From Polytrichum commune (taxonomy: Eukaryota; Streptophyta; Polytrichopsida; Polytrichales; Polytrichaceae): a stretch of DNA of 64,000 bases. The stretch spans positions 23,485,501 through 23,549,500 of the forward strand of contig OX485805.1 of assembly GCA_950295325.1 (NCBI GenBank), written 5' to 3'. The notes beneath the pieces are model-generated. The model was not told where the DNA came from. It saw nothing but the letters and a program-made list of their open reading frames with translations, and did no database searches. Below, one piece after another: positions 1 through 64,000 of the stretch. The number at the start of each line of letters is the position of its first letter. Position 1 is the stretch's first letter. The translations under genes were made by a program, and so were the position numbers.

Positions 1-416
1 TCTCCGCACCGTGAACAGCTCCAGCATGCAAATCTTCCGGAGCTGGCGCCACACAGGTGTGTATGGCGCAAATGCAATACCTGATTCATTCCGTTTCACT
101 CTTGATCAGCTCATCTGCGAACTAAATACTGCTATACATACTTGTGCTAATTATAGTGGGTTATTGTCAAACCAATCAAAAATGAAAACTCAGACTGGAA
201 TATCGTCATACCCACTAAAAATGGAAAACTAAAATATTACCATAGCTAATTCAACACCAAGTTATGCGATGGACATTGATAGAATACTTCCAAAACCATT
301 CAACATGCTAACCCACAAAGAAAGCCGGGTTTTGGATCAAAGCAATCTACCAATGTCCATCCGACATCGCATGTTTTGAAATTCTCCGAGCTGTGATTTG
401 GTATGCCTCAAATCAT

Positions 417-466
<50 letters not shown>

Positions 467-874
467 GTAGTTGTAGGAAAAGTAGAAGGCAGATGCAAGG
501 TTCGTTGTGCGGGACGCCCAAATTTTATCATACGTCTGCAGAAACTCTTTGGCCATCTCCGGCGTGGTGACCACAATGGCAGGCACGGAGCCCAGCCTGA
601 GGTGGTAGATTTCTCCATACTTTTTAGCCAAGTTCGCCATGCTCTGATGCGGCAGCTTCCCCAATAAAGGTAAGTGACCCAATATGGGCCATGCTGGTGG
701 AGATGGCGGTAGCTTCAGCTTGGGTTGCTGTGACTTCACCAGTGCCACCAAGGGGATGAGGATCAAGGCGGCCAGGAGCAAATAAAATGCCGGAGCCTGC
801 TCTGCGAGACCAGCATCTGGGCTGTAATGCATATAAGTCGGTACTTTCGCAAGCGCAGCCTTCACGGAATCCAT
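1..874 (-). CDS. Cytochrome P450, CYP71-clan type, first two exons (partial)
   Basis: Haem-thiolate monooxygenase, normally ER-anchored. Exon 1 runs 874-463 and starts at the ATG opening MDSVKAALAK. It holds a hydrophobic anchor (about residues 27-46), the proline-rich hinge PPSPPAWPILGHLP, then the usual N-terminal fold with KYGEIYHLRLGS and IWASRTTNLA. A 382-bp intron (462-81) has a GT donor and CAG acceptor. Exon 2 (80-1) continues in frame with FAPYTPVWRQLRK and MLELFTVRR, the helix C region whose WR and K contact haem propionates in this family. The frame stays open to base 1. The I-helix AGTDT, EXXR and haem-Cys loop lie outside the window. An upstream in-frame ATG at 934 would add 20 residues; the inner ATG gives a normal P450 N-terminus. 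The CYP family cannot be set from 164 residues. No upstream neighbour is visible. Confidence 0.88.
420..461. repeat. (AG)20 microsatellite touching the P450 splice donor
   Basis: About 20 AG units on the plus strand. On the coding strand this is an uninterrupted CT run that starts directly after the GT of the intron 1 donor of the P450. Confidence 0.95.
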
Positions 875-2637
875 GACGTTCCTGAATTGGTGCAGATGGA
901 AAAGTCTCTGCAAGACAATCAAAGCTTCAATCACAAGAAAGGGTACTGTTCGAGTTTCGGTTTAATTTCTCCTGATAACAATCAACGGGAGTAGACTGGA
1001 TAATTGGCTGCTACACACTCGATCGAATTTGTTTCTGCTTAGGTCAGTTTGGCTTGCCATGGAGTTGCAGCTGCGGCGAGACATACAAATGAGGAAACAC
1101 CATCATCACATTATTTTGTTCATCAGCTCCAGAGCATGCAATTGTATCTCAGAAGCAGGATATGTCTTGCATTCTTCTGCCTCTAGAAAAGTTACGTCAG
1201 GTTCCATGGTGAGCGAAGAACTGGTGGCCAACGTTTTTTTTCACTTGGAGGTGATCTACAAACACGAGTTTGAGCAAATTAACGAGAATGAAGCTTGGAT
1301 GATGACGGGAGGAAATTAACACCGACGCCCGTTTCTTTAAGACAGTGGATAGAGAAGGGTCAGGAGCGACACATAACATTGGCGCGTTGCACGGAAGTTG
1401 ACCCATGATATATTTACAGTACGACTTTCCAAATTCTACCATGATGTAGGAGAGGTACGTTTCATCTCCACACACTGGGTTGGAAGGAACTCGCACTGTG
1501 ACACAGATTACATGTGAATGACATAATCATGTGATCCCCGAGCTCACAAACACATGACATCCAGCACCATGCAAAATATTCTAAGAGGAAATGAAATGCT
1601 AGACTCCTGGCTGCACAATCATGTGACCTATTTATTGTCATACCAATAACAAAGAAAACCTGGTGTTTGTCTGTTTGACATGAATTTAAACTTGCACAAA
1701 GTCATTGTGACAGGACAAGACATCACAAAAAGTTGGGTGTTGATGAAATCAAGCTGCGGCGGAAATGCAGCAGCTCGCAGGCATCCAATGGATGATTAAA
1801 AGATGCGACTGATCCCTCAGAGCTGGCCTCACTGGTGGCAAGCGGGTACTAAAGTTTTAGATCATAGATTTGACGAAACTATCCACACGATTTTCACATG
1901 ACTCAGGTTGACATGCAGGCTAGGATGTCAACACAACAGAATGCAAGAAGAGGGGGTTACATTCTGGGAGCTGCTGCCGCCGAATCCCAGTTTCCTAGCT
2001 ATTCATGCAAGCCTCCTTTTAAATGTTCTTCAAGGCTGCGAGCCATCCATCATCGACCTGCACATGGGCAAAAAACCTTCAATCGTTCAAGCAACTTGTG
2101 GAAGCTGATCCTGGAGGAGTGGAAGCTGAACAGCAAGCAGCAAGGATGAGAAAGACATGGGGCTGTGATAGTTATATGCAGACTTTTCCACCCGCGCCTT
2201 CAGCGTGCATGATTACATAGGTGAGCATCTCTTTGACTTCCAGCTTCATCTGATCCGCCCCCAATATTGCATTGGCCTTCGCGCTGGGTTGAAATCTCAA
2301 AATCTGAGCTTGAAAACTGGGTTTAGGAGACATGTTTACTCCGCTCCAGGTTTTTGAAGCAGGTTCTTCAAAGTAAAATTCATGCATTGTACAGTTTTGA
2401 GGTTCTCCGGGTTTTAAGAGGTGAAAACTAGTCAAGTGTACTTTCACATTTGGCAATGGTGCTAGCAAGCATCTCCATGGCCCATTGCGGGGCGGAAACC
2501 CATGAGTGAGGGTTGGCACTAGCATTGGATATGTCTATATGGGCGCTAGGCCCACAAAGAAGGGAGACGTAGTACACTTTATCGAAGAATCTCTTCTAAC
2601 ATACTTAAATATGCCAATTGAGATAACTTGCTTGCAC
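875..2637. other. Spacer upstream of the P450, no gene recognised
   Basis: This stretch should hold the P450 promoter and 5' leader. The longest frame worth noting is 117 codons on the minus strand (2525-2172). I recognise no family in it and see no supporting splice pattern. Nothing else here looks coding. Confidence 0.6.
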
Positions 2638-2939
2638 GATCACCACGTGTGAAAATGTACCTACCTTAATTAAGTCAAATTAACATGTGGTTCACAATTG
2701 ACTATGCTGGCCCCATTTTGACGTTCCCATTGTAAAATCTTAATAACCCAAGTGAACAATCAACCCATGTTTTAAAATGCTATGTTCCTTACAAACACGT
2801 TCAGATCACCACATGTGAAAATGTAACCACCTTAATTAAGTCAAATAAACATGTGGTTCACAATTGACTATGTTGACCCCATTTTGACTTTCCCATTGTA
2901 AAATCTTAATAACCCAAGTGAACAATCGGCCCATGTATA

Positions 2940-3979
2940 CACCCTAACCTTAATAATGTCACACCCTCCGTTTCACCAAAAACAAGGTGTGACATACTTG
3001 ATAATGTCACATTTTGTGCATAATGTGATATTATCAAAAAATATGTAGAAAATCAAAATATAATTACAATTTAAAAAACAAAAACAAATACGAGACTTCA
3101 ATGTTTTTGAATGTAAAATCTAATTCAAAATTGTGAATAACAACAAGAGCACATCATAATGTGTCATTGAGATCAGGTAAAGACCTCTCACTAGAGACAA
3201 AGAAGCTTCTAATGTCACATTGTTTTGTTGATGTTAAATGTGCAACACCAATTCTAATGAGTTTGTCATGGATTTTTTCCATTTCTAACAACTCATGAGT
3301 GCTGAAAATCTAAGAACCTTGGCTAGCCATAAAATTCAAAACATCTTTACCATATTTTTGTGCATCGCTTAGCTTCACTACTTTAGACTCATCATCACTG
3401 CTATCAACAATCAATGAGTCCACTTCCATGGAATCAAGAACTTGTTCGCCATCTTGCACTAATTGCACAAGCTCCTCAGTAGAAAATTCCACCTCAAAAT
3501 CATCTTCACCTTCCATGTTTATGTACTCCAAAGGACAAAGCTTTTCTACAGGCTTGCCTTCAACATCCAAACCCAAATTTAATGCGGCGATGAGTCTACC
3601 CAATTGAGCATTTGGACTCCGAAACACGTACCAAATTTGAAATTACACAAGGCATCCCACTATGCCGAAAGCATTGAATGAGAGCTCATTCAGTGACCCC
3701 CAATATGCTTTGCTTTAGCCCATGCTCACCCATGAACAATAATATCGAACCCATGCCCACCCATTATAATATCTATCGAACCCATGCCCACCCATACAAT
3801 CCATCCATACTTGATATTATCACATTTACACTACGGATTTTGAAAGAAAATAGTGACATTATCAAGGGCGATAGGGATAATAACGAGGGAGTTTTACACT
3901 ATGAAAATCGGTTTCAAACTTTTAGGTGACAATATCAAGGTGTTCTATTAACAAGGGTGACATTATCAAGGTTAGACTG
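2940..3979 (-). mobile_element. pogo/Tigger-like DNA transposon (Tc1/mariner superfamily), defective
   Basis: Terminal inverted repeats of about 23 bp: the left end reads CACCCTAACCTTAATAATG, the right end on the minus strand CAGTCTAACCTTGATAATG. Each is bordered by TATA, consistent with TA-targeted insertion. GTGACATTATCAA-type motifs recur inside. The 1040-bp length and a single transposase C-terminal remnant show an internally deleted copy. Assignment to pogo/Tigger rests on the CAGT terminus, TA target and the remnant protein. Confidence 0.75.
3310..3627 (-). pseudogene. Transposase C-terminal remnant, pogo/CENP-B-like
   Basis: A 105-codon open frame inside the 2940-3979 element. It shows the acidic tail of pogo/Tigger/Jerky-type transposases: a DDFEVEFSTEELVQLV segment resembling the ...LTDEEIV..V... 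stretch, then a serine/aspartate-rich linker and a final SDAQKYGKDVLNFMASQGS segment resembling the terminal helix that follows. The CENP-B HTH domains and the DDE catalytic core are absent, so it cannot encode an active transposase. No ATG of the parent gene can be placed. The family call comes from motif shape only. Confidence 0.5.
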
Positions 3980-4504
3980 TATACTAAAATGCTATGTTCC
4001 TTACAAACAAATTCAGTTTTTTTGGCATCGTGGTCTGATGCAGGTACAGGATCCCACAAATTCGATGCTGCCACAGATACACTTACTTAGGTATCCTACA
4101 TTTACAGTGAGGCCTTGATTATTTATTTCAATTCCCAGAGAGGTGAATAATTTAATAAGACAAGCTGGCACATCTTGAAGGTGACAAGGGCATCACTTAA
4201 TTGTGGCAAAACCTGCTGAAAATGCAACCGTTAGATCTAGGCACCTCTTAAGCACAGTGTCCGTGTTTCTGTTTACAGGAACATATCAGACGAGAACTCT
4301 GCTTCCCCAACGATGCTGCAGTATTGATGCTTCCAATTTCAATGGTTAGTTTGTCGTGTTGTGCTGTGGCCAGGAATGGGAGCAAGTATCGCACATTGAA
4401 AAACGTCCAAAGGATAATCTGGTGCTGCCTCGAACGGCTCAGGGAGGTTGTCTTGAAGACTGCCACAACCACCACCCTAGGTAACTTAGGGCCGCTATAA
4501 GTTA

Positions 4505-4860
4505 CACCATGGATCATGGAAGATGGCCTTTTTTCATGATCCGATTTCTTGAAAGATCAATTTACAAAGCCTTTGGGCTCCTCACTAGGTGTCAACTGAA
4601 TGTGGAATGTGCCGATCTTTTTTTAATATATGCCTAAAAAGGGTCCTACGCTGCATCACGGAATACTGTGATCAACATAAGGTTAACGGGCTCACATTCA
4701 TGGATGCATTTTTACTTTTCTTTCTTTCTTCTTGCCTAAAAAAGGTAATTTTGAAAAAAATAAAATTCAAGTTTTCTTGTCATGTCTCTGTTTTTTGGTC
4801 CTACTAAAAGACCATTGTCTTGTCTTGTCTTGTCTTGTCGTCCTCTTCTCATTACTACAG
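4505..4860 (+). mobile_element. Degraded Tourist-like MITE, same family as 55826-56402
   Basis: Shares with the intact copy the ordered strings CAATTTACAAAGCCTTTGGG, CACTAGGTGT, GAATGTGGA and the A-rich segment ending AATTCAAGTTTTCTTGTC. It lacks clear terminal repeats and has an internal insertion near 4635-4735 plus a short (TCTTG)n run at about 4818-4840. Confidence 0.55.
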
Positions 4861-5267
4861 AAGGTGGTTCTTGTGAACACTTGCAATGAACACAATTGTC
4901 ATTATATGTGTCAATGGACCACGGTCCAAATGACTAGGTCTCTTAATAGTGTGAGCGATCATGTCAAAGGAGGCACCTCACTGTTGATCAATATCCAAGT
5001 AGGTTTAGAATTAATAATTGATGTGGAGTTTGGTCCCACGTTTGTTTTTTTAGGTGATATCTGACAACATCGCCATCCTTGGTCAAGCGGGCACCTGTTG
5101 GTCCGTCTAGGGTTATTTATTTCATCCACTGTAATCATCGCCCAACAACGAATTGCATGTAGGCTTGATGTCATCCGATGGTACTGAGCAGCTAGTTCGA
5201 ATTACTCTCCTCTTGGTCATCAACTTTGATACTACTCCCAAACCTCTTGGTTAGGGTTTGCTACAAC

Positions 5268-5326
5268 ATGCCATCGTCGGAGTCTTCAAGCCCTACTTTG
5301 TGCATCAACCAACAATGGAATCCAAG
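5268..5326 (+). other. Possible exon of an unknown gene interrupted by the retrotransposon
   Basis: An ATG opens 19 codons (MPSSESSSPTLCINQQ...) ending at a canonical donor AAG|GTGAGT at 5326. On the far side of the 14.6-kb insertion the frame EVAIGNTSDFEEWISPMFKW follows a TTTTTGTAG acceptor-like string. Together they look like exons of a host transcript, but both pieces are short and unrecognised. Confidence 0.25.
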
Positions 5327-5413
5327 GTGAGTTTGCCTTTTTTGATAGGATGCATGTGAGTTCTTTAATTTGAATTGCAGAATGACTAATGTGATGATGT
5401 GGGTTGTGAATGG

Positions 5414-5428
5414 TTGGATTTTTGTAGG
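5414..5428. repeat. Left target-site duplication of the 14.6-kb retrotransposon
   Basis: TTGGATTTTTGTAGG, identical to 20033-20047. Flanking bases differ on both sides, so the duplication is exactly 15 bp, a normal length for target-primed reverse transcription. Confidence 0.9.
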
Positions 5429-7907
5429 TGAAGTCTCAAGAGAGGGGAGCAATGCCGGAGCTCTGAATACCGGTATTGTGTTGACAGAGCTAGGATGGTC
5501 GTTGGTATTGTTGCAAGCATGCTGTGACTAAGTGTTCCTACGCACAAGGGTGAAGCCGTTTCCGTACGAAACTAGCACATGAACATGCTTACAGACCGAA
5601 GCTCTCGAAGAGTAGCAACATATTAGTTGAGTTACCTTACGGTTTTGTGCAGGTATAAATCTAAGTAGTTCGGTGAAGATTGGTAGGTTCAGAAAAGTTA
5701 TAGTACTGAGAGTATGTGGTGCGATTAGGTGTAGATCGGTAGCCTGGTGTAAGTTTGACTGATCGGTGCAAATCGTAAGAGATCGGGGTAGATCTGTGTA
5801 GCTGGTGCTCTGCGTGTCGGTCGACCGCACAGACATCGCAGCCACAATAAGCTCACAACTACAACGAGATCAAAACTGCACCGAGATCGTGTTGCACCAA
5901 AACCGAAACCCTCCAAAGTAACCTTAGCCAAAGCTCTGCGGGCGGCGATCGAGGAGGACGACGGTCGGTGTGCAGATCGTATCCAGCCAAGATCCGAGGA
6001 CATTGATCGGGGAGGGCGTCGGTCGGTGAGTAGATCGAACCCAACCAAACTCCAAGAACGTGGTTAGTAAGGGCGCCATTCGGTTTGAAGATCATACCCA
6101 GCCAAACGCTGAGGACGTTGCTTGGAGAAGGCGTCGATTGAAATACAGGCCAAACCCAGCCAAGCTCCGTGGGCAGTGAACGGAGAAGGCGTCGGTCGGA
6201 GTGCAGAACGAATCCAACCAAAGCTTCGAGGGCGTTGGAAGGAGAGTATGGAGGTAAGTGGGCAAATCGGGACTGCATCATTCTTACATATGAGACTGCA
6301 CCGAGACCGGAGACCACATCCACGGATTCGGAAAAAGGTAAAGAATAGAGCATCAAAGTGTGAGGTTAGGACCACCACAACCTTGTCCCCTTGTTTCTCT
6401 ATTCGGATTCTTGTTCTAGGAAAAGTAGGCCTAACCTGTGCAAAACTTCATACCAAAGCTAGCACCAAGGCCAGAACCTACACCGAGGACATAATCTGCA
6501 CTAGAGGAGAGGCCAAACCGAGGTGATATCCGAGCGCCAAGGGCGATCACTACACCAAGGTCAAAGCCCAACCTCAAAGTGATAGCCCGATCCAAATCCG
6601 CAGCAGCCCTTCGAAGTAGGACTCTGCCCCGAAACCGTAGCATCAAGGCAGCAGCCCGCTCCACAGTAGCAGACCACGACTAGGCCGCTAACTGCACCCA
6701 AGAAGCAACCCGCTCCGAGGTCGGGAGGCTACACCAAACTCACCACCAACACCGAAGCATGCTACGGGAGTGCAAGTCTGCCCCGAGGTTGCAGCAACCC
6801 ACTCCAAAGCAGAAGAACACACCAAAGTCGCATACTACACTCAGGAAATAACCGGCTCCAGGGAAGGGGATTGTAGCAGACTGCACCCAAGAAGCGGATC
6901 GCTCCGAAGTCAGAGATTACACCGTAATCATCACCAGAGACAACTTCGAAGCCCGCTCCGTGGCCACAAGATTGCTACAAGGCTACAAACCTGTTTAGAG
7001 GGTGCAAGCCTATTCCGTGAACGGTACAGACACTGTCCACACAGCGGAAGGCAACAACTCTCTCGAACAGAGTATGCAGCAGCAATCCAGGACCTAGAGC
7101 CAAGCTGATACACCACCGAGTACTCGGTCACCATCAACCTGCACCGGACCAGGCAACTCAACCGAGTCCGCCGGGCCAATTTTCGAGAAACAAGGGTGAT
7201 TCCATTCTGCTCGAATAGACTGTGTGTACGGTGTTTTTGTGGCAAAGTAGTGACAGTGCTGCAAAGTGGTAGTGTAGATTCAAGTACTTAGAAAACCAAA
7301 ACCCAATCTGAGCATGCTGGGAGGGTTATAATTTGGTGTTGGAACATTGGCTCTAGTATTTAGAATCTACATGGCCACCTAACAAGCTGGTCCTACTCAA
7401 ACACGAACACACTGCACCCAGGCATAAAAGTGTAATCCAGAGCCGGTTGGTGAAGGGTGTGTGGATCCCGGAAGGAGAAAAAGCCCATATCTGAGCAAGT
7501 TGGATGGGCATGGCCTGAGTGCATTGGCAGGCCAAGTAATAAGAAAAACACCGGGACCATACACCAATCAAAAACCGGCCTCGATCACACCAGCTCTATC
7601 TCTTTGGAACTAACGACCGGAGCTCACCCGTCTCACCAAAGCCTCATGCGAAACAACACAAGAGCATCAGCACCCACCGAAGACACAGTGCATCAACCTC
7701 CTACAAACCCCAACAACACAACACCAAGTGGTCATAGAGGTAATTCACCTCACAAAGGTACGATTCCTCCCTCTTTGAATACAATGTTTTTCCATTTTCT
7801 CTTGCTACACATAGATAGGAAATGTCATTCCACATTGAATAACAACCATGAAAACACCCGCATAAATAAAAAAACTCCTCTACTACAAAGCCCCACTACA
7901 CGCGCTA
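5429..7907 (+). other. 5' region of the retrotransposon
   Basis: About 2.5 kb before ORF1 without a convincing coding frame. It holds the 58-bp minisatellite and, around 6660-6960, two diverged copies of a roughly 190-bp segment that share ACTGCACCCAAGAAGC and CGCTCCGARGTC. It is the likely site of the internal promoter. Open frames at 6122-6526 and 7457-7918 look like chance frames in repeat-derived sequence. Confidence 0.6.
5954..6245 (+). repeat. Five tandem units of a 57-58 bp minisatellite
   Basis: The anchor CG(T/A)CGGTC and its diverged forms recur at 5959, 6017, 6074, 6132 and 6190. Each unit continues with a string like GCAGATCGWAYCCAACCAAA and ends before a GGAGAAGGCG-like start. 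The units are diverged but in register. Confidence 0.88.
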
Positions 7908-9953
7908 GTGGAAAGTAGAGGAGCAAAATCTAAGCAAAAAAATAGCTTCACTAAACCAAACAAAGCATTATGTCCAAACATGTACACTAAACCAACTAAT
8001 TCCAAACTAATAAACACAACTAATGTCACAATTTGTAGATACAAAAGGTTAGGACAAGGTAACCAAAGCTATAATCTCCTCCACAAAGCCTGCTTGCACG
8101 CGCAAAAAGGAGGAGGAGATAAAAACACTATCCCTCAAACCTACCAAAATATTAACAAACATTGTGATCAACATATGGCAAATAAAAGCAAAGCAGTTCA
8201 TGACGCCATCATGAGGAGCCCCATTGACACCAACATGGAAGACACGAATGACACAATGGTGATAGAGACCACCCAAACCAAGAGGACACAAGAAGCAAAG
8301 AAAGGAGGCAGCTCAAGCAAGCGGAAGAAAAATGTAGAGCTTACAACCGGATTAAAGGAAACACCGAAGGACTTTTGGCTTGGAATTTTGGCTATGGAGA
8401 AGCTCGCCATCGAAGAAGAAGTAAAAACCAAGGATTGTAGGCCATCAATGAAGAAGGAGGACCTCATCGAAATGGGCATATCCGAAGGAGAAGCAGAGGA
8501 GATGAGCCAACTGTACAAGATTGCATTCCCACATGTAAGACAACTACTCTACCCACTTGAGAGGCCAGATGGGAAAGGTGGGCAACATTTCAATTTAACT
8601 CAATTACCCATTGAAACCGAAGTCGATCCGGGCACCGGACTTTCCTTTGAGTACCACATAGTTGTCCACTTTCAAAGACCATCAACAGACTATACTCATA
8701 ATGAGATACTCAACATGGCAACAGCTAGACTAGCATGCATGAGCATCGAATTGGGGATAGGACTAGCGGAACCCATTTACATCCCTTGCAAAGAAAAAGA
8801 AAAAAACAGCAAAATCAAGTTCTAGACAGGGACCATTAAGATCCATCTCAAAAATCCTAAAGTTGATGGAATTAGCATGCTTAAGGGACTACGCCCTTTC
8901 ATCTTGTCACTAGACAAAACTCACACTCTAGGAAAGATTTGCAAATGCTATGATTCCATAGCTAGGAACACATTGCTATCTACAAAAATCGAAAACCCCA
9001 AGCTACACCTCATCTCCTTTAGCGAGTTACAGAGAGATGTTCTAATTGAAAGTTTCAAACATGGGTATGACTATGAGATTGCTAGTGTGCAAAAGGTTAA
9101 AGAGGAAACATGGGGATGGCTCATCTCAACCACGCCAACACAAGCAAACATGATCATCCAATACCTTGTCCCATACAAACAAGAACTCATGCAGGTAATC
9201 ACACCACAAGCAGCCAAAGTAGAAAGAAGGAGCCGCGGGGATGGACTCACAGAGGACGAAATCAAAAAGAAGAATGCCACCATGCTATGCCTCTATGGTC
9301 TTCACAAAATGAAGAAGGTTGAGGACACAAAGGACTCCATCAAAGCAGTGCTAGGTGAGCTCAATGTTGCATCCTTTTACTTTCCAGGACAAGTAGGTGA
9401 CCTTCACAAAGGCACGGCTAATGTGCAATGGCTTAACGCCATTGTCTACAAACAATGGGTAGGCAAGACAGTAGAGATCTTTGGTAAGCATGTAAGCTTT
9501 GCACCACGTCCAAAAAGCTTGCAAGGAGCAATACCACCCACTAAGGAGGAGCAAGAAAAACTTGGGTTTTGTGACATAACCACAACAATTGCGGATATTC
9601 TTGAGGCAACTCGCAATGCACCGCAAAGCAAAGGGAAAAGTAACATGATCACACATGACGACCTAGACGCACTAGTCGGAACTGCCATGGACAAGCGGAA
9701 TGGACAACTCCTAATTGAGCTCAAAACCGAACTCACAGCAAAAATACACAAGGAAATGGGAGACCTCAAAAAAGAGGTATCCTTGGAAGCGGATGTACGC
9801 GAAGAAAGAATCACCCGAAACTTGACAACACATGTCAAACAACAACTCACGGAAATCCGAAAACAACTTGCACTAACATCACAAGCGGTTAGTATGACAA
9901 CAAAAGCGCTAGACTCCATTCTAGCCCCAACACAACCTCAATTGGAAAACTAG
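7908..9953 (+). pseudogene. Retrotransposon ORF1 (nucleic-acid-binding type), one internal amber codon
   Basis: One continuous frame of 681 codons interrupted only by TAG at 8823-8825 (...SKIKF | TGTIKIHLK...). The first ATG is at 7980. The N-terminal 100 residues are basic and Asn/Thr/Lys-rich. A folded middle follows, and the C-terminal half contains a possible RRM-like segment (NVASFYFP ... NVQWLNAIVYKQWVGKTVEI) and a coiled-coil tail (TAKIHKEMGDLKKEV through TEIRKQLALTSQAV). ORF1 proteins of this type bind element RNA and form RNPs; I infer that role from position and composition, with no close family recognised. The codon context after TAG does not fit known readthrough signals, so I read it as an inactivating mutation. 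Confidence 0.7.
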
Positions 9954-12311
9954 GTTGGAAAAACAACCACATAGCCCACCCACAAAAAATCTGTATCCAC
10001 ACAAGAAATGAAGAAATGGAAAAAATGAAAACAAACAAACCAATAGCATTTGGAAATGCTACCAACAAAGCAACACAAAAAATAAAAAAATAAATAACAC
10101 ATACAACTAAAGCATTCCTAAATCCTACCACACAAATCCGCAAACCAAAAGAAAAAAGAGAAAAACAAATAAAACCAAAGCATTTTTTAACGCTTTCACA
10201 CAAACTCATAAACTAAACCAACAACAAAAAAGAAAGAAAAATCCAAATCAAACCAAAGCATTCATAAATGCTCACACACAAACACATAAACTAAAACAAC
10301 AACAAAAATACCAAAAACAAAGTATACCAAAACAACCAAAACATAACCTAATACAAACAAAACTAACACATCCTAAAAACCACAAAACCAAAGCAATATA
10401 CAAACACAACATAACAACACTACGCCTACACACAAAAAGTTACAAAATACCAAAATACCAAAATAATAACCAAAAGAAAGTTAGGAAAAACTTACACAAG
10501 ATAAAACGAGCTCGGCCTACCGGCCTCGCCCAAGTACAAAACACATACAAACAAAACAAAGAAAACTCAAACTCATGTAAAACAACACCCAAACAAAGAA
10601 ATACCGAAAAAAATAATAACCAATTATAATACTAAAAAACACATACTTAGAAGAAATGTAGATAACACACTCAAAAGAAAAAACAACAACAAAAAAACAC
10701 CATACACAATTAACCACATAAGGACAAACACCCCACCTCCCTATAACAAACACCAAACAAAAAGACAAAGAAACCTTAAAAATATAGAGATACTCACAAA
10801 AAACAAATACCTAAGACAAACCCAACCCACCAACCTTGCCCATAATCAAAATAAATACAATAAAAGACACATATACTCAAAAAACAAAACACAACACACC
10901 AACTCATACAAAATAAAAACAAAAAGGAATAATGAACCCGCACAACATCAACAAACACAACCCCACCCCAAAACATACCCACCACCTAAGCTAAGTAAAA
11001 ACATTAATGTTAAGACAATAATGCAACAAAACAACAAAAACAACAAAATAAACATACTAATCAACAAAACAAAACACATAAAGACATACACCTCACCACC
11101 CCAAACAAACAAACAAAACCTTACAAAACTAATGACAAACAAAGACCTAAAAAGAACCCGGCCTACCAACCTCGCCCATAAACCAAAAAAAAACAACAAC
11201 AACAACAAGAATAAGCTTAAACAACACACAACCCCAAATAACATAAAACCCAAAAACAAAAATAAACACACCTAACAAAAACAAATAAAACCCCACCCCA
11301 AAAAATACACGACATACCTCCTACCTAGACTATGCAAAACCATCAATGGTAAAATAAAAGCACAACACAAAAACAAAAAAGATATACAAAAAACAAACCC
11401 AACAAACCTAGAACAAACAAAAAACAAGAAAGAAATAGCACCTCTCAACGTTGCCGCACAAACAAAACAAAAATTAACAACACATAACCCCAAAAATCCC
11501 AAAACCTCTAAACAAACACACAAAAACATAAAACAAAAAAAAGGAATAACACTTTCTAATGCCCTCACACAAAGGGAAACTAAAACAACACCCACAACCA
11601 TAAAATCAATTAAACACATAAAACCCCAAACAATCAAAAAAGCAAAACGCATAACCATAAACAACAAAGGTAAGAAAAATATCCCCATAACAAACCTACA
11701 ACGGGCTCGGCCTACCGGCCTCGCACAAAAACAAAGTAAATACAAACATAACAAAAGAACACACCCAACAATAATAAAAATACAAAAATCAAACACAAAT
11801 AAAACATCACCCAAACAAAGGAATACCAAAACTATAAAAAATAAGAATACCCATACTAATTCATATACCTTATACATACTTAGAATACATGCATCAAACA
11901 CAACAAAAACAAAGACAAAATACACAACTAAACTCATAAATACAAACACAAAACCCAAACCCGAAAAACAAAACAATACAAATACAATCAGACACAATAC
12001 CTCGACACAAATAAAACAAAATAAAACAAATGACCCTAACCGAAACAACAAAAGGCTCTAAAACAAACACTAAACAAACACAAACACCCAAAAAAAAAAA
12101 AATAATAATAATAATAACAACAAAGACAAAACAACCCTTAATACTACGGACCAAACAAAACAAAAAACAAAAAACAAAAAAAACATAAAACACCACCAAA
12201 AACAAACACAAACCTCACAAACAAATACACGAAAATAACCAAAAAAACACCTTTGGAAAGATAAAAAATACATACAAAGAACTGAAATCATACAAAACAC
12301 AAAAGGCAATA
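9954..12311 (+). repeat. A+C-rich inter-ORF spacer with degenerate tandem repeats and hairpins
   Basis: 2.36 kb between ORF1 and ORF2 in which G and T are scarce on the plus strand. Near its start are about 70-75 bp repeats around 10035, 10110, 10180 and 10255, each with a small hairpin such as GCATTCATAAATGC. The block GGCCTACCGGCCTCGCC recurs at about 10512 and 11709, with decayed versions near 10820 and 11160. Segments at about 10970 and 11290 are copies 339 bp apart, each with a palindrome (AACATTAATGTT, ACCATCAATGGT). No plus-strand coding frame fits; long minus-strand frames here follow from base composition. Confidence 0.75.
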
Positions 12312-12509
12312 ATGGAACAGACAAACACGCCCCACATCACACAAACACATAAAAACAACATCAAACACCCAAACCAAATAACAAAACTAGACTACGAAGT
12401 AATAAATACATACAATAATAATAACAAAAAACAACGGTACACAACCTACAAAAAACGGAAAATCCTCCTCATAATCCACGCTTTCTTACACCTACTCCTA
12501 ATACTTAGC

Positions 12510-12536
12510 GGAGACATCGAAACTAACCCGGGTCCC
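12510..12536 (+). other. 2A-type ribosome-skipping motif in ORF2
   Basis: Residues 67-75 of ORF2 read GDIETNPGP, a perfect match to the D-V/I-E-X-N-P-G-P signature. The preceding residues ILLIIHAFLHLLLIL form the hydrophobic/helical upstream part these motifs need. Skipping between G74 and P75 would release a 74-residue leader from the enzymatic part. 2A motifs near the ORF start are known in trypanosome L1Tc/ingi and in several animal AP-endonuclease LINEs. Activity here is untested. Confidence 0.85.
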
Positions 12537-13173
12537 ATGCCCAACGTCCTACAGTCACACCCATCCACACACAAAAATAGATGCAAAAGATACTTTATAG
12601 AATGCACAATCAAGTTACAACCCGAGTACCAACACTTAGCAAAACAATTTTCTCCAATCACAAATATAACACATCCAAATCATCAAGACACAACCACAGT
12701 CCATCCACACCTATCAAGATATATTTACCAAAATCAACACCACCCACCCCCACGCATACTGTACGCACTTATTACCACAATTAGCCCAGTAATCGAGACA
12801 TGCAACCATATACTAATACAAACCCTAGAACCAGACTGGACAACAAAAGTCTTAGAACGAATGGCCTCACTCCAAAACCCACCGGAAAGACACATCAGCA
12901 CCCCACACCCATACACACAATTCCTGCAAATAAACCAAGACATCATAAACCCACCTAACAACATCAACAAAAAATTATATAACTTCATGAACCAAAATAC
13001 TAAACCACTAACTCTACAATTAATGAAAGACAAATTCCCTTTTCTACCAGAAAATCTACTTATAGAATCATTAAAATGCAAAGAGCCACTAATAGAATAC
13101 TCCCACCCCCCACCACTACCCAACACACCAGCACAACACCCCCAAGCGAACCAGACAACACATCACAGTACAC

Positions 13174-13960
13174 ACATAATCACATGGAATGCTTCATCAC
13201 TAAATACAGCCCTACCAAACCTACACCAACTTATATCCAATACACCAAACAACCCGGCAATTATCACTATACAAGAAACCAAACTAACAGCAACAAAATC
13301 TACAAAGTATATACAAAGCCTATTCCCTCAATATAAACTAATATTCAACAATACACATGCACTAACAAGATGCATACAACAAAGAATGTCATATACACCT
13401 GCAAGAGGCGGACTCCTTACGCTCATAAATAAAACATACGCATACCCATGCAATATTACTAAAATCTCCACCCCAGCCGCAATATCACCATACCTCCAAA
13501 TAATAGAAATAAAGAACCAACCCCTACAACCATGGCTAATAATACACATCTATATGCCAACACACGAAGTAGATACACGATTTATACCAATATTATAACA
13601 GAACATAACACAACAAACCACTAATCACCCCAACCATACACACATTCTATGCGGAGACTTTAACAGAGACATAGCTCTAATTGGACGACAAAACGAATAC
13701 ATCACAACACCACCACAAGCACAAGATATAGAATGGTGTACATTTGTAAACAGCCTGCAACTTACGTACGTCCCCACGAACAGCTCATACTCTAGACAAG
13801 GTGGCCAAAACTATAACCAAACTAGCATAATAGATGGATACTTCATAAAAACAACTAACAATACTTTATACACATCAACCACGAATAATGACCACAACCT
13901 TAATTCAGACCACTCACCAATAATATTACATATACCAAATAACACATTAATAACCCGATG
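13174..13960 (+). other. AP-endonuclease-like domain of ORF2
   Basis: Exonuclease-endonuclease-phosphatase motifs in order: ITWNASSLNT (metal-binding Asn), AIITIQETKL (catalytic Glu), IHIYMP, CGDFN at 13650-13664, a STIIDGYF-type segment (SIIDGYFI) and SDHSPI at 13905. One TAA at 13596-13598 interrupts the frame, which otherwise continues. In LINEs this enzyme nicks the target DNA. Confidence 0.88.
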
Positions 13961-14829
13961 TATGCCGACAATAACAGATAAACCCCAAGGATATTAAATC
14001 CTATCCCACAAGCAAATATTGAAAACTTCAAAAAAAAAAATTTTGAAGAAAATGCACTCCAAATAAATGAACTTACAAACACACTAAGCAAAGACCAACT
14101 AACAAACGACCAATGACAATCATCTTGTACAATACTAAACCACCTAATACAAAATATTTCTGACAAAATCCAAGACATGTGCAACGCACCACCCTTCCCA
14201 AACCTCACAAACCGTACATCACAACAAGGAGGCTTTCTGCCAAGAAAACTCCAAAAAAAATGGAAACACCACCTCTCCACCTACCACCTAATCAAGAAAG
14301 CAATTTTCACCATAAAAAATTCACCTAAATGGCCAACACACCCAATAATAGAAGAATTAAAAAACCACACCCAAGTTAATATCCCACCCCCCCAAATCAA
14401 GAACCCCACCAACAAGAATGGATAAAAAATTAGCCCAAATAGCCAAAATTGCAAATATACACGCTCGAAAAATTACTACAAAATACACCCAAGAATGTGT
14501 CAAAAAAACTATATCCAAATACAGACAATTACATAAAAAACCCTAAAAAAATCAACAAAAGAGTCTTCAAACATCAAGAAACACCCCCATTAGATTGCAT
14601 TACAGATAACGACAACAATATCCTTACAAACCCAATGGACATAGCCAATGAAATCCACAAACAACAATCAATTAGTAACAGACCCACAGTTTCAACATGC
14701 TACCACCAACCAGAATACACACCACATTGTACTTGCCGAGTAAGACAATACCCATGGCATGACCTTGATGGATTTGTTATCGATAAAAGAAGAAACCCAC
14801 AAACCCCGCTACATAAATACTTCAACAGA

Positions 14830-16074
14830 AAAACATACGACTTAAGCCTTAAAAACCTAGCCAACAACAAAACACCCGGCCCAGATAAAATTCCTAACAT
14901 AATTTAAAAAAATATGCCTGAAAGCTTTCACAAACTACTCTTCCTATTCTTTTCTCACTGCTATAAACAAAAACAAATTCCAAAATCATGGAAACTAAGC
15001 TTAACTATACTCTTATATAAAAAGAGAGATCCCTCCAAATTAACCAACCATAGACCAATTGCACTAGCAAACACAATATACAAATTTTTTACGAGCACTC
15101 TAACATTCATACTGTCAGCATACGGAGAAGAACACTAAATCTTACACGATAGTCAAGAAGGATTCATAGCAGAAAGAAGCACATCCAGACAACTTCAACT
15201 CCTGATAGCAACACTAAAAGACGTACAATTCACAAACCAAGACATATACCTACTATATATCGACTTTAAGAACGCCTTCGGCTCTTTTGACCACGCAAGA
15301 ATATTAGCCATAACCAAAGACTTAGGATATCCAGAAGACGTTGTGACCCTAATATGAAACATTTATTCAAACTCTAATACCATATTCACCGGCGAACATT
15401 TTGGAAAAACAAAACCTATACCCATACAAAGAGGCACAATACAAGGCGACACACTCAGCCCATACCTCTTTCTGATATTCCTAGAACCCCTGCTAAGATG
15501 GCTACACAGAAGGAAAAATGGATACACATTTGGTACATCCAAACTAACAATTAGCTCGGCAGCATACGCAGATGATCTGGCAGCTATCACAAGCAACCTC
15601 CAATCAATACAAATCCAACTAAATAAACTAGACAAATATTGTGATTGGGCCGGAATGAATTTGGGAGTGCCAAAATGCGCCATCACAGGATGCCCAAATA
15701 AATCAAAAACAAAACCTAAAACATTCAAAGCCAAAATCCAAGCCCAAAACATCAACTACAAAAACCAATTACTATCTATTCTACACCAAAACGAACCTTA
15801 TGTATATTTAGGCATACAACTAGTACCCTCACTTAAATGGAAACTCCAAACACACATCACTTTAATCAAAATAATAAACCAATGCAAACAACTAACAACT
15901 TGCCCAGCTACAATGAAACAAAAAATAAGCATGGTGGACACCGTCATCAGAGCCGGTATAGCCTATAGCTTCTACGTAGTCCCATACTCATTACCAACCA
16001 TTAAAAAATTAGACAAAAAAATTATTGGAATCCAAAAAAAAAATGCGGCCTATTCAAATGTACAGCAAATATAA
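14830..16074 (+). other. Reverse transcriptase domain of ORF2
   Basis: Non-LTR RT blocks in order: NNKTPGPDKIPN, RPIALANTIYKF, GFIAERSTSRQL, YIDFKNAFGSFDH (first catalytic Asp at 15262-15264), GTIQGDTLSPYLF, YADDL (15565-15579) and a VYLGIQL-like segment. Stops at 14905, 15136 and 15355 interrupt one frame. Confidence 0.93.
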
Positions 16075-17429
16075 TAACCCAACTACCACATGACCTATTT
16101 GGATTATAAGTCTTCTCACTAAAAATGCCTATCTAAGATGTATTGGTGAACAACTAAAAAACGCATTAAACGACCATGGCAGATTAAGAATAATATACAA
16201 ATGACTCATACAACATGTACTAGCCAAACACAGAGGGGTGGAGGACATACAAAGAATTAAATACCAAGACTGTATCAGATCACCTACAACAAGAACACTA
16301 TTTCTTATGAAAAAAGAAGGAGGAATTCACCTCAAAAGCACAAAAGCAAATTTCCAATTTCATATGACAAAACTGGAATAAGAATGAAGAACACAAGCCA
16401 TAGCTCATCTACCACAACTAGACAACGAGATATCCCTTAAACTCCTACATAAACTTCTAACCCACAACATACAAAAAATAAAACACATTTCTCTCCCCAA
16501 CGGCACAAATTTAATGTCACCAAAAGACTTCCAAACCTATTACAAAACACCGACAAAACTAGTAAAAAATGCACTACATATAGCGGAACAACTCTTTTGC
16601 CACCAAATCTGTAACCAAAACTGCCCAAATCCATGTACTCGACACCCACAAGTCCGCACACTCAAAGCACAATACATATCAGAAAATAGTGAACTAACAC
16701 CAAGAATGCCGGAAAACCCCCCGCATCCACCACTACCACAACAACCCGAACAACCCAACCCACCCTCAAATATAAAAAATAATCCTCTAAGATTCCCCAT
16801 ACAAATTATACTAAATCACAAAACAAACGAAACAAAAGATAAATATAAAATAACAAAAAAATTCAACACGTATCTATGCCAATGGTCACCTCAAAATAAC
16901 ACAACATATAATAAATGGCTACCACAAGGTGACCTATTCTCACTAAACCAACCCACAGTAGTCGAACACAACATTAAACTACTAAAAGAATACTACACGA
17001 GACATCAACACAATTACTACAATAGCATAGTATATACGCATCTAACCCCTACACAAACTAAAGACTCGAGATTCATACCACCATCTACGATAATACCACA
17101 CACCCAAATATCAATAATAGAATGTAACCCAGAAAAATATATTACCTCTGTAACTAACACTATACAAACACAACACGAACTAACACACATATATATGAAG
17201 ACACAGGCAAACACCTCATTACCATCCCAACCACTAGACTAAAATGACTATGGCAACAATATAACAAAGACAAATATAATACACATGGTCTAGTACCCCC
17301 CCCCCCCCACAATCATTTGAAACAAAATTAGTATGGCTCTACCAAAGATATAACCCTAAACAATCGAAAAAAGACCCACTAAAAATAGCTCAATACACCC
17401 TCTCACAAAACCTCCTAGACTCCATCACA

Positions 17430-17971
17430 AAAGCATTCAACATCTCACACTCATACTTCTCCTCACCAATAACATGTTCTACACATATCACAAATTTTTT
17501 TCCCCATTTGCAAGGGACAAAGTTTTTGGATCACTAGGCACCGCCTTCCAATATAAATGGAATTGAATTGGGTATGTCCACCCACATAATGAAGAAATGG
17601 CCCAACAAGCAATACATTGGGCTAGATTAGCAACCAAAAACGACCCAAACACCATCACATTACTAGTCACACCGGACATCAATTGGTACCAAAATTACTC
17701 ACCACACACCGGACCCTTCCCGGATGTACATGTTCTGACCCATTTCACTACAGATACCATCACATACGACGAACCCACAACCCCTCAAAATACAAACAAA
17801 TCCCGAATTGAACCATTAGCAATACACATCTTTTGTATCCACCACCAAAACCACAATATTGGCACACCCAACCAAATAGATATAATCAAAACAACAATAG
17901 AAAATCTACAAATAGCACAATACCACATACAAATTAAAAGGCCCCACCCACACCCAACAACACACCAGTAA
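17430..17971 (+). other. Methyltransferase/PCIF1-like block between RT and RNase H
   Basis: Reads, with one frameshift at a T run near 17500, SHSYFSSPITCS, RDKVFGSLGTAFQYKW, GYVHPHNEEMAQQAIHWA, NTITLLVTPDINW and DVHVLTHF. This order resembles the PCIF1/N6-adenine methyltransferase type: an FASPL segment, an FGSLGSFF segment, the (V/A)NPPF catalytic tetrad, then a strand of the LSFVVIVPEW kind. The tetrad position here reads VHPHN, so catalysis may be lost or altered. The similarity is from my recall of motif order and needs a profile search. Confidence 0.45.
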
Positions 17972-18087
17972 ACAAAAACATTAAATGGAATAAATTACTT
18001 TACCCACCCCATATTAACCCGCCAACCACAAACACACCACCATTATCAAACTACAAAATCAACACTAGATTAAAATTCCCACCACAA

Positions 18088-18535
18088 TACAGCTACTACA
18101 CAGACGGCTCGTTTGTCCCACCCAGAAAAGACAACGCCGGGCATTGGAAGAAAGAAAAGAAGCGGGCTACGGAATCTACAACCCAAAAAAACAGAAATAC
18201 GTATATCAAAGAGACTACCTGGCCTACAAACCAGCTTTAGAGCAGAACTAATGGCCATACACAAAACACTCAAACTAATTACTACTAAATACGCTAATGA
18301 ACCAGCACACATATTCACAGACTGTCTCGACTGTCTATATGTATTTAATACACAAATTAAACACCCCACCGACCATAACAACCACGCTGACAAAACTATA
18401 TTAAAATCTATGGTAGAAATGTTAAAAAGCCGAACACAACCCACCACGATGTATAAAGTCAAAGCACACATAAACATTGATGGGAATGAACAAACAGACC
18501 AGCTAGCAAAACAAGGCATCAAAAAAAAGATTTAG
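18088..18535 (+). other. RNase H domain of ORF2
   Basis: Type I RNase H carboxylates are visible: YYTDGSFVP (Asp at 18103-18105), FRAELMAIHKTL (Glu), HIFTDCLDCLYVF (Asp) and GNEQTDQLAKQG (final Asp). Two frameshifts lie between the first and second motif. Confidence 0.85.
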
Positions 18536-18887
18536 ATTCGCTGAAAAATCATACGAATATGCATACACTACTCCATACTACTTTCAAAAAGACACATGGC
18601 CTGGCCCAACCAAACGACCTGACAAAGGCCCTGTCAGATGCCTTGAAACATACATTACCAAACACGACCGAGATAACAACCTAAAAATCATGTCAGAACA
18701 ATTCCCCAACATTAGCAAATGGACAATGAACCCTGATATAGATAACGAAATATCCAACAATTTCTGGTCTAACCCTGCAATAACAGATCCACAAAAAACA
18801 TGCCTACTAAAATTCCGAACGGGACAATACATGGGCAATGCCAGAAAACAACTATTTTTTGGCATAGAAAGATTCCCATCTATCACA

Positions 18888-19440
18888 TGCTCAATCTGCA
18901 ACTCCCTTGATGCAGATACATAGCTACATGTACTGTTAAAATGCAACCAACACCACATACATGCCCTAAGAACCAAAAGACACAACAAAGCAGTATGGGA
19001 ACTAAGAAAGCTACTCCTATCATGGCAAAAATCCAAATGTTACATCCTCATGAATGCAGGAACATTTAACAACAACCCACAAGAGAATACAGTCTCCACA
19101 TGGCTCCTCCCATGCACATGTACACAACAAACATGCCACTGTAACGCTAAATTCAAACCCGACCTCCTGTGTATTAAAGAACTCCCACACCAAAGTACCC
19201 CACCATCACACCCAATAGACAATCTGGCGATACATTTAATCGAATTCACATACACAAATGACAGATTTCCACAGGATACAATTAACAATAAAATCCAAAA
19301 ATATCAACCATTAATTAACGACATCACTCAACACGGCTGGAAAACAGAGCCACTTCTAGTCATTACGGCCGGAACAAGAGGAACCATGCACGTCCCGTCA
19401 ATGAAACAATTGGAACAAACATTTAAACTCCCTGAAAACC
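18888..19440 (+). other. CCHC zinc finger plus restriction-like endonuclease (RLE) domain
   Basis: Cysteines at 18888 and 18897, His at 18927 and Cys at 18942 give C-X2-C-X9-H-X4-C. Then KRHN (18975-18986), a Cys cluster CTCTQQTCHC, KPD (19155-19163) and IEFTYTNDR with Glu at 19242, followed by KIQKYQPLI and LLVITAGTRG. CCHC followed by RHN and (K/R)PD is the layout of R2-type endonucleases. The spacing from PD to the next acidic residue is longer than in R2, so the active-site assignment is tentative. One TAG (18921) lies inside the finger. Confidence 0.68.
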
Positions 19441-19550
19441 CGATAAAACATACATTCAAAGAAATAAACACTATTGCCATACAACATGCTAGTTCAATCC
19501 TTCTACATAAAAGGCGTACTGAAAACAACCAAGCAATACCAACAAAATAA

Positions 19551-20032
19551 GAAAGAAGAGGTCATAATGAGGACCCCTTTATTAAATTATATGAACACTA
19601 ATAGCTCAGGAAGAAGGGTAGAAGCCGGTTGGTCGGTAACAATTTTCCTGCCTTTAACCACTAGGTAGCACCAAGTCATGCATTACACATTTAAACGCTC
19701 CAACGGACTCAACGGGAATCAAACCCAGACCGTCTAAAGTACAGAACAAACATCCTCCCTCAACCAACCGAGGAAATATGACTTGGTGACCACCAACACC
19801 CCAATCCGCAACTTATACTATAACACTGACGTCACTACCCGATAAATTACCGCAATCGGTTACATTTACGTTGTCTCCTGGTTACTATAGTGCCCATCCT
19901 CGAAAGGGGAGAGTAGTACTGTCCCAATTTCCCCCTGTCTGGTAGACATCGGGTCATTTGACAATACGAATGGACACTTCATTCACGCCGGCCCCTTAAA
20001 CTGGGACCGGAGTTTCTATCTATCTATCTATC
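19551..20032 (+). other. 3' region of the retrotransposon with inverted repeat and TCTA tail
   Basis: CACCAAGTCAT (19669-19679) and ATGACTTGGTG (19778-19788) form an 11-bp inverted repeat around a 98-bp loop. On the minus strand the loop contains GGTTGGTTGAGGGAGG and GGGTTTGATTCCCG, which resemble tRNA A and B boxes. The element ends in four TCTA units (about 20015-20032) where the RT would have begun on the target. Confidence 0.65.
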
Positions 20033-20047
20033 TTGGATTTTTGTAGG
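20033..20047. repeat. Right target-site duplication of the 14.6-kb retrotransposon
   Basis: TTGGATTTTTGTAGG, identical to 5414-5428, placed directly after the TCTA tail. Confidence 0.9.
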
Positions 20048-21410
20048 GGAGGTGGCCATTGGCAACACCTCCGACTTTGAGGAGTGGATCTCACCTATGT
20101 TCAAGTGGTGTGTGGTTAGGTATGTATCTATGAACAAACCCCAAAAAGGCCTATACTTAAAAACAATTGGACAATAATAGGGCTATCCTTAAAGTCTCTC
20201 AAAGACTCATGATCTGGTAGGGAGTTTTGGCCCACTTTTGACATTTAATAAAGTTTAAGGAGTGTTCAAGGGTGTTGGAACCCTTGATTTTTGTGAATGG
20301 AAGGGAAGGTGTTTGACTTTAGAGTGCACAAGAGTGTTGCATAAAAACGAATTTTATAGCAAATTTTTGAAGGCACCTAAAATGATGCTCTCAAAAGTTT
20401 GACAAGGAGTTTATTTTTGTAGACTTATGTTGGCCAAAATCAAGCGCTTCCACTAAACTTCACCAAAATTGGAGGCTCCAACACCACTCGAACACTCTTT
20501 GTGCATTATGAGATGTCGACAATGGGGCATAATTCCCTATGAAAACATGGGTTTTGAGAGATTTTTAGGGGAAAAATGTTATGTTATTAGCATAGGCCCT
20601 TCGGGAGGCACCAAACATGCCTCTTTTAAGGGTTGCTCCTATTAAGAGCTCACCAAAGGTTCTTGTGTCAAAGACTGATTTTGAAACACAAGTGAAACTC
20701 CTTGGACATCGTTGTTCAATCCAAATGATTTTGAGAAAACTTTAGGATCTTAAAATAGGTTGTGCTCCATACACGTATTGGCTCGGCCTATGCAAGGCTA
20801 GTTTGGTCCATAGATCCTAGTACGATAAGCTAGAAAAGTTATCTATAACAACATGCATGCACTCTTGAAAAAGTGAACACGACAATCATGAAGACTTAAG
20901 CTTAAATGATCCTTTGAGAGCGAACCAGGAGAATCTTCACTTTGATAATGAATAAGACATTCGTAGGAGCTCCCATTATTTATAAGGGAATGAGCTACAG
21001 CCTGGGCTTGGAATTGCTAACCATTATTTTGTATTGTACTGGTCAGTCATGCATGGGATTTCCCAGAAGAACTGGCTAGTTGGGAATGTGTGTTTGTCTG
21101 CATCCACAATAAGCAGGAAGTATATAAGTTAGCGAACTTGAGAAGCTTTGGCAACCATTGATCCTGTGTATTGAAGGAGTCACTGGAAACAAGCTCCACA
21201 TTTGGTGCCACCATGGCAGAAGAGGAAAAGGTGCCACCCCAATTAAGGAGCGAGGTTCGCGGCAGCTTTCATTTTGTCCCATTGCAACCACAGCATCCCT
21301 CTTGGATCGGCAAAAAGAGAATCAGCATTCTGCAAAATTTATGATTCTTGCTCGAAATCCAGTGACAAAATCATGAGACGCATCGACTTAGAGAAACTAA
21401 CTTATGCACG
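20048..21410. other. Spacer, no gene recognised
   Basis: The first 70 bases could be an exon (EVAIGNTSDFEEWISPMFKW) of the transcript interrupted by the retrotransposon. Beyond that I see no coding frame. A string ACATTTGGTGCCACCATGG near 21200 resembles the start of an LTR-element internal region, but no paired LTR is visible. Confidence 0.4.
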
Positions 21411-22440
21411 GCAAGTTGGAATCACAGGTCAAAATGCCTCGTTCTTTGTTGGATGCCTAAACCCTTGCCTCCAAGGAACCAGTGTACGGGTTGGTTTAAG
21501 GTTTAGGGCAAGTTGGAAATCACAGGTCAAAATTGCTCCTTCTTTTGTTGCCTGCACCCCATCAAGCCTGGATTTGGGCGAACCAACCCATACACTCGTT
21601 CTTTGTTGGATGCCTAAACCCTTGCCTCCAAGGAACCAATGTACGGGTTGGTTTAGGGTTTAGGGCAAGTTGGAAATCACAGGTCAAAACTGCTCCTCCT
21701 TTTGTTGCTTGCACCCCATCAAGCCTGGATTTGGGCGAACCAACCCATACACTCGTTCTTTGTTGGATGCCTAAACCCTTGCCTCCAAGGAACCAGTGTA
21801 CAGGTTGGTTTAGGGTTTAGGGCAAGTTGGAATCACAAGTCAAAACTGCTCCTTCTTTTGTTGCTTGCACCCCATCAAGCCTGGGTTTGGGCGAACCAAC
21901 CCATACACTCATTCTTTGTTGGATGCCTAAACCCTTGCCTCCAAGGAACCAATGTACTGGTTGGTTTAGGATTTAGGGCAAGTTGGAATCACAGGTCAAA
22001 ACTGCTCCTTCTTCTGCTGCCTGCACCCCATCAAGCTTGGATTTGGGCGAACCAACACATACATTCGTTCTTTGTTGGATGCCTGAACCCTTGCCTCCAA
22101 GGAACCAATGCACGGGTTGGTTTAGGGTTTAGGGCAAGTTGGAACCACAGGTCAAAACTGCTCCTTCTTCTGCTGCTTGCACCCCATCAAGCTTGGATTT
22201 GGGTGAACCAACCCATGCACTCGTTTTTGTTGGATGCCTAAACCCTTGCCTCCAAGGAACCAGTGTACTGGTTGGTTTAGGGTTTAGGGCAAGTTGGAAT
22301 CACAGACCAAAACGCCTCCTTCTTCTGTTGCTTGCACCCCATCAAGCTTGGATTTGGGCGAACCAACCCACACACTCGTTCTTTGTTGGATGCATAAACT
22401 CTTGCCTCCAAGGAACCAGTGTATGGGTTGCTTCGCCCTA
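21411..22440 (+). repeat. Tandem array of a 156-bp unit with plant telomere motifs inside
   Basis: The anchor TTCTTTGTTGGATGCCT recurs at 21442, 21599, 21756, 21912, 22068, about 22224 and 22379, giving steps of 155-157 bp and seven units. Most units contain GGTTTAGGGTTTAGGGC or a one-base variant. Other constant parts are CTTGCCTCCAAGGAACCA and CACCCCATCAAGC. Frames through the array are open by chance. Confidence 0.95.
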
Positions 22441-22665
22441 GCCATCAAGCCTGTAGAGGATCTGCACCGATTCCACTTCTTCCACATTCTTCGGACCCAA
22501 TTCGGGACAACGGACGTTAAAGTAACCCCCTACGAACTTGTAGGGAGAGGCGGATACTTGCTGGGGTAGACCCCCAGAGGTTTATTTAGGTTTTCTAAAC
22601 CTGACTAAAAACTGCTACCCACCCCACCCAACTTCGACAAAAAAACATTTTGAAGGTCATTTGTC
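22441..22665 (+). repeat. Flank of the 156-bp array, inverted copy at 28030-28260
   Basis: Contains AACGGACGTTAAAGTAACCC, CCCCTACGAACTTGTAGGGA and ACATTTTGAAGG, all found in reverse complement and reverse order at 28030-28260. The array is therefore probably part of a dispersed element. Confidence 0.75.
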
Positions 22666-24530
22666 CACAAGTCCCATATTGAGTGCATTTCACCTTCAAG
22701 GTCTAAAATCCAACACATATGTGCACTTCCAATTAGTAAATAAGCAATTGGTTGGGATTTCATTATGGAAGTGAAACCATCAATAAAGCATGTAATTAAC
22801 TTGGAGGTCAAAAACATTACAAAATCCTCATATCTAGTTAAAATCCTCACTATCTAGTCCCGAGCCTAGTTGGCAAATGATGTGGTATGGTTTGAAAGTG
22901 GAGGTCTGAAGCCTCAAGCACCGACCCTCTCATTGGTACCCAGACATGAGGCAAGAATGTAGGACTTTTAAAAGTGTCGCCTCCGGTCCTTGTGATTGGT
23001 TGTTTTTAGTCTTAGCTATGAGGGCACGATGAGCTCCATTAACAAAAACCGATGGTGAGATATATGAGAGTAGTAAGGCATTTGGGGATGGGACAAAAAC
23101 TATCCAACAGGTCATTGCTTGGTAGATAAACAATGAACATGTGCAAAAACTACCCAACTAAAACCTACTCGAAAATCTCCGGAGCAAGTTCTTGTAGGTG
23201 CATTGGGATAGCCGGATGCCTCCGCTCTAACCGAGGAGCTTTACCCAGTTTTCGAGAAAGACTTTGGTTATTTGATGAAGCCAGGTGGGAAGGGGGCATT
23301 GGTATAACCACTTGACGCTTGGCTATACAAGTCCACCAATGGGTGTAACCCCATGACACTTGCTGTAAAAATATCATCTCAAGTGTTTCAATGTGCTACC
23401 CTAAGTGTCATATTGTAAAGAATTATTCAATTCAAGAAGTTACTCATGTTGACAATTAGTGGACAGGACACTTCTAGGCCTTTGAGCAATTTAGTGTACA
23501 TGACTTACAAACTTGATGAGGCATGTATAAATTGTTTATTTGGTCATATATTGGGACCCCCACATCTTTTTTAAGTGTTAGGCGACACTAATACGTGAAA
23601 GTACTGCAATAATCCATGACTTTAGTTATACTCGAATCCAAATTCAAGAGTCACGTTGAGCAATTCTTGCATGAATTATGTTTGTCTTATCTCGTAGTTG
23701 CTTTACACTATAGTGAAGAAGTGCACCGGTCGGTCAAGAAATTCAGCCCAAGACATGGTTATTTGAGGTGAAGGATGGTATGCCGGAGAAGATGAAAAGA
23801 CAATTAAAAACAATGCCTTAAGAAGTCTTGACTGGCCGTAGTGTGACCACCTAGAGGAGAAGTGTATTGGACAACTTCACCAAAAGGAGAAGTTCACTGG
23901 ACAACTTCACAAAATGGTCATAGCTGGCCATAGTAGAAACCTTACCCCCTAATTGACCATTGAATTGAAATGTAAAAAATTGTATTGATAAAAAAATAAA
24001 ATGTATATGGCAATGTTTTAGAACTTCATTCATAACAATAATTTTTTGAAAATATTCCACCTCTATAATACATCCATATTAAGGTAAATAAGTAGGTAAC
24101 ATTATCTTCTTATTGATTTCTAAAGAAATTACATTTTGGTAGTGCAAAAAAATCATCCTTTAGAGAATCAAAGTGGGCTGACCTTGTAAAAAAAGGTCAA
24201 AAAATAAATTCTCCTCACTTTAATTCTTATAATCTTCCAATCCATGTGGTAAAAAAATTTCTAAAAAATTCAATAGATGTATTCAAAAATCCAAAAAAAG
24301 ATCTTATGGTTGGAAATTGAAGGGCATTTTATTTTTCTCTGGCTTTGTTCTTTGTACTTGTAAGGCAAATTTTTAGGGGTCTTTGGAGAACATACTTATA
24401 GTCTTTTAGGAATGAAGAGGAGAAATCCCATATACATTGTAGGAAACACTACCCTTCTCCGCTATATAATACATAAATTATTCTTAATCATCTTCTTCAA
24501 TTTCTTTCTCCTCTATATTGATCTTGAATC
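22666..24530. other. Spacer, no gene recognised
   Basis: AT-rich sequence without a convincing coding frame or terminal repeats that I could pair. Confidence 0.6.
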
Positions 24531-25520
24531 ATGGACAATCAAAGACAAAAAAATTCTAGTTTCCTTGTAATCTTTTTGGTTCCGAAGTATGTTATTGTTT
24601 CAGTTATGGCGGTTCCAAAAACCATCATTTATCAACATAATGTTGCAATTACGATGATGATATTTTTATTTATTTGGGAGCAAAGAGAGGTCAGTGTGGA
24701 ATTCGATCGGCCAAATGAATATTTGTCACAATATTTGCTTAAATCGAATAGTGCAAGAATGTTTTAAGACTGTCTACAGATGAGTAGGCCTACATTCACA
24801 TATTTATGTCATTTGCTTGAACCTTTTTTGAACAAAAATAAAAATAAAAATTAGACCTTATATCCCAATAGAGATGAAAATTTAAATATATTACATTGAT
24901 TGGATTCTAGTGATATTTTGCACATACTTGCATATTTATATTGTATATCAAGGCCTAGTGCTTCGATTATTGTTCGAAAAACTTGTGGGGATCAAAACAT
25001 TGTTGGGACCCTTGGTTTTTCAAAGACCAACACTAAGAAGGATGAAGCAAATAGCTACAAAATTTAAGAGTTTGCATAGAATTTCATATATCCTAGGGGC
25101 AATAATTGACATTTACATTCCAATTACTGCTCCAAGCATAGAAAAATCTTGACTTGCATCCTTACAATTTTCTTATGTATCACCATTTGTACTGTCCATT
25201 GTAGTTGAATCGCATGCTTCATTATGGAGCCAGTTTAGTGCCACCATTGATTCAAAAAATCATAGAATTTACATTTGTGTTTATCATTCTCTAAAACCGA
25301 ATTGGCAAGTATACGTTTTTTGTACGATTTAAAAACAGACTCAAACTTCTTTCAACATGCTTCAGTAGTACAAAAAATCCAAGAATTACAACTAACATTC
25401 GTGCCTAAAATTGAACCTATGTATCAACTCCTGCTTAAATTTAAGTATGACATTAGAACACTATGCAATATCATATGCTGGAGGATGTTAAAATGCTTCA
25501 AAACAAACACTCAATCTTAA
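24531..25520 (+). pseudogene. PIF/Harbinger transposase relic
   Basis: Broken frames read like a HARBI1/DDE_4 transposase: MSRPTFTYLCHLLEPF, HWLDSSDILHILAYLYCIS, RPSASIIVRK, GIKTLLGPLVFQRPTLRRMK, then LGAIIDIYIPITAPS where intact members have the GAIDGxHIPI catalytic motif with its first Asp, and VVESHASLWS further on. At least five stops and several frameshifts are present and the catalytic DG is replaced, so it is inactive. The N-terminal MDNQRQ... frame from 24531 may be the original start. No TIRs could be paired. Harbinger-type MITEs at 55826-56402 and elsewhere could have been mobilised by such enzymes. Confidence 0.65.
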
Positions 25521-25873
25521 AAAATGATCTTGAAATGTTTAAGATAACACATGTTTGGATAGTGTGGGATGGATATGGAAACAATACATGGACATTTTGA
25601 GCATGAAAGAAGAGAAAAGAAGGTTGGTGTAAACTAACTAGAAATATTAATGGATGATTGAATATTTTAACCACATGTGCCAGTGTGTAAGCAGAAGATG
25701 ATAGAAACAAAACAACTCCTAGTTAAAGATGAATGGACTGAAGTAAAACAATTCCAAATTTATAATATGTGCACTAGAGTTTGACAACTCTACATTTAGT
25801 GCATTTGAATTAGACCATTCCAGATTGACATAATATGCACATGAGTTAGACAACTCTCGATAAGGTGCACTAG

Positions 25874-26057
25874 AATTAGACAGTTCTAAATATAAGAACA
25901 GATGAATGGATCAAGTTGGAATTAGACAGTTCCAACTAAAAGATTGGATGGATGAATCAAGTTGGAATTAAATATTTTTAACTAAAAGAATGAATGGATG
26001 AATCAACTTGGAATTAAACACTTCCAATTGGAAGAATGTGATTGAATTAAGAGATGG
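25874..26057 (+). repeat. 46-bp tandem repeat, four units
   Basis: AATTA anchors at 25874, 25920, 25966 and 26012, an exact 46-bp step. Units share a pattern like AATTAGACAGTTCCAACTAA followed by GATGGATGAATCAAGTTGG. Weaker related units extend upstream to about 25745. Confidence 0.88.
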
Positions 26058-26361
26058 AAAAAAATTCTAGAAGAACATAAGATAGAATCGTAGTAGAACT
26101 AAAAGATAGACCTATGAATAGAATATTTTTATTATATGTGAAAATAGAAAGTAAAAGTAGTGCCTTTGACATAAGAGGAAGCTCAGGGGAAGAAAGAAGA
26201 TACTTATTATTTTGTATGGTCGGTTGGTTGAGCTTAGACCAAGATCTAATTGGTCTATGATTGTAATTAAATGCTACCAAAACAAAATTGAGTTCTTTAA
26301 CTCATCATTTTGATTGATAATTGTTATTATGAAAGTTAGTAACAAACTTGTGGGAAGTTTG

Positions 26362-26425
26362 TTACAGTTGGTGAAGTGTAGGGATAAGACTTTGAATCCA
26401 CGAGGTCTATGGTTCGATGCTTAAT
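26362..26425 (+). repeat. tRNA-like sequence, probable SINE head
   Basis: TTGGTGAAGTGTAGGG (26368-26383) resembles an A box and GGTTCGATGC (26411-26420) a B box at tRNA spacing, with ACTTTGAATCCACG between, as in a tRNA-Gln anticodon arm. Acceptor and other stems do not pair properly, so this is not a functional tRNA. Confidence 0.4.
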
Positions 26426-26471
26426 GACGTTGTTTTGTCAAATTGAAGCCCCTTCGATTTAAAGACCAAAT

Positions 26472-26618
26472 TGGGGGGGGGGGGTGAGAAGGGGGACACA
26501 TATTGGGGCCAATCAGGCCTTTCTTGGCTGTGAGCAAAGGTGAAGGCAAAGGTAAAGACATCAAATAGCATACTTTTTTCTTCTTCTTCTTCTTCTTTTT
26601 TTTTTTTTTTTTTTTTTG
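26472..26618. repeat. Low-complexity block: G run, then (TTC)n and a long T run
   Basis: About 11 consecutive G near 26473-26483, then TTC repeats leading into an uninterrupted T run near 26597-26618. Confidence 0.85.
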
Positions 26619-28010
26619 CTGGGGCTTTCTTTTTTCCTATTGCATCCCTCTTATTCTTTTTAGTATTGACATAATAGAGACTTTTGAAGCACTTGTGGGC
26701 TTTCTTGAGTTTTGCTCTCCAAATTTGTGGCTAAGTTACTATGCTTTTGTCTTTGTTTGTTTGATATAATCGTTGAGTTACATATTGTGGATGAAAATTT
26801 TATTCAATGACTTTCTCTTTGGAAAGTGAAAATTAATTTTATGTGTAATAAAGGCCTATTTAAGTCTTAGTTTATGTTTTTGTATATGTAGTGGAGGCAT
26901 TTATCACATCAAATAAAAAAAGCTTAGTATAAATATATGAGTCCACTTTCTCGCATGCTATTAGTACATGTATATTTGTTTTTCTCTATAAACTTCTTGT
27001 ATATAGAGGGTTTCATTTCATAGTGACCCACTCACACCATTTAAGTTTCTAGTGAAGAGTCCACCCCACATGGTCAAAACTGATTTGCTAAGCCAATCAT
27101 GCATACCGCCAATTCAAATGGGATTCAAAAATAGGAATCAGCCACAGGGTTGGTTTGGGCACCCTCTACTTTAACTTCAGATTTGTTGTGTACCATGAGG
27201 ATGCACCTTTTATAACATGTATGAGTACACTTGAGTGCACAAAAGGGGTATTAATTTGAATTTTTTCCATACTACGTATACATATGCTACAAAATTTATA
27301 ACTTCTAGTGATGTACATGTACGGAGGACCTCTAGAAAACATATAACATGTGTACTTGTAAGGTAGGGTCACTAGACTTTATGGGAGAAGTATTTAATAT
27401 TATATGAAACTAGCATGAATATTCTTCTCATTCCTTATCTCATCCATATATGTATGAAAGAGGTGTGTAGTATTAGGGTTTTGAAAAAAGTAGTTGAGCT
27501 GAGAACAAGGGTTGCAAGAGGAATGCCTAGCACTTCTTTGTGGTTGATGCAAGTCATTGTGGGTGGTTGATGCCTTTGTTAGATCATGGGCAACATCGAA
27601 ATTGCGAAGGTGTTGAAAGCCGGGTGGGTTTTGTCTCAATCGTTTTCATGTCACTGGTAAACCTCCAATGTGTGCAACAATCTGGATGAAGCATTTAGGG
27701 ATCGCAATTCTTGCAAGTTCTAGGATCAAGAATGGAGATCAGTTTATGTTGGTACCAAAAAGAAACCAACAATAGGTGGACTTATGATCTTACGGATCAT
27801 TTGATAATAGATTTAGAAACAAGAATTGCATTGGCTTCTATGACATACATTATAAGCTTAGATGCTTATAAGCTACATCCAGGGGATGAAAAAGTCTTCA
27901 TTGGTTTTATTAATGACTGCTAGGGTTTTACATTGTACATATGATGCGGGTTCATTATTATTCAAACTAATTAAGCGTGATTATATGTAATCATGCCTTA
28001 TTAACTGTAA
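26619..28010. other. Spacer, no gene recognised
   Basis: AT-rich with only short chance frames on either strand. Confidence 0.6.
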
Positions 28011-28029
28011 TTGAGCACAAGGCCTAAGT

Positions 28030-28620
28030 TTTTTCGAAGTGGTCTAAGTGGCCTTCAAAATGTTTTTTTCAAAGTTGGGCGGGACGGGGCGGACAGTAGT
28101 TTTCGGTTGGGTTCAAAAAATCTCAAAAAATCTCTGGGGGGCTGCCCCATCTTGTATTTGCCTTCCCTCTACAAGTTCATAGGGGGTACTTTAACGTCCA
28201 CCGGTCAATTCTTACATGCCCAATTGGAATTCACCACATGTACTAACCTCAAACACCTTCTACAATATACTTCCAAGGCCAAATTGCTATTTGAATATAA
28301 AACATTAAAGGCTACCTTGAGTTACATATTCCTGACAAGTGGATCCCATCTATTGGAAGATAGGCAACCCAATGTTTGCATGCACAATCCATGACGTCAG
28401 CTATTCATCATGGCTCATGAAACGCCATTCGCATGTTCTCTTCCTATTTCCTCCTTTTTTTATCCCGTTTTATTTCTACTGGCAAGTGGAGGCAAGGACA
28501 ATGAACGGGTATTTGGGCGAACCAATCCATAGACTCGTTCTTTGTTGGATGCCTAGACCCTTGCCTCCAAGGAACCAGTGTAGGGGTTGTTTCGCCCCAG
28601 CCCCAGCCATGAACAGGGAG
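28030..28620 (-). repeat. Inverted relative of the 21.4-22.7 kb element with one 156-bp unit
   Basis: 28030-28260 matches 22441-22665 in reverse complement. At 28513-28593 a single plus-strand unit reads TTTGGGCGAACCAATCC, TTCTTTGTTGGATGCCT and CTTGCCTCCAAGGAACCAGT. It lacks the TTTAGGG pair. Confidence 0.7.
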
Positions 28621-28845
28621 AACTGGTTGCTTCACTAAAATATGATATTTTGTGTCACTTGCTATTTGGATTTACACAGTACATTAGATATGATACCTAA
28701 TGTTTGATTATGTTTAATGTTGTTACCACCCTACCATGCTCAACACTAATTTTCAATTTCTCGATAGTTAGTGTCAGACATAAATGTGCCCCTATCTTCC
28801 CTATTGCCACCTCCCTTCTAGTGAAGCACTCTTCTTCGATCGCTT

Positions 28846-28848
28846 CAA

Positions 28849-28889
<41 letters not shown>
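28846..28889. repeat. (CT)n microsatellite
   Basis: Nearly pure CT run interrupted by two TTT steps. Confidence 0.9.
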
Positions 28890-29256
28890 CTTTTATCATT
28901 GTTATTTTTTTCCATATCCTTACTAACACTAAATTCAAACATGTAACTTCCGCATATTACCATAGTAGATATTTAGTGTTTGAGTTTACATTTAATGTTA
29001 CTTACTTTCATAGGGTTATTGACATTTAGTGTATGCGTTCATATTTAGCATATCAAACACTAAATATCATATTTAGTGTAGTGCTATATCTTTTTACTAT
29101 TGTTGTCATGTTTTTACCAAGTAAAGTTGCTATTGTTCTATAACATCCAAACAACCAATTTCACATAATTCGGTGAAATATGATATATTCATTAAAATAG
29201 ATATAACATTGCGTAACTCCAAATAATAAACGACACTAAATATCATATTCAGTAGT

Positions 29257-29465
29257 GTAGTTAAAAATGAACCGGTTGAGTTTGAGAAAGAGCCGGTTGG
29301 AGTTCCAAGACACTAGGAAAACCGCCAACCGCTTTAGAGGAGTCTATAGAATTTGCCCCAATTTAATAAAGGAAAAAAAAACTGACAGGTGTCAACATGT
29401 CACCGGTTGGAGTTGGAAACACTACTAGGATCTCGACCGATTATGCCCTAAAATCCCCCCATCAC
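29257..29465 (-). mobile_element. hAT-like MITE, diverged copy of the ACCGGTT family
   Basis: Reverse-complement relative of 57621-57846: it shares GAACCGGTTGAGTTTGAGAA, GTCAACATGTCACCGGTTGG and GATCTCGACCGATTATGCCC in reversed order. The ends are eroded and no target duplication is clear. Confidence 0.55.
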
Positions 29466-29874
29466 GATTGTCGATGTTAGTAAAAGAAGAAAATTATGAG
29501 CACGATTCGTGTGGGAACTGTAAACAACCGGAATGAAATCTGGTGGACATTTGGTGCCCAAAACAAAAACAAAAAAGGGATCAAAGAAAATAAGCATCAT
29601 GGAACCTGGATTTTTTGAACTGCGGAATGGGGCATATGATTTGGCAAATAGAATCCCATATTTTGGTCTATAGTGATCAGTTGAAATATCCTTTGATTTG
29701 ATGGAAAAAAAAACAAAAAGAAAACAAATAGAAAAGAAGCCTCTCTCAATCAAGAGGATAAGTTCTCAAAGTAGGCCTGTAAGTTCTTCACGCATATTCC
29801 CTGAAAATCTCTTCTTCCATGTTGCCAGAATATACATTATTATTTTACTTCCTTGTCGACATATTATACACTCA

Positions 29875-30365
29875 GGGCCACTTCACACATGAGCCAAGAG
29901 CCGTGACCATGAAATTGTGAGAGCCCAAAAGAAAGTGTCCAAAGGCCGTCCCAACACGCCTCCAAAATCATGTAGTGTGGTCCATGTAGTGTGAAGTCAT
30001 ATGTGACCGGACCCTCGACCAAATGCTATTTCAATGAATTTTTATCCATGTGGGTCCTCGTGCATGATAAAGTAGAATAAACCAACGGTTGTGAGCGTTC
30101 GGAGTGCCATGGTCTCCCAACGGTTTCGTGTTAGGCCTACCTCCAAGAGGTGGTTTTTGAAAATAGTCCAAGTGACCGTGAAACATGATCCATTCGATGC
30201 CCTGTAGGAGTCCATGTAGACTTTACATCCATCTTACACTCACGTACTCCGTTGGTCCCTCAAGCGTAGTGTGAAGGGAACTTGGACCGGCTCCGCCTTT
30301 TCCACCAATGAGAGTGCTTGAAGTGTAAGGGTCATGGGCTCTTAGTCTCGTGTGTGAAGTGGCCC
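29875..30365 (+). mobile_element. MITE with GGGCCACTTCACAC termini, 491 bp
   Basis: Left end GGGCCACTTCACACATGAG, right end in reverse complement GGGCCACTTCACACACGAG, each flanked by TCA. No coding capacity. A second copy lies at 58369-58867. The 3-bp duplication suggests a Harbinger-type transposase. Confidence 0.8.
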
Positions 30366-30619
30366 TCAACCATTGAAGGTACGAGGATGGATATGTGCAA
30401 TTAGGTTGCCCCACACTAATACATCGATGTTCCACACTATTTTGAACATCTATGACCACGTTACAAAATACAACAATTATTATTTTACCGTGGTTGCTAT
30501 ACGGGTGAATGAATAAAAGTTGTAATTTTTTTGTAATCTGATTTTGACCCAACATAATTCACATGGGTCAAAGGGGCAACCTATTTATGAAGGCAACCTG
30601 ATTGCACATATCGTTGTCT

Positions 30620-30690
30620 ATCAACATAAAATCAATGTTGAATCGATTTTATGTTGATCGTTGTCCATCAACATAAAATCAATGTTGAAT
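30620..30690 (+). repeat. Perfect 14-bp hairpin followed by a 24-bp direct repeat of its 5' side
   Basis: ATCAACATAAAATC (30620-30633) pairs with GATTTTATGTTGAT (30645-30658) across an 11-nt loop. Bases 30620-30643 recur exactly at 30667-30690. It lies just before the L1-type fragment. Confidence 0.9.
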
Positions 30691-32213
30691 TTAACCCACA
30701 AAGTGGACGGAGATGGGGAGTGAGCTTGGATTGGTTTACTTGTAGACAACACCAAGGCTTCGCGGGATCTAAGATATGGGGGCACATAAGCAAGGCCTGG
30801 AAGGTAATGGTTAATGGGACCTATCAACTTCCCCCTCGCACTAGGATGGAATTACTGCATTCAAATATATGGTGGTCAGAGGGCGTAGATCTCCTCAATA
30901 AAGGAATAGATTACACTAAAGGCCTACATCTCTATCGCAAAGGAATCCGGTGTGTGGACAACGTTTGGGATAGCACGCAACAAGAATTTCTCACATGAGA
31001 GAGAGCACAAGGTAAATTTAAGCTTACTAACCTTGAACAAGGAGACTGGGAGGAGGTGACGGATGAAATCTCTCGAAAGTGGCGCCAATTACTGGAATCC
31101 GAGGAAGATACCACGTATGCCGGTCAATGGCTAGGTCTCTACATAGGCAGGGAAGAAGACCCGGCCTTAGTCATTAGATGCGATGAGGATTTCACTCCCG
31201 AGTGCTTTCAACGGAAAACCCTTACATTGCCTCTTCCGGTGCAATGCTTTACGGTTGGAAAACACTCAAGATGCCTCAGGGAGTGGGAAAACCCTCAAGG
31301 AGAACTTGAAGGTTTCTTTCACAAGGTCAAGATTATGCACACTAACAGGGGGCCTAAGAAGGACGGGAAAAGGGAGGAAATTATTTTCTTCTATGGCAAA
31401 CTTGCCACTCTAGGGTGGGACCCGGACAGATGGAGGTGGATCGATGGCGGTCGGTTTCTGGACTATACCACCAAGGATGGATGTGCCAACATCCTTAATA
31501 GGAACCCAGGCACCACACGGGCGGGAGACAAATGGCAAGGTTATCTCCCAAGGAACTATAGGTTTCACTGGTCACATGTGTGGGATCCGTTACGGTCGGG
31601 TAAGGAAGCCGCGTTTATTTGGTCAATATGGCATAAGGCGGTGGCCGTTAATGATTGGAGGGCACGCATTGCTCCGGCCTCAATTTCCAAACAATGTGTG
31701 CTTTGCCTTCCTAACACTAGTGAATCAGTCAAACACAAATTTTGGGACTGCATTCAAGCTAGACGGGCATGGAGATGGGCTACATATATCATGCACGAAC
31801 TCTGCGGGGTTAGATCCGGAAACTATGATTGCTTCAATTGGAAACAAGTGATTTTTGAGGAAAGAATTCCCAAGAGATATGGGAAAATGGTTAAAATTTG
31901 GCACCTTCTTAGGGGCATTACCCTTTGGACTATTTGGATTGAACGGAATGACAAAGTTTTCAACCAGATACAATGGCATGAATCTAAGGTTAAGCAATAG
32001 ATTTGGGATGCGTTGATTATCTATGCCAAGATGGCTTGGAAAAGGGTGGTGGCACAAGTTAAGATTAGTAGCTTCTCAAAAATGACTATGTTGCGCGGCT
32101 TCGACAAGACTTGGGGGCGAGGAGCGTTCTTTGTCGTGGACAAGATATGCATGTCAATTGGAACTGGAGAAGACACCGTAGGTAGGTTGGCGAGGCCCCT
32201 TCGGGGGTTATAA
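30691..32213 (+). pseudogene. 5'-truncated L1-type LINE, ORF2 C-terminus (zf-RVT region)
   Basis: A single frame runs from before 30691 to TAA 32211-32213, broken by TGA at 30996 and TAG at 31998. It contains the zinc-binding reverse-transcriptase C-terminal region common in plant L1 elements: AFIWSIWHKAVAVNDWRARI, KQCVLCLPNTSESVKHKFWDC (Cys, Cys, His, Cys) and RGITLWTIWIERNDKVFN. Endonuclease and RT cores are missing, as expected from 5' truncation. No poly(A) tail is visible because a 770-bp MITE begins directly behind the stop. It is unrelated in sequence to the 14.6-kb element. Confidence 0.82.
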
Positions 32214-32983
32214 TGGGATTGTCTACATTTAATTGTCTACATAATCCAATCTCTTTTAAAGATATGCATTTTCTAGTGTATGTTCTTAGATCCACATCTA
32301 ATCACACAACCCTCAAATATAGGTGTCCAATCATGATAAGTAACTGATTTAGGCCCACATATGCTAGGCCTTTTGGAAGAAGAACTCGGTTGTGTTGTGT
32401 GCATTGAACCTTCAAACTTTGCATTGTTTGGTAAGAGGAAGAAGTCATTTCTCCCCAAAAAACAAGTACACCATTTATGATATTTGGTGTCATGTACACT
32501 ATTTGCGAAAGGCCTAAACTAGATGTCTAGAGGGCTCAAAGTGTCACGTCTACTAAATGCCAATGTGTTACCATTTGTCAACATGAGTAGCTTTCTAAGT
32601 GACAAATTATTTACACCATGACATTTAGCTTAGCACATTAGGATACTTGAGATGATAGTTTTGCATTTTAGTGGGCAAGGGGAAGATATTATTGAGCATA
32701 CTAATGGCAGGTGTCATGTGTTTTCATTTCAGTATAGAAGAAGATGATTTTGAGCATACTATTGTCAAGTGTCATTTGTGTACACTTTAGTCAACTTGTA
32801 GACCATTGTGTAACATTGTGTACACTTCATTTTACGCCTCTGACACTCACGGGTAGATCACTTTAAGTTAGTGCATTTTAAAAACGACGTGCGGCATAAT
32901 ATAGAGAGGATTAAAATCATTTGAAATAAAAATCATAAAGGAATTCCAAATAATGAAGGGGCCATTAAATGTAGACAATCCCA
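32214..32983. mobile_element. 770-bp non-autonomous DNA element, TTATAA-flanked
   Basis: Left end TGGGATTGTCTACATTTAAT is matched in reverse complement by the right end, and both sides carry TTATAA. No transposase frame. Superfamily unclear; TTATAA could be a 6-bp duplication or a TA/TTA duplication inside a palindromic target. Confidence 0.78.
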
Positions 32984-32989
32984 TTATAA

Positions 32990-35900
32990 GTAAGTTAGAT
33001 GGACATAAAACGTGGGCCATTATTTTTTTGTAAAATTAATATAGGGGTTGAAGATAAGGATCCTAGAAGGTATGTTTAGTATGGTATGTAAATGGGTTTA
33101 GGACTCACGGGGATGGATGATAATTGGTATTACTTTGCTATGGTCTCCTATGTGTTTTCTTCATAACTTTGTTTGCAATGGTATTACTGTTTGCACCCTT
33201 CTTTGTTTCCATGCTTTCCCTCAACACTCGTCAATTGCATTAGGAAGTAGATTAGCTTTTATTACTTAAAAGGAATATAGAGTACAAAAAATTGCAGTGA
33301 CTTGGACAATATAAGTAATGGAAGGGTGCAAACAAATGGGCCATTTTTGAAATTTAAGTAATTATAGGGAGGCTTTAATTCAACCCTTGAAGTTAAATAG
33401 CCCCAAAACAAAACAAAAAAAACCCAGCTGCACGTGGTGCACAAAAATGCCTTAGAGTGATCTACCCGTGCTGACACTAAATACCATAAATAATGTAGTT
33501 CACAAAAAAACTAACTGAGTGGAAAATGGATAGTGCATGAGATATAACACTAGAACGGACACATCCTTAATGAATTGGTACAATCCTTGTGAGTAGAAAT
33601 GTGAAACCTATTGATGAAACGAGGATATGCATTAGTATGTGGATGTTATTCAATTAATTTTTCATGTTCTCCAATTGTCTTGTATTAATAAATCTACGAT
33701 GAAGCATCAGCAAAAATCGGATTTAAAATCGGACCTTTGGTTTGGTTATGTTCATTGGAAGTGCATGCTTGTTGATCCTTAACTGCATGCATAGATCCTC
33801 CTACGTGTGTTCACTATTGAGTGTCGAGTAGTGAATAGAATTTGACAACATAGTGCAATATTTTCTAAACATGTGTCATTATGGTGTGCATTTATGAATC
33901 CCCTGAGAGGTCCACCACTCCGCGGGGTAATTTTTAATTAGAATTTTAGCATTAAAAGTTAGAATTGATAGGGAATTGGAGAAAAAATTGTTCATTTAAG
34001 CATTTAAATCCAAAAAGGGGAAGGTGAATCACCGAGGACTTCATGCATTCACCCATGAAAGGAAAAAATAACTAGTTAAGGTAGGGTTAGTCAAAATGAC
34101 ATTTTAAATAGTGGTAGAAATTAGCTAAGTTAGAAAAAATTACTAACTAGGAAACAAACTAGCTCAGTTAACATACAAAACTTCTTTATTTCTTTAGAGG
34201 TAAGTTAGAGTTCATGTTTTAGGAGTTGAGATATTATAGATCTTGACGGCTGATGAGATAAGTGCTCAATTTATTATTTCAAATCAAACATTTATCATTT
34301 TCATCTTGAAGAGCTTTTTGTAGCTATTCATAGCCGTTTTCCGTTTGTGATTTGGTTGAGGGAGCAAATAGTTATGAATTTCAAAAGTCGGAGTATAAAG
34401 TAGGATGTGCTTTAATATTATATTTTTCCAAGTAGAGCTTTTATTTGAATTTCTAAGGCCATTCAAAATGTTTGATTTGATCAAATGATGAATTAGATAT
34501 GAATTTTCAAAGATTGGATATATAATTGGGCACTTCTAGTTGACTGCTTGCGTTAGAGTGAGGCTGTTGGATCCATCTCGGCTTACCTTCTTCAATTCAC
34601 ATTATTTATATATATATATATATAATTATTTTTCCAAAGGTATATCATAAGCCCCAATCCGACTAATAATGAATTAGTTATGAATTCTTGAAGTTGGAGG
34701 TTAGATACGTGGAGGTGGAAGGAGTGGTTGAATGGACATTGTGTTTCCAAGCCTCGTAACTTTTGCAATTCTTATCCGATTGGGGTGGATTTTAGGTCTC
34801 TGAAAAGCAAATGACATGTGCTAGCGAATTAATTATGTTGAAGCCATAATTATAGTTTATAAAAATGATATTTTGACCATTTAACAATCTACGTTCCACA
34901 ACTAAATTAGCTACAAGGAAGGAGATGAGGTCAAATCTCGGGAAGTGTAGTAGAACTGGGAGCGTCCATTGAAAGGTGAAGGGAAGTGCTCGAAACATAT
35001 TTTTGAGGATTGGGAGTAAAACAAAGAAGTAGCGGCTCGGCCTACATCAAGCCAAACCGAACAAGGAGCACTAAGGTAAGCCAAGTAATCCTAGCATTTC
35101 AATTCAGATTGGAGGGAGTGTGGCCAAGGTGTGCATTTCTAAACCCACTCATCTATCTTGTAAGGTCGAGTAATTCAACCACTTGACCGCTAAGGGAGGT
35201 ATTCAACTCTGTTGTTCTCGGGGCCCCTAGGTATATTTCGTGGTGGTAACTTTGATTATTAAAATAATTTTGTTTGTGGTGAAGTTGGATTAATCACCGG
35301 CATGGCCACTCTACATGTTGTTGGTGGAAATATAGGGTTAATGATTTACGAATTCATTATTGTGTTGTTGGCCCTATGAATTGAGAATTATAACTCAAAC
35401 TTTGAAGATTATGCAATAGGTTGAATCTACTGGTTGTCTATTACTGTGATCTCATTTTGTTGCATTTTGTGGTTATTTGCACTTAACGAGAAAATAACCA
35501 CCAAACCTACTGTGAACCCTTATTGGTAGGATAATCCGAATCATGAATTTAATTCGGTAGGGTGATTTCACCCTTTGGACCGTTGAAGTCGGAAGGGTTT
35601 AAGCTATCACTCGACCTTCAAAGGACTTGCATGAGGCCCTAGAAGGTTCCAAGCTAAGGGATGCATCAACTAGGTAAGGGGTGATGTCTAAGGCATAAAT
35701 ATAACAAGATAGAATGTGTAAACGAAATTAACTAAGTAAGAAGGAAGTTGTATAAAAGGTGGGACTTAAACGAAATCCCCCCGCTTAGGATATCTAAATA
35801 TAACTATATAAGGAAGTAGGAATGCATTGAACGGTCGATCAAACTGTCGCTCTTCTGTCCACTGAGCTAGGGGTGGTATGAGTCACACCCAGTTGGTGTG

Positions 35901-38619
35901 TACCAAAGCCATCTCAATTCATAAGTTAAGATTGTCTTGGTTCCAATGCTGGTACATCTGCACGTAGACTAGCTCGTAGATCTAGGTTCCAATTAGGTAT
36001 GAAAAGGATTAGTGGGTTTTAGAGCCACAATATTAAAAACTAAGGCCTAACCTCCGGAAATTCATTCCCCCTCCAAAATCTAAGCAATCACCTTATACAC
36101 CTACCATCCGAGTTCGGCTTGGGTACCTGAAAGTGCAAGCCACCCTCACCAAATGACTTGTATGGCATATTTAGACCCCCTCAAAGGGAGGTGGCCCAAA
36201 AGCGCTACAATGTTCTTTGATCCTCGCCTGACCACACACCAAATAAATATAGGTGGCCGATTCAAAAATTTAAGCGAATATTACCCACATATCTTATACC
36301 ACCTATCAAGTTTGTGATTTCATTCTCTTATGCGGTCCCAACACTTCTTTATCAACATTGGCATAGGTGTAATCTCATAAAGATTGTGAAAATTTTCTTT
36401 TGAGGAAAAGTTTGTTACATGTTGACATTGTTACTCGGGGAGGTGACTATCGGAATTTTAGAAAACCGTGTGAGATTTTTTTTTAAAAAAAAAATAAAAA
36501 AAATAAAAAAATAGTTCGCTTAGGGTAAATTTTATAATTTTGCTAGATCTACCATAGCATTGGAAATATGTCCCCTATATGATTATATGTAAAATAGAGT
36601 AGTGGATAATTCCTTCATTTTAGTAATTAATTAAAAAATAAAATAAGGTCATAAACATAAGATCCCCCCTAAAAATGTATAGTAGGATCAGTAGAATAAT
36701 TATGCGTTTGACTACTTGGATGAAGAAGTGTGTAATTTTTATCCAAATTTGAATCAAGTGCTTTAATATGGAGGAAAATATCATGGAATTTTTTGGAGGA
36801 AAACAAGGTGAAGTAACTGGAGACTTCGAGGGTTGCCCCCCTCATGCCATTAGCTATTTTTAGCTATTCATTGTCATTGGTGCTAAACCTCTTATAATTT
36901 ATTAGTCTTATCATGACACTATAAAGGATGTTGAACATGTATCTTGATAGTATTGGAAGGTGCATAGTTATATCCTAACCCTTCACATTATAAGTGATTG
37001 TTACAAGGTTTGAATGGGATTATAATTAAATGTGTTTGTAAGCACAATTAAAGTAAATGTTTTTAATTTTTTGTATTTAACTTGCACTTGAATGCAACCT
37101 TGGTTTCTTTGGAGTAGGTAGTTGTACAAAATTTCATGTCTTGTCATAATTAATTGTATTTCTTCAACTTGTCAATTTCAACTTGTATATTTTGTTATCT
37201 CCATGTTTATTGGTAACCCTTCAACTAATATCCAAGTCCTATTGGTTGTGTTTTGAAGGGTACTTTGAATGGTATGAAGTGTTTGTTGATCACATAGTCG
37301 GTTTCACAATGCTATAGTATTCCATCCACTATTTGGTACTCCTACAATTTATAAAAATATATTATGCCAAAAATTAGCCTCTCTAAATAATTACAAATAA
37401 ATATAGGGTGCTAAAAATGCGTCAAATTAACTTTTTATCTACAAATAGGGAGGGAAAAAACATTGAGAGGTGCATAAATATCCCCCTATTAAATGCCCCA
37501 TTATCGCATGTGGTTACGAAACGTAAGGGGGTGTGATCGCCCTGAGCATTGTTAAAAACACGATTGCCACTTTGTTCATTGATTGAGTATGCATGATAAT
37601 TCATGATTAGAACCTTGCAATTGTTACCAGATTGATCTTGCTTGAATACGTCTCTAACATAAACTTGTAGGTCAACTTCAACAACCAGGTGACTATAAAC
37701 AAAACTGGCTTAGCTTGCTTGGGCCGCTTTAGTCAAGGATATACACCTGCTAAATATGTCCAAAGGAAGATTGATTGAAGTGACCTCAGGAAACACTTAA
37801 GATTTCTTGACCTTGGATGTCAACATCAGAACAGATAAGTTGAGTTTGCCAAGAATTTCAACTCATACATCATCTGCCCTTTCTAATCATGGGCAATTGG
37901 AATGAAACATGTTACTCTTCAAAAACTATGTGGTCCTCCATACGCCTCTGGAAATCTGCTTTGCCTAACTTATTGCTTTGATGTTCAAAACTTTACTTCA
38001 CCTTAGAATAGCATGTGTGGCGGCTGTTCAAGAAGCTACCAGACCTCTCACTTCTACTACATTACTTTGACAAAACTTCTAATCCTAGTGTGGACCAGTC
38101 ATATTACCAGTCATTTAACCAGATGTGATACTTGTGATATAAGAAAAAGACAAAAAGAGAATTCATTGTCTGCTACCTTGCAAAATGGCAGACACGTGCT
38201 AAACATTGAAGACTTCAACTTTGTGTTTAAAAAAAGACCATAGCTTCTAGGTGGATGGAAATACTGGGGCTGACAAGCATTTAAAGGTTAAAGGATTGAC
38301 ATTCTCACCATAGCTTGACTCCTGCGGCTTAAAAGCCTCTCCTGCAGGGCTCAGAGTAAGTGACATTCCTGGAGGGATTTATCCTCCAGATACGAGCACA
38401 ACTTCAGAGGTTTCAAGTGTTTGTTGCTTGTGATTGGCAGTGCATTGACAGAATCCAAAAGCAGGGCTGACCGGAGGATTCCCTGTGGGTTAGATCCTCA
38501 AGGAAAACAACATCCTGCAAGCAGGAAGACTGGGGTTGACAGTGAATTTATTCAAATAATGAGACATTACAAGGAAGAGCAAGCACCGCGTCACAGACTG
38601 CAAATATCAAATATCAGCA
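32990..38619. other. Long AT-rich spacer downstream of TAF1, no gene recognised
   Basis: I see no convincing coding frame on either strand. Minor content: a (TA)n run near 34606-34624, an A-rich run near 36481-36512, and a minus-strand tRNA-like piece at about 35760-35875 (TAGCTCAGTGGACAGAAGAGC and a distant GTTTAAGTCCC), too irregular to call a tRNA. Confidence 0.6.
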
Positions 38620-38945
38620 CTTAATAGCAATTTCTTGCTTGAGCTTCCAACATGACTGCTTGTTGCTCTACCTTCAAACCTACATAATGTAGCAATATGA
38701 ACAGAAGAATGATAAACTGTTTAACTCTCTCCCTCTCTCTCTCCCTCTCCATCTTTGTACAGGGTTTCGCACCTTCAAATACAGCACACATAATGGACCA
38801 GATGGACACTGACCTCTTCCAGAAGGACATTGATCAGTTGTTTGGGTTTCTGTTCCACCTTCAGAATACAACCGTGGATTATGTCCAAGTTAGGCTTCAC
38901 AAAATCCACCTAGAGCTTGGTGACAAATCCTCAGAGACCTGTGAA
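38620..38945 (-). other. Probable TAF1 3' UTR with CT/GA microsatellite
   Basis: Sequence directly after the TAF1 stop. A CT-rich run at about 38724-38752 (GA on the gene strand) lies here. No clear AATAAA signal is visible, so the 3' end is not placed. Confidence 0.45.
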
Positions 38946-41900
38946 TTAGAACATGTGTACACTCCGGCGGCGGTCAAGTCTTGGAGAGTTTCCCCTCGAG
39001 TTATCCTCCAATGGTTCAATACCAGACTCAGCTTCGTCAAGCTCGACATCCCTTGCTTCAAGTTCTTCATCACACAGCTCAAGCAATCGGTCTGCCAACG
39101 GTGGGATCCCAGGATTCCTTCCATCATTGTAAATGTGAGCGTTATCAGCAATTTGTTGGACGTCCTGTCGGAATTCACTACGGCTGTTGTACTTCAGCTT
39201 ACGAACCCGTTCACGGATTGTTGAAAGATCCATGGGCTGCTGAACGTAATAGTGGTAGTCGGGGGCATCCTTCTTAGGGACTGGCTTTCGAAATAGAAAA
39301 GAGCAGTCTGCATTTTTTAAGAACTCCAGTACACCTTCTAAAATATTGCACAATTCAACCTGCAGGACATTCCACCAGATCCTATAAATTATCTAATCAC
39401 AATAAAATGCAGTGCAATTTTTGGGATAAAATCCTGAATTTGTACAGAAATCCTCAATGTGGAGGCAAAGTGGAGGAAACCCAGAAGGAAGTAACTTGTA
39501 AGTAAAAGAAGCCAAAGTGCTCACCTGGCCTCCTCTCTTGCGTATTCGTTTTTGCACATTACCCGATTCAGGAGTTGGTTGATGATATGTTGGAACATGT
39601 ACCTCAGGTCGTCTCTTGACCCCTTTCCCCCTGTCTTTCACATTTGGTAAGGGAGTAGATCCAGCCATAACCCTTACTTTCTCCTTTATATTTTTCATTT
39701 TCACTTGCTTGTCCCGAAGCCTCCCTCTCTCTTCTTCTCTGGCTTTTCTTTCTCTTTCCTCCCTCTCTGCTTTCATCTTTGCTTCTGCTTGCAATCTCTC
39801 CCGTTTCTTTTCCTTCATTCTCATCTGCTTTTGACGGTCCCGCTCTGCTTTCTCCTGTTCCTGTCGAGATCTCTCTTCCTGCTCAGCTCTAACCCTCTCC
39901 TCTTCCGCCATCTTCCGTTCGAGTTCTTCCTGTTCTCGTTCCATTTCTTCTGCAAGTGCCCTCTGATATTCTTCTGCCTCTCGCTGCCGCTCCCTCTCCG
40001 CATGTTCTCGTTCCTTCCTCTTCAGTGATACAGAATCATTATTCACATGCACAACCTTCTTCTTCAGCGTCTTTACTGGCAACAACCTCTTGCTCTTCAC
40101 ACCATTTGAAGCATTTGACAGCTTCTCGCGTCGCTCCAACTCCCTCTCTTCTCTTAACCTCTCCTCCAAAAGTGCAGCCTCATATGCCTCTTGCTCTCTC
40201 CTCATCCTCTTCTTCTCTTCCTCGGCTTCTTGTTCCTTTTTAAGTCGCATCTGCTCCTGCTCCTGTTTCTGCTTCAATTTTAGCTTGAGAAGGGGAGGTC
40301 TAGCCCCACTGTCTCCTGTACCATTGGCATCACCTGAATGTCGTCTCTCAGGCTTTCCTTTCCCAATTTTCTTCACAGGTGGCGCTGCGATATCATCTGT
40401 GCTATTCTGACTGCTGTTCCCTGTCAGCAGCCTGATTTTGAGAGAAGGAAGCTTTGCTAGAGGTGGTGGTGGTGGTGGGGTTTTCGAATCCTTCTTCGGC
40501 AATGGTACTTTGGGTGGAGGAGCCTGTACAGATTTGGGGGAATCCAGTTCTTCCACTGTCTTTGTGGAGAGCGACTTTCTCTTTATGGTGATCTTTGTCC
40601 CTTGTCTTTCCACTAAACCTTCAGCAGCTGCCCCCTGGTCTTGCCAAGCCACAGGCTCACCATCTTCCATATACAATGGGCATTTTTTGTTGGTTCTCAT
40701 ATGCCCCAACTGCAAGACCATCAATGATTCAGCTATATTCAATGCAATTCACCAAAAGCCCACAAACATGAAACTCGTCTGTGGAAAACAATAAGCTTCT
40801 TCTGGATCTGAACTTTAACTTCACAGCCAACTTCCATAAAAAGGGCAGATACTTTGTGAAAGGAAGTTCGTAACTGAAGTTAGAATCTGAGTTGACAGCT
40901 TACACTATCTTCGAGTGACATTCTACCCAAAATTCGAAAGGTGAAGTAGCATTCTTACCTGTCCACAGGCCCCACAAACCAGGGATAATGCGTCTCGCCC
41001 AAACTTTCCATTTACCTTGCCCTTAGTTGGTATCTGCCACACCCAGAAAGATGGCTAAGATAGTCCTCATAATGAACCAACCAGGAACATATAAAAGATG
41101 GTCGTCCTGAACTTCAATGGAAGCTCTTGAATTCAAGAGAGTCAAGAAAGTTAGACACCAATGCTTTCATAATCATCTAAGGATATTTCTACAAATAAGC
41201 ATAGCACACTAAATCAGCAAAAATGCTGTGAGCTCGTAAGAATGATTAAATAAAAGGCTGCTTAAAGTTTGCAAAATCTGAATCCAGATGTAAAAGACAA
41301 GTGTTGCAATGAGAACCTTCCAAGTCAAGGTCACAATTTTCATGATATCCACCAATGTTTGCCCCTATACTAAATGCTTATGTGATCATTGTGCACTTAA
41401 AGCCCAAGTAGTTTTAGTTGGTAACCCAGTTGAAGACATACCTTTACCTCTTTGACAGGGGTTGCCCCCTTTTTCACCTTCTTGGCAAGTTGAGAAGATT
41501 TTGCGGGCCCCTTCTTTCCAGACTTATCTTTATCAACCCCTCCTTTTTGATTTGCTGCTTTGAGTGCATTCTTCTTTGCTAGATAGAGCGCCACCTATAG
41601 ATACACCAAGCAAGAAACGTAGGTAAGCACCTAAACACACAAAGACGTTTGGCACAAGAAATGGTACATTTAGAAGTCAGCTTGGTCCAGCTTGGACCAG
41701 AGCAATGCAAGCCCAGCAAACAGGAGAGACATATTGGCCACCAGAAACTTTACGTTGAGTTTACTAAAGAGAACATTGCCAGCTGCAAGCAAATAAATAA
41801 TATTGTCTTGATAAGATGACAAGTACCTCCTTAGGGTCTGTGATTATGATTTCCTTCGAGGTATAAGTGCCATCTGGCTTCTTTGTACGAATAATGCGTT

Positions 41901-44900
41901 TGAGAATTCTTTTCTTCTTTTTGCCAGCTGTGTCTCCACCTACAAAACAAATGCAAATGAGAAACACCTTCATTGAAATTCTGCATTAGAAAGTAATACA
42001 TTCCACTGACAAATATACTTATAGTTATAATTACAAGTAGTCACCATTCACAATATGCCTCCACGTCAAGTCATTTTTCAGCTCCCTCATCCAGTAATTC
42101 CATGACAACTTTCAGCATGGACAGCTATGGTTATGGATAAGTCATTGGCAGCTCAAATATCCACCTGAGGTCTAAGCAAATACACAACAAAAATAAGAGC
42201 CGAACCAAAAAATGCAAATCTCAAACTTTATCAACCATAGCATCAATGAATAGACTTACCAACATCAGTGATAGTTTCTTTCTTTTGCACCTCTTTCTTC
42301 TCTTTAGTCACTGTACCCCCCTTTCTCTTCTTTTGCTCCTCCTCAGCTTCATCATCTGCAAATAGAGGAAGAAAGATGCATTGCCCAATAGATATGAGAT
42401 CAAGCCAATAGCACCTTCATCAGGTTGGTTCTCAGAATCTCAGTGCTGCCTCTCTTGTTCCTGCTCATACTATAATAAGTTTCAGTGATGAAGACATTCT
42501 GTAATGCAAACCTCTCTTCATGGTATTAGATTTTGATAAGACACTGGCCCTGAGCATTGACCTGTCTAGGTACTAAGTATAGTAAAGACTAGAATAAGGT
42601 TGTTTCTTTCCAAATTACACGTGTACAGTAATCGATGCCACTCTAGTAGAAATACAGGTCAATTCAGCACAATGTGAAGTACAAACCAACTCCAATATGG
42701 AAGAAGAGAAACATCAATTGCAAGCTTCATTGCTAAACTACCTGCTCGAAGCATTCGTCGTAGTTCTGCTGCTTCTGCCTCTTCATCTTCAATATCTTCT
42801 TCCTGCTGAGCAAGTTGTTTACGACGGCGAGCACCCAGTCCTCCCATGCCTTCCCTCCGTCCTCTCTTACCTCCACCCTCATCTCCTTCTTCAGCTTCAA
42901 GGAGATTCTCCAAGTCACCAGCAAAAGAATCAAGGTCTCCATTAGCCTCTCCATCACTTTCTGAATCATCACCCTCAGTAATGGCCAGGCTCTGTGCTTG
43001 TCTATCCCAAATATCTTGACACTTCTCACGTGTCTGTTGCTGTAGCTGAAGGAATGACATTCTCTGTCCACGTGCAAATTTGTTCAATGCAGCTGCTCCT
43101 AATTTAACTCCAGAGGCTGCTTGCTCACTTGACAGCTTTCGAACCATTGCAATTCGATGCCACCGAGTCAGTTTATCAATCTCATCCTCTGGTACTTTGA
43201 ACTTCACCAAAACCTGTAGAACACACCACCAGTTGTAGATAAATGGGGACATATATACAGGTAAATGTGGCATCAGTTATGACATGCCAAAGATGCTACT
43301 GTATCTGCTGCCCTCCCAGTGGCTATGTGATCATCCCAGAACCATCTTCAAAGAGAAAGTCAGATAATCGTAGTAGGCTTAAAATATTGGACAAGACAGT
43401 CCCAGATCAGTACTGCCTCTAACAAATTCCAGGAACAGCAGGGATTGAATTCGATTTAGAGCATTTCACTGCCTTGAACCTCATTTCACAAAAGGTGCAA
43501 TGTTCATGCAGGTTGATACAGCAAGTTGCAGTTTACTTCAAACTGCATAAAATGAAGTAGAATCGATATGGGGGAGAACAGTGCTGGAAAATGAGGCGAA
43601 AATATATCAGTGTCAAACCTCACGGGCAGCCTCCATGCTAAGGCGCCGAAGATCTGCATCTGTACCCGTCACTGCTCCTCCACCTCGTGCAGCTGCAGCT
43701 TTCTTTTCAACCAGAGCACCTGCATTAGGAGGCTTGGTTGCCACACGTAAGTAACTGAAGCCCAGCCCCCGGCCTGATGGATCACCTGGCCCAACAATCT
43801 CCAGCCGTTCCAAGCTCCCCCGACCCTGAACACCAGGGACAGTCCAGAGACATAAATCACTTATGAATGATCTTATGCAGTATCCCAATTAGCCTTGTGC
43901 TTGAGGTTAGCATGTAATTAAGGAAAACCACATACTTTTTTTTTAAGAGAGACGCTATGTTCTCCTATTCAAGAAATTTCTCAATTGAGATCTTAAGGTG
44001 GACATGCTATATTACCGTTTAGCCCAACCAAATGCTAGAATTTTACTGGAAGTACATGAAAAGGGTTGCAAGAATAGCCGCATCTACGCAATGTACATGA
44101 TCCTTGAACTTTATAACACATGTCATTAGCTGCACCTGGTTACCATAATAAGACAACCTAGCAAAAACCTTAAGAAAATCTTGTATTGAAGTGAACTGAG
44201 TACAAAGAACATGTTACAACTTGGACTAGGTTAGACATACGAATAGATCACCAAAAACTTCACCAGCCCTGTTTCATACAGTATATAGCCCTTATCCTGA
44301 ATAGAAAGTGACCTCCGCATCTCTTTTTCTCTTGGCTAAGTTCATGGCTCACAACTCAGTCTTATGTACTATTCCCACCAAGCTGCATCAGCGACCAATA
44401 AAAATTAGTGTGATTACATTGCAGCCACAAGGAGAAATATACCTGCATGGTGGCCGCCACAAAATTGGAGCTGAGATTCCATGGAGTGATTTGAAGTTCT
44501 CGCTCAATGTGTGATGCAGCTGCCAAGGTGATAGCCTCGTCAGGAAGCTGGTTCATAGCAGCCGCCAAACTTGAAGGCTGGGTTAGCTTCTGTACACCCA
44601 TGCGTTTCAGGTGATGCAGACCAGCTTGCATGCTTTCATATGTACACACCTGAGAGAGAAACAAACGTAGTTCAAGAGGCAAGTGACTACTGCTTGGAAT
44701 CCCTCACTCTATAAGCAAAACAGGCACACAAATCTCAATGTATTGATGAAAGTAGTGATCATGAGCTTGAGACATATCCTTTTCTAATGCCAATCTGAAA
44801 CTGCAGCTTTAAGGAAGAAGCAAGAGGGAGCATACATTCTCAGGTGTCACCATACGCCTCATTTCCTCCTCAGAGGGAATCCTAAAATTTCGACGCATCA

Positions 44901-47900
44901 ACCAACACATTTCCCCTCCGTACCTCTGAATCATATTCCAATGACAAGTTACTTTAAATTAGAATGTAGAATGACGATAACAGTGCAACAAAGCAGCCTT
45001 AATGAACAGTGTAATCAACACAACAAATGAAAGAAATAAGGTACAATTACAGCTGAAATGGTTGTCCCAGTTGACCTGCAGGCATAGTTCCTTGCAAACA
45101 TGCCCCACTGCTTACAACAATGTGCAAACACAATGCTGTTAAACCCCACACATCTGTAGAAAGTAAACCTGAAGCTCAGCACAATGCTTGAGTCGTTTGC
45201 GCATAGAGCCTTCTGCAAGTGAAGGAAACTGTGAGGTGAGATCCTCAGCCCGTACATAAGGTGTTACATCACCAGGTTTCTCTTTCTCACGGAACTCCCG
45301 GTACAGGTACACAAGCAATCGGTTACCTATGTAGTTCTGAACCAACTTGGAAGTTGGTGTCAGCACCTCCATGTGGGGCTCCTGCCAAGGAAAGAAAGAA
45401 AGTCGTTTCACAGCATAAATTTACTTTGACAAGTTAAAGAACCGGATGTGCAACTATCTAAAATGTAAGTCACTCAGAAGTGTCAAGGACCTACTTGGAG
45501 TCAGTCTACTCACATAACTATTCCCAGTAGACCAACTGTCATCCCCTTTAGTTTTTAATTACATATGAGATTACAAGGCTGTACATGACATTGTTCTGGA
45601 CATAACTCACATAGGTCCCCCCCAGTAGACCACATGCCAACTGTCATCCACTTCTACAAAGAAATGAGCTCAAGAAAGAAAGTGTAAACTGGATCTCTGT
45701 AAGGACATGAAGAAAGACCTGCTGACCAACAACATGGACGCTGTCAATCCGCCTCAGAGATAGAGTCCCTTTAGGTGAGCGCACAAGCAGAAAGTCTGTG
45801 CTGGCCACTTTGTGGGCAAAAATGGGTGCCCGATACATGTTTGTCTCTAAACTGGACTGAGTTTCACCAGGTCGAATGTCTCCAAGAAATGGTGAATCCT
45901 CTGTTGGTTCTAGAGGCAGTGTAATGCCAACCCAAGGACCCCGCTCAGCACGTAGAGTGGTGGCAGTAGCATCTGTGGGAGTCTGCTTCCGGTAGTAAGT
46001 GTATAGACGGCTGCCCATACCTACATTCCCAAGCAGAAGTGGCCTTTCCTCACAGTACCTTCATCCACATAGAAGAAAGTCATTTGCAATCCCATTTTGA
46101 TTTCAATTGCCCTATATAAATTTTGACATATCTTCAGAATGCACTTAGGAACTGCAAATGATGTGCCATGAAATGTACCCCAAGATAACAACATTGTGCT
46201 GGAATCACAGAAATTGGAACAAAGAAAACTTGTACTGAAATGCAAAAATTGGGGGCATGCTACAGGGGTTCACGATGCTTCTGTAACATGCAACATGAGG
46301 TAACAGTCCTTGCATATGAGGAAATTAATACTGAGTGAGACATAAAAGAGAGACTGAGAACCATTAGCTTCCTAACTTGTACATAGAGAGAGCAGGCCAT
46401 ATACATACTATATAAGATGATCTATTTCGGATTCAGGATACATACTCCATCAGAGCAACATGACCATCCTTGACAGAAAGTTCTGATTTCTTCTTGAAAG
46501 CCCCCGGAGGCCGAAGAGGCTTATTTTCCCCTGGCAGACGCTGTGCTTTTGGCCATGGATAAATCTTTGTCCGAACTAGATGCAACACAGAATTTGGTGG
46601 GACTTGCTGTTGTGCAAAAGTAAGGCCTTCGACTAACTCCTTCCCAAAATAGAACACCTTCCACTTTTCTGAAGGTTTTAAATCTGTAGGGAATCAAACA
46701 TTTCAATTAGTTCAGACTCTTTGAATTCTCTTTGAGGTTTGCTCCTAAACAAGAACAGGTCACATCAATTTACCTCCAAGCTTCTTCGTGATTTTTGCTT
46801 TAAGAATATTCAGGGTATCAGAGGCATCGATAGTGAGCTTGCTTCCCTTCCCACCCAACGTCTTCAATATAATCTTCATGATGCCTTTTGCAGCAAGCTT
46901 TCCTTGTTCCTTTGCAGCTACCTCGTTGTGATGAGGATACCACACTGCTTTTGGGCGATGAAAATTTGCCAAATCCTTACTGCCCCCACCCAGGATCCCA
47001 CAAAACAAATTTTCAGTGGATCAGACTAACGGATGAGGTTTCATAGAAGCCAATCAAGTTTTGATTTCTGAAAAAAAAGTTCCATCGTATGCTATACAGA
47101 ATTCAGGTTACCACTTATAGTTATGTCAACTGAGCTTTATTCTTCACTGATATGGGCTATTTCCTTCCTCATAACTGACTATTGATAAGTTTCTTCTTGA
47201 GGATCTAGAGCTAGCAGAGAGCGGATCAACCTCCGTGACTGTAGGCATCATTATCCCCATAAAAGAAGGTTGGAGTAAATACAGAAATAACAACTATATC
47301 CACCACCATAGAGCAGAAACTGAACGATTGTACCAATCTACCACGCAACTTATACCACTAATAGAATATATTTACTGTGCAATTTGGACTGTCACATGAT
47401 GCATGAGACTCATTGAACCACCAGGACCTAATTGCAGATTATTATGACGTGTCCATAAATAACAACTACATGTCACAATTACATGGCATATACAATAGAC
47501 ATTGAGAACTTCCCAACAGTTATGTCCTGCATTGCATTTGCAAAAACTTCAAGAGGAAAAGAACCCACTTGGATAACTTTGGCTTCATGGTTTGCAGCTT
47601 GATGGCAGGAAGTGAATGCATGACTTTAACTCCATGAATAGCCCGTTTTTTGGCATTGGATTTCTGCTGCTGATGGGTCTTCTTGTTTGTGTAATACTTA
47701 TCATTTGAGATATTAAATTTAGTGAGAGGCACCGAAGCATTGATTGTTCCCTCCCCTCCATCAGGAACGCCCTCTTTTCCACGTGGATTAATCAGAACTG
47801 CGGCAGCATGGAGTCGTATGGATTGCCCTTCTTTTGTGTCTGAGACCTCAAAAACCATTTGTGGGTCCATCATGTCAAATATTATCTGCATTGAAAGCAA

Positions 47901-50900
47901 TCCTCATAGTTAGAGACAAGGATCTTCGTGGTGCAAAATGAAGTGCTTTGAAGGCATGCTGGAGCACAATAAGAAACTTAAAAGAAACCCAAAAACTAAC
48001 ATTATCATATTCTGGCGTGAGAAGGGGAAAAGGAGAAAGACTTGTGATCTAGAAACACTACTGCAAAAGAATTGAAAAATGTCAAACTACGGCTCTTTAA
48101 CATACTTGCACAATTGCTTTATACATCAAACTTTCAGCTCATAGAAATTACTTATCATACATTACATATATCACTAAGAAAACAGGGGCCCCAACAGATA
48201 TATATGTATATATATAAGAATCTAAAACCCACCTGTGACCTCGGTAAACAGGACCCTGATTCCTCCCAAGAAATTTTGGTGAGCCAATCTCCCCCTGCAA
48301 GCTCAAGATTCTTCTCTTTCGTTTCCAAAGTTACTTTGCTAATGCGTTTCGTAATACCATCAGAGATTGCTCCTTCAGGGTCTTTTGCAGAGGACACTGT
48401 CTCAAGCCTAAGCAATTGTGGGTGACGAGAAGTTTGTGTGGGCTCATCAAGATCTTCATCACTACTACTTGGCCTACATAAAGGCTCCACAAGCAGAGGC
48501 CTGCGCCAACTTGATTTTTTCCGTAATCCCTGTTCAAACTCATCCGATGATGCTTGTTCATGCGAACTGCTTAGTACACAGCTCTGCTCATCTTCTGAGT
48601 CTACCTCCACTAAATGCTTGCCACCAAACCGGTTTGCTGGACGACTCCCTCTGGTTGATTCCAATTTGTCCCAAACAATGTTAGCTTCCCATTCTTGCTG
48701 GTGAATAAGGTCAAAATTTGCTGCAGGAATGCTCCTCCTGCAATCAGCGATATCAACTTCCCATGCAAGAATGTCTTCCTTCATGGGCTCTGCTGGAATG
48801 AACGCAGCTTTCTTTGGCTTACTTCGACCATTTCGATAATGCGAGAGGACAGGAATGGTCTTCATGCCCTCCTCCTCCTTCCCACTCCAGTCTTTTGACT
48901 CGTCTGGGTTGCTTTCAGATTCGGAGTCACCTTCTGCACTCAAATCAGCCAAAGGCAAAGGCAGCTGTGAACACGTCTTGAGAACAGTCTCCTCATCGTC
49001 TTCCATGGCTTCTTGATCCTCCCGAGGTCGATCCCGTTTCTCTGTCCAATGAGGTCACAGGATCAGCTTCTCCATCCATTCATACCGAGGCAATTCAACC
49101 TGTAAGTACCTTCAATTTGTAAGGTAAGGCCAAGTTGGCCCAGATTCTAATACATATGCTCCTGGTCATGGGGACAAAACGGTTAAGTGGACCAGCTCCA
49201 TAGTGTTCTTAAAGGCAGTTCATGAGTCTTGCGGTCCACAAAGGGATGTCCAAGCAGGGCATCTTGGTCATTTCAGTACCAAAATGACTAAAAAGAACAT
49301 GATCAAACCCCTGATTGATGGAACTGTGTCTAGATTGCATAATCATTGGCTCCATCAGTATAAAATAATCCTGTGACGCAGAAGACTCACCTTTAGCAAC
49401 ATTTCTCTTTGGACGCCCTTTCCGTTGACCAATTACCCAGTAAGGTTCTCGTACTCCAAAAAGTTCTGAGAATCTTAGGACTGTTTTCCCATCCTCTTGA
49501 CAAAGAACAGGTAACTCAACCTTGGCCGCAACTGCTTCTGGCACTTTTGGTAAAGAAGGCGTATTCTGAAGATACACATATTACAAAAGGGAATATGAGC
49601 ACCTTCCCAATGCAAAAATAAGGATTTACATAAATTCTGATAGAATTCAAAATGAGGAGTTCCACAGAATATAGTACCTGTGACTCTATTCCTTGTTCCC
49701 AATCTTCATTTTCTTCAGCCTCCTCATCTGAGGCTAACACATCCACTACACTTGTGCGGCACTCTTCTTCTGCCACAGATACCTCCACTGGTAGTTCTGC
49801 AACAAACAAGTGAAACTGCTTAAGTGTCAGTTATCTCCAAAGCACCTTTCAAATAAACCCAAGAACGGTTGCTAAAAGAGCTATATTTAACTGCACCTTG
49901 CACACAATGAGAAGGTCCTGCACAAGCATTGTAACTCAAATCAGCCATATTGACTGTTTGGTTATAAATGACCTCAGTTGTGTTGATTTCAAAAACCCAT
50001 GTCATACACAAATTTCTAGAGATACAGAGGTCTTATTACGTAATCCAACTACTCAACAAAAAAAATAGTAGAATACAGTTTATAACTGCAGGAAAATGAA
50101 TTGAGGCAGTAGCATGCGGATGAAGAGACTCTATAATACATGCTAGTGTTAACAAACATAGGAGTTCTCCTTTCCTTCCTTTTCTCTTTTTCTTTTTTTG
50201 CAGGAAAACGCCCACTAAATCAACCATGGCAAGTGAATTCAGAGACAGGATTGTGTTAACACAGTGGTTGAATTAAAATGCCTGGCATGATCGTAGACAA
50301 TTCAAGTTGTGTCTCTGGGGGCTGCTCAGCAGAATCAAAGTCTTCATCTTCGTCATAATTATCTTCTTGAATCTTAGGAACTCCAGCCAAGGCAACCTGG
50401 GCATAGAACTGCATTTCCTGTGGGGCAATTTGGACCTCTGGACCCTCATACTGTTCCTGTATGTCTTCATAATCTACAGCATCTTCTGCTTTCTGATCAT
50501 AATCTGCAATTTAAAAGCACACACCCTCCACTGTGAGAACCCAGACAATAACCTGTAGATCACTACACAATTACTTCGATAAAATATTAGATAGGGCTAC
50601 AGACATAATTACTATCATCTTTAAACCCCGAGGACCAACATGTTTCTCATCTCCAGAAGAGCCAAGATCAAAATTCTAATAAAATGTAGAAATGTTTTGT
50701 AACCAGAACATTGCATTAATACAGGTGGTTACAGTGCCTCTAATGGTATATAATTTGCATAATTCATTTCCAAATAACAATTACAGAGTTTGAGCTAGTC
50801 TGGGATTTGAGGTGTTCATTGTCACTTTAGCCAAGACACCAAACATGAATACCATTTAATACAATAGGTTCCCCTGAAGAGTTTCACCTTCATGCTCCTC

Positions 50901-53250
50901 TATCCCGTTCCTCACAGCCAGTTTCTTCTTTTTGGCATAGAGCTGCTAAACATAGCAAGAATAAGAATCAAAAATAAAATTCGAGCTTTCAATATACATC
51001 AGCTATAGAAAGAAACCTTGATTTCTACACAAATCCTATTTTTGGGCGCAGTTTATTGTTAAGCATCACATCTTACAAGCTGTAACTTGACATAGTGCAC
51101 TCCAAAGAGTGTATGTGTTGATAGTGAACTCAAAAAAAATTGACCTAAATGTACTGGAACAAAATTTGGCCCAGTGGAAAACTTGTAATCACAGGCCCTC
51201 AAAGCTCAATTACCTCAAGTCAAATTGCAAACAACTACAAAAGTCATTGAGCACATCAGAACTCACTTCAATATCAACAAAAGACGGCAAGCGGCCTGCC
51301 AAGGCTGACAACCGCTCCTTTGCATCCTGTATAGAAAATTGATGAAGATCATTAATGAAATCGTGAGGACAGGTTTAACATTCCAAAAAATAGAAATAAC
51401 AAGTGTAAACTTCAGATTTTCATCATGGAAATCCAATACAAAGTTTGACAATGATGACATCAACACTCCGTATTTGGGGTTCCACCTCTCCCACAAATTG
51501 CTGACCCCATTGGTACTTTAATGACAACTCTCTGCACTTTCTGCTCTTCCTAACTACTCTCACATCTGAGCAGATATTTCTCGGATGAGCCCTAAAATGA
51601 CGACTTGGAACCTGAACATTTTCATGTGAAAAGTATAAACCAACAGGACTCCCTGATTGGATTGACTGTGGAACCACAAACAAATGAAGGGGAGGGGGCT
51701 CCAACACTACTTAAAGCATCAAATGCCTTCAAACCTGGGCAAATGAACAAAATTTAGCTCACGGCTTTGTTTTTCTTGTTAAAAGATTTTGCTTATTGAA
51801 TATACGTAGAGAAATGCAAGCAAAACCTACCCGAGGGGGTAAGCTGTGAAGCAAACAAAATGATGAAATCAAAATGAAGTTCCTTTTATGACTGCAGCAA
51901 CAGCTCCATGACACTACTTGGTTAAGGACCGAAAGAGAACCCAGGGCGTGAATTCTTTCTGTTGTTGCTTGTCAAAATCACAATTTCCAGCTTTTTTGTG
52001 GAGATGAATGCCCAACATTCAATAATCCATGGAATAATATCATGAGGCAGTTCAAGAGGGTTGGTTTCATAGATTGTTTGTGTAAGCAAAGGATGTATTA
52101 TTTGCTTTCTGGCAAGGGTCACAATTTGAATCTCATCGTAACACAAAGTAACAATCTCTGTACGATGAACCGACGTCCGTTTCTAATAAAAGGTTCTCAT
52201 TTCATACTAACTTCCTTTTTTGTGTGGGTCGATGAGTCAGAAATCATTAAGGCTCACTAGTGTTCCAGTACAAGTTAAAAATTTGGCAAGTTCTATCTTT
52301 GAGAATATAGACATCATCAAGATGTGAAGAGTGTAGTTGAGATTACTCAGCTCTAACACTCTGCGAATGACCCAGTCAGAATTGTGGTCACTGAACTCAA
52401 ATTTAAATTTTGAAAATCAAATAGCATCCAGTCCCTTACTGCATTCCGTAGAACCTCTTCAAAAACAACCTCACAGCACCTTAGACGGAGGTCGAAAGAT
52501 CTTTCCTGGGGTTTCAGCTGGGTGCTCATGAACCCAACTTCCGTCTTTTTCACATGTAAGATATAAAGCCCCAAGAAATAGAAGAGATTCTTGACCCTCT
52601 TATAATTCACGAACAAAAGACGAAATCTGAAACAGAATTAAGGTTACTTGATCACGTCTTCGCTGGAAAAATTAAAAATCCAAAAGAAACGAATTTTGAC
52701 TTCTTTCATAATAGTTTTTAACTAATTAGAATCGTATTATTTCGTCGTGTGTTACTGAACTTAATAAGAAGGAGACACAAGTGTTGGGTTGGAATTTGCT
52801 GCGGCCGATAAGTAAAGTGTGCAATCAATCATGAGGCCCCGCCAATACTATTCTATTTCCATTTCATTAGTGGTTAAGGGGTTTCCCTTATCACTTTACT
52901 ACATCTGAGGATACTCATTCATCATAATGCAATTGCTCTGTGCTCAAACCATCTTAGAAGTGAGCATTTAGATTAAATTGAGCAAAAGTCGTAAACCCGA
53001 ATAATCTCAAATTGCTTCAAAAGACAAAATAGTCGTGCTGGGTAAGGTAAGAAGCTTGGCATGAAGAGCATGAAGAAGTATATGGCGGAACCTGATCAAG
53101 ATATTCTTCGTCAAGATCACCCGAATCATCGACATTCCCAAACATAAAACCAAGCATTGGTCGCCCCCTTCCCTCGCCATCTCCATCTTCCTCCTCCTCT
53201 TCCTCATCATCGTGCCCCGTTTCGTTATAGTCTTCGTAAATTTCTCCCAT
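38946..53250 (-). CDS. TAF1: TAF1, largest TFIID subunit (plant type), 22 exons, 1974 aa
   Basis: TFIID scaffold subunit, nuclear. Coding exons (high to low): 53250-53092, 51326-51267, 50942-50888, 50503-50282, 49796-49678, 49565-49391, 49041-48233, 47885-47569, 46979-46774, 46683-46446, 46058-45719, 45381-45169, 44925-44836, 44649-44443, 43825-43619, 43213-42742, 42355-42260, 41939-41827, 41594-41442, 41033-40959, 40709-39525, 39359-38946. All phases join; the total is 5925 nt. Domains: acidic start with GFMFGNVDDSGDLD (32-49), DUF3591/HAT region from about 534 to 1000, with the ubiquitin-like domain (about 672-750, MKIILKTLGGKGSKL) within it and LMEYCEERPLLL after it, zinc knuckle C-X2-C-X4-H-X6-C (1437-1452), Lys/Glu-rich coiled coil (about 1560-1800), and one bromodomain (about 1838-1940, PMDLSTIRERV, YNDGRNPG). 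ATG 53250 is chosen because the frame upstream has no ATG before a stop. Intron 4 uses a GC donor. Length fits plant TAF1. Confidence 0.95.
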
Positions 53251-55825
53251 AGGGCTCTGACCTTCCAGGCCTTCGCCAAATTTCAATACATTAAGCCCTC
53301 CCTAAACCAGGGCCCCACAAAATACTCAAGTTGTGGCATCTTCGGCCTAAGGCACAGATACATCTCTCTGCTCTGAACCCCCTTCGGACCTTACAGCCTG
53401 ATTATCATCACCTTCGGCACTCGTCGGCGCAGGAAAAACCTCAGAAATTGCGCCACCAGTAATAACTCGTGGATGTGAAGATAGTTCAAAGGTTATTATA
53501 CTCTGTCATGCCAACATTGAAACCTGACTCAAACCACAGCTCCTTCGCAAGCTCGAACCCCAGTGTATAATACATGAATTTGAGCTCCTCGCAGGAAAGC
53601 TACTTACTTAATACGATTCTCCCTTCTCCCTTCGTCAAAGTCATAAAAACTCAGCTGCTATATGATAAAAACTCGATACACCTAGTGATGATGATCCCGA
53701 TGTTTTACCATTGCCTATGATGTGCACATGTTAAGACCACAGCACAAGGGAACCATGATGATGCATAATTGACATCATAATCATAACAGTTACGATGAAG
53801 GATGCCTTCACATCCGATCCCACTCAAAAATGACAAAGATTCTCGTCCTTGCCGATAACAAGCTGCGATGATGAGAGCTAGCTACAGATTACTCCACTCT
53901 CCTCCCGCAATATCAACCCTGATGGGCACGGGGGTTCTACTAAACCCTAATTCCACCATACCCTCTAGTACTCTACCATAACATCCTCGCCCAGCTCGAT
54001 AACAAACCCCTCCCAAATGCTCCTCAATTTAACCGAAACAACTTCCTAGTACCCCACACCTGCAATCCCACCTACGCTTGATTCTATAATACTCTCTACA
54101 GAAGCCTCTGCCCCTGGAATGAGAGAGAATAGGTAGCTAAGCTGATCGCTAGTGAGCTAAGGTCAGGATCCCAACATGAGCAAGTAAGCATGGACTTATT
54201 CAATCATTCCTGAAACTTGTGGACCGGATGGGTACCGGATAGAGGCGAGGGGGGGGGGCAAAAATCTGTGAGCGAGCAGGGGCTCGTTGTCTCCAAACCC
54301 TGAGCGTAAGAAAATGTGTCTTGTGAAGTCGATACGGGATGAAATTGCGCAAGAATTGGGTTGAATGTGTTGGAATTTTGCGCTGCATGTAAGTTAACTG
54401 AATGGTAGGAGGGGGGAGTGGACGTGCGCGCGAGGAGTGGGAGTTATGGCGGGGTTTATGAAGGGATGGGGAGGGATGGATGTTGGTAGGGCGGACGGGG
54501 AGCAGGAGCGGAAGGAAGGAAGGCGACGGAAGGAGCCTCTCCCCTGCGTCATTCTAGCCTTATCATCGTACTCTTCCCCCCCCCCCCCCCCCCCCCTTCT
54601 CCCTTTTCCACTTACTTGTGTATATAAGGCATGTAAGGCATTCCCAACTCCATTGGGGGGGGGGGGGATTTGGACCGTCGGATCGAGTCGGAGATTGTCG
54701 CATCCGGTTAGCAATTGTGGATCGTGCATATCATTGCTTCAAGTTTTAGAATCGGAGGTGGTATGAAAAAGTTATAGGAGGTCAAACTGAAGATTCTTTT
54801 TTTCCAGTTATTCAAAGTTCTAGTGATGAACCCGACATGTGGGATCAGTTTGGCCTAGAAGACCCCCTCAATGCCAGACTCCCTCGAAGGGTTGTAGCTT
54901 AAAGGGGCCACACCTAACAAAAAGAGTTTAGAAACCTCCCATAGTACTTATATATTGCACCTTTGCCACGGGGGTGGACTCTTCATATCACGTGCGAACT
55001 AATGTGAGTGTAGGAAGGGGTGTTGTTTGAGACTCTAGCGTGCACAGTGTATATGAGGGAGAGGTATTGTTTTCTCCAATGTGTACATTTAAAAAGTTTC
55101 CTCACGAGTTATTACAAGGCCTTCAAGAACAATGCCTAATCAACAAATATGTTTGTTTGTTATGGAGTGTTTCATAGCTCTCCCCAAGACATCAATGTAA
55201 GAAATTCTAGTCTAGAGCTCCATGTAGATATGCATGTAAGCCCCCCCCCCCCCTTCCCCCTTAATGAGCTAATAGAGAGGTTGGGTCAAAAACCCAACAC
55301 CCAAAAAGTGGAGGTATTATCTCTATTGTGCTCCTCACCTATCTTCTTTTATAGCACCCCCCCCCCCAACCTAATCTGAAGAGTGGAAGTTAAGTATTTA
55401 GTTCCTCACATGAGTTTTAGTTGACTTAAGCCAGTAAATGTGGAACTTTACATGTCACAAATCGGATGATGAATTGCGTGTTCAAGGGTTGAATGACTTG
55501 TGTTTGTGATGTTTCTTGGATGACACATGTTTGCCTTATGGTATCTTGAACTAGAATTGAAGTAAATATGGATAAAAGACTTGTCCAAAATCAACAATGC
55601 ATTTGAGAGTATTTTTTTCACTGTTGAAACACGCACATTGCAAAATAATATATTTGGGGAAGAAACTAGAAAAATTTGATGAAAACCCCAAAAATACATA
55701 CTTTGAGAAGCAATATGCTAGTCCAATGAGTACATTTACGCTAATTTTGGTTGCTTGGGTGCAAGGTGCCTTCTCTCTAGATTTATGTTTTTTTTTCACA
55801 AATAACACAGTGTGCATGCAACTAA
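53251..55825. other. TAF1 5' flank and spacer with homopolymer runs
   Basis: Holds the TAF1 leader and probably its promoter, though no core element can be placed with confidence. Homopolymers: 21 C at 54576-54596, 14 G near 54654-54667, 9-10 G near 54249, C runs near 55239-55253 and 55361-55369. A 111-codon minus frame (54729-54394) exists only because of these runs. Confidence 0.55.
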
Positions 55826-56402
55826 GGGGTTGTTTACACCATGGACCATGAAGTCGGACCATGGAAGAAGGTTTTTTACCATGGTCCGACTTCACGGTCC
55901 AACTTTCATGGTCCGATATCTTGAAAAAGCAATTTACAAAGCCTTTGGGCCCTTCACTAGGTGTAATCCGAATGTGGACCAAGAGGAATGACCTTGCACC
56001 AAAAAATGAATGTGATGATTTTTTAACATATGCGCAAAAAGGGAATTTTTGGAAAGATAAAATAAAATAAAATAAAAATCAAGTTTGACCATTCTCTTGT
56101 CTTCATCATCTCTTCCCCAAAAAAAATTCATTCAAAATTTATAACAACATTTTTCTACCATTGGCCCCTACGTTTTTATACCATAGCACCTCTTTTGCCT
56201 CTCCCACTACAAAACCCATCGGACCAAGTCTTTGGATAATGTAGGCCTTTTAAATGTATCTTTTGGGGACCTTGAACTCCATGGTCACACTGACATTTTT
56301 CCCATGGTGTAAACCGAAGTGGTCCCAGGACGAGTTCAACAACCAATCACAAATTTTACAAGGCCTTGGGACGACTTCATGGTCTGTGGTGTAAACAACC
56401 CC
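55826..56402 (+). mobile_element. Tourist-like MITE (PIF/Harbinger type), 577 bp, intact ends
   Basis: Ends GGGGTTGTTTACACCA and its reverse complement TGGTGTAAACAACCCC, flanked by TAA on both sides (55823-55825, 56403-56405). The inverted similarity extends further (CATGAAGTCG). GGGG termini with a TWA duplication are the PIF/Harbinger-Tourist signature. No coding capacity. Relatives lie at 4505-4860 and 60309-61359. Confidence 0.87.
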
Positions 56403-57612
56403 TAACACGTGCTACGATATAAAATGTAGTTTGCTTCTAGGATTAGTTGCTATTAAATTTGTTAAAGGGTCCCCAACAGAAGTGCACATATAAAATCTCA
56501 TTGTGTCCATATTCCATGTGTAAGTTTAGATTTACGTAAAATGTAGTTGTTGGCATAGCCATTGCTCAACGAGCCACTCGATTGTTTTACATGTCAAGGA
56601 TTTTATTAATAACTCATAACAATGCTCAACAATTGGTTGTTGTTCTCTTTTCTAAACCGGTATAATTCATCAGAACCCCACGCCCTAGGCTAGATCACAT
56701 TTTCACATGCCAAAGGAGCTTAATGACTAAAGTGACCAGGTATTGTCACATTGGTTCCCAACAGGGAAAAGTTCCCACACAGGTGCAGACAGGAAGACCG
56801 GGCAGTGAAGGAGACCTGGGAAGGGTGGGGCCTGGCCGAATGAAGATGTGATCTAGTCCGGGGCAAACTCCACCCATGTTTAACCAAACTATGGCAAGAC
56901 ATGAAAATCATAGAACTAATTTTGAAGAATGTTTCTTGTAGATTGCAAGGGCCCACATAAACAGACCAAGTCTACTTAATAATGTTATGATGGTGGAGCC
57001 TCAAAGGAGTAGGTCCAAATGATAAGTTCTAAGATGTGCTATATATAAAACAAACTTTCCAAAAGTTCTTTTGAGATTTATCCCAAAATAAGAGTTGTTG
57101 GGTGCCATCAAAGGATTGAATCCATAGACAGTTATGAAAACAAGACATGATTTTATTTCCTCGATTTCAATGATCATCAAGTTTTTGGAGGCCAATGAGA
57201 GAGAATCTAAATAGATGCACTTAAGGGGGAAAAATAATTGCTTAAAATTTTATACTTCTCTTCAAGCAAAATCCAACAATCTAGGATTGAGAATCCCAAT
57301 TTGGATGTATAGGACGTTGAGGGTTAAGCCTTGTTAGTGGATGTAGGAGAGAGGGAATCATTGTATATGAGCGTACCTTTCATCCATCCAACATAAAAAC
57401 TTGACCCCCCCCCCCTCCCCCCTCCCTTTATGTTTGTTGCTGATTAATCTCAAACGACCTTGAGTAGATTGATTCGGGGTCTTTGAAGCTAATTCCAGTG
57501 TCAAATCAACTTTTAAGAATAAACTTTGGGCTGCATATTATTTTAGGGTTTTTTTTAATGTTGGATGAATGGGAGGTACGCTCGTATACAATTATTCCCT
57601 CCCTCCATGGAT
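56403..57612. other. Spacer, no gene recognised
   Basis: No coding frame I can support. C-rich runs occur near 57404-57423. Confidence 0.6.
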
Positions 57613-57620
57613 ATATAATG

Positions 57621-57846
57621 CAGTGTCCGGGAAGTTTCTGGGCATAGTCGGTCAAGATCCTAGTGATTCTGAATCTAGCCGGTTACATGTTGACATCTTC
57701 CGATTCTGCTTTCATTCATTTGAGATGTATTCTATAGATTCCTCTAAAATAATCGATAATTTTCTTGAGGTCTCCAACTTCAACCGGTTATTTCTCAAAC
57801 TCAATCGGTTCATCTATAACTAACCACCGGTCCTCCCCGAGTAGTG
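57621..57846 (+). mobile_element. 226-bp hAT-like MITE of the ACCGGTT family
   Basis: Flanked by a perfect 8-bp duplication ATATAATG (57613-57620, 57847-57854). It begins CAGTGTCCGGGAAG and ends CCCCGAGTAGTG, a weak inverted pair. Inside are AGCCGGTTACATGTTGACAT, TTCAACCGGTTATTTCTC and AATCGGTTCATCT. The 8-bp duplication fits hAT transposition. Confidence 0.78.
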
Positions 57847-58368
57847 ATATAATGTGACTTACCATGGGGATGTCCATTGTTTTTTATGCATGTAGAGGTG
57901 GTGGGATTCCATATAAAACAAATTGGTCTTCCCTTTGTTTATGGGACACCAACTCTTTCGTCAACTCCATGCCAATTTTCTACACTTGCATTAATTGGCG
58001 TTCAAGGAAAGACCTTTGAGTGTTATTGAGAATCTCCACTAGATTTTTTTTTGTTGTCACATGTCATAATGACATGTGCCAAAGTTTGACTTCAAATTCA
58101 TTATCTTCCTTGTATTAGAGTACAAAATTGTGGATTCTTTTTTCCCTTGCATCTCCCATGCATCCATAACATTACTCTAGCTCCTTGGCTTATACGTTCT
58201 TTGGGACTAGGTATCAGGCAAGCATAATTCTCCATTAACTCGGTGAATCCCCTGTTTATGGAGAGCACTCAATGTATTGTATAATTTTCAACAAGCATCT
58301 ATAATTTATCATAGTTTTTTTAATCGCAACCTCTTTCTTTGGAAAGAAACCGTCAACCAGCTGCTTAA

Positions 58369-58867
58369 GGCCACTTCACACATGAGCCAAGAGCCGTGAC
58401 CATGAAATTATGACAACCCAAAAGAAAGTGTCCAAAGGCCATCACAACACACCTCCAAAATCATGTAGTGTGGTCACGGATTCTCAAGTGTAGCGTGAAG
58501 CCATATGTGACCGGGCCCTTAACCAAATGCTATTTCAATGAATTATTATGCATGCGGAACCTCACACATGATAAAATACAATAAATCAACGGTTGTGAAC
58601 ATTCGGACTGCCATGGTCTCCCAGTTTTGTGTTAGGCCTACCTCCAAGAGATGGTTTTTGAAAATAATCCAAGTGACCATGAAACATGATCCATTCGATG
58701 GCATGTAAAAATCCATGCAAACTTCGCATCCATCTTGCATTCACATACTCCGTTGGTCCCTCAAGCGTAGTGTGAAGCTAACTTGGACCGGCTCTGGCGT
58801 TTCCACCAATGAGAGTGCTTGAAGTGAAATGGTCACGGGCTCTCAGTCTCGTGTGTGAAGTGGCCCC
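58369..58867 (+). mobile_element. Second copy of the GGGCCACTTCACAC MITE
   Basis: Collinear with 29875-30365 over its whole length with scattered substitutions and small indels. Left end GGCCACTTCACACATGAG, right end GTGTGTGAAGTGGCC. The target duplication is no longer clear. Confidence 0.8.
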
Positions 58868-60308
58868 TAGTAATGTTATGTCCCTTGCTCCTCAAAGGCT
58901 CAATTATAATGCATCCAAGAAGTGAGTGGTTTGAGAGATCCAAGCACATTCAAACAAAAAAATGATTAATTGTTGTTGATAAATAGGTAATAACATCAGT
59001 GATAAGTTTCATTGCCTTGAAGTGAATATACAATTTTACTTAATTTTATGATTTAAAAAAAAAACAGTTCTAAAATTTCCTGGGCCACAACGATTGCATG
59101 GATTCTCGTCATCGATATGATTCAAATCTATACCAATTGTTCAACGATCTGGACACTCAAAATTAGTGTGAGCCAAATTTATCAACCATTATTAGTGTAG
59201 TGTTTCATGCTGCAATTGGAATCACCAAAGTACAGTCGACGGATCTCTATTTCGACAGAAAATAATAAACCCCCCCCCCCCCCCCCTTTTTTTTTTTTTT
59301 TTTTGGTTTAGACAGAAGGTTGATAGGCCAACGCCAAAGCACAAGAGACAGTTGATCACCTGGCAAGTTTTCTGTCAAGTAGAGAGGAGATTTCACAGTC
59401 GGAAATTGAACCGCCAACCTCTTCCTTCAGATTTGGGTATCTCTCCACCATCATCCAGTAGTTTAGGGTCATTTTGGACCCACCTCCCCCCCCCCCCCTC
59501 AACACTTCCCACATGTCATTCATACATTGGGTGTGGCTACTTAAATCCCACATGGAATTTACATTCAAGCACTAACTTAAGTTAAGGTGACCAAAAACCG
59601 TGAGAGAAAATGATTAGGATTTCTCACGGTCATGGTCGGTTGTCCAAAGACCATGACCATGAGAGATCCACCTCATTTTTCAAAAGTCTTAGTCATTGGT
59701 CATTGTGTAAGTAGACTTAGACCAGGACATAGTGTAAATAATAATAATAATAATAAATACACGAAACATCTCAAACTTACTAAATAATATACATGTCAAA
59801 ATAACAGTGTGATAAAATAGATTTTCTTCTTCTTTTGACATGGGTCATCATATATTATGCTGAGACAACTTATGTGAGTTCTCTCGTCGCAAAATTTGCG
59901 TGACCACCAAAAATTGTCAATACCTAAACATGTAAGATTCCATGCCATTTCCGTTTCATTTCCTCATCCATATTTTAACGTGCTCACCCTTGATCAAGCA
60001 TTATTTTCAATGGCCTTGTGTAAAACGAAAGGGGACCGCAACTCATTTACCAACCATTGAATTTTATTTTTTTAATTCGGTGGTCACTTAGTGTGAGCAT
60101 GCCCCTTAGTAAGATGAAATAGACCACATGAGTCTATGGTGATGAAATTGGTATCTAGCTCGAGTTTCAACAATGGATAAGATGGGCTTCCATTGCCATG
60201 AATAAGTCTAGGTATAGCTACTTACAATTCAACTGCCACCACATGGTCAACTTATGGCTCAATGAATGATGTACCTAGTATGGGATGGTCCATTTATGGT
60301 TCCAAACA
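58868..60308. other. Spacer with C/T homopolymers, no gene recognised
   Basis: A 17-C run (59270-59286) passes directly into an 18-T run (59287-59304), and a further C run lies near 59487-59498. Around 59620-59665 two strings containing CACGGTCATGGTC and GACCATGACCATGAG face each other and could form a hairpin. An AAT repeat sits near 59740-59755. Confidence 0.55.
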
Positions 60309-61359
60309 TGGGATCTTTGTATTTATATCATGGACCATGAAGTTGTCCCTTCCAGTGCCCAAGAAGTTTTGGGCATAGTTACTTAAGATCCTAGCAGTGA
60401 TCGGGGATATTTTTTGACATAATCGGTTGAGATCCTAGTGTTTACAAGTCCAACCGGTTACATGTTGACATCCTTCGGTTTTCCTATATTAAATTGGGGT
60501 ATATTCTATAAATTCCTCTAACGTGATAAGTAATTATCCTGCAATCTTGAACTTCAACCGGTTATTTCTCAAACTCAACCGGTTCATCTGTAACTAACTA
60601 CCGGTTCTCCCCGATCATAGGATCCTAGTGATTCTAAACCCAACCGGTTACATGTTGACATTTTCCGGTTTTGCTTCATTTATTTGAGGTATATTCTATA
60701 GATTCCTCTAAAATGATTGGTAATTTTCTTGAAGTTTCGGATTTCAACCAGTTATTTTTCAAACTCAACCGGTTCATCTGTAACTAACCACCGGTTCTTC
60801 CTGAGCAGTGGTCCTTTCCTCCCTAAAATATGTGATTGGATGTTGAACTTGTCCTTGGACCACTTTGGTTCACATTAAGGAAAAAAATGTAAGATTGACC
60901 ATGGGACCTTGAGGTCCCCAAAAGGCCTATTTAAGGCCTACATTATCCATTGTCATGGTTCAACGGGTTTTGCGGTGAGAGAGGCGAAAGAGGTTCTCTC
61001 ATTGCAAAAGTCAATGGACCATGGCAGAGAAATATCATTTAATATTCTTTAAATATGTATATGTATATATAGTTTGCCAAACGTTATTGTAGTTAGGAAA
61101 GAAGGGAGGAAGAAGGGGAGAAAGTAAAACATGAAAAACATCCCAAAATTGGCCTTTTGGGCATATATCTAAAAAAACCAACACATCCACTTTTTGATGA
61201 TGGTCACTCCTCTTGGTCCACATTCAATTTACACTTGGTGGGGGGCCCAAAGTCTTTAAATCTTACATTTCTTGTTAGAAATACAACCATGGAAGTGTGA
61301 CCATGGAAAATGGCCATCTTACATGGGACAACTTCGTGGTGCATGGTGTAAACAACCCC
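60309..61359 (-). mobile_element. Tourist-like MITE copy in opposite orientation, interrupted by a hAT-like element
   Basis: The right end GGTGTAAACAACCCC (to 61359) matches the family. The body from about 60810 matches 55826-56402 in reverse complement (TGTGATTGG, GACCACTTTGGTTCA, GGCCTACATTATCCA). After removing the nested 60353-60810 insert the length is close to 590 bp, as expected. The left terminus is eroded. Confidence 0.72.
60353..60810 (+). mobile_element. Dimeric hAT-like ACCGGTT element nested in the Tourist-like MITE
   Basis: Flanks GTCCCTTC (60345-60352) and GTCCTTTC (60811-60818) match in 7 of 8 bases. It contains two head-to-tail units, each with AACCGGTTACATGTTGACAT, CAACCGGTTATTTCTC-like and CTCAACCGGTTCATCTGTAA. 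It ends CTGAGCAGTG like the 57621-57846 copy. Confidence 0.75.
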
Positions 61360-61900
61360 TCATCCAACTCATCTTACGTGGTCAAAGTATTCCCTTTCCA
61401 AACAAATTTACATGTTGTCCAAGCATTTAACCAAGGTTGTCCATGACTTTTAAGGTAGGTGGGTCTATAATGCTTACTTTTTCCCAACTAGCCCACTTCT
61501 CCCAAGACATGAAACACATGACTAGTACAAAGATGGTTAGCAAATCCAAACCAAGGCTGAAGCCACTTTGCTCATAATATTTTGAGCTTGTATGAGTATC
61601 TTATTCATTCTCAAAGTGAAGATTCTCATGCTCATTGAATGATCATATAGGCACCCCCTATTATGTCAACTATTGAGCATAGAACGGTTACCATATTTGT
61701 GTCGGTAGTCCAATCTCCTAAAAAATGTCTTTTTGGTCTCCATTCTTGGATCCCCACAAAACCACGTACCACTCAAAATATAAGTGTCCTAATAAGAAAA
61801 GTAACCAAATCAGGGCTGTCTACCTTATGCAAATAACTCCTTGTCAGGGTCACAAGTGAATGCTTGAATTTGCAAACAACAGGTATTGCAAGGGTTAAGG

Positions 61901-61926
61901 AACCCTAAACCCTAAACCCTAAACCC
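61901..61926. repeat. Short interstitial telomere-type repeat
   Basis: Three and a half CCCTAAA units in a row, the Arabidopsis-type plant telomere sequence. Confidence 0.85.
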
Positions 61927-62049
61927 TTGACAAAGCTAGATTTAAGATCACCACACATCTTTATCACAACCATGACACCAATTCCTCCAGAACTTGTCAC
62001 GACTCTGTTCGACTTCATTGAGGATGCGTTTTACTCCACAACCCTTCAT

Positions 62050-62380
62050 TTCTGTTTGAGAGTGTTTGCTACATGGTTTTTTGTCAACAATGCTGAGTTC
62101 CAGTGTTTGTCCTCACCGCAATTTGTTAACATGTATCAATCTTTCTGCTAATGCCAACTCTTCAAAGGAAAAAAATTGGCTGAACAGACTAGATGAAACT
62201 GTGAACCAAACCTTGGAAAGTCTTGATGTGTTCCTATGTGGTTGAACAGATCGCATTTCTATTCTGAGGAAACAACCTACATGGTCTTTTGTCAACAACG
62301 CTAAGGGAGTAGTACTTTTGTCATCGAAGAAATTTGTTAACATGTGTGGGTATTTGTGCTGATGCCAAACTCTTGAGAGA
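62050..62380 (+). repeat. Two diverged copies of a roughly 210-bp segment
   Basis: Both copies contain CTACATGGTYTTTTGTCAAC or close to it, followed by AATTTGTTAACATGT and TGCTGATGCCAA or a variant. The step is about 215 bp. No function is evident. Confidence 0.6.
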
Positions 62381-62550
62381 CTAAACTCACTCTGAATTGT
62401 AGTTTAGGGTTTAGCTGAAGAGACTCTAAAGAAGCTCGTCGATGATGCTCATGTGCACTTAGTTGACATTCTTCTTCCTTTGTCCTTTGGCTGATAACAG
62501 GTTGTGGACAACCACTTGGATGCTAGTTGCAGATCGTGAAATTGTAAATA

Positions 62551-63134
62551 CTAGGAGTACTTCTTGGTGTCTGAGTTTGCATATTTACGGTCAAACAATG
62601 ATAGCTGGATGCGCAGATTCTCGTTATCGTCCATCATTCGAGTGTACTCATTTTGGAAGCCTTCAGTTTGTTTTTCAAGTGCTTTCAGATTTGCCTTGGC
62701 GCTCTTCAACTCCTTCTCTTTCGAGTTTACATCTCCCTGCACCTGCTCCAGTTTCTGCCGTAAATCTGAAACAATCTCTTTCAACGACCTTACCTCTTCC
62801 ACCAACACCTCATCCCCTTTCCCTGCTTTTGCATTCTGCTCGTCTTGAAGCCGTAGATACTCTGCTTGAGCACCTATAAACCCCATGGAAGAATCTTGTC
62901 AAACACCCTACACTTTTTAACCTGCAGGAAATTTAATTCAATTCAACCCTTCAATGACATTTCTTGGTGTGCACAATAGCTGAACGATCAAAGTGCTCTG
63001 TAAAAGGGGGGGGGGAATTCAGTAAGTACCTCTGGCTTGTTTCTTGAGAACATCCACATTCCGTGTTAGTCCCTCCACTGCCTTCAACGAAGAATGCAAG
63101 CTGCTCATTGTGAGCTCCAGAAGAAGACAAGAAC
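62551..63134 (-). CDS. BAP31-like ER membrane protein, last two exons (partial)
   Basis: BAP31 proteins are ER membrane proteins with three membrane spans and a cytosolic coiled coil, linked to membrane-protein export and quality control. Exon 63134-63030 encodes the end of the third span and first cytosolic residues (CLLLELTMSSLHSSLKAVEG, DVLKKQARG). The final exon 62873-62551 encodes AQAEYLRLQDEQN, a long heptad-rich coiled coil and the terminal block EGFQNEYTRMMDDNENLRIQ ... SDTKKYS ending at TAG 62551. The acceptor of the first exon has phase 1 and the internal junction recreates GGT. The C-terminal KK-x-S resembles the usual di-lysine-type ER retrieval end. The N-terminal spans were not found up to 64000, so the gene continues beyond the window or behind a long intron. 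Confidence 0.72.
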
Positions 63135-63412
63135 CTGCCTCAAAGTGTACACATATTTCAGAACCCTAGAAAGAAAGATGACTCGGATGTTGCCACCAGT
63201 GTGAATTACGGTGTTGCTTCATCTTCGAGTTTGTCTAGGTCTACATGTAATCTTGAAATGAGCATCCCAAGAATTAGAGGGCCCTTCAAGACTACTGCCT
63301 CCTTTCAAAGGTGAACACCTCGAATGGAAGCGGACAAGCCGGCCTTCCCCAAATGCAAACCCCCTCTGTTCCCATATGGTTGGTTGAAAAACTACGGTGG
63401 ACCATAGGTGGT

Positions 63413-63489
63413 AGGGTGCAACGGAAACCAAGTACTAGGAAGGTCACCCATCCGAGTGCTCAAACCCAAACTCTAACCATCTGGAATGC
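63413..63489 (-). repeat. 5S rRNA-like remnant (3' half), possibly a Cassandra-type LTR piece
   Basis: On the minus strand CGGATGGGTGACC, a decayed TTAGAGTTTGGGTTTGAG and a terminal GTTGCACCC follow the order of the plant 5S gene 3' half (GTTAAGCGTGCTTGGGCGAG, GGATGGGTGACC, GTTGCACCC). The 5' half is not clear. Such sequences occur in Cassandra TRIM LTRs and as 5S pseudogenes. It would lie in an intron or upstream of the BAP31-like gene. Confidence 0.6.
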
Positions 63490-63756
63490 AACTATCCCTT
63501 GTTCCCGCGAATGAATTCGCACACAACTTTCATCATGTCATGTGAGGTACACTCAGGCCTCCTTTACGATAGAGCTTGAGTTGAAGATGAAAATTTTCAC
63601 GAGCTGGATTGTTGAATGTGACAGGCTTTCATACAGAGCTCAAACTAATGAGAGCTTCACCGATCCTCAAGCTCTTGACTATTTGAGCAAGTGTACAGTC
63701 TATGGCCATGCTCAAATTGAGGTATCATGGGGCGATGATACTGAGCAAAGGAGAAT

Positions 63757-64000
63757 TCATGACAAGCCAAAGATCCTCTGAAAGCCCATTAGCTTGGGTC
63801 CATAAAACGAGAGCTCAAACTCCCAGGATTCCTGGGCGAACTCCATGAAGTAACTTCGGATATTGACTAAGTCATTCCACATGAGATCCATCAAGGCGCC
63901 ATCTAAGCGTCGTAACTCTGGTAAAATGTTCAAGGATACAGTGGGCTTGAGTGAAGAAAAGCATGCGTAAGAGAAAAAGTTCTCCAAGCTTTTAATCTTC
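63757..64000 (-). CDS. Unidentified open frame at the window edge (partial)
   Basis: The minus-strand frame is open from the window end to TGA at 63757, about 80 codons: IKSLENFFSYACFSS, PELRRLDGALMDLMWNDLVN, IRSYFMEFAQESWEFEL, KLMGFQRIF. It is rich in aromatic and acidic residues and looks protein-like, but I recognise no family. It does not resemble the missing BAP31 N-terminus. It may be an exon of another gene or part of an element. Confidence 0.35.
   Translation of the reverse strand, partial: KIKSLENFFSYACFSSLKPTVSLNILPELRRLDGALMDLMWNDLVNIRSYFMEFAQESWEFELSFYGPKLMGFQRIFGLS

Follow-up and report, generated by a model that had tools for sequence, protein, structure and literature searches.

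Within a window of 64,000 nucleotides of the Polytrichum commune genome (contig OX485805.1, positions 23,485,501 to 23,549,500), we found what is, with a probability of about 0.86, a dual-endonuclease non-LTR retrotransposon of the Dualen/RandI type, namely a dead copy, full in length, from a plant family that was active recently. The name rests on the architecture, on published descriptions and on Haematococcus neighbours, as the comparison set holds no labelled Dualen/RandI sequence. The 15-bp sequence TTGGATTTTTGTAGG stands in two exact copies on either side of the element, and because of this repeat its bounds are exactly 5429-20032, as they had been drawn originally (14.6 kb); the chance of such a match for a 15-mer at two named positions is ~3e-9, assuming a flat 0.27 per base. 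Manual reading of ORF2 revealed a dead frame (Table 1). In the window outside the element, no second copy was detected by blastn (to E 1e-3), and tblastn of five proteins gave a single chance-level match only.

Table 1. Features of the element, in positions of the window
Feature	Position	Strand	Basis
5' target-site duplication (TSD) TTGGATTTTTGTAGG	5414..5428	.	exact copy at 20033-20047
5' leader, 2.4 kb, without recognised coding sequence	5429..7865	+	no DNA similarity to copies C1a, C2a
ORF1, bounded by stops and interrupted by one TAG (8823-8825); first in-frame ATG 7980	7866..9953	+	
Spacer, 57% A, 6% G, degenerate repeats	9954..12188	+	composition, repeats
ORF2, broken: 10 pieces, 12 internal stops, 9 frame joins	12189..19550	+	reading; tblastn of open ORF2
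Putative 2A/StopGo peptide GDIETNPGP	12510..12536	+	also in open copies, P0011, P0012
AP-type endonuclease (APE)	13179..13925	+	PF14529 5.3e-9, PF03372 3.4e-7
Reverse transcriptase (RT) core, YADD box	14851..16023	+	PF00078 4.6e-13; bounds converted from RT profile
Cys/His cluster between RT and PCIF1 fold	16598..16645	+	by eye
PCIF1-like methyltransferase fold; NPPF of PCIF1 replaced by HPHN (17579-17590)	17310..17662	+	PF12237
RNase H	18082..18526	+	PF00075 5.5e-12 over 18185-18520; first part in another frame
CCHC zinc knuckle before RLE, interrupted by stop	18888..18944	+	alignment with relatives
Restriction-like endonuclease (RLE); PD 19158-19163, E 19242-19244	18924..19547	+	alignment, profile, structure model
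Conserved 3' end that folds; last hairpin adjoins tail	19875..20014	+	18-copy alignment and fold
(TCTA)n tail, no poly(A)	20015..20032	+	sequence; copies' 3' ends
3' TSD	20033..20047	.	exact copy of 5414..5428

The domain order of the original prediction, namely 2A, APE, RT, a methyltransferase-like block, RNase H and a CCHC knuckle with an RLE, was recovered. Pfam identified the APE (scored with one stop bridged), the RT and the RNase H, the last of these also in open ORF2s, and the CCHC knuckle was recognised by alignment with relatives. Across three open ORF2s, the Pfam APE model was over its cut-off in one, below it in one and unlisted in one; by eye, APE and RLE motifs are visible in 4/4 open copies. 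The C-terminal endonuclease of the window has no Pfam match. When it was aligned with nine relatives, H-C, RHN, PD and E proved invariant, and the K of E-x-K is T in the window and in open copies. The profile of this alignment retrieved only R2 proteins from the PDB (5/5 rows), the support from sequence alone being weak (best E 0.0074, two rows at 0.78). For a predicted model of the window's own 208 RLE residues, R2 proteins were the top seven entries, and a second fold comparison covered the 999 chains ranked highest by Foldseek. Taken together, the alignment, the profile and the model point to the RLE that had been proposed, and the failure of an endonuclease in profile searches, which had been named as fatal to the prediction, did not occur: the APE passes in Pfam and the RLE in profile and model.

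The methyltransferase-like block belongs to the PCIF1 family. With one frame change and one stop bridged, it matches PF12237 (PCIF1_WW) at 1.8e-10 and 41.1 bits, the cut-off being 31.1, and the same model is over its cut-off in 3/3 open ORF2s. Against the PDB, the window block alone reached PCIF1 only at E 1, and the profile of the PCIF1-like family found PCIF1 and nothing else (2.2e-5). The catalytic motif, however, is missing: NPPF occurs in 0/25 host loci and HPxN in 23 of the 25 read, these loci belonging to 30 which, having been chosen for the strongest RLE similarity to the window, are its nearest kin. Algal-type proteins (P0001 and P0004-P0016, 14 proteins, four of them named Haematococcus lacustris) have mostly xPDF at this position, plus others. 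Judged from its sequence, the block is a member of the PCIF1 family without its catalytic motif. The Cys/His cluster upstream may be the counterpart of a PHD finger present in some algal-type proteins.

A PCIF1-like domain still active as a methyltransferase, with an altered motif and marking the RNA or DNA of the element, is unlikely, albeit rejected less firmly than the other alternatives. Purifying selection would favour it (dN/dS 0.14 for copies C4a/C2a; 0.09 in C1a pairs, where dS is saturated), as would two relatives reading NPPP and NPEY at the catalytic motif; but NPPF or NPP[FYW] is kept in 0/17 sequences, many of them close kin, and N553 and F556 mutants are described as the standard inactive PCIF1 (PMC10544176). 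According to the reference list of that paper, catalytic-dead Drosophila Pcif1 retains a function. We tentatively suggest that a retrotransposon lineage extending from green algae to plants captured a host PCIF1 before the element groups split, lost catalysis, and kept the fold as a reader of the cap or 5' end that ties the protein to its own RNA. If true, cis-preference would here be conferred by a cap-binding enzyme that had been captured, in elements retaining both kinds of endonuclease.

In the RT tree, which has long outgroup branches and comprises 13 algal-type rows (three named Haematococcus, none labelled Dualen), three host rows assigned to the L1 type by eye and two R2 rows, the window joins the algal-type proteins at 98/98, with the host L1-type and R2 rows outside. 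The RT is ~30-32% identical between the window family and the algal-type proteins. The lead to Dualen/RandI given originally was upheld, on the architecture, the published descriptions and the company of the RT and not on labelled Dualen sequences. Among solved proteins, R2 comes closest in both RT and RLE (for the RT of C1a, 7.7e-34, versus 1.2e-19 for L1), which would suit an R2-group element, unrelated to Dualen/RandI, that gained its AP endonuclease independently. This is improbable, given that the order APE-RT-PCIF1-RNase H-CCHC-RLE is common to the algal-type proteins that the window joins, that R2 lies outside, and that TSDs are short and flanks unrelated between copies; R2 proper is rejected on the position of the RT and the presence of the APE.

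A search for intact copies in the same genome, as had been advised, returned long open ones. The genome has at least 151 RLE matches (150 of 4,875 candidates scored) and at least 150 PCIF1 matches (150 of 697 candidates scored), and three open copies bear TSDs of 12-14 bp. Between C4a and C2a, dN/dS is 0.04-0.14 for APE, RT, PCIF1-like domain, RNase H and RLE, and 0.41 before the 2A; the values for C2a/C5a (RT 2.29, APE 0.82) stem from few changes in a pair too alike for dN/dS. ORF1 shares 33% amino acid identity with the ORF1 of one open copy (8226-9938) and 35% with that of another (8310-9890); it has no Pfam match, and a profile of its second half with three relatives had no match in the PDB. 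It should be noted that ORF1, the dead frame and the long open copies at other sites of this genome were absent from the original prediction.

DNA similarity of the element to C1a begins at 12498, near the 2A, and upstream of the 2A there is none to C1a or C2a, the two copies compared, as might be seen if two insertions or an assembly join posed as a single 14.6-kb unit. Such a chimera is very improbable: the unit lies in its entirety between the members of a single exact TSD pair, three open copies have the same ORF1-ORF2-3' end plan within their own TSDs, and ORF1 is homologous at the protein level. The spacer probably occupies the place of the fast-evolving ORF2 leader of open copies. An ordinary plant L1 LINE, its C-terminal zinc region over-read as an endonuclease, can be dismissed, for although RNase H is possible in plant L1s too (PMC4640811) and the host carries L1-type elements (four read by eye), the RLE model is topped by R2 and the RT lies outside the three host L1-type rows, not inside a plant L1 clade, the placement that had been named as refuting the prediction.

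The predicted 2A fits the published core, (D/G/C/N)(V/I)ExNPGP (PMC12846837), which was matched in the window and in 3/4 open copies; the fourth reads DIKPNPGP, with K for E, and is off the published motif. A hydrophobic stretch before the window's 2A was considered as a signal peptide, and the idea was dropped because open copies do not have this stretch. At the other end, a conserved 3' end with a TCTA-type tail was present in 31/33 ends tested, in an analysis using the same 30 loci, with short or changed repeats in three of the 31 (L011, L033 and L035); the pattern allowed up to four mismatches and took in the first tail bases, and is therefore no independent test of the tail. Covariation adds little to the 3' fold (-0.98 of -37.93 kcal/mol), and Rfam had no match on the element to E 1.

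The domains and their order, the open copies, duplications, tail, selection and motif loss were observed directly; from these we infer all of the biochemistry, including how the two nucleases share the work and what the PCIF1 fold does, in a mechanism that, as a whole, is offered tentatively. A single RNA would carry ORF1 and ORF2, the frame of the latter opening at the end of ORF1 and starting with a weakly constrained leader. At the 2A, the ribosome would skip a bond and free a protein of ~2,340 aa, whose PCIF1-like fold, no longer methylating, may be a retained RNA- or cap-binding module that helps it to hold its own capped RNA. The RT would recognise the folded 3' end and slip on (TCTA)n, the AP endonuclease would nick without sequence choice and prime first-strand synthesis, the R2-like RLE would cut the second strand at a distance of 12-15 bp and so produce the duplications, and RNase H would remove the RNA.

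From Dualen, a group with both enzymes, it has been argued that LINEs moved from restriction-like to AP endonucleases (PMC4640811), and a plant family that was active recently, is high in copy number and encodes both enzymes in open frames would make their division of labour testable in plants. It would furthermore widen the known hosts of the Dualen/RandI group, offer a case of a cap-methyltransferase fold that was captured and is under selection while lacking its catalytic motif, and provide a natural plant use of a 2A peptide; PMC12846837 (2026) found no natural use of 2A by plant viruses. Viral contigs scanned with P0017 and P0004 contained no relative.

Dualen/RandI elements combine APE and RLE in one element and have RNase H (PMC4640811, PMC3636483), and eight RandI families end in non-A 3' repeats, (ATT)n and (CTATTT)n (PMC3747384). 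The window family likewise has both endonucleases, RNase H and a non-poly(A) 3' repeat, (TCTA)n, and Haematococcus relatives are near it in the RT tree. Its host, however, is a plant, whereas a 2013 table places RandI under green algae (PMC3747384), and its PCIF1-like domain is unmentioned in the Dualen/RandI passages covered. In this literature, the closest relatives described are green algal elements. Papers on Dualen/RandI, on PCIF1 with retrotransposons, and on Dualen or RandI with moss, within a coverage that takes in few subscription papers, gave no plant report of the lineage and no PCIF1 domain in it. Dualen reportedly has a cysteine protease, according to its founding paper; the window family differs in its separate ORF1, and no protease was found by Pfam in ORF1 or ORF2 (one open-copy ORF1 was scanned over the first 976 of 1310 aa), the Josephin match being weak even in P0007.

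The algal-type proteins have the same domain order as the window family, and nearly the whole predicted domain set is common to both: an APE match occurs together with PD and E of the RLE in 8/14, the PCIF1 fold in 12/14 (no match in P0011 and P0012), and a 2A in two Haematococcus proteins, P0011 and P0012. They differ in a weak PHD finger (6/10 scanned, over cut-off in one) and in hints of a Josephin-type protease (below cut-off in P0007; in the precomputed domains of P0012 and P0013). With R2, the family shares the RLE fold and the nearest RT in the PDB, but its flanks vary between copies, and to our knowledge R2 has neither APE nor 2A. PCIF1/CAPAM, the m6Am cap methyltransferase, is alike in Pfam family and in the FxSP and FG stretches, but NPPF is replaced in the window family and in the algal-type proteins. 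We know of no RLE in the 2A-bearing non-LTR retrotransposons of trypanosomes and sea urchin. Such elements, in which 2A-like peptides are recorded from trypanosomes, sea urchin and others (PMC4981915), are classed as APE-type by a title that PMC12846837 cites; the window family likewise carries a 2A, but is a plant element.

The bounds originally predicted for the element were exact, the 15-mer TTGGATTTTTGTAGG directly preceding it and recurring directly behind it, and it is very improbable that this 14.6-kb unit represents two insertions, or an assembly join, that look like a single one. From 5' to 3' it comprises a 2.4-kb leader, ORF1, an A-rich, G-poor spacer, ORF2 and a final 482 bp, which include an 18-bp (TCTA)n tail. 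Repeated 59-bp units in the spacer encode, in some frame, similar peptides around R-P-T-x-L-A. The flanking genes look plant-like, and one of them is read as being of the TAF1 type. The observation of a 2A, two endonucleases and a methyltransferase-like block is confirmed; its interpretation as a Dualen/RandI-like element is supported with refinements.

Features of the window
Feature	Position	Strand	Remarks
P450 exon	416–961	−	best solved relatives are plant enzymes
15-mer, first occurrence	5414–5428		
Element	5429–20032		14,604 bp
59-bp spacer unit, four copies	at 10502, 10812, 11148, 11697	+	63–85% alike
15-mer, second occurrence	20033–20047		
156-bp tandem repeat	21438–22430		6.4 copies, 93% matches; ~1.4 kb downstream of element
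Relic resembling ordinary L1-type LINE	30999–31997	+	zf-RVT domain 8.7e-6, slightly under its cut-off
Bromodomain/DUF3591 gene, exons	38949–44703	−	bromodomain 2.1e-20, DUF3591 1.3e-10

A search of the source genome (408 Mb in 64 contigs, seven of which, C1–C7, together hold 406 Mb) with the restriction-like endonuclease (RLE) gave 151 matches with 150 of 4,875 candidates scored, the listed full-length ones being 63–100% identical; PF12237 gave 150, all above cut-off, with 150 of 697 candidates scored. Frames open over more than 2,600 aa occurred in six RLE rows among the matches listed, and four were read. The family has moved recently, since two open copies, C2a and C5a, are 98–100% identical segment by segment. 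The AP-type endonuclease (APE) motifs TWNAS and GDFN and the RLE motifs RHN, PD and E are present in all four open copies. Pfam placed RT, RNase H and PCIF1_WW above cut-off in each of three open ORF2s scanned, and the AP endonuclease above cut-off in one, below it in another and absent from the listing in the third. In C4a, the ORF2 frame (start, locus L043) has its first ATG in the final 8 nt of ORF1 (end, L052), an arrangement that would suit termination and reinitiation.

Open copies in the same genome (ORFs stop to stop; target-site duplications, TSD, abut the tail)
Copy	ORF1 (aa)	ORF2 (aa)	TSD (bp)	Length (bp)
C1a	1310	2919	14	13,473
C2a	747	2625	12	11,965
C4a	1833	2924	none found	
C5a	747	2625	12	12,490

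At the DNA level the window resembles C1a (79%) from 12498, slightly upstream of the 2A, through to the 3' end, and no similarity was found upstream of that point; the two ORF1s are related at the protein level only (33%). The pre-2A segment of C1a is 19% and 31% identical to those of the two other copies compared, and dN/dS among open copies indicates weak constraint on it. As the leader is variable and similarity begins just before the 2A, the 2A marks the border between leader and working protein, which it would free from the leader. Its core is found in all four open copies, one with K for E, and upstream of RT in two Haematococcus proteins.

Against solved structures, the C1a RT matched R2 best (7.7e-34), with L1 behind (1.2e-19). 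RT relatives at E 1e-5 numbered 343 (53–90% identical among the 120 listed). Protein searches returned 14 proteins (P0001 and P0004–P0016), here labelled algal-type, four of them named Haematococcus lacustris. In an RT tree of 33 rows, including two R2 and three host L1-type rows, one clade (97/99) held the window together with four rows from the host and eight from metagenome proteins, and it joined 13 algal-type proteins (98/98), with R2 and host L1-type rows outside; outgroup branches were long, and the tool issued a warning on P0002, P0003 and one L1 row. The host locus L057 (G000:C5:33410001-33412000) grouped with P0066, P0074 and P0090 and is taken to represent a second subfamily of this kind, which branches more deeply. 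Among the algal-type proteins, APE was matched in nine of 14, the PD and E of the RLE in 12, of which two break off shortly beyond them, and both in eight. Between RT and the PCIF1 fold, a PHD finger scored weakly in six of ten scanned and above cut-off in one.

The methyltransferase-like block resembles PCIF1: when eight algal-type domains and one window piece were combined into a profile, PCIF1 was its only PDB match (2.2e-5), and the window's block by itself reached PCIF1 at E 1. An HMM built from the eight domains matched 12 of the 14 algal-type proteins (its builders and four more, with no match in P0011 and P0012), all four open copies and the window; by Pfam's own cut-off, PF12237 passed in four of ten algal-type proteins scanned. 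Human PCIF1 activity requires NPPF (PMC10544176). At the aligned position, NPPF or NPP[FYW] is kept in none of 17 sequences, which read HPHN (four), VPDF (three), NVPA (two, placed by eye), and HPPN, SPDF, MPDF, FPNM, VPPM, NPEY, NPPP and CPAP (one each); several are close kin, so these do not amount to 17 independent losses. Of 30 host loci, 25 yielded the region, which reads HPxN in 23 and is decayed in two. For C4a/C2a, dN/dS of the block was 0.14 (dS 0.42); the other segments of this pair gave 0.07 (APE and RT), 0.04 (RNase H), 0.09 (RLE) and 0.41 (the segment preceding the 2A). The C1a pairs gave 0.09 at saturated dS, and C2a/C5a were too similar to be informative. Because constraint persists without the catalytic motif, we favour a role in binding, rather than catalysis, that the block may serve.

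At the 3' end, TCTA-type repeats follow GGACCGGAGTT, or a sequence close to it, in 31 of 33 ends tested, and the flanks appear unrelated, which argues against a fixed target. Mean column identity over the last 140 nt is 84% (18 of 31 copies found were aligned). Their fold comprises 37 consensus pairs, in four of which both partners have changed, and is plausible, not proven, because covariation contributes little (−0.98 of −37.93 kcal/mol).

The window's 2A motif agrees with that of a 2026 survey (PMC12846837). Dualen, also called RandI, is described in two papers as the group having both endonucleases (PMC4640811, PMC3636483). In a table of 2013, eight RandI families are entered for green algae, and their 3' repeats are of types other than poly(A) (PMC3747384).
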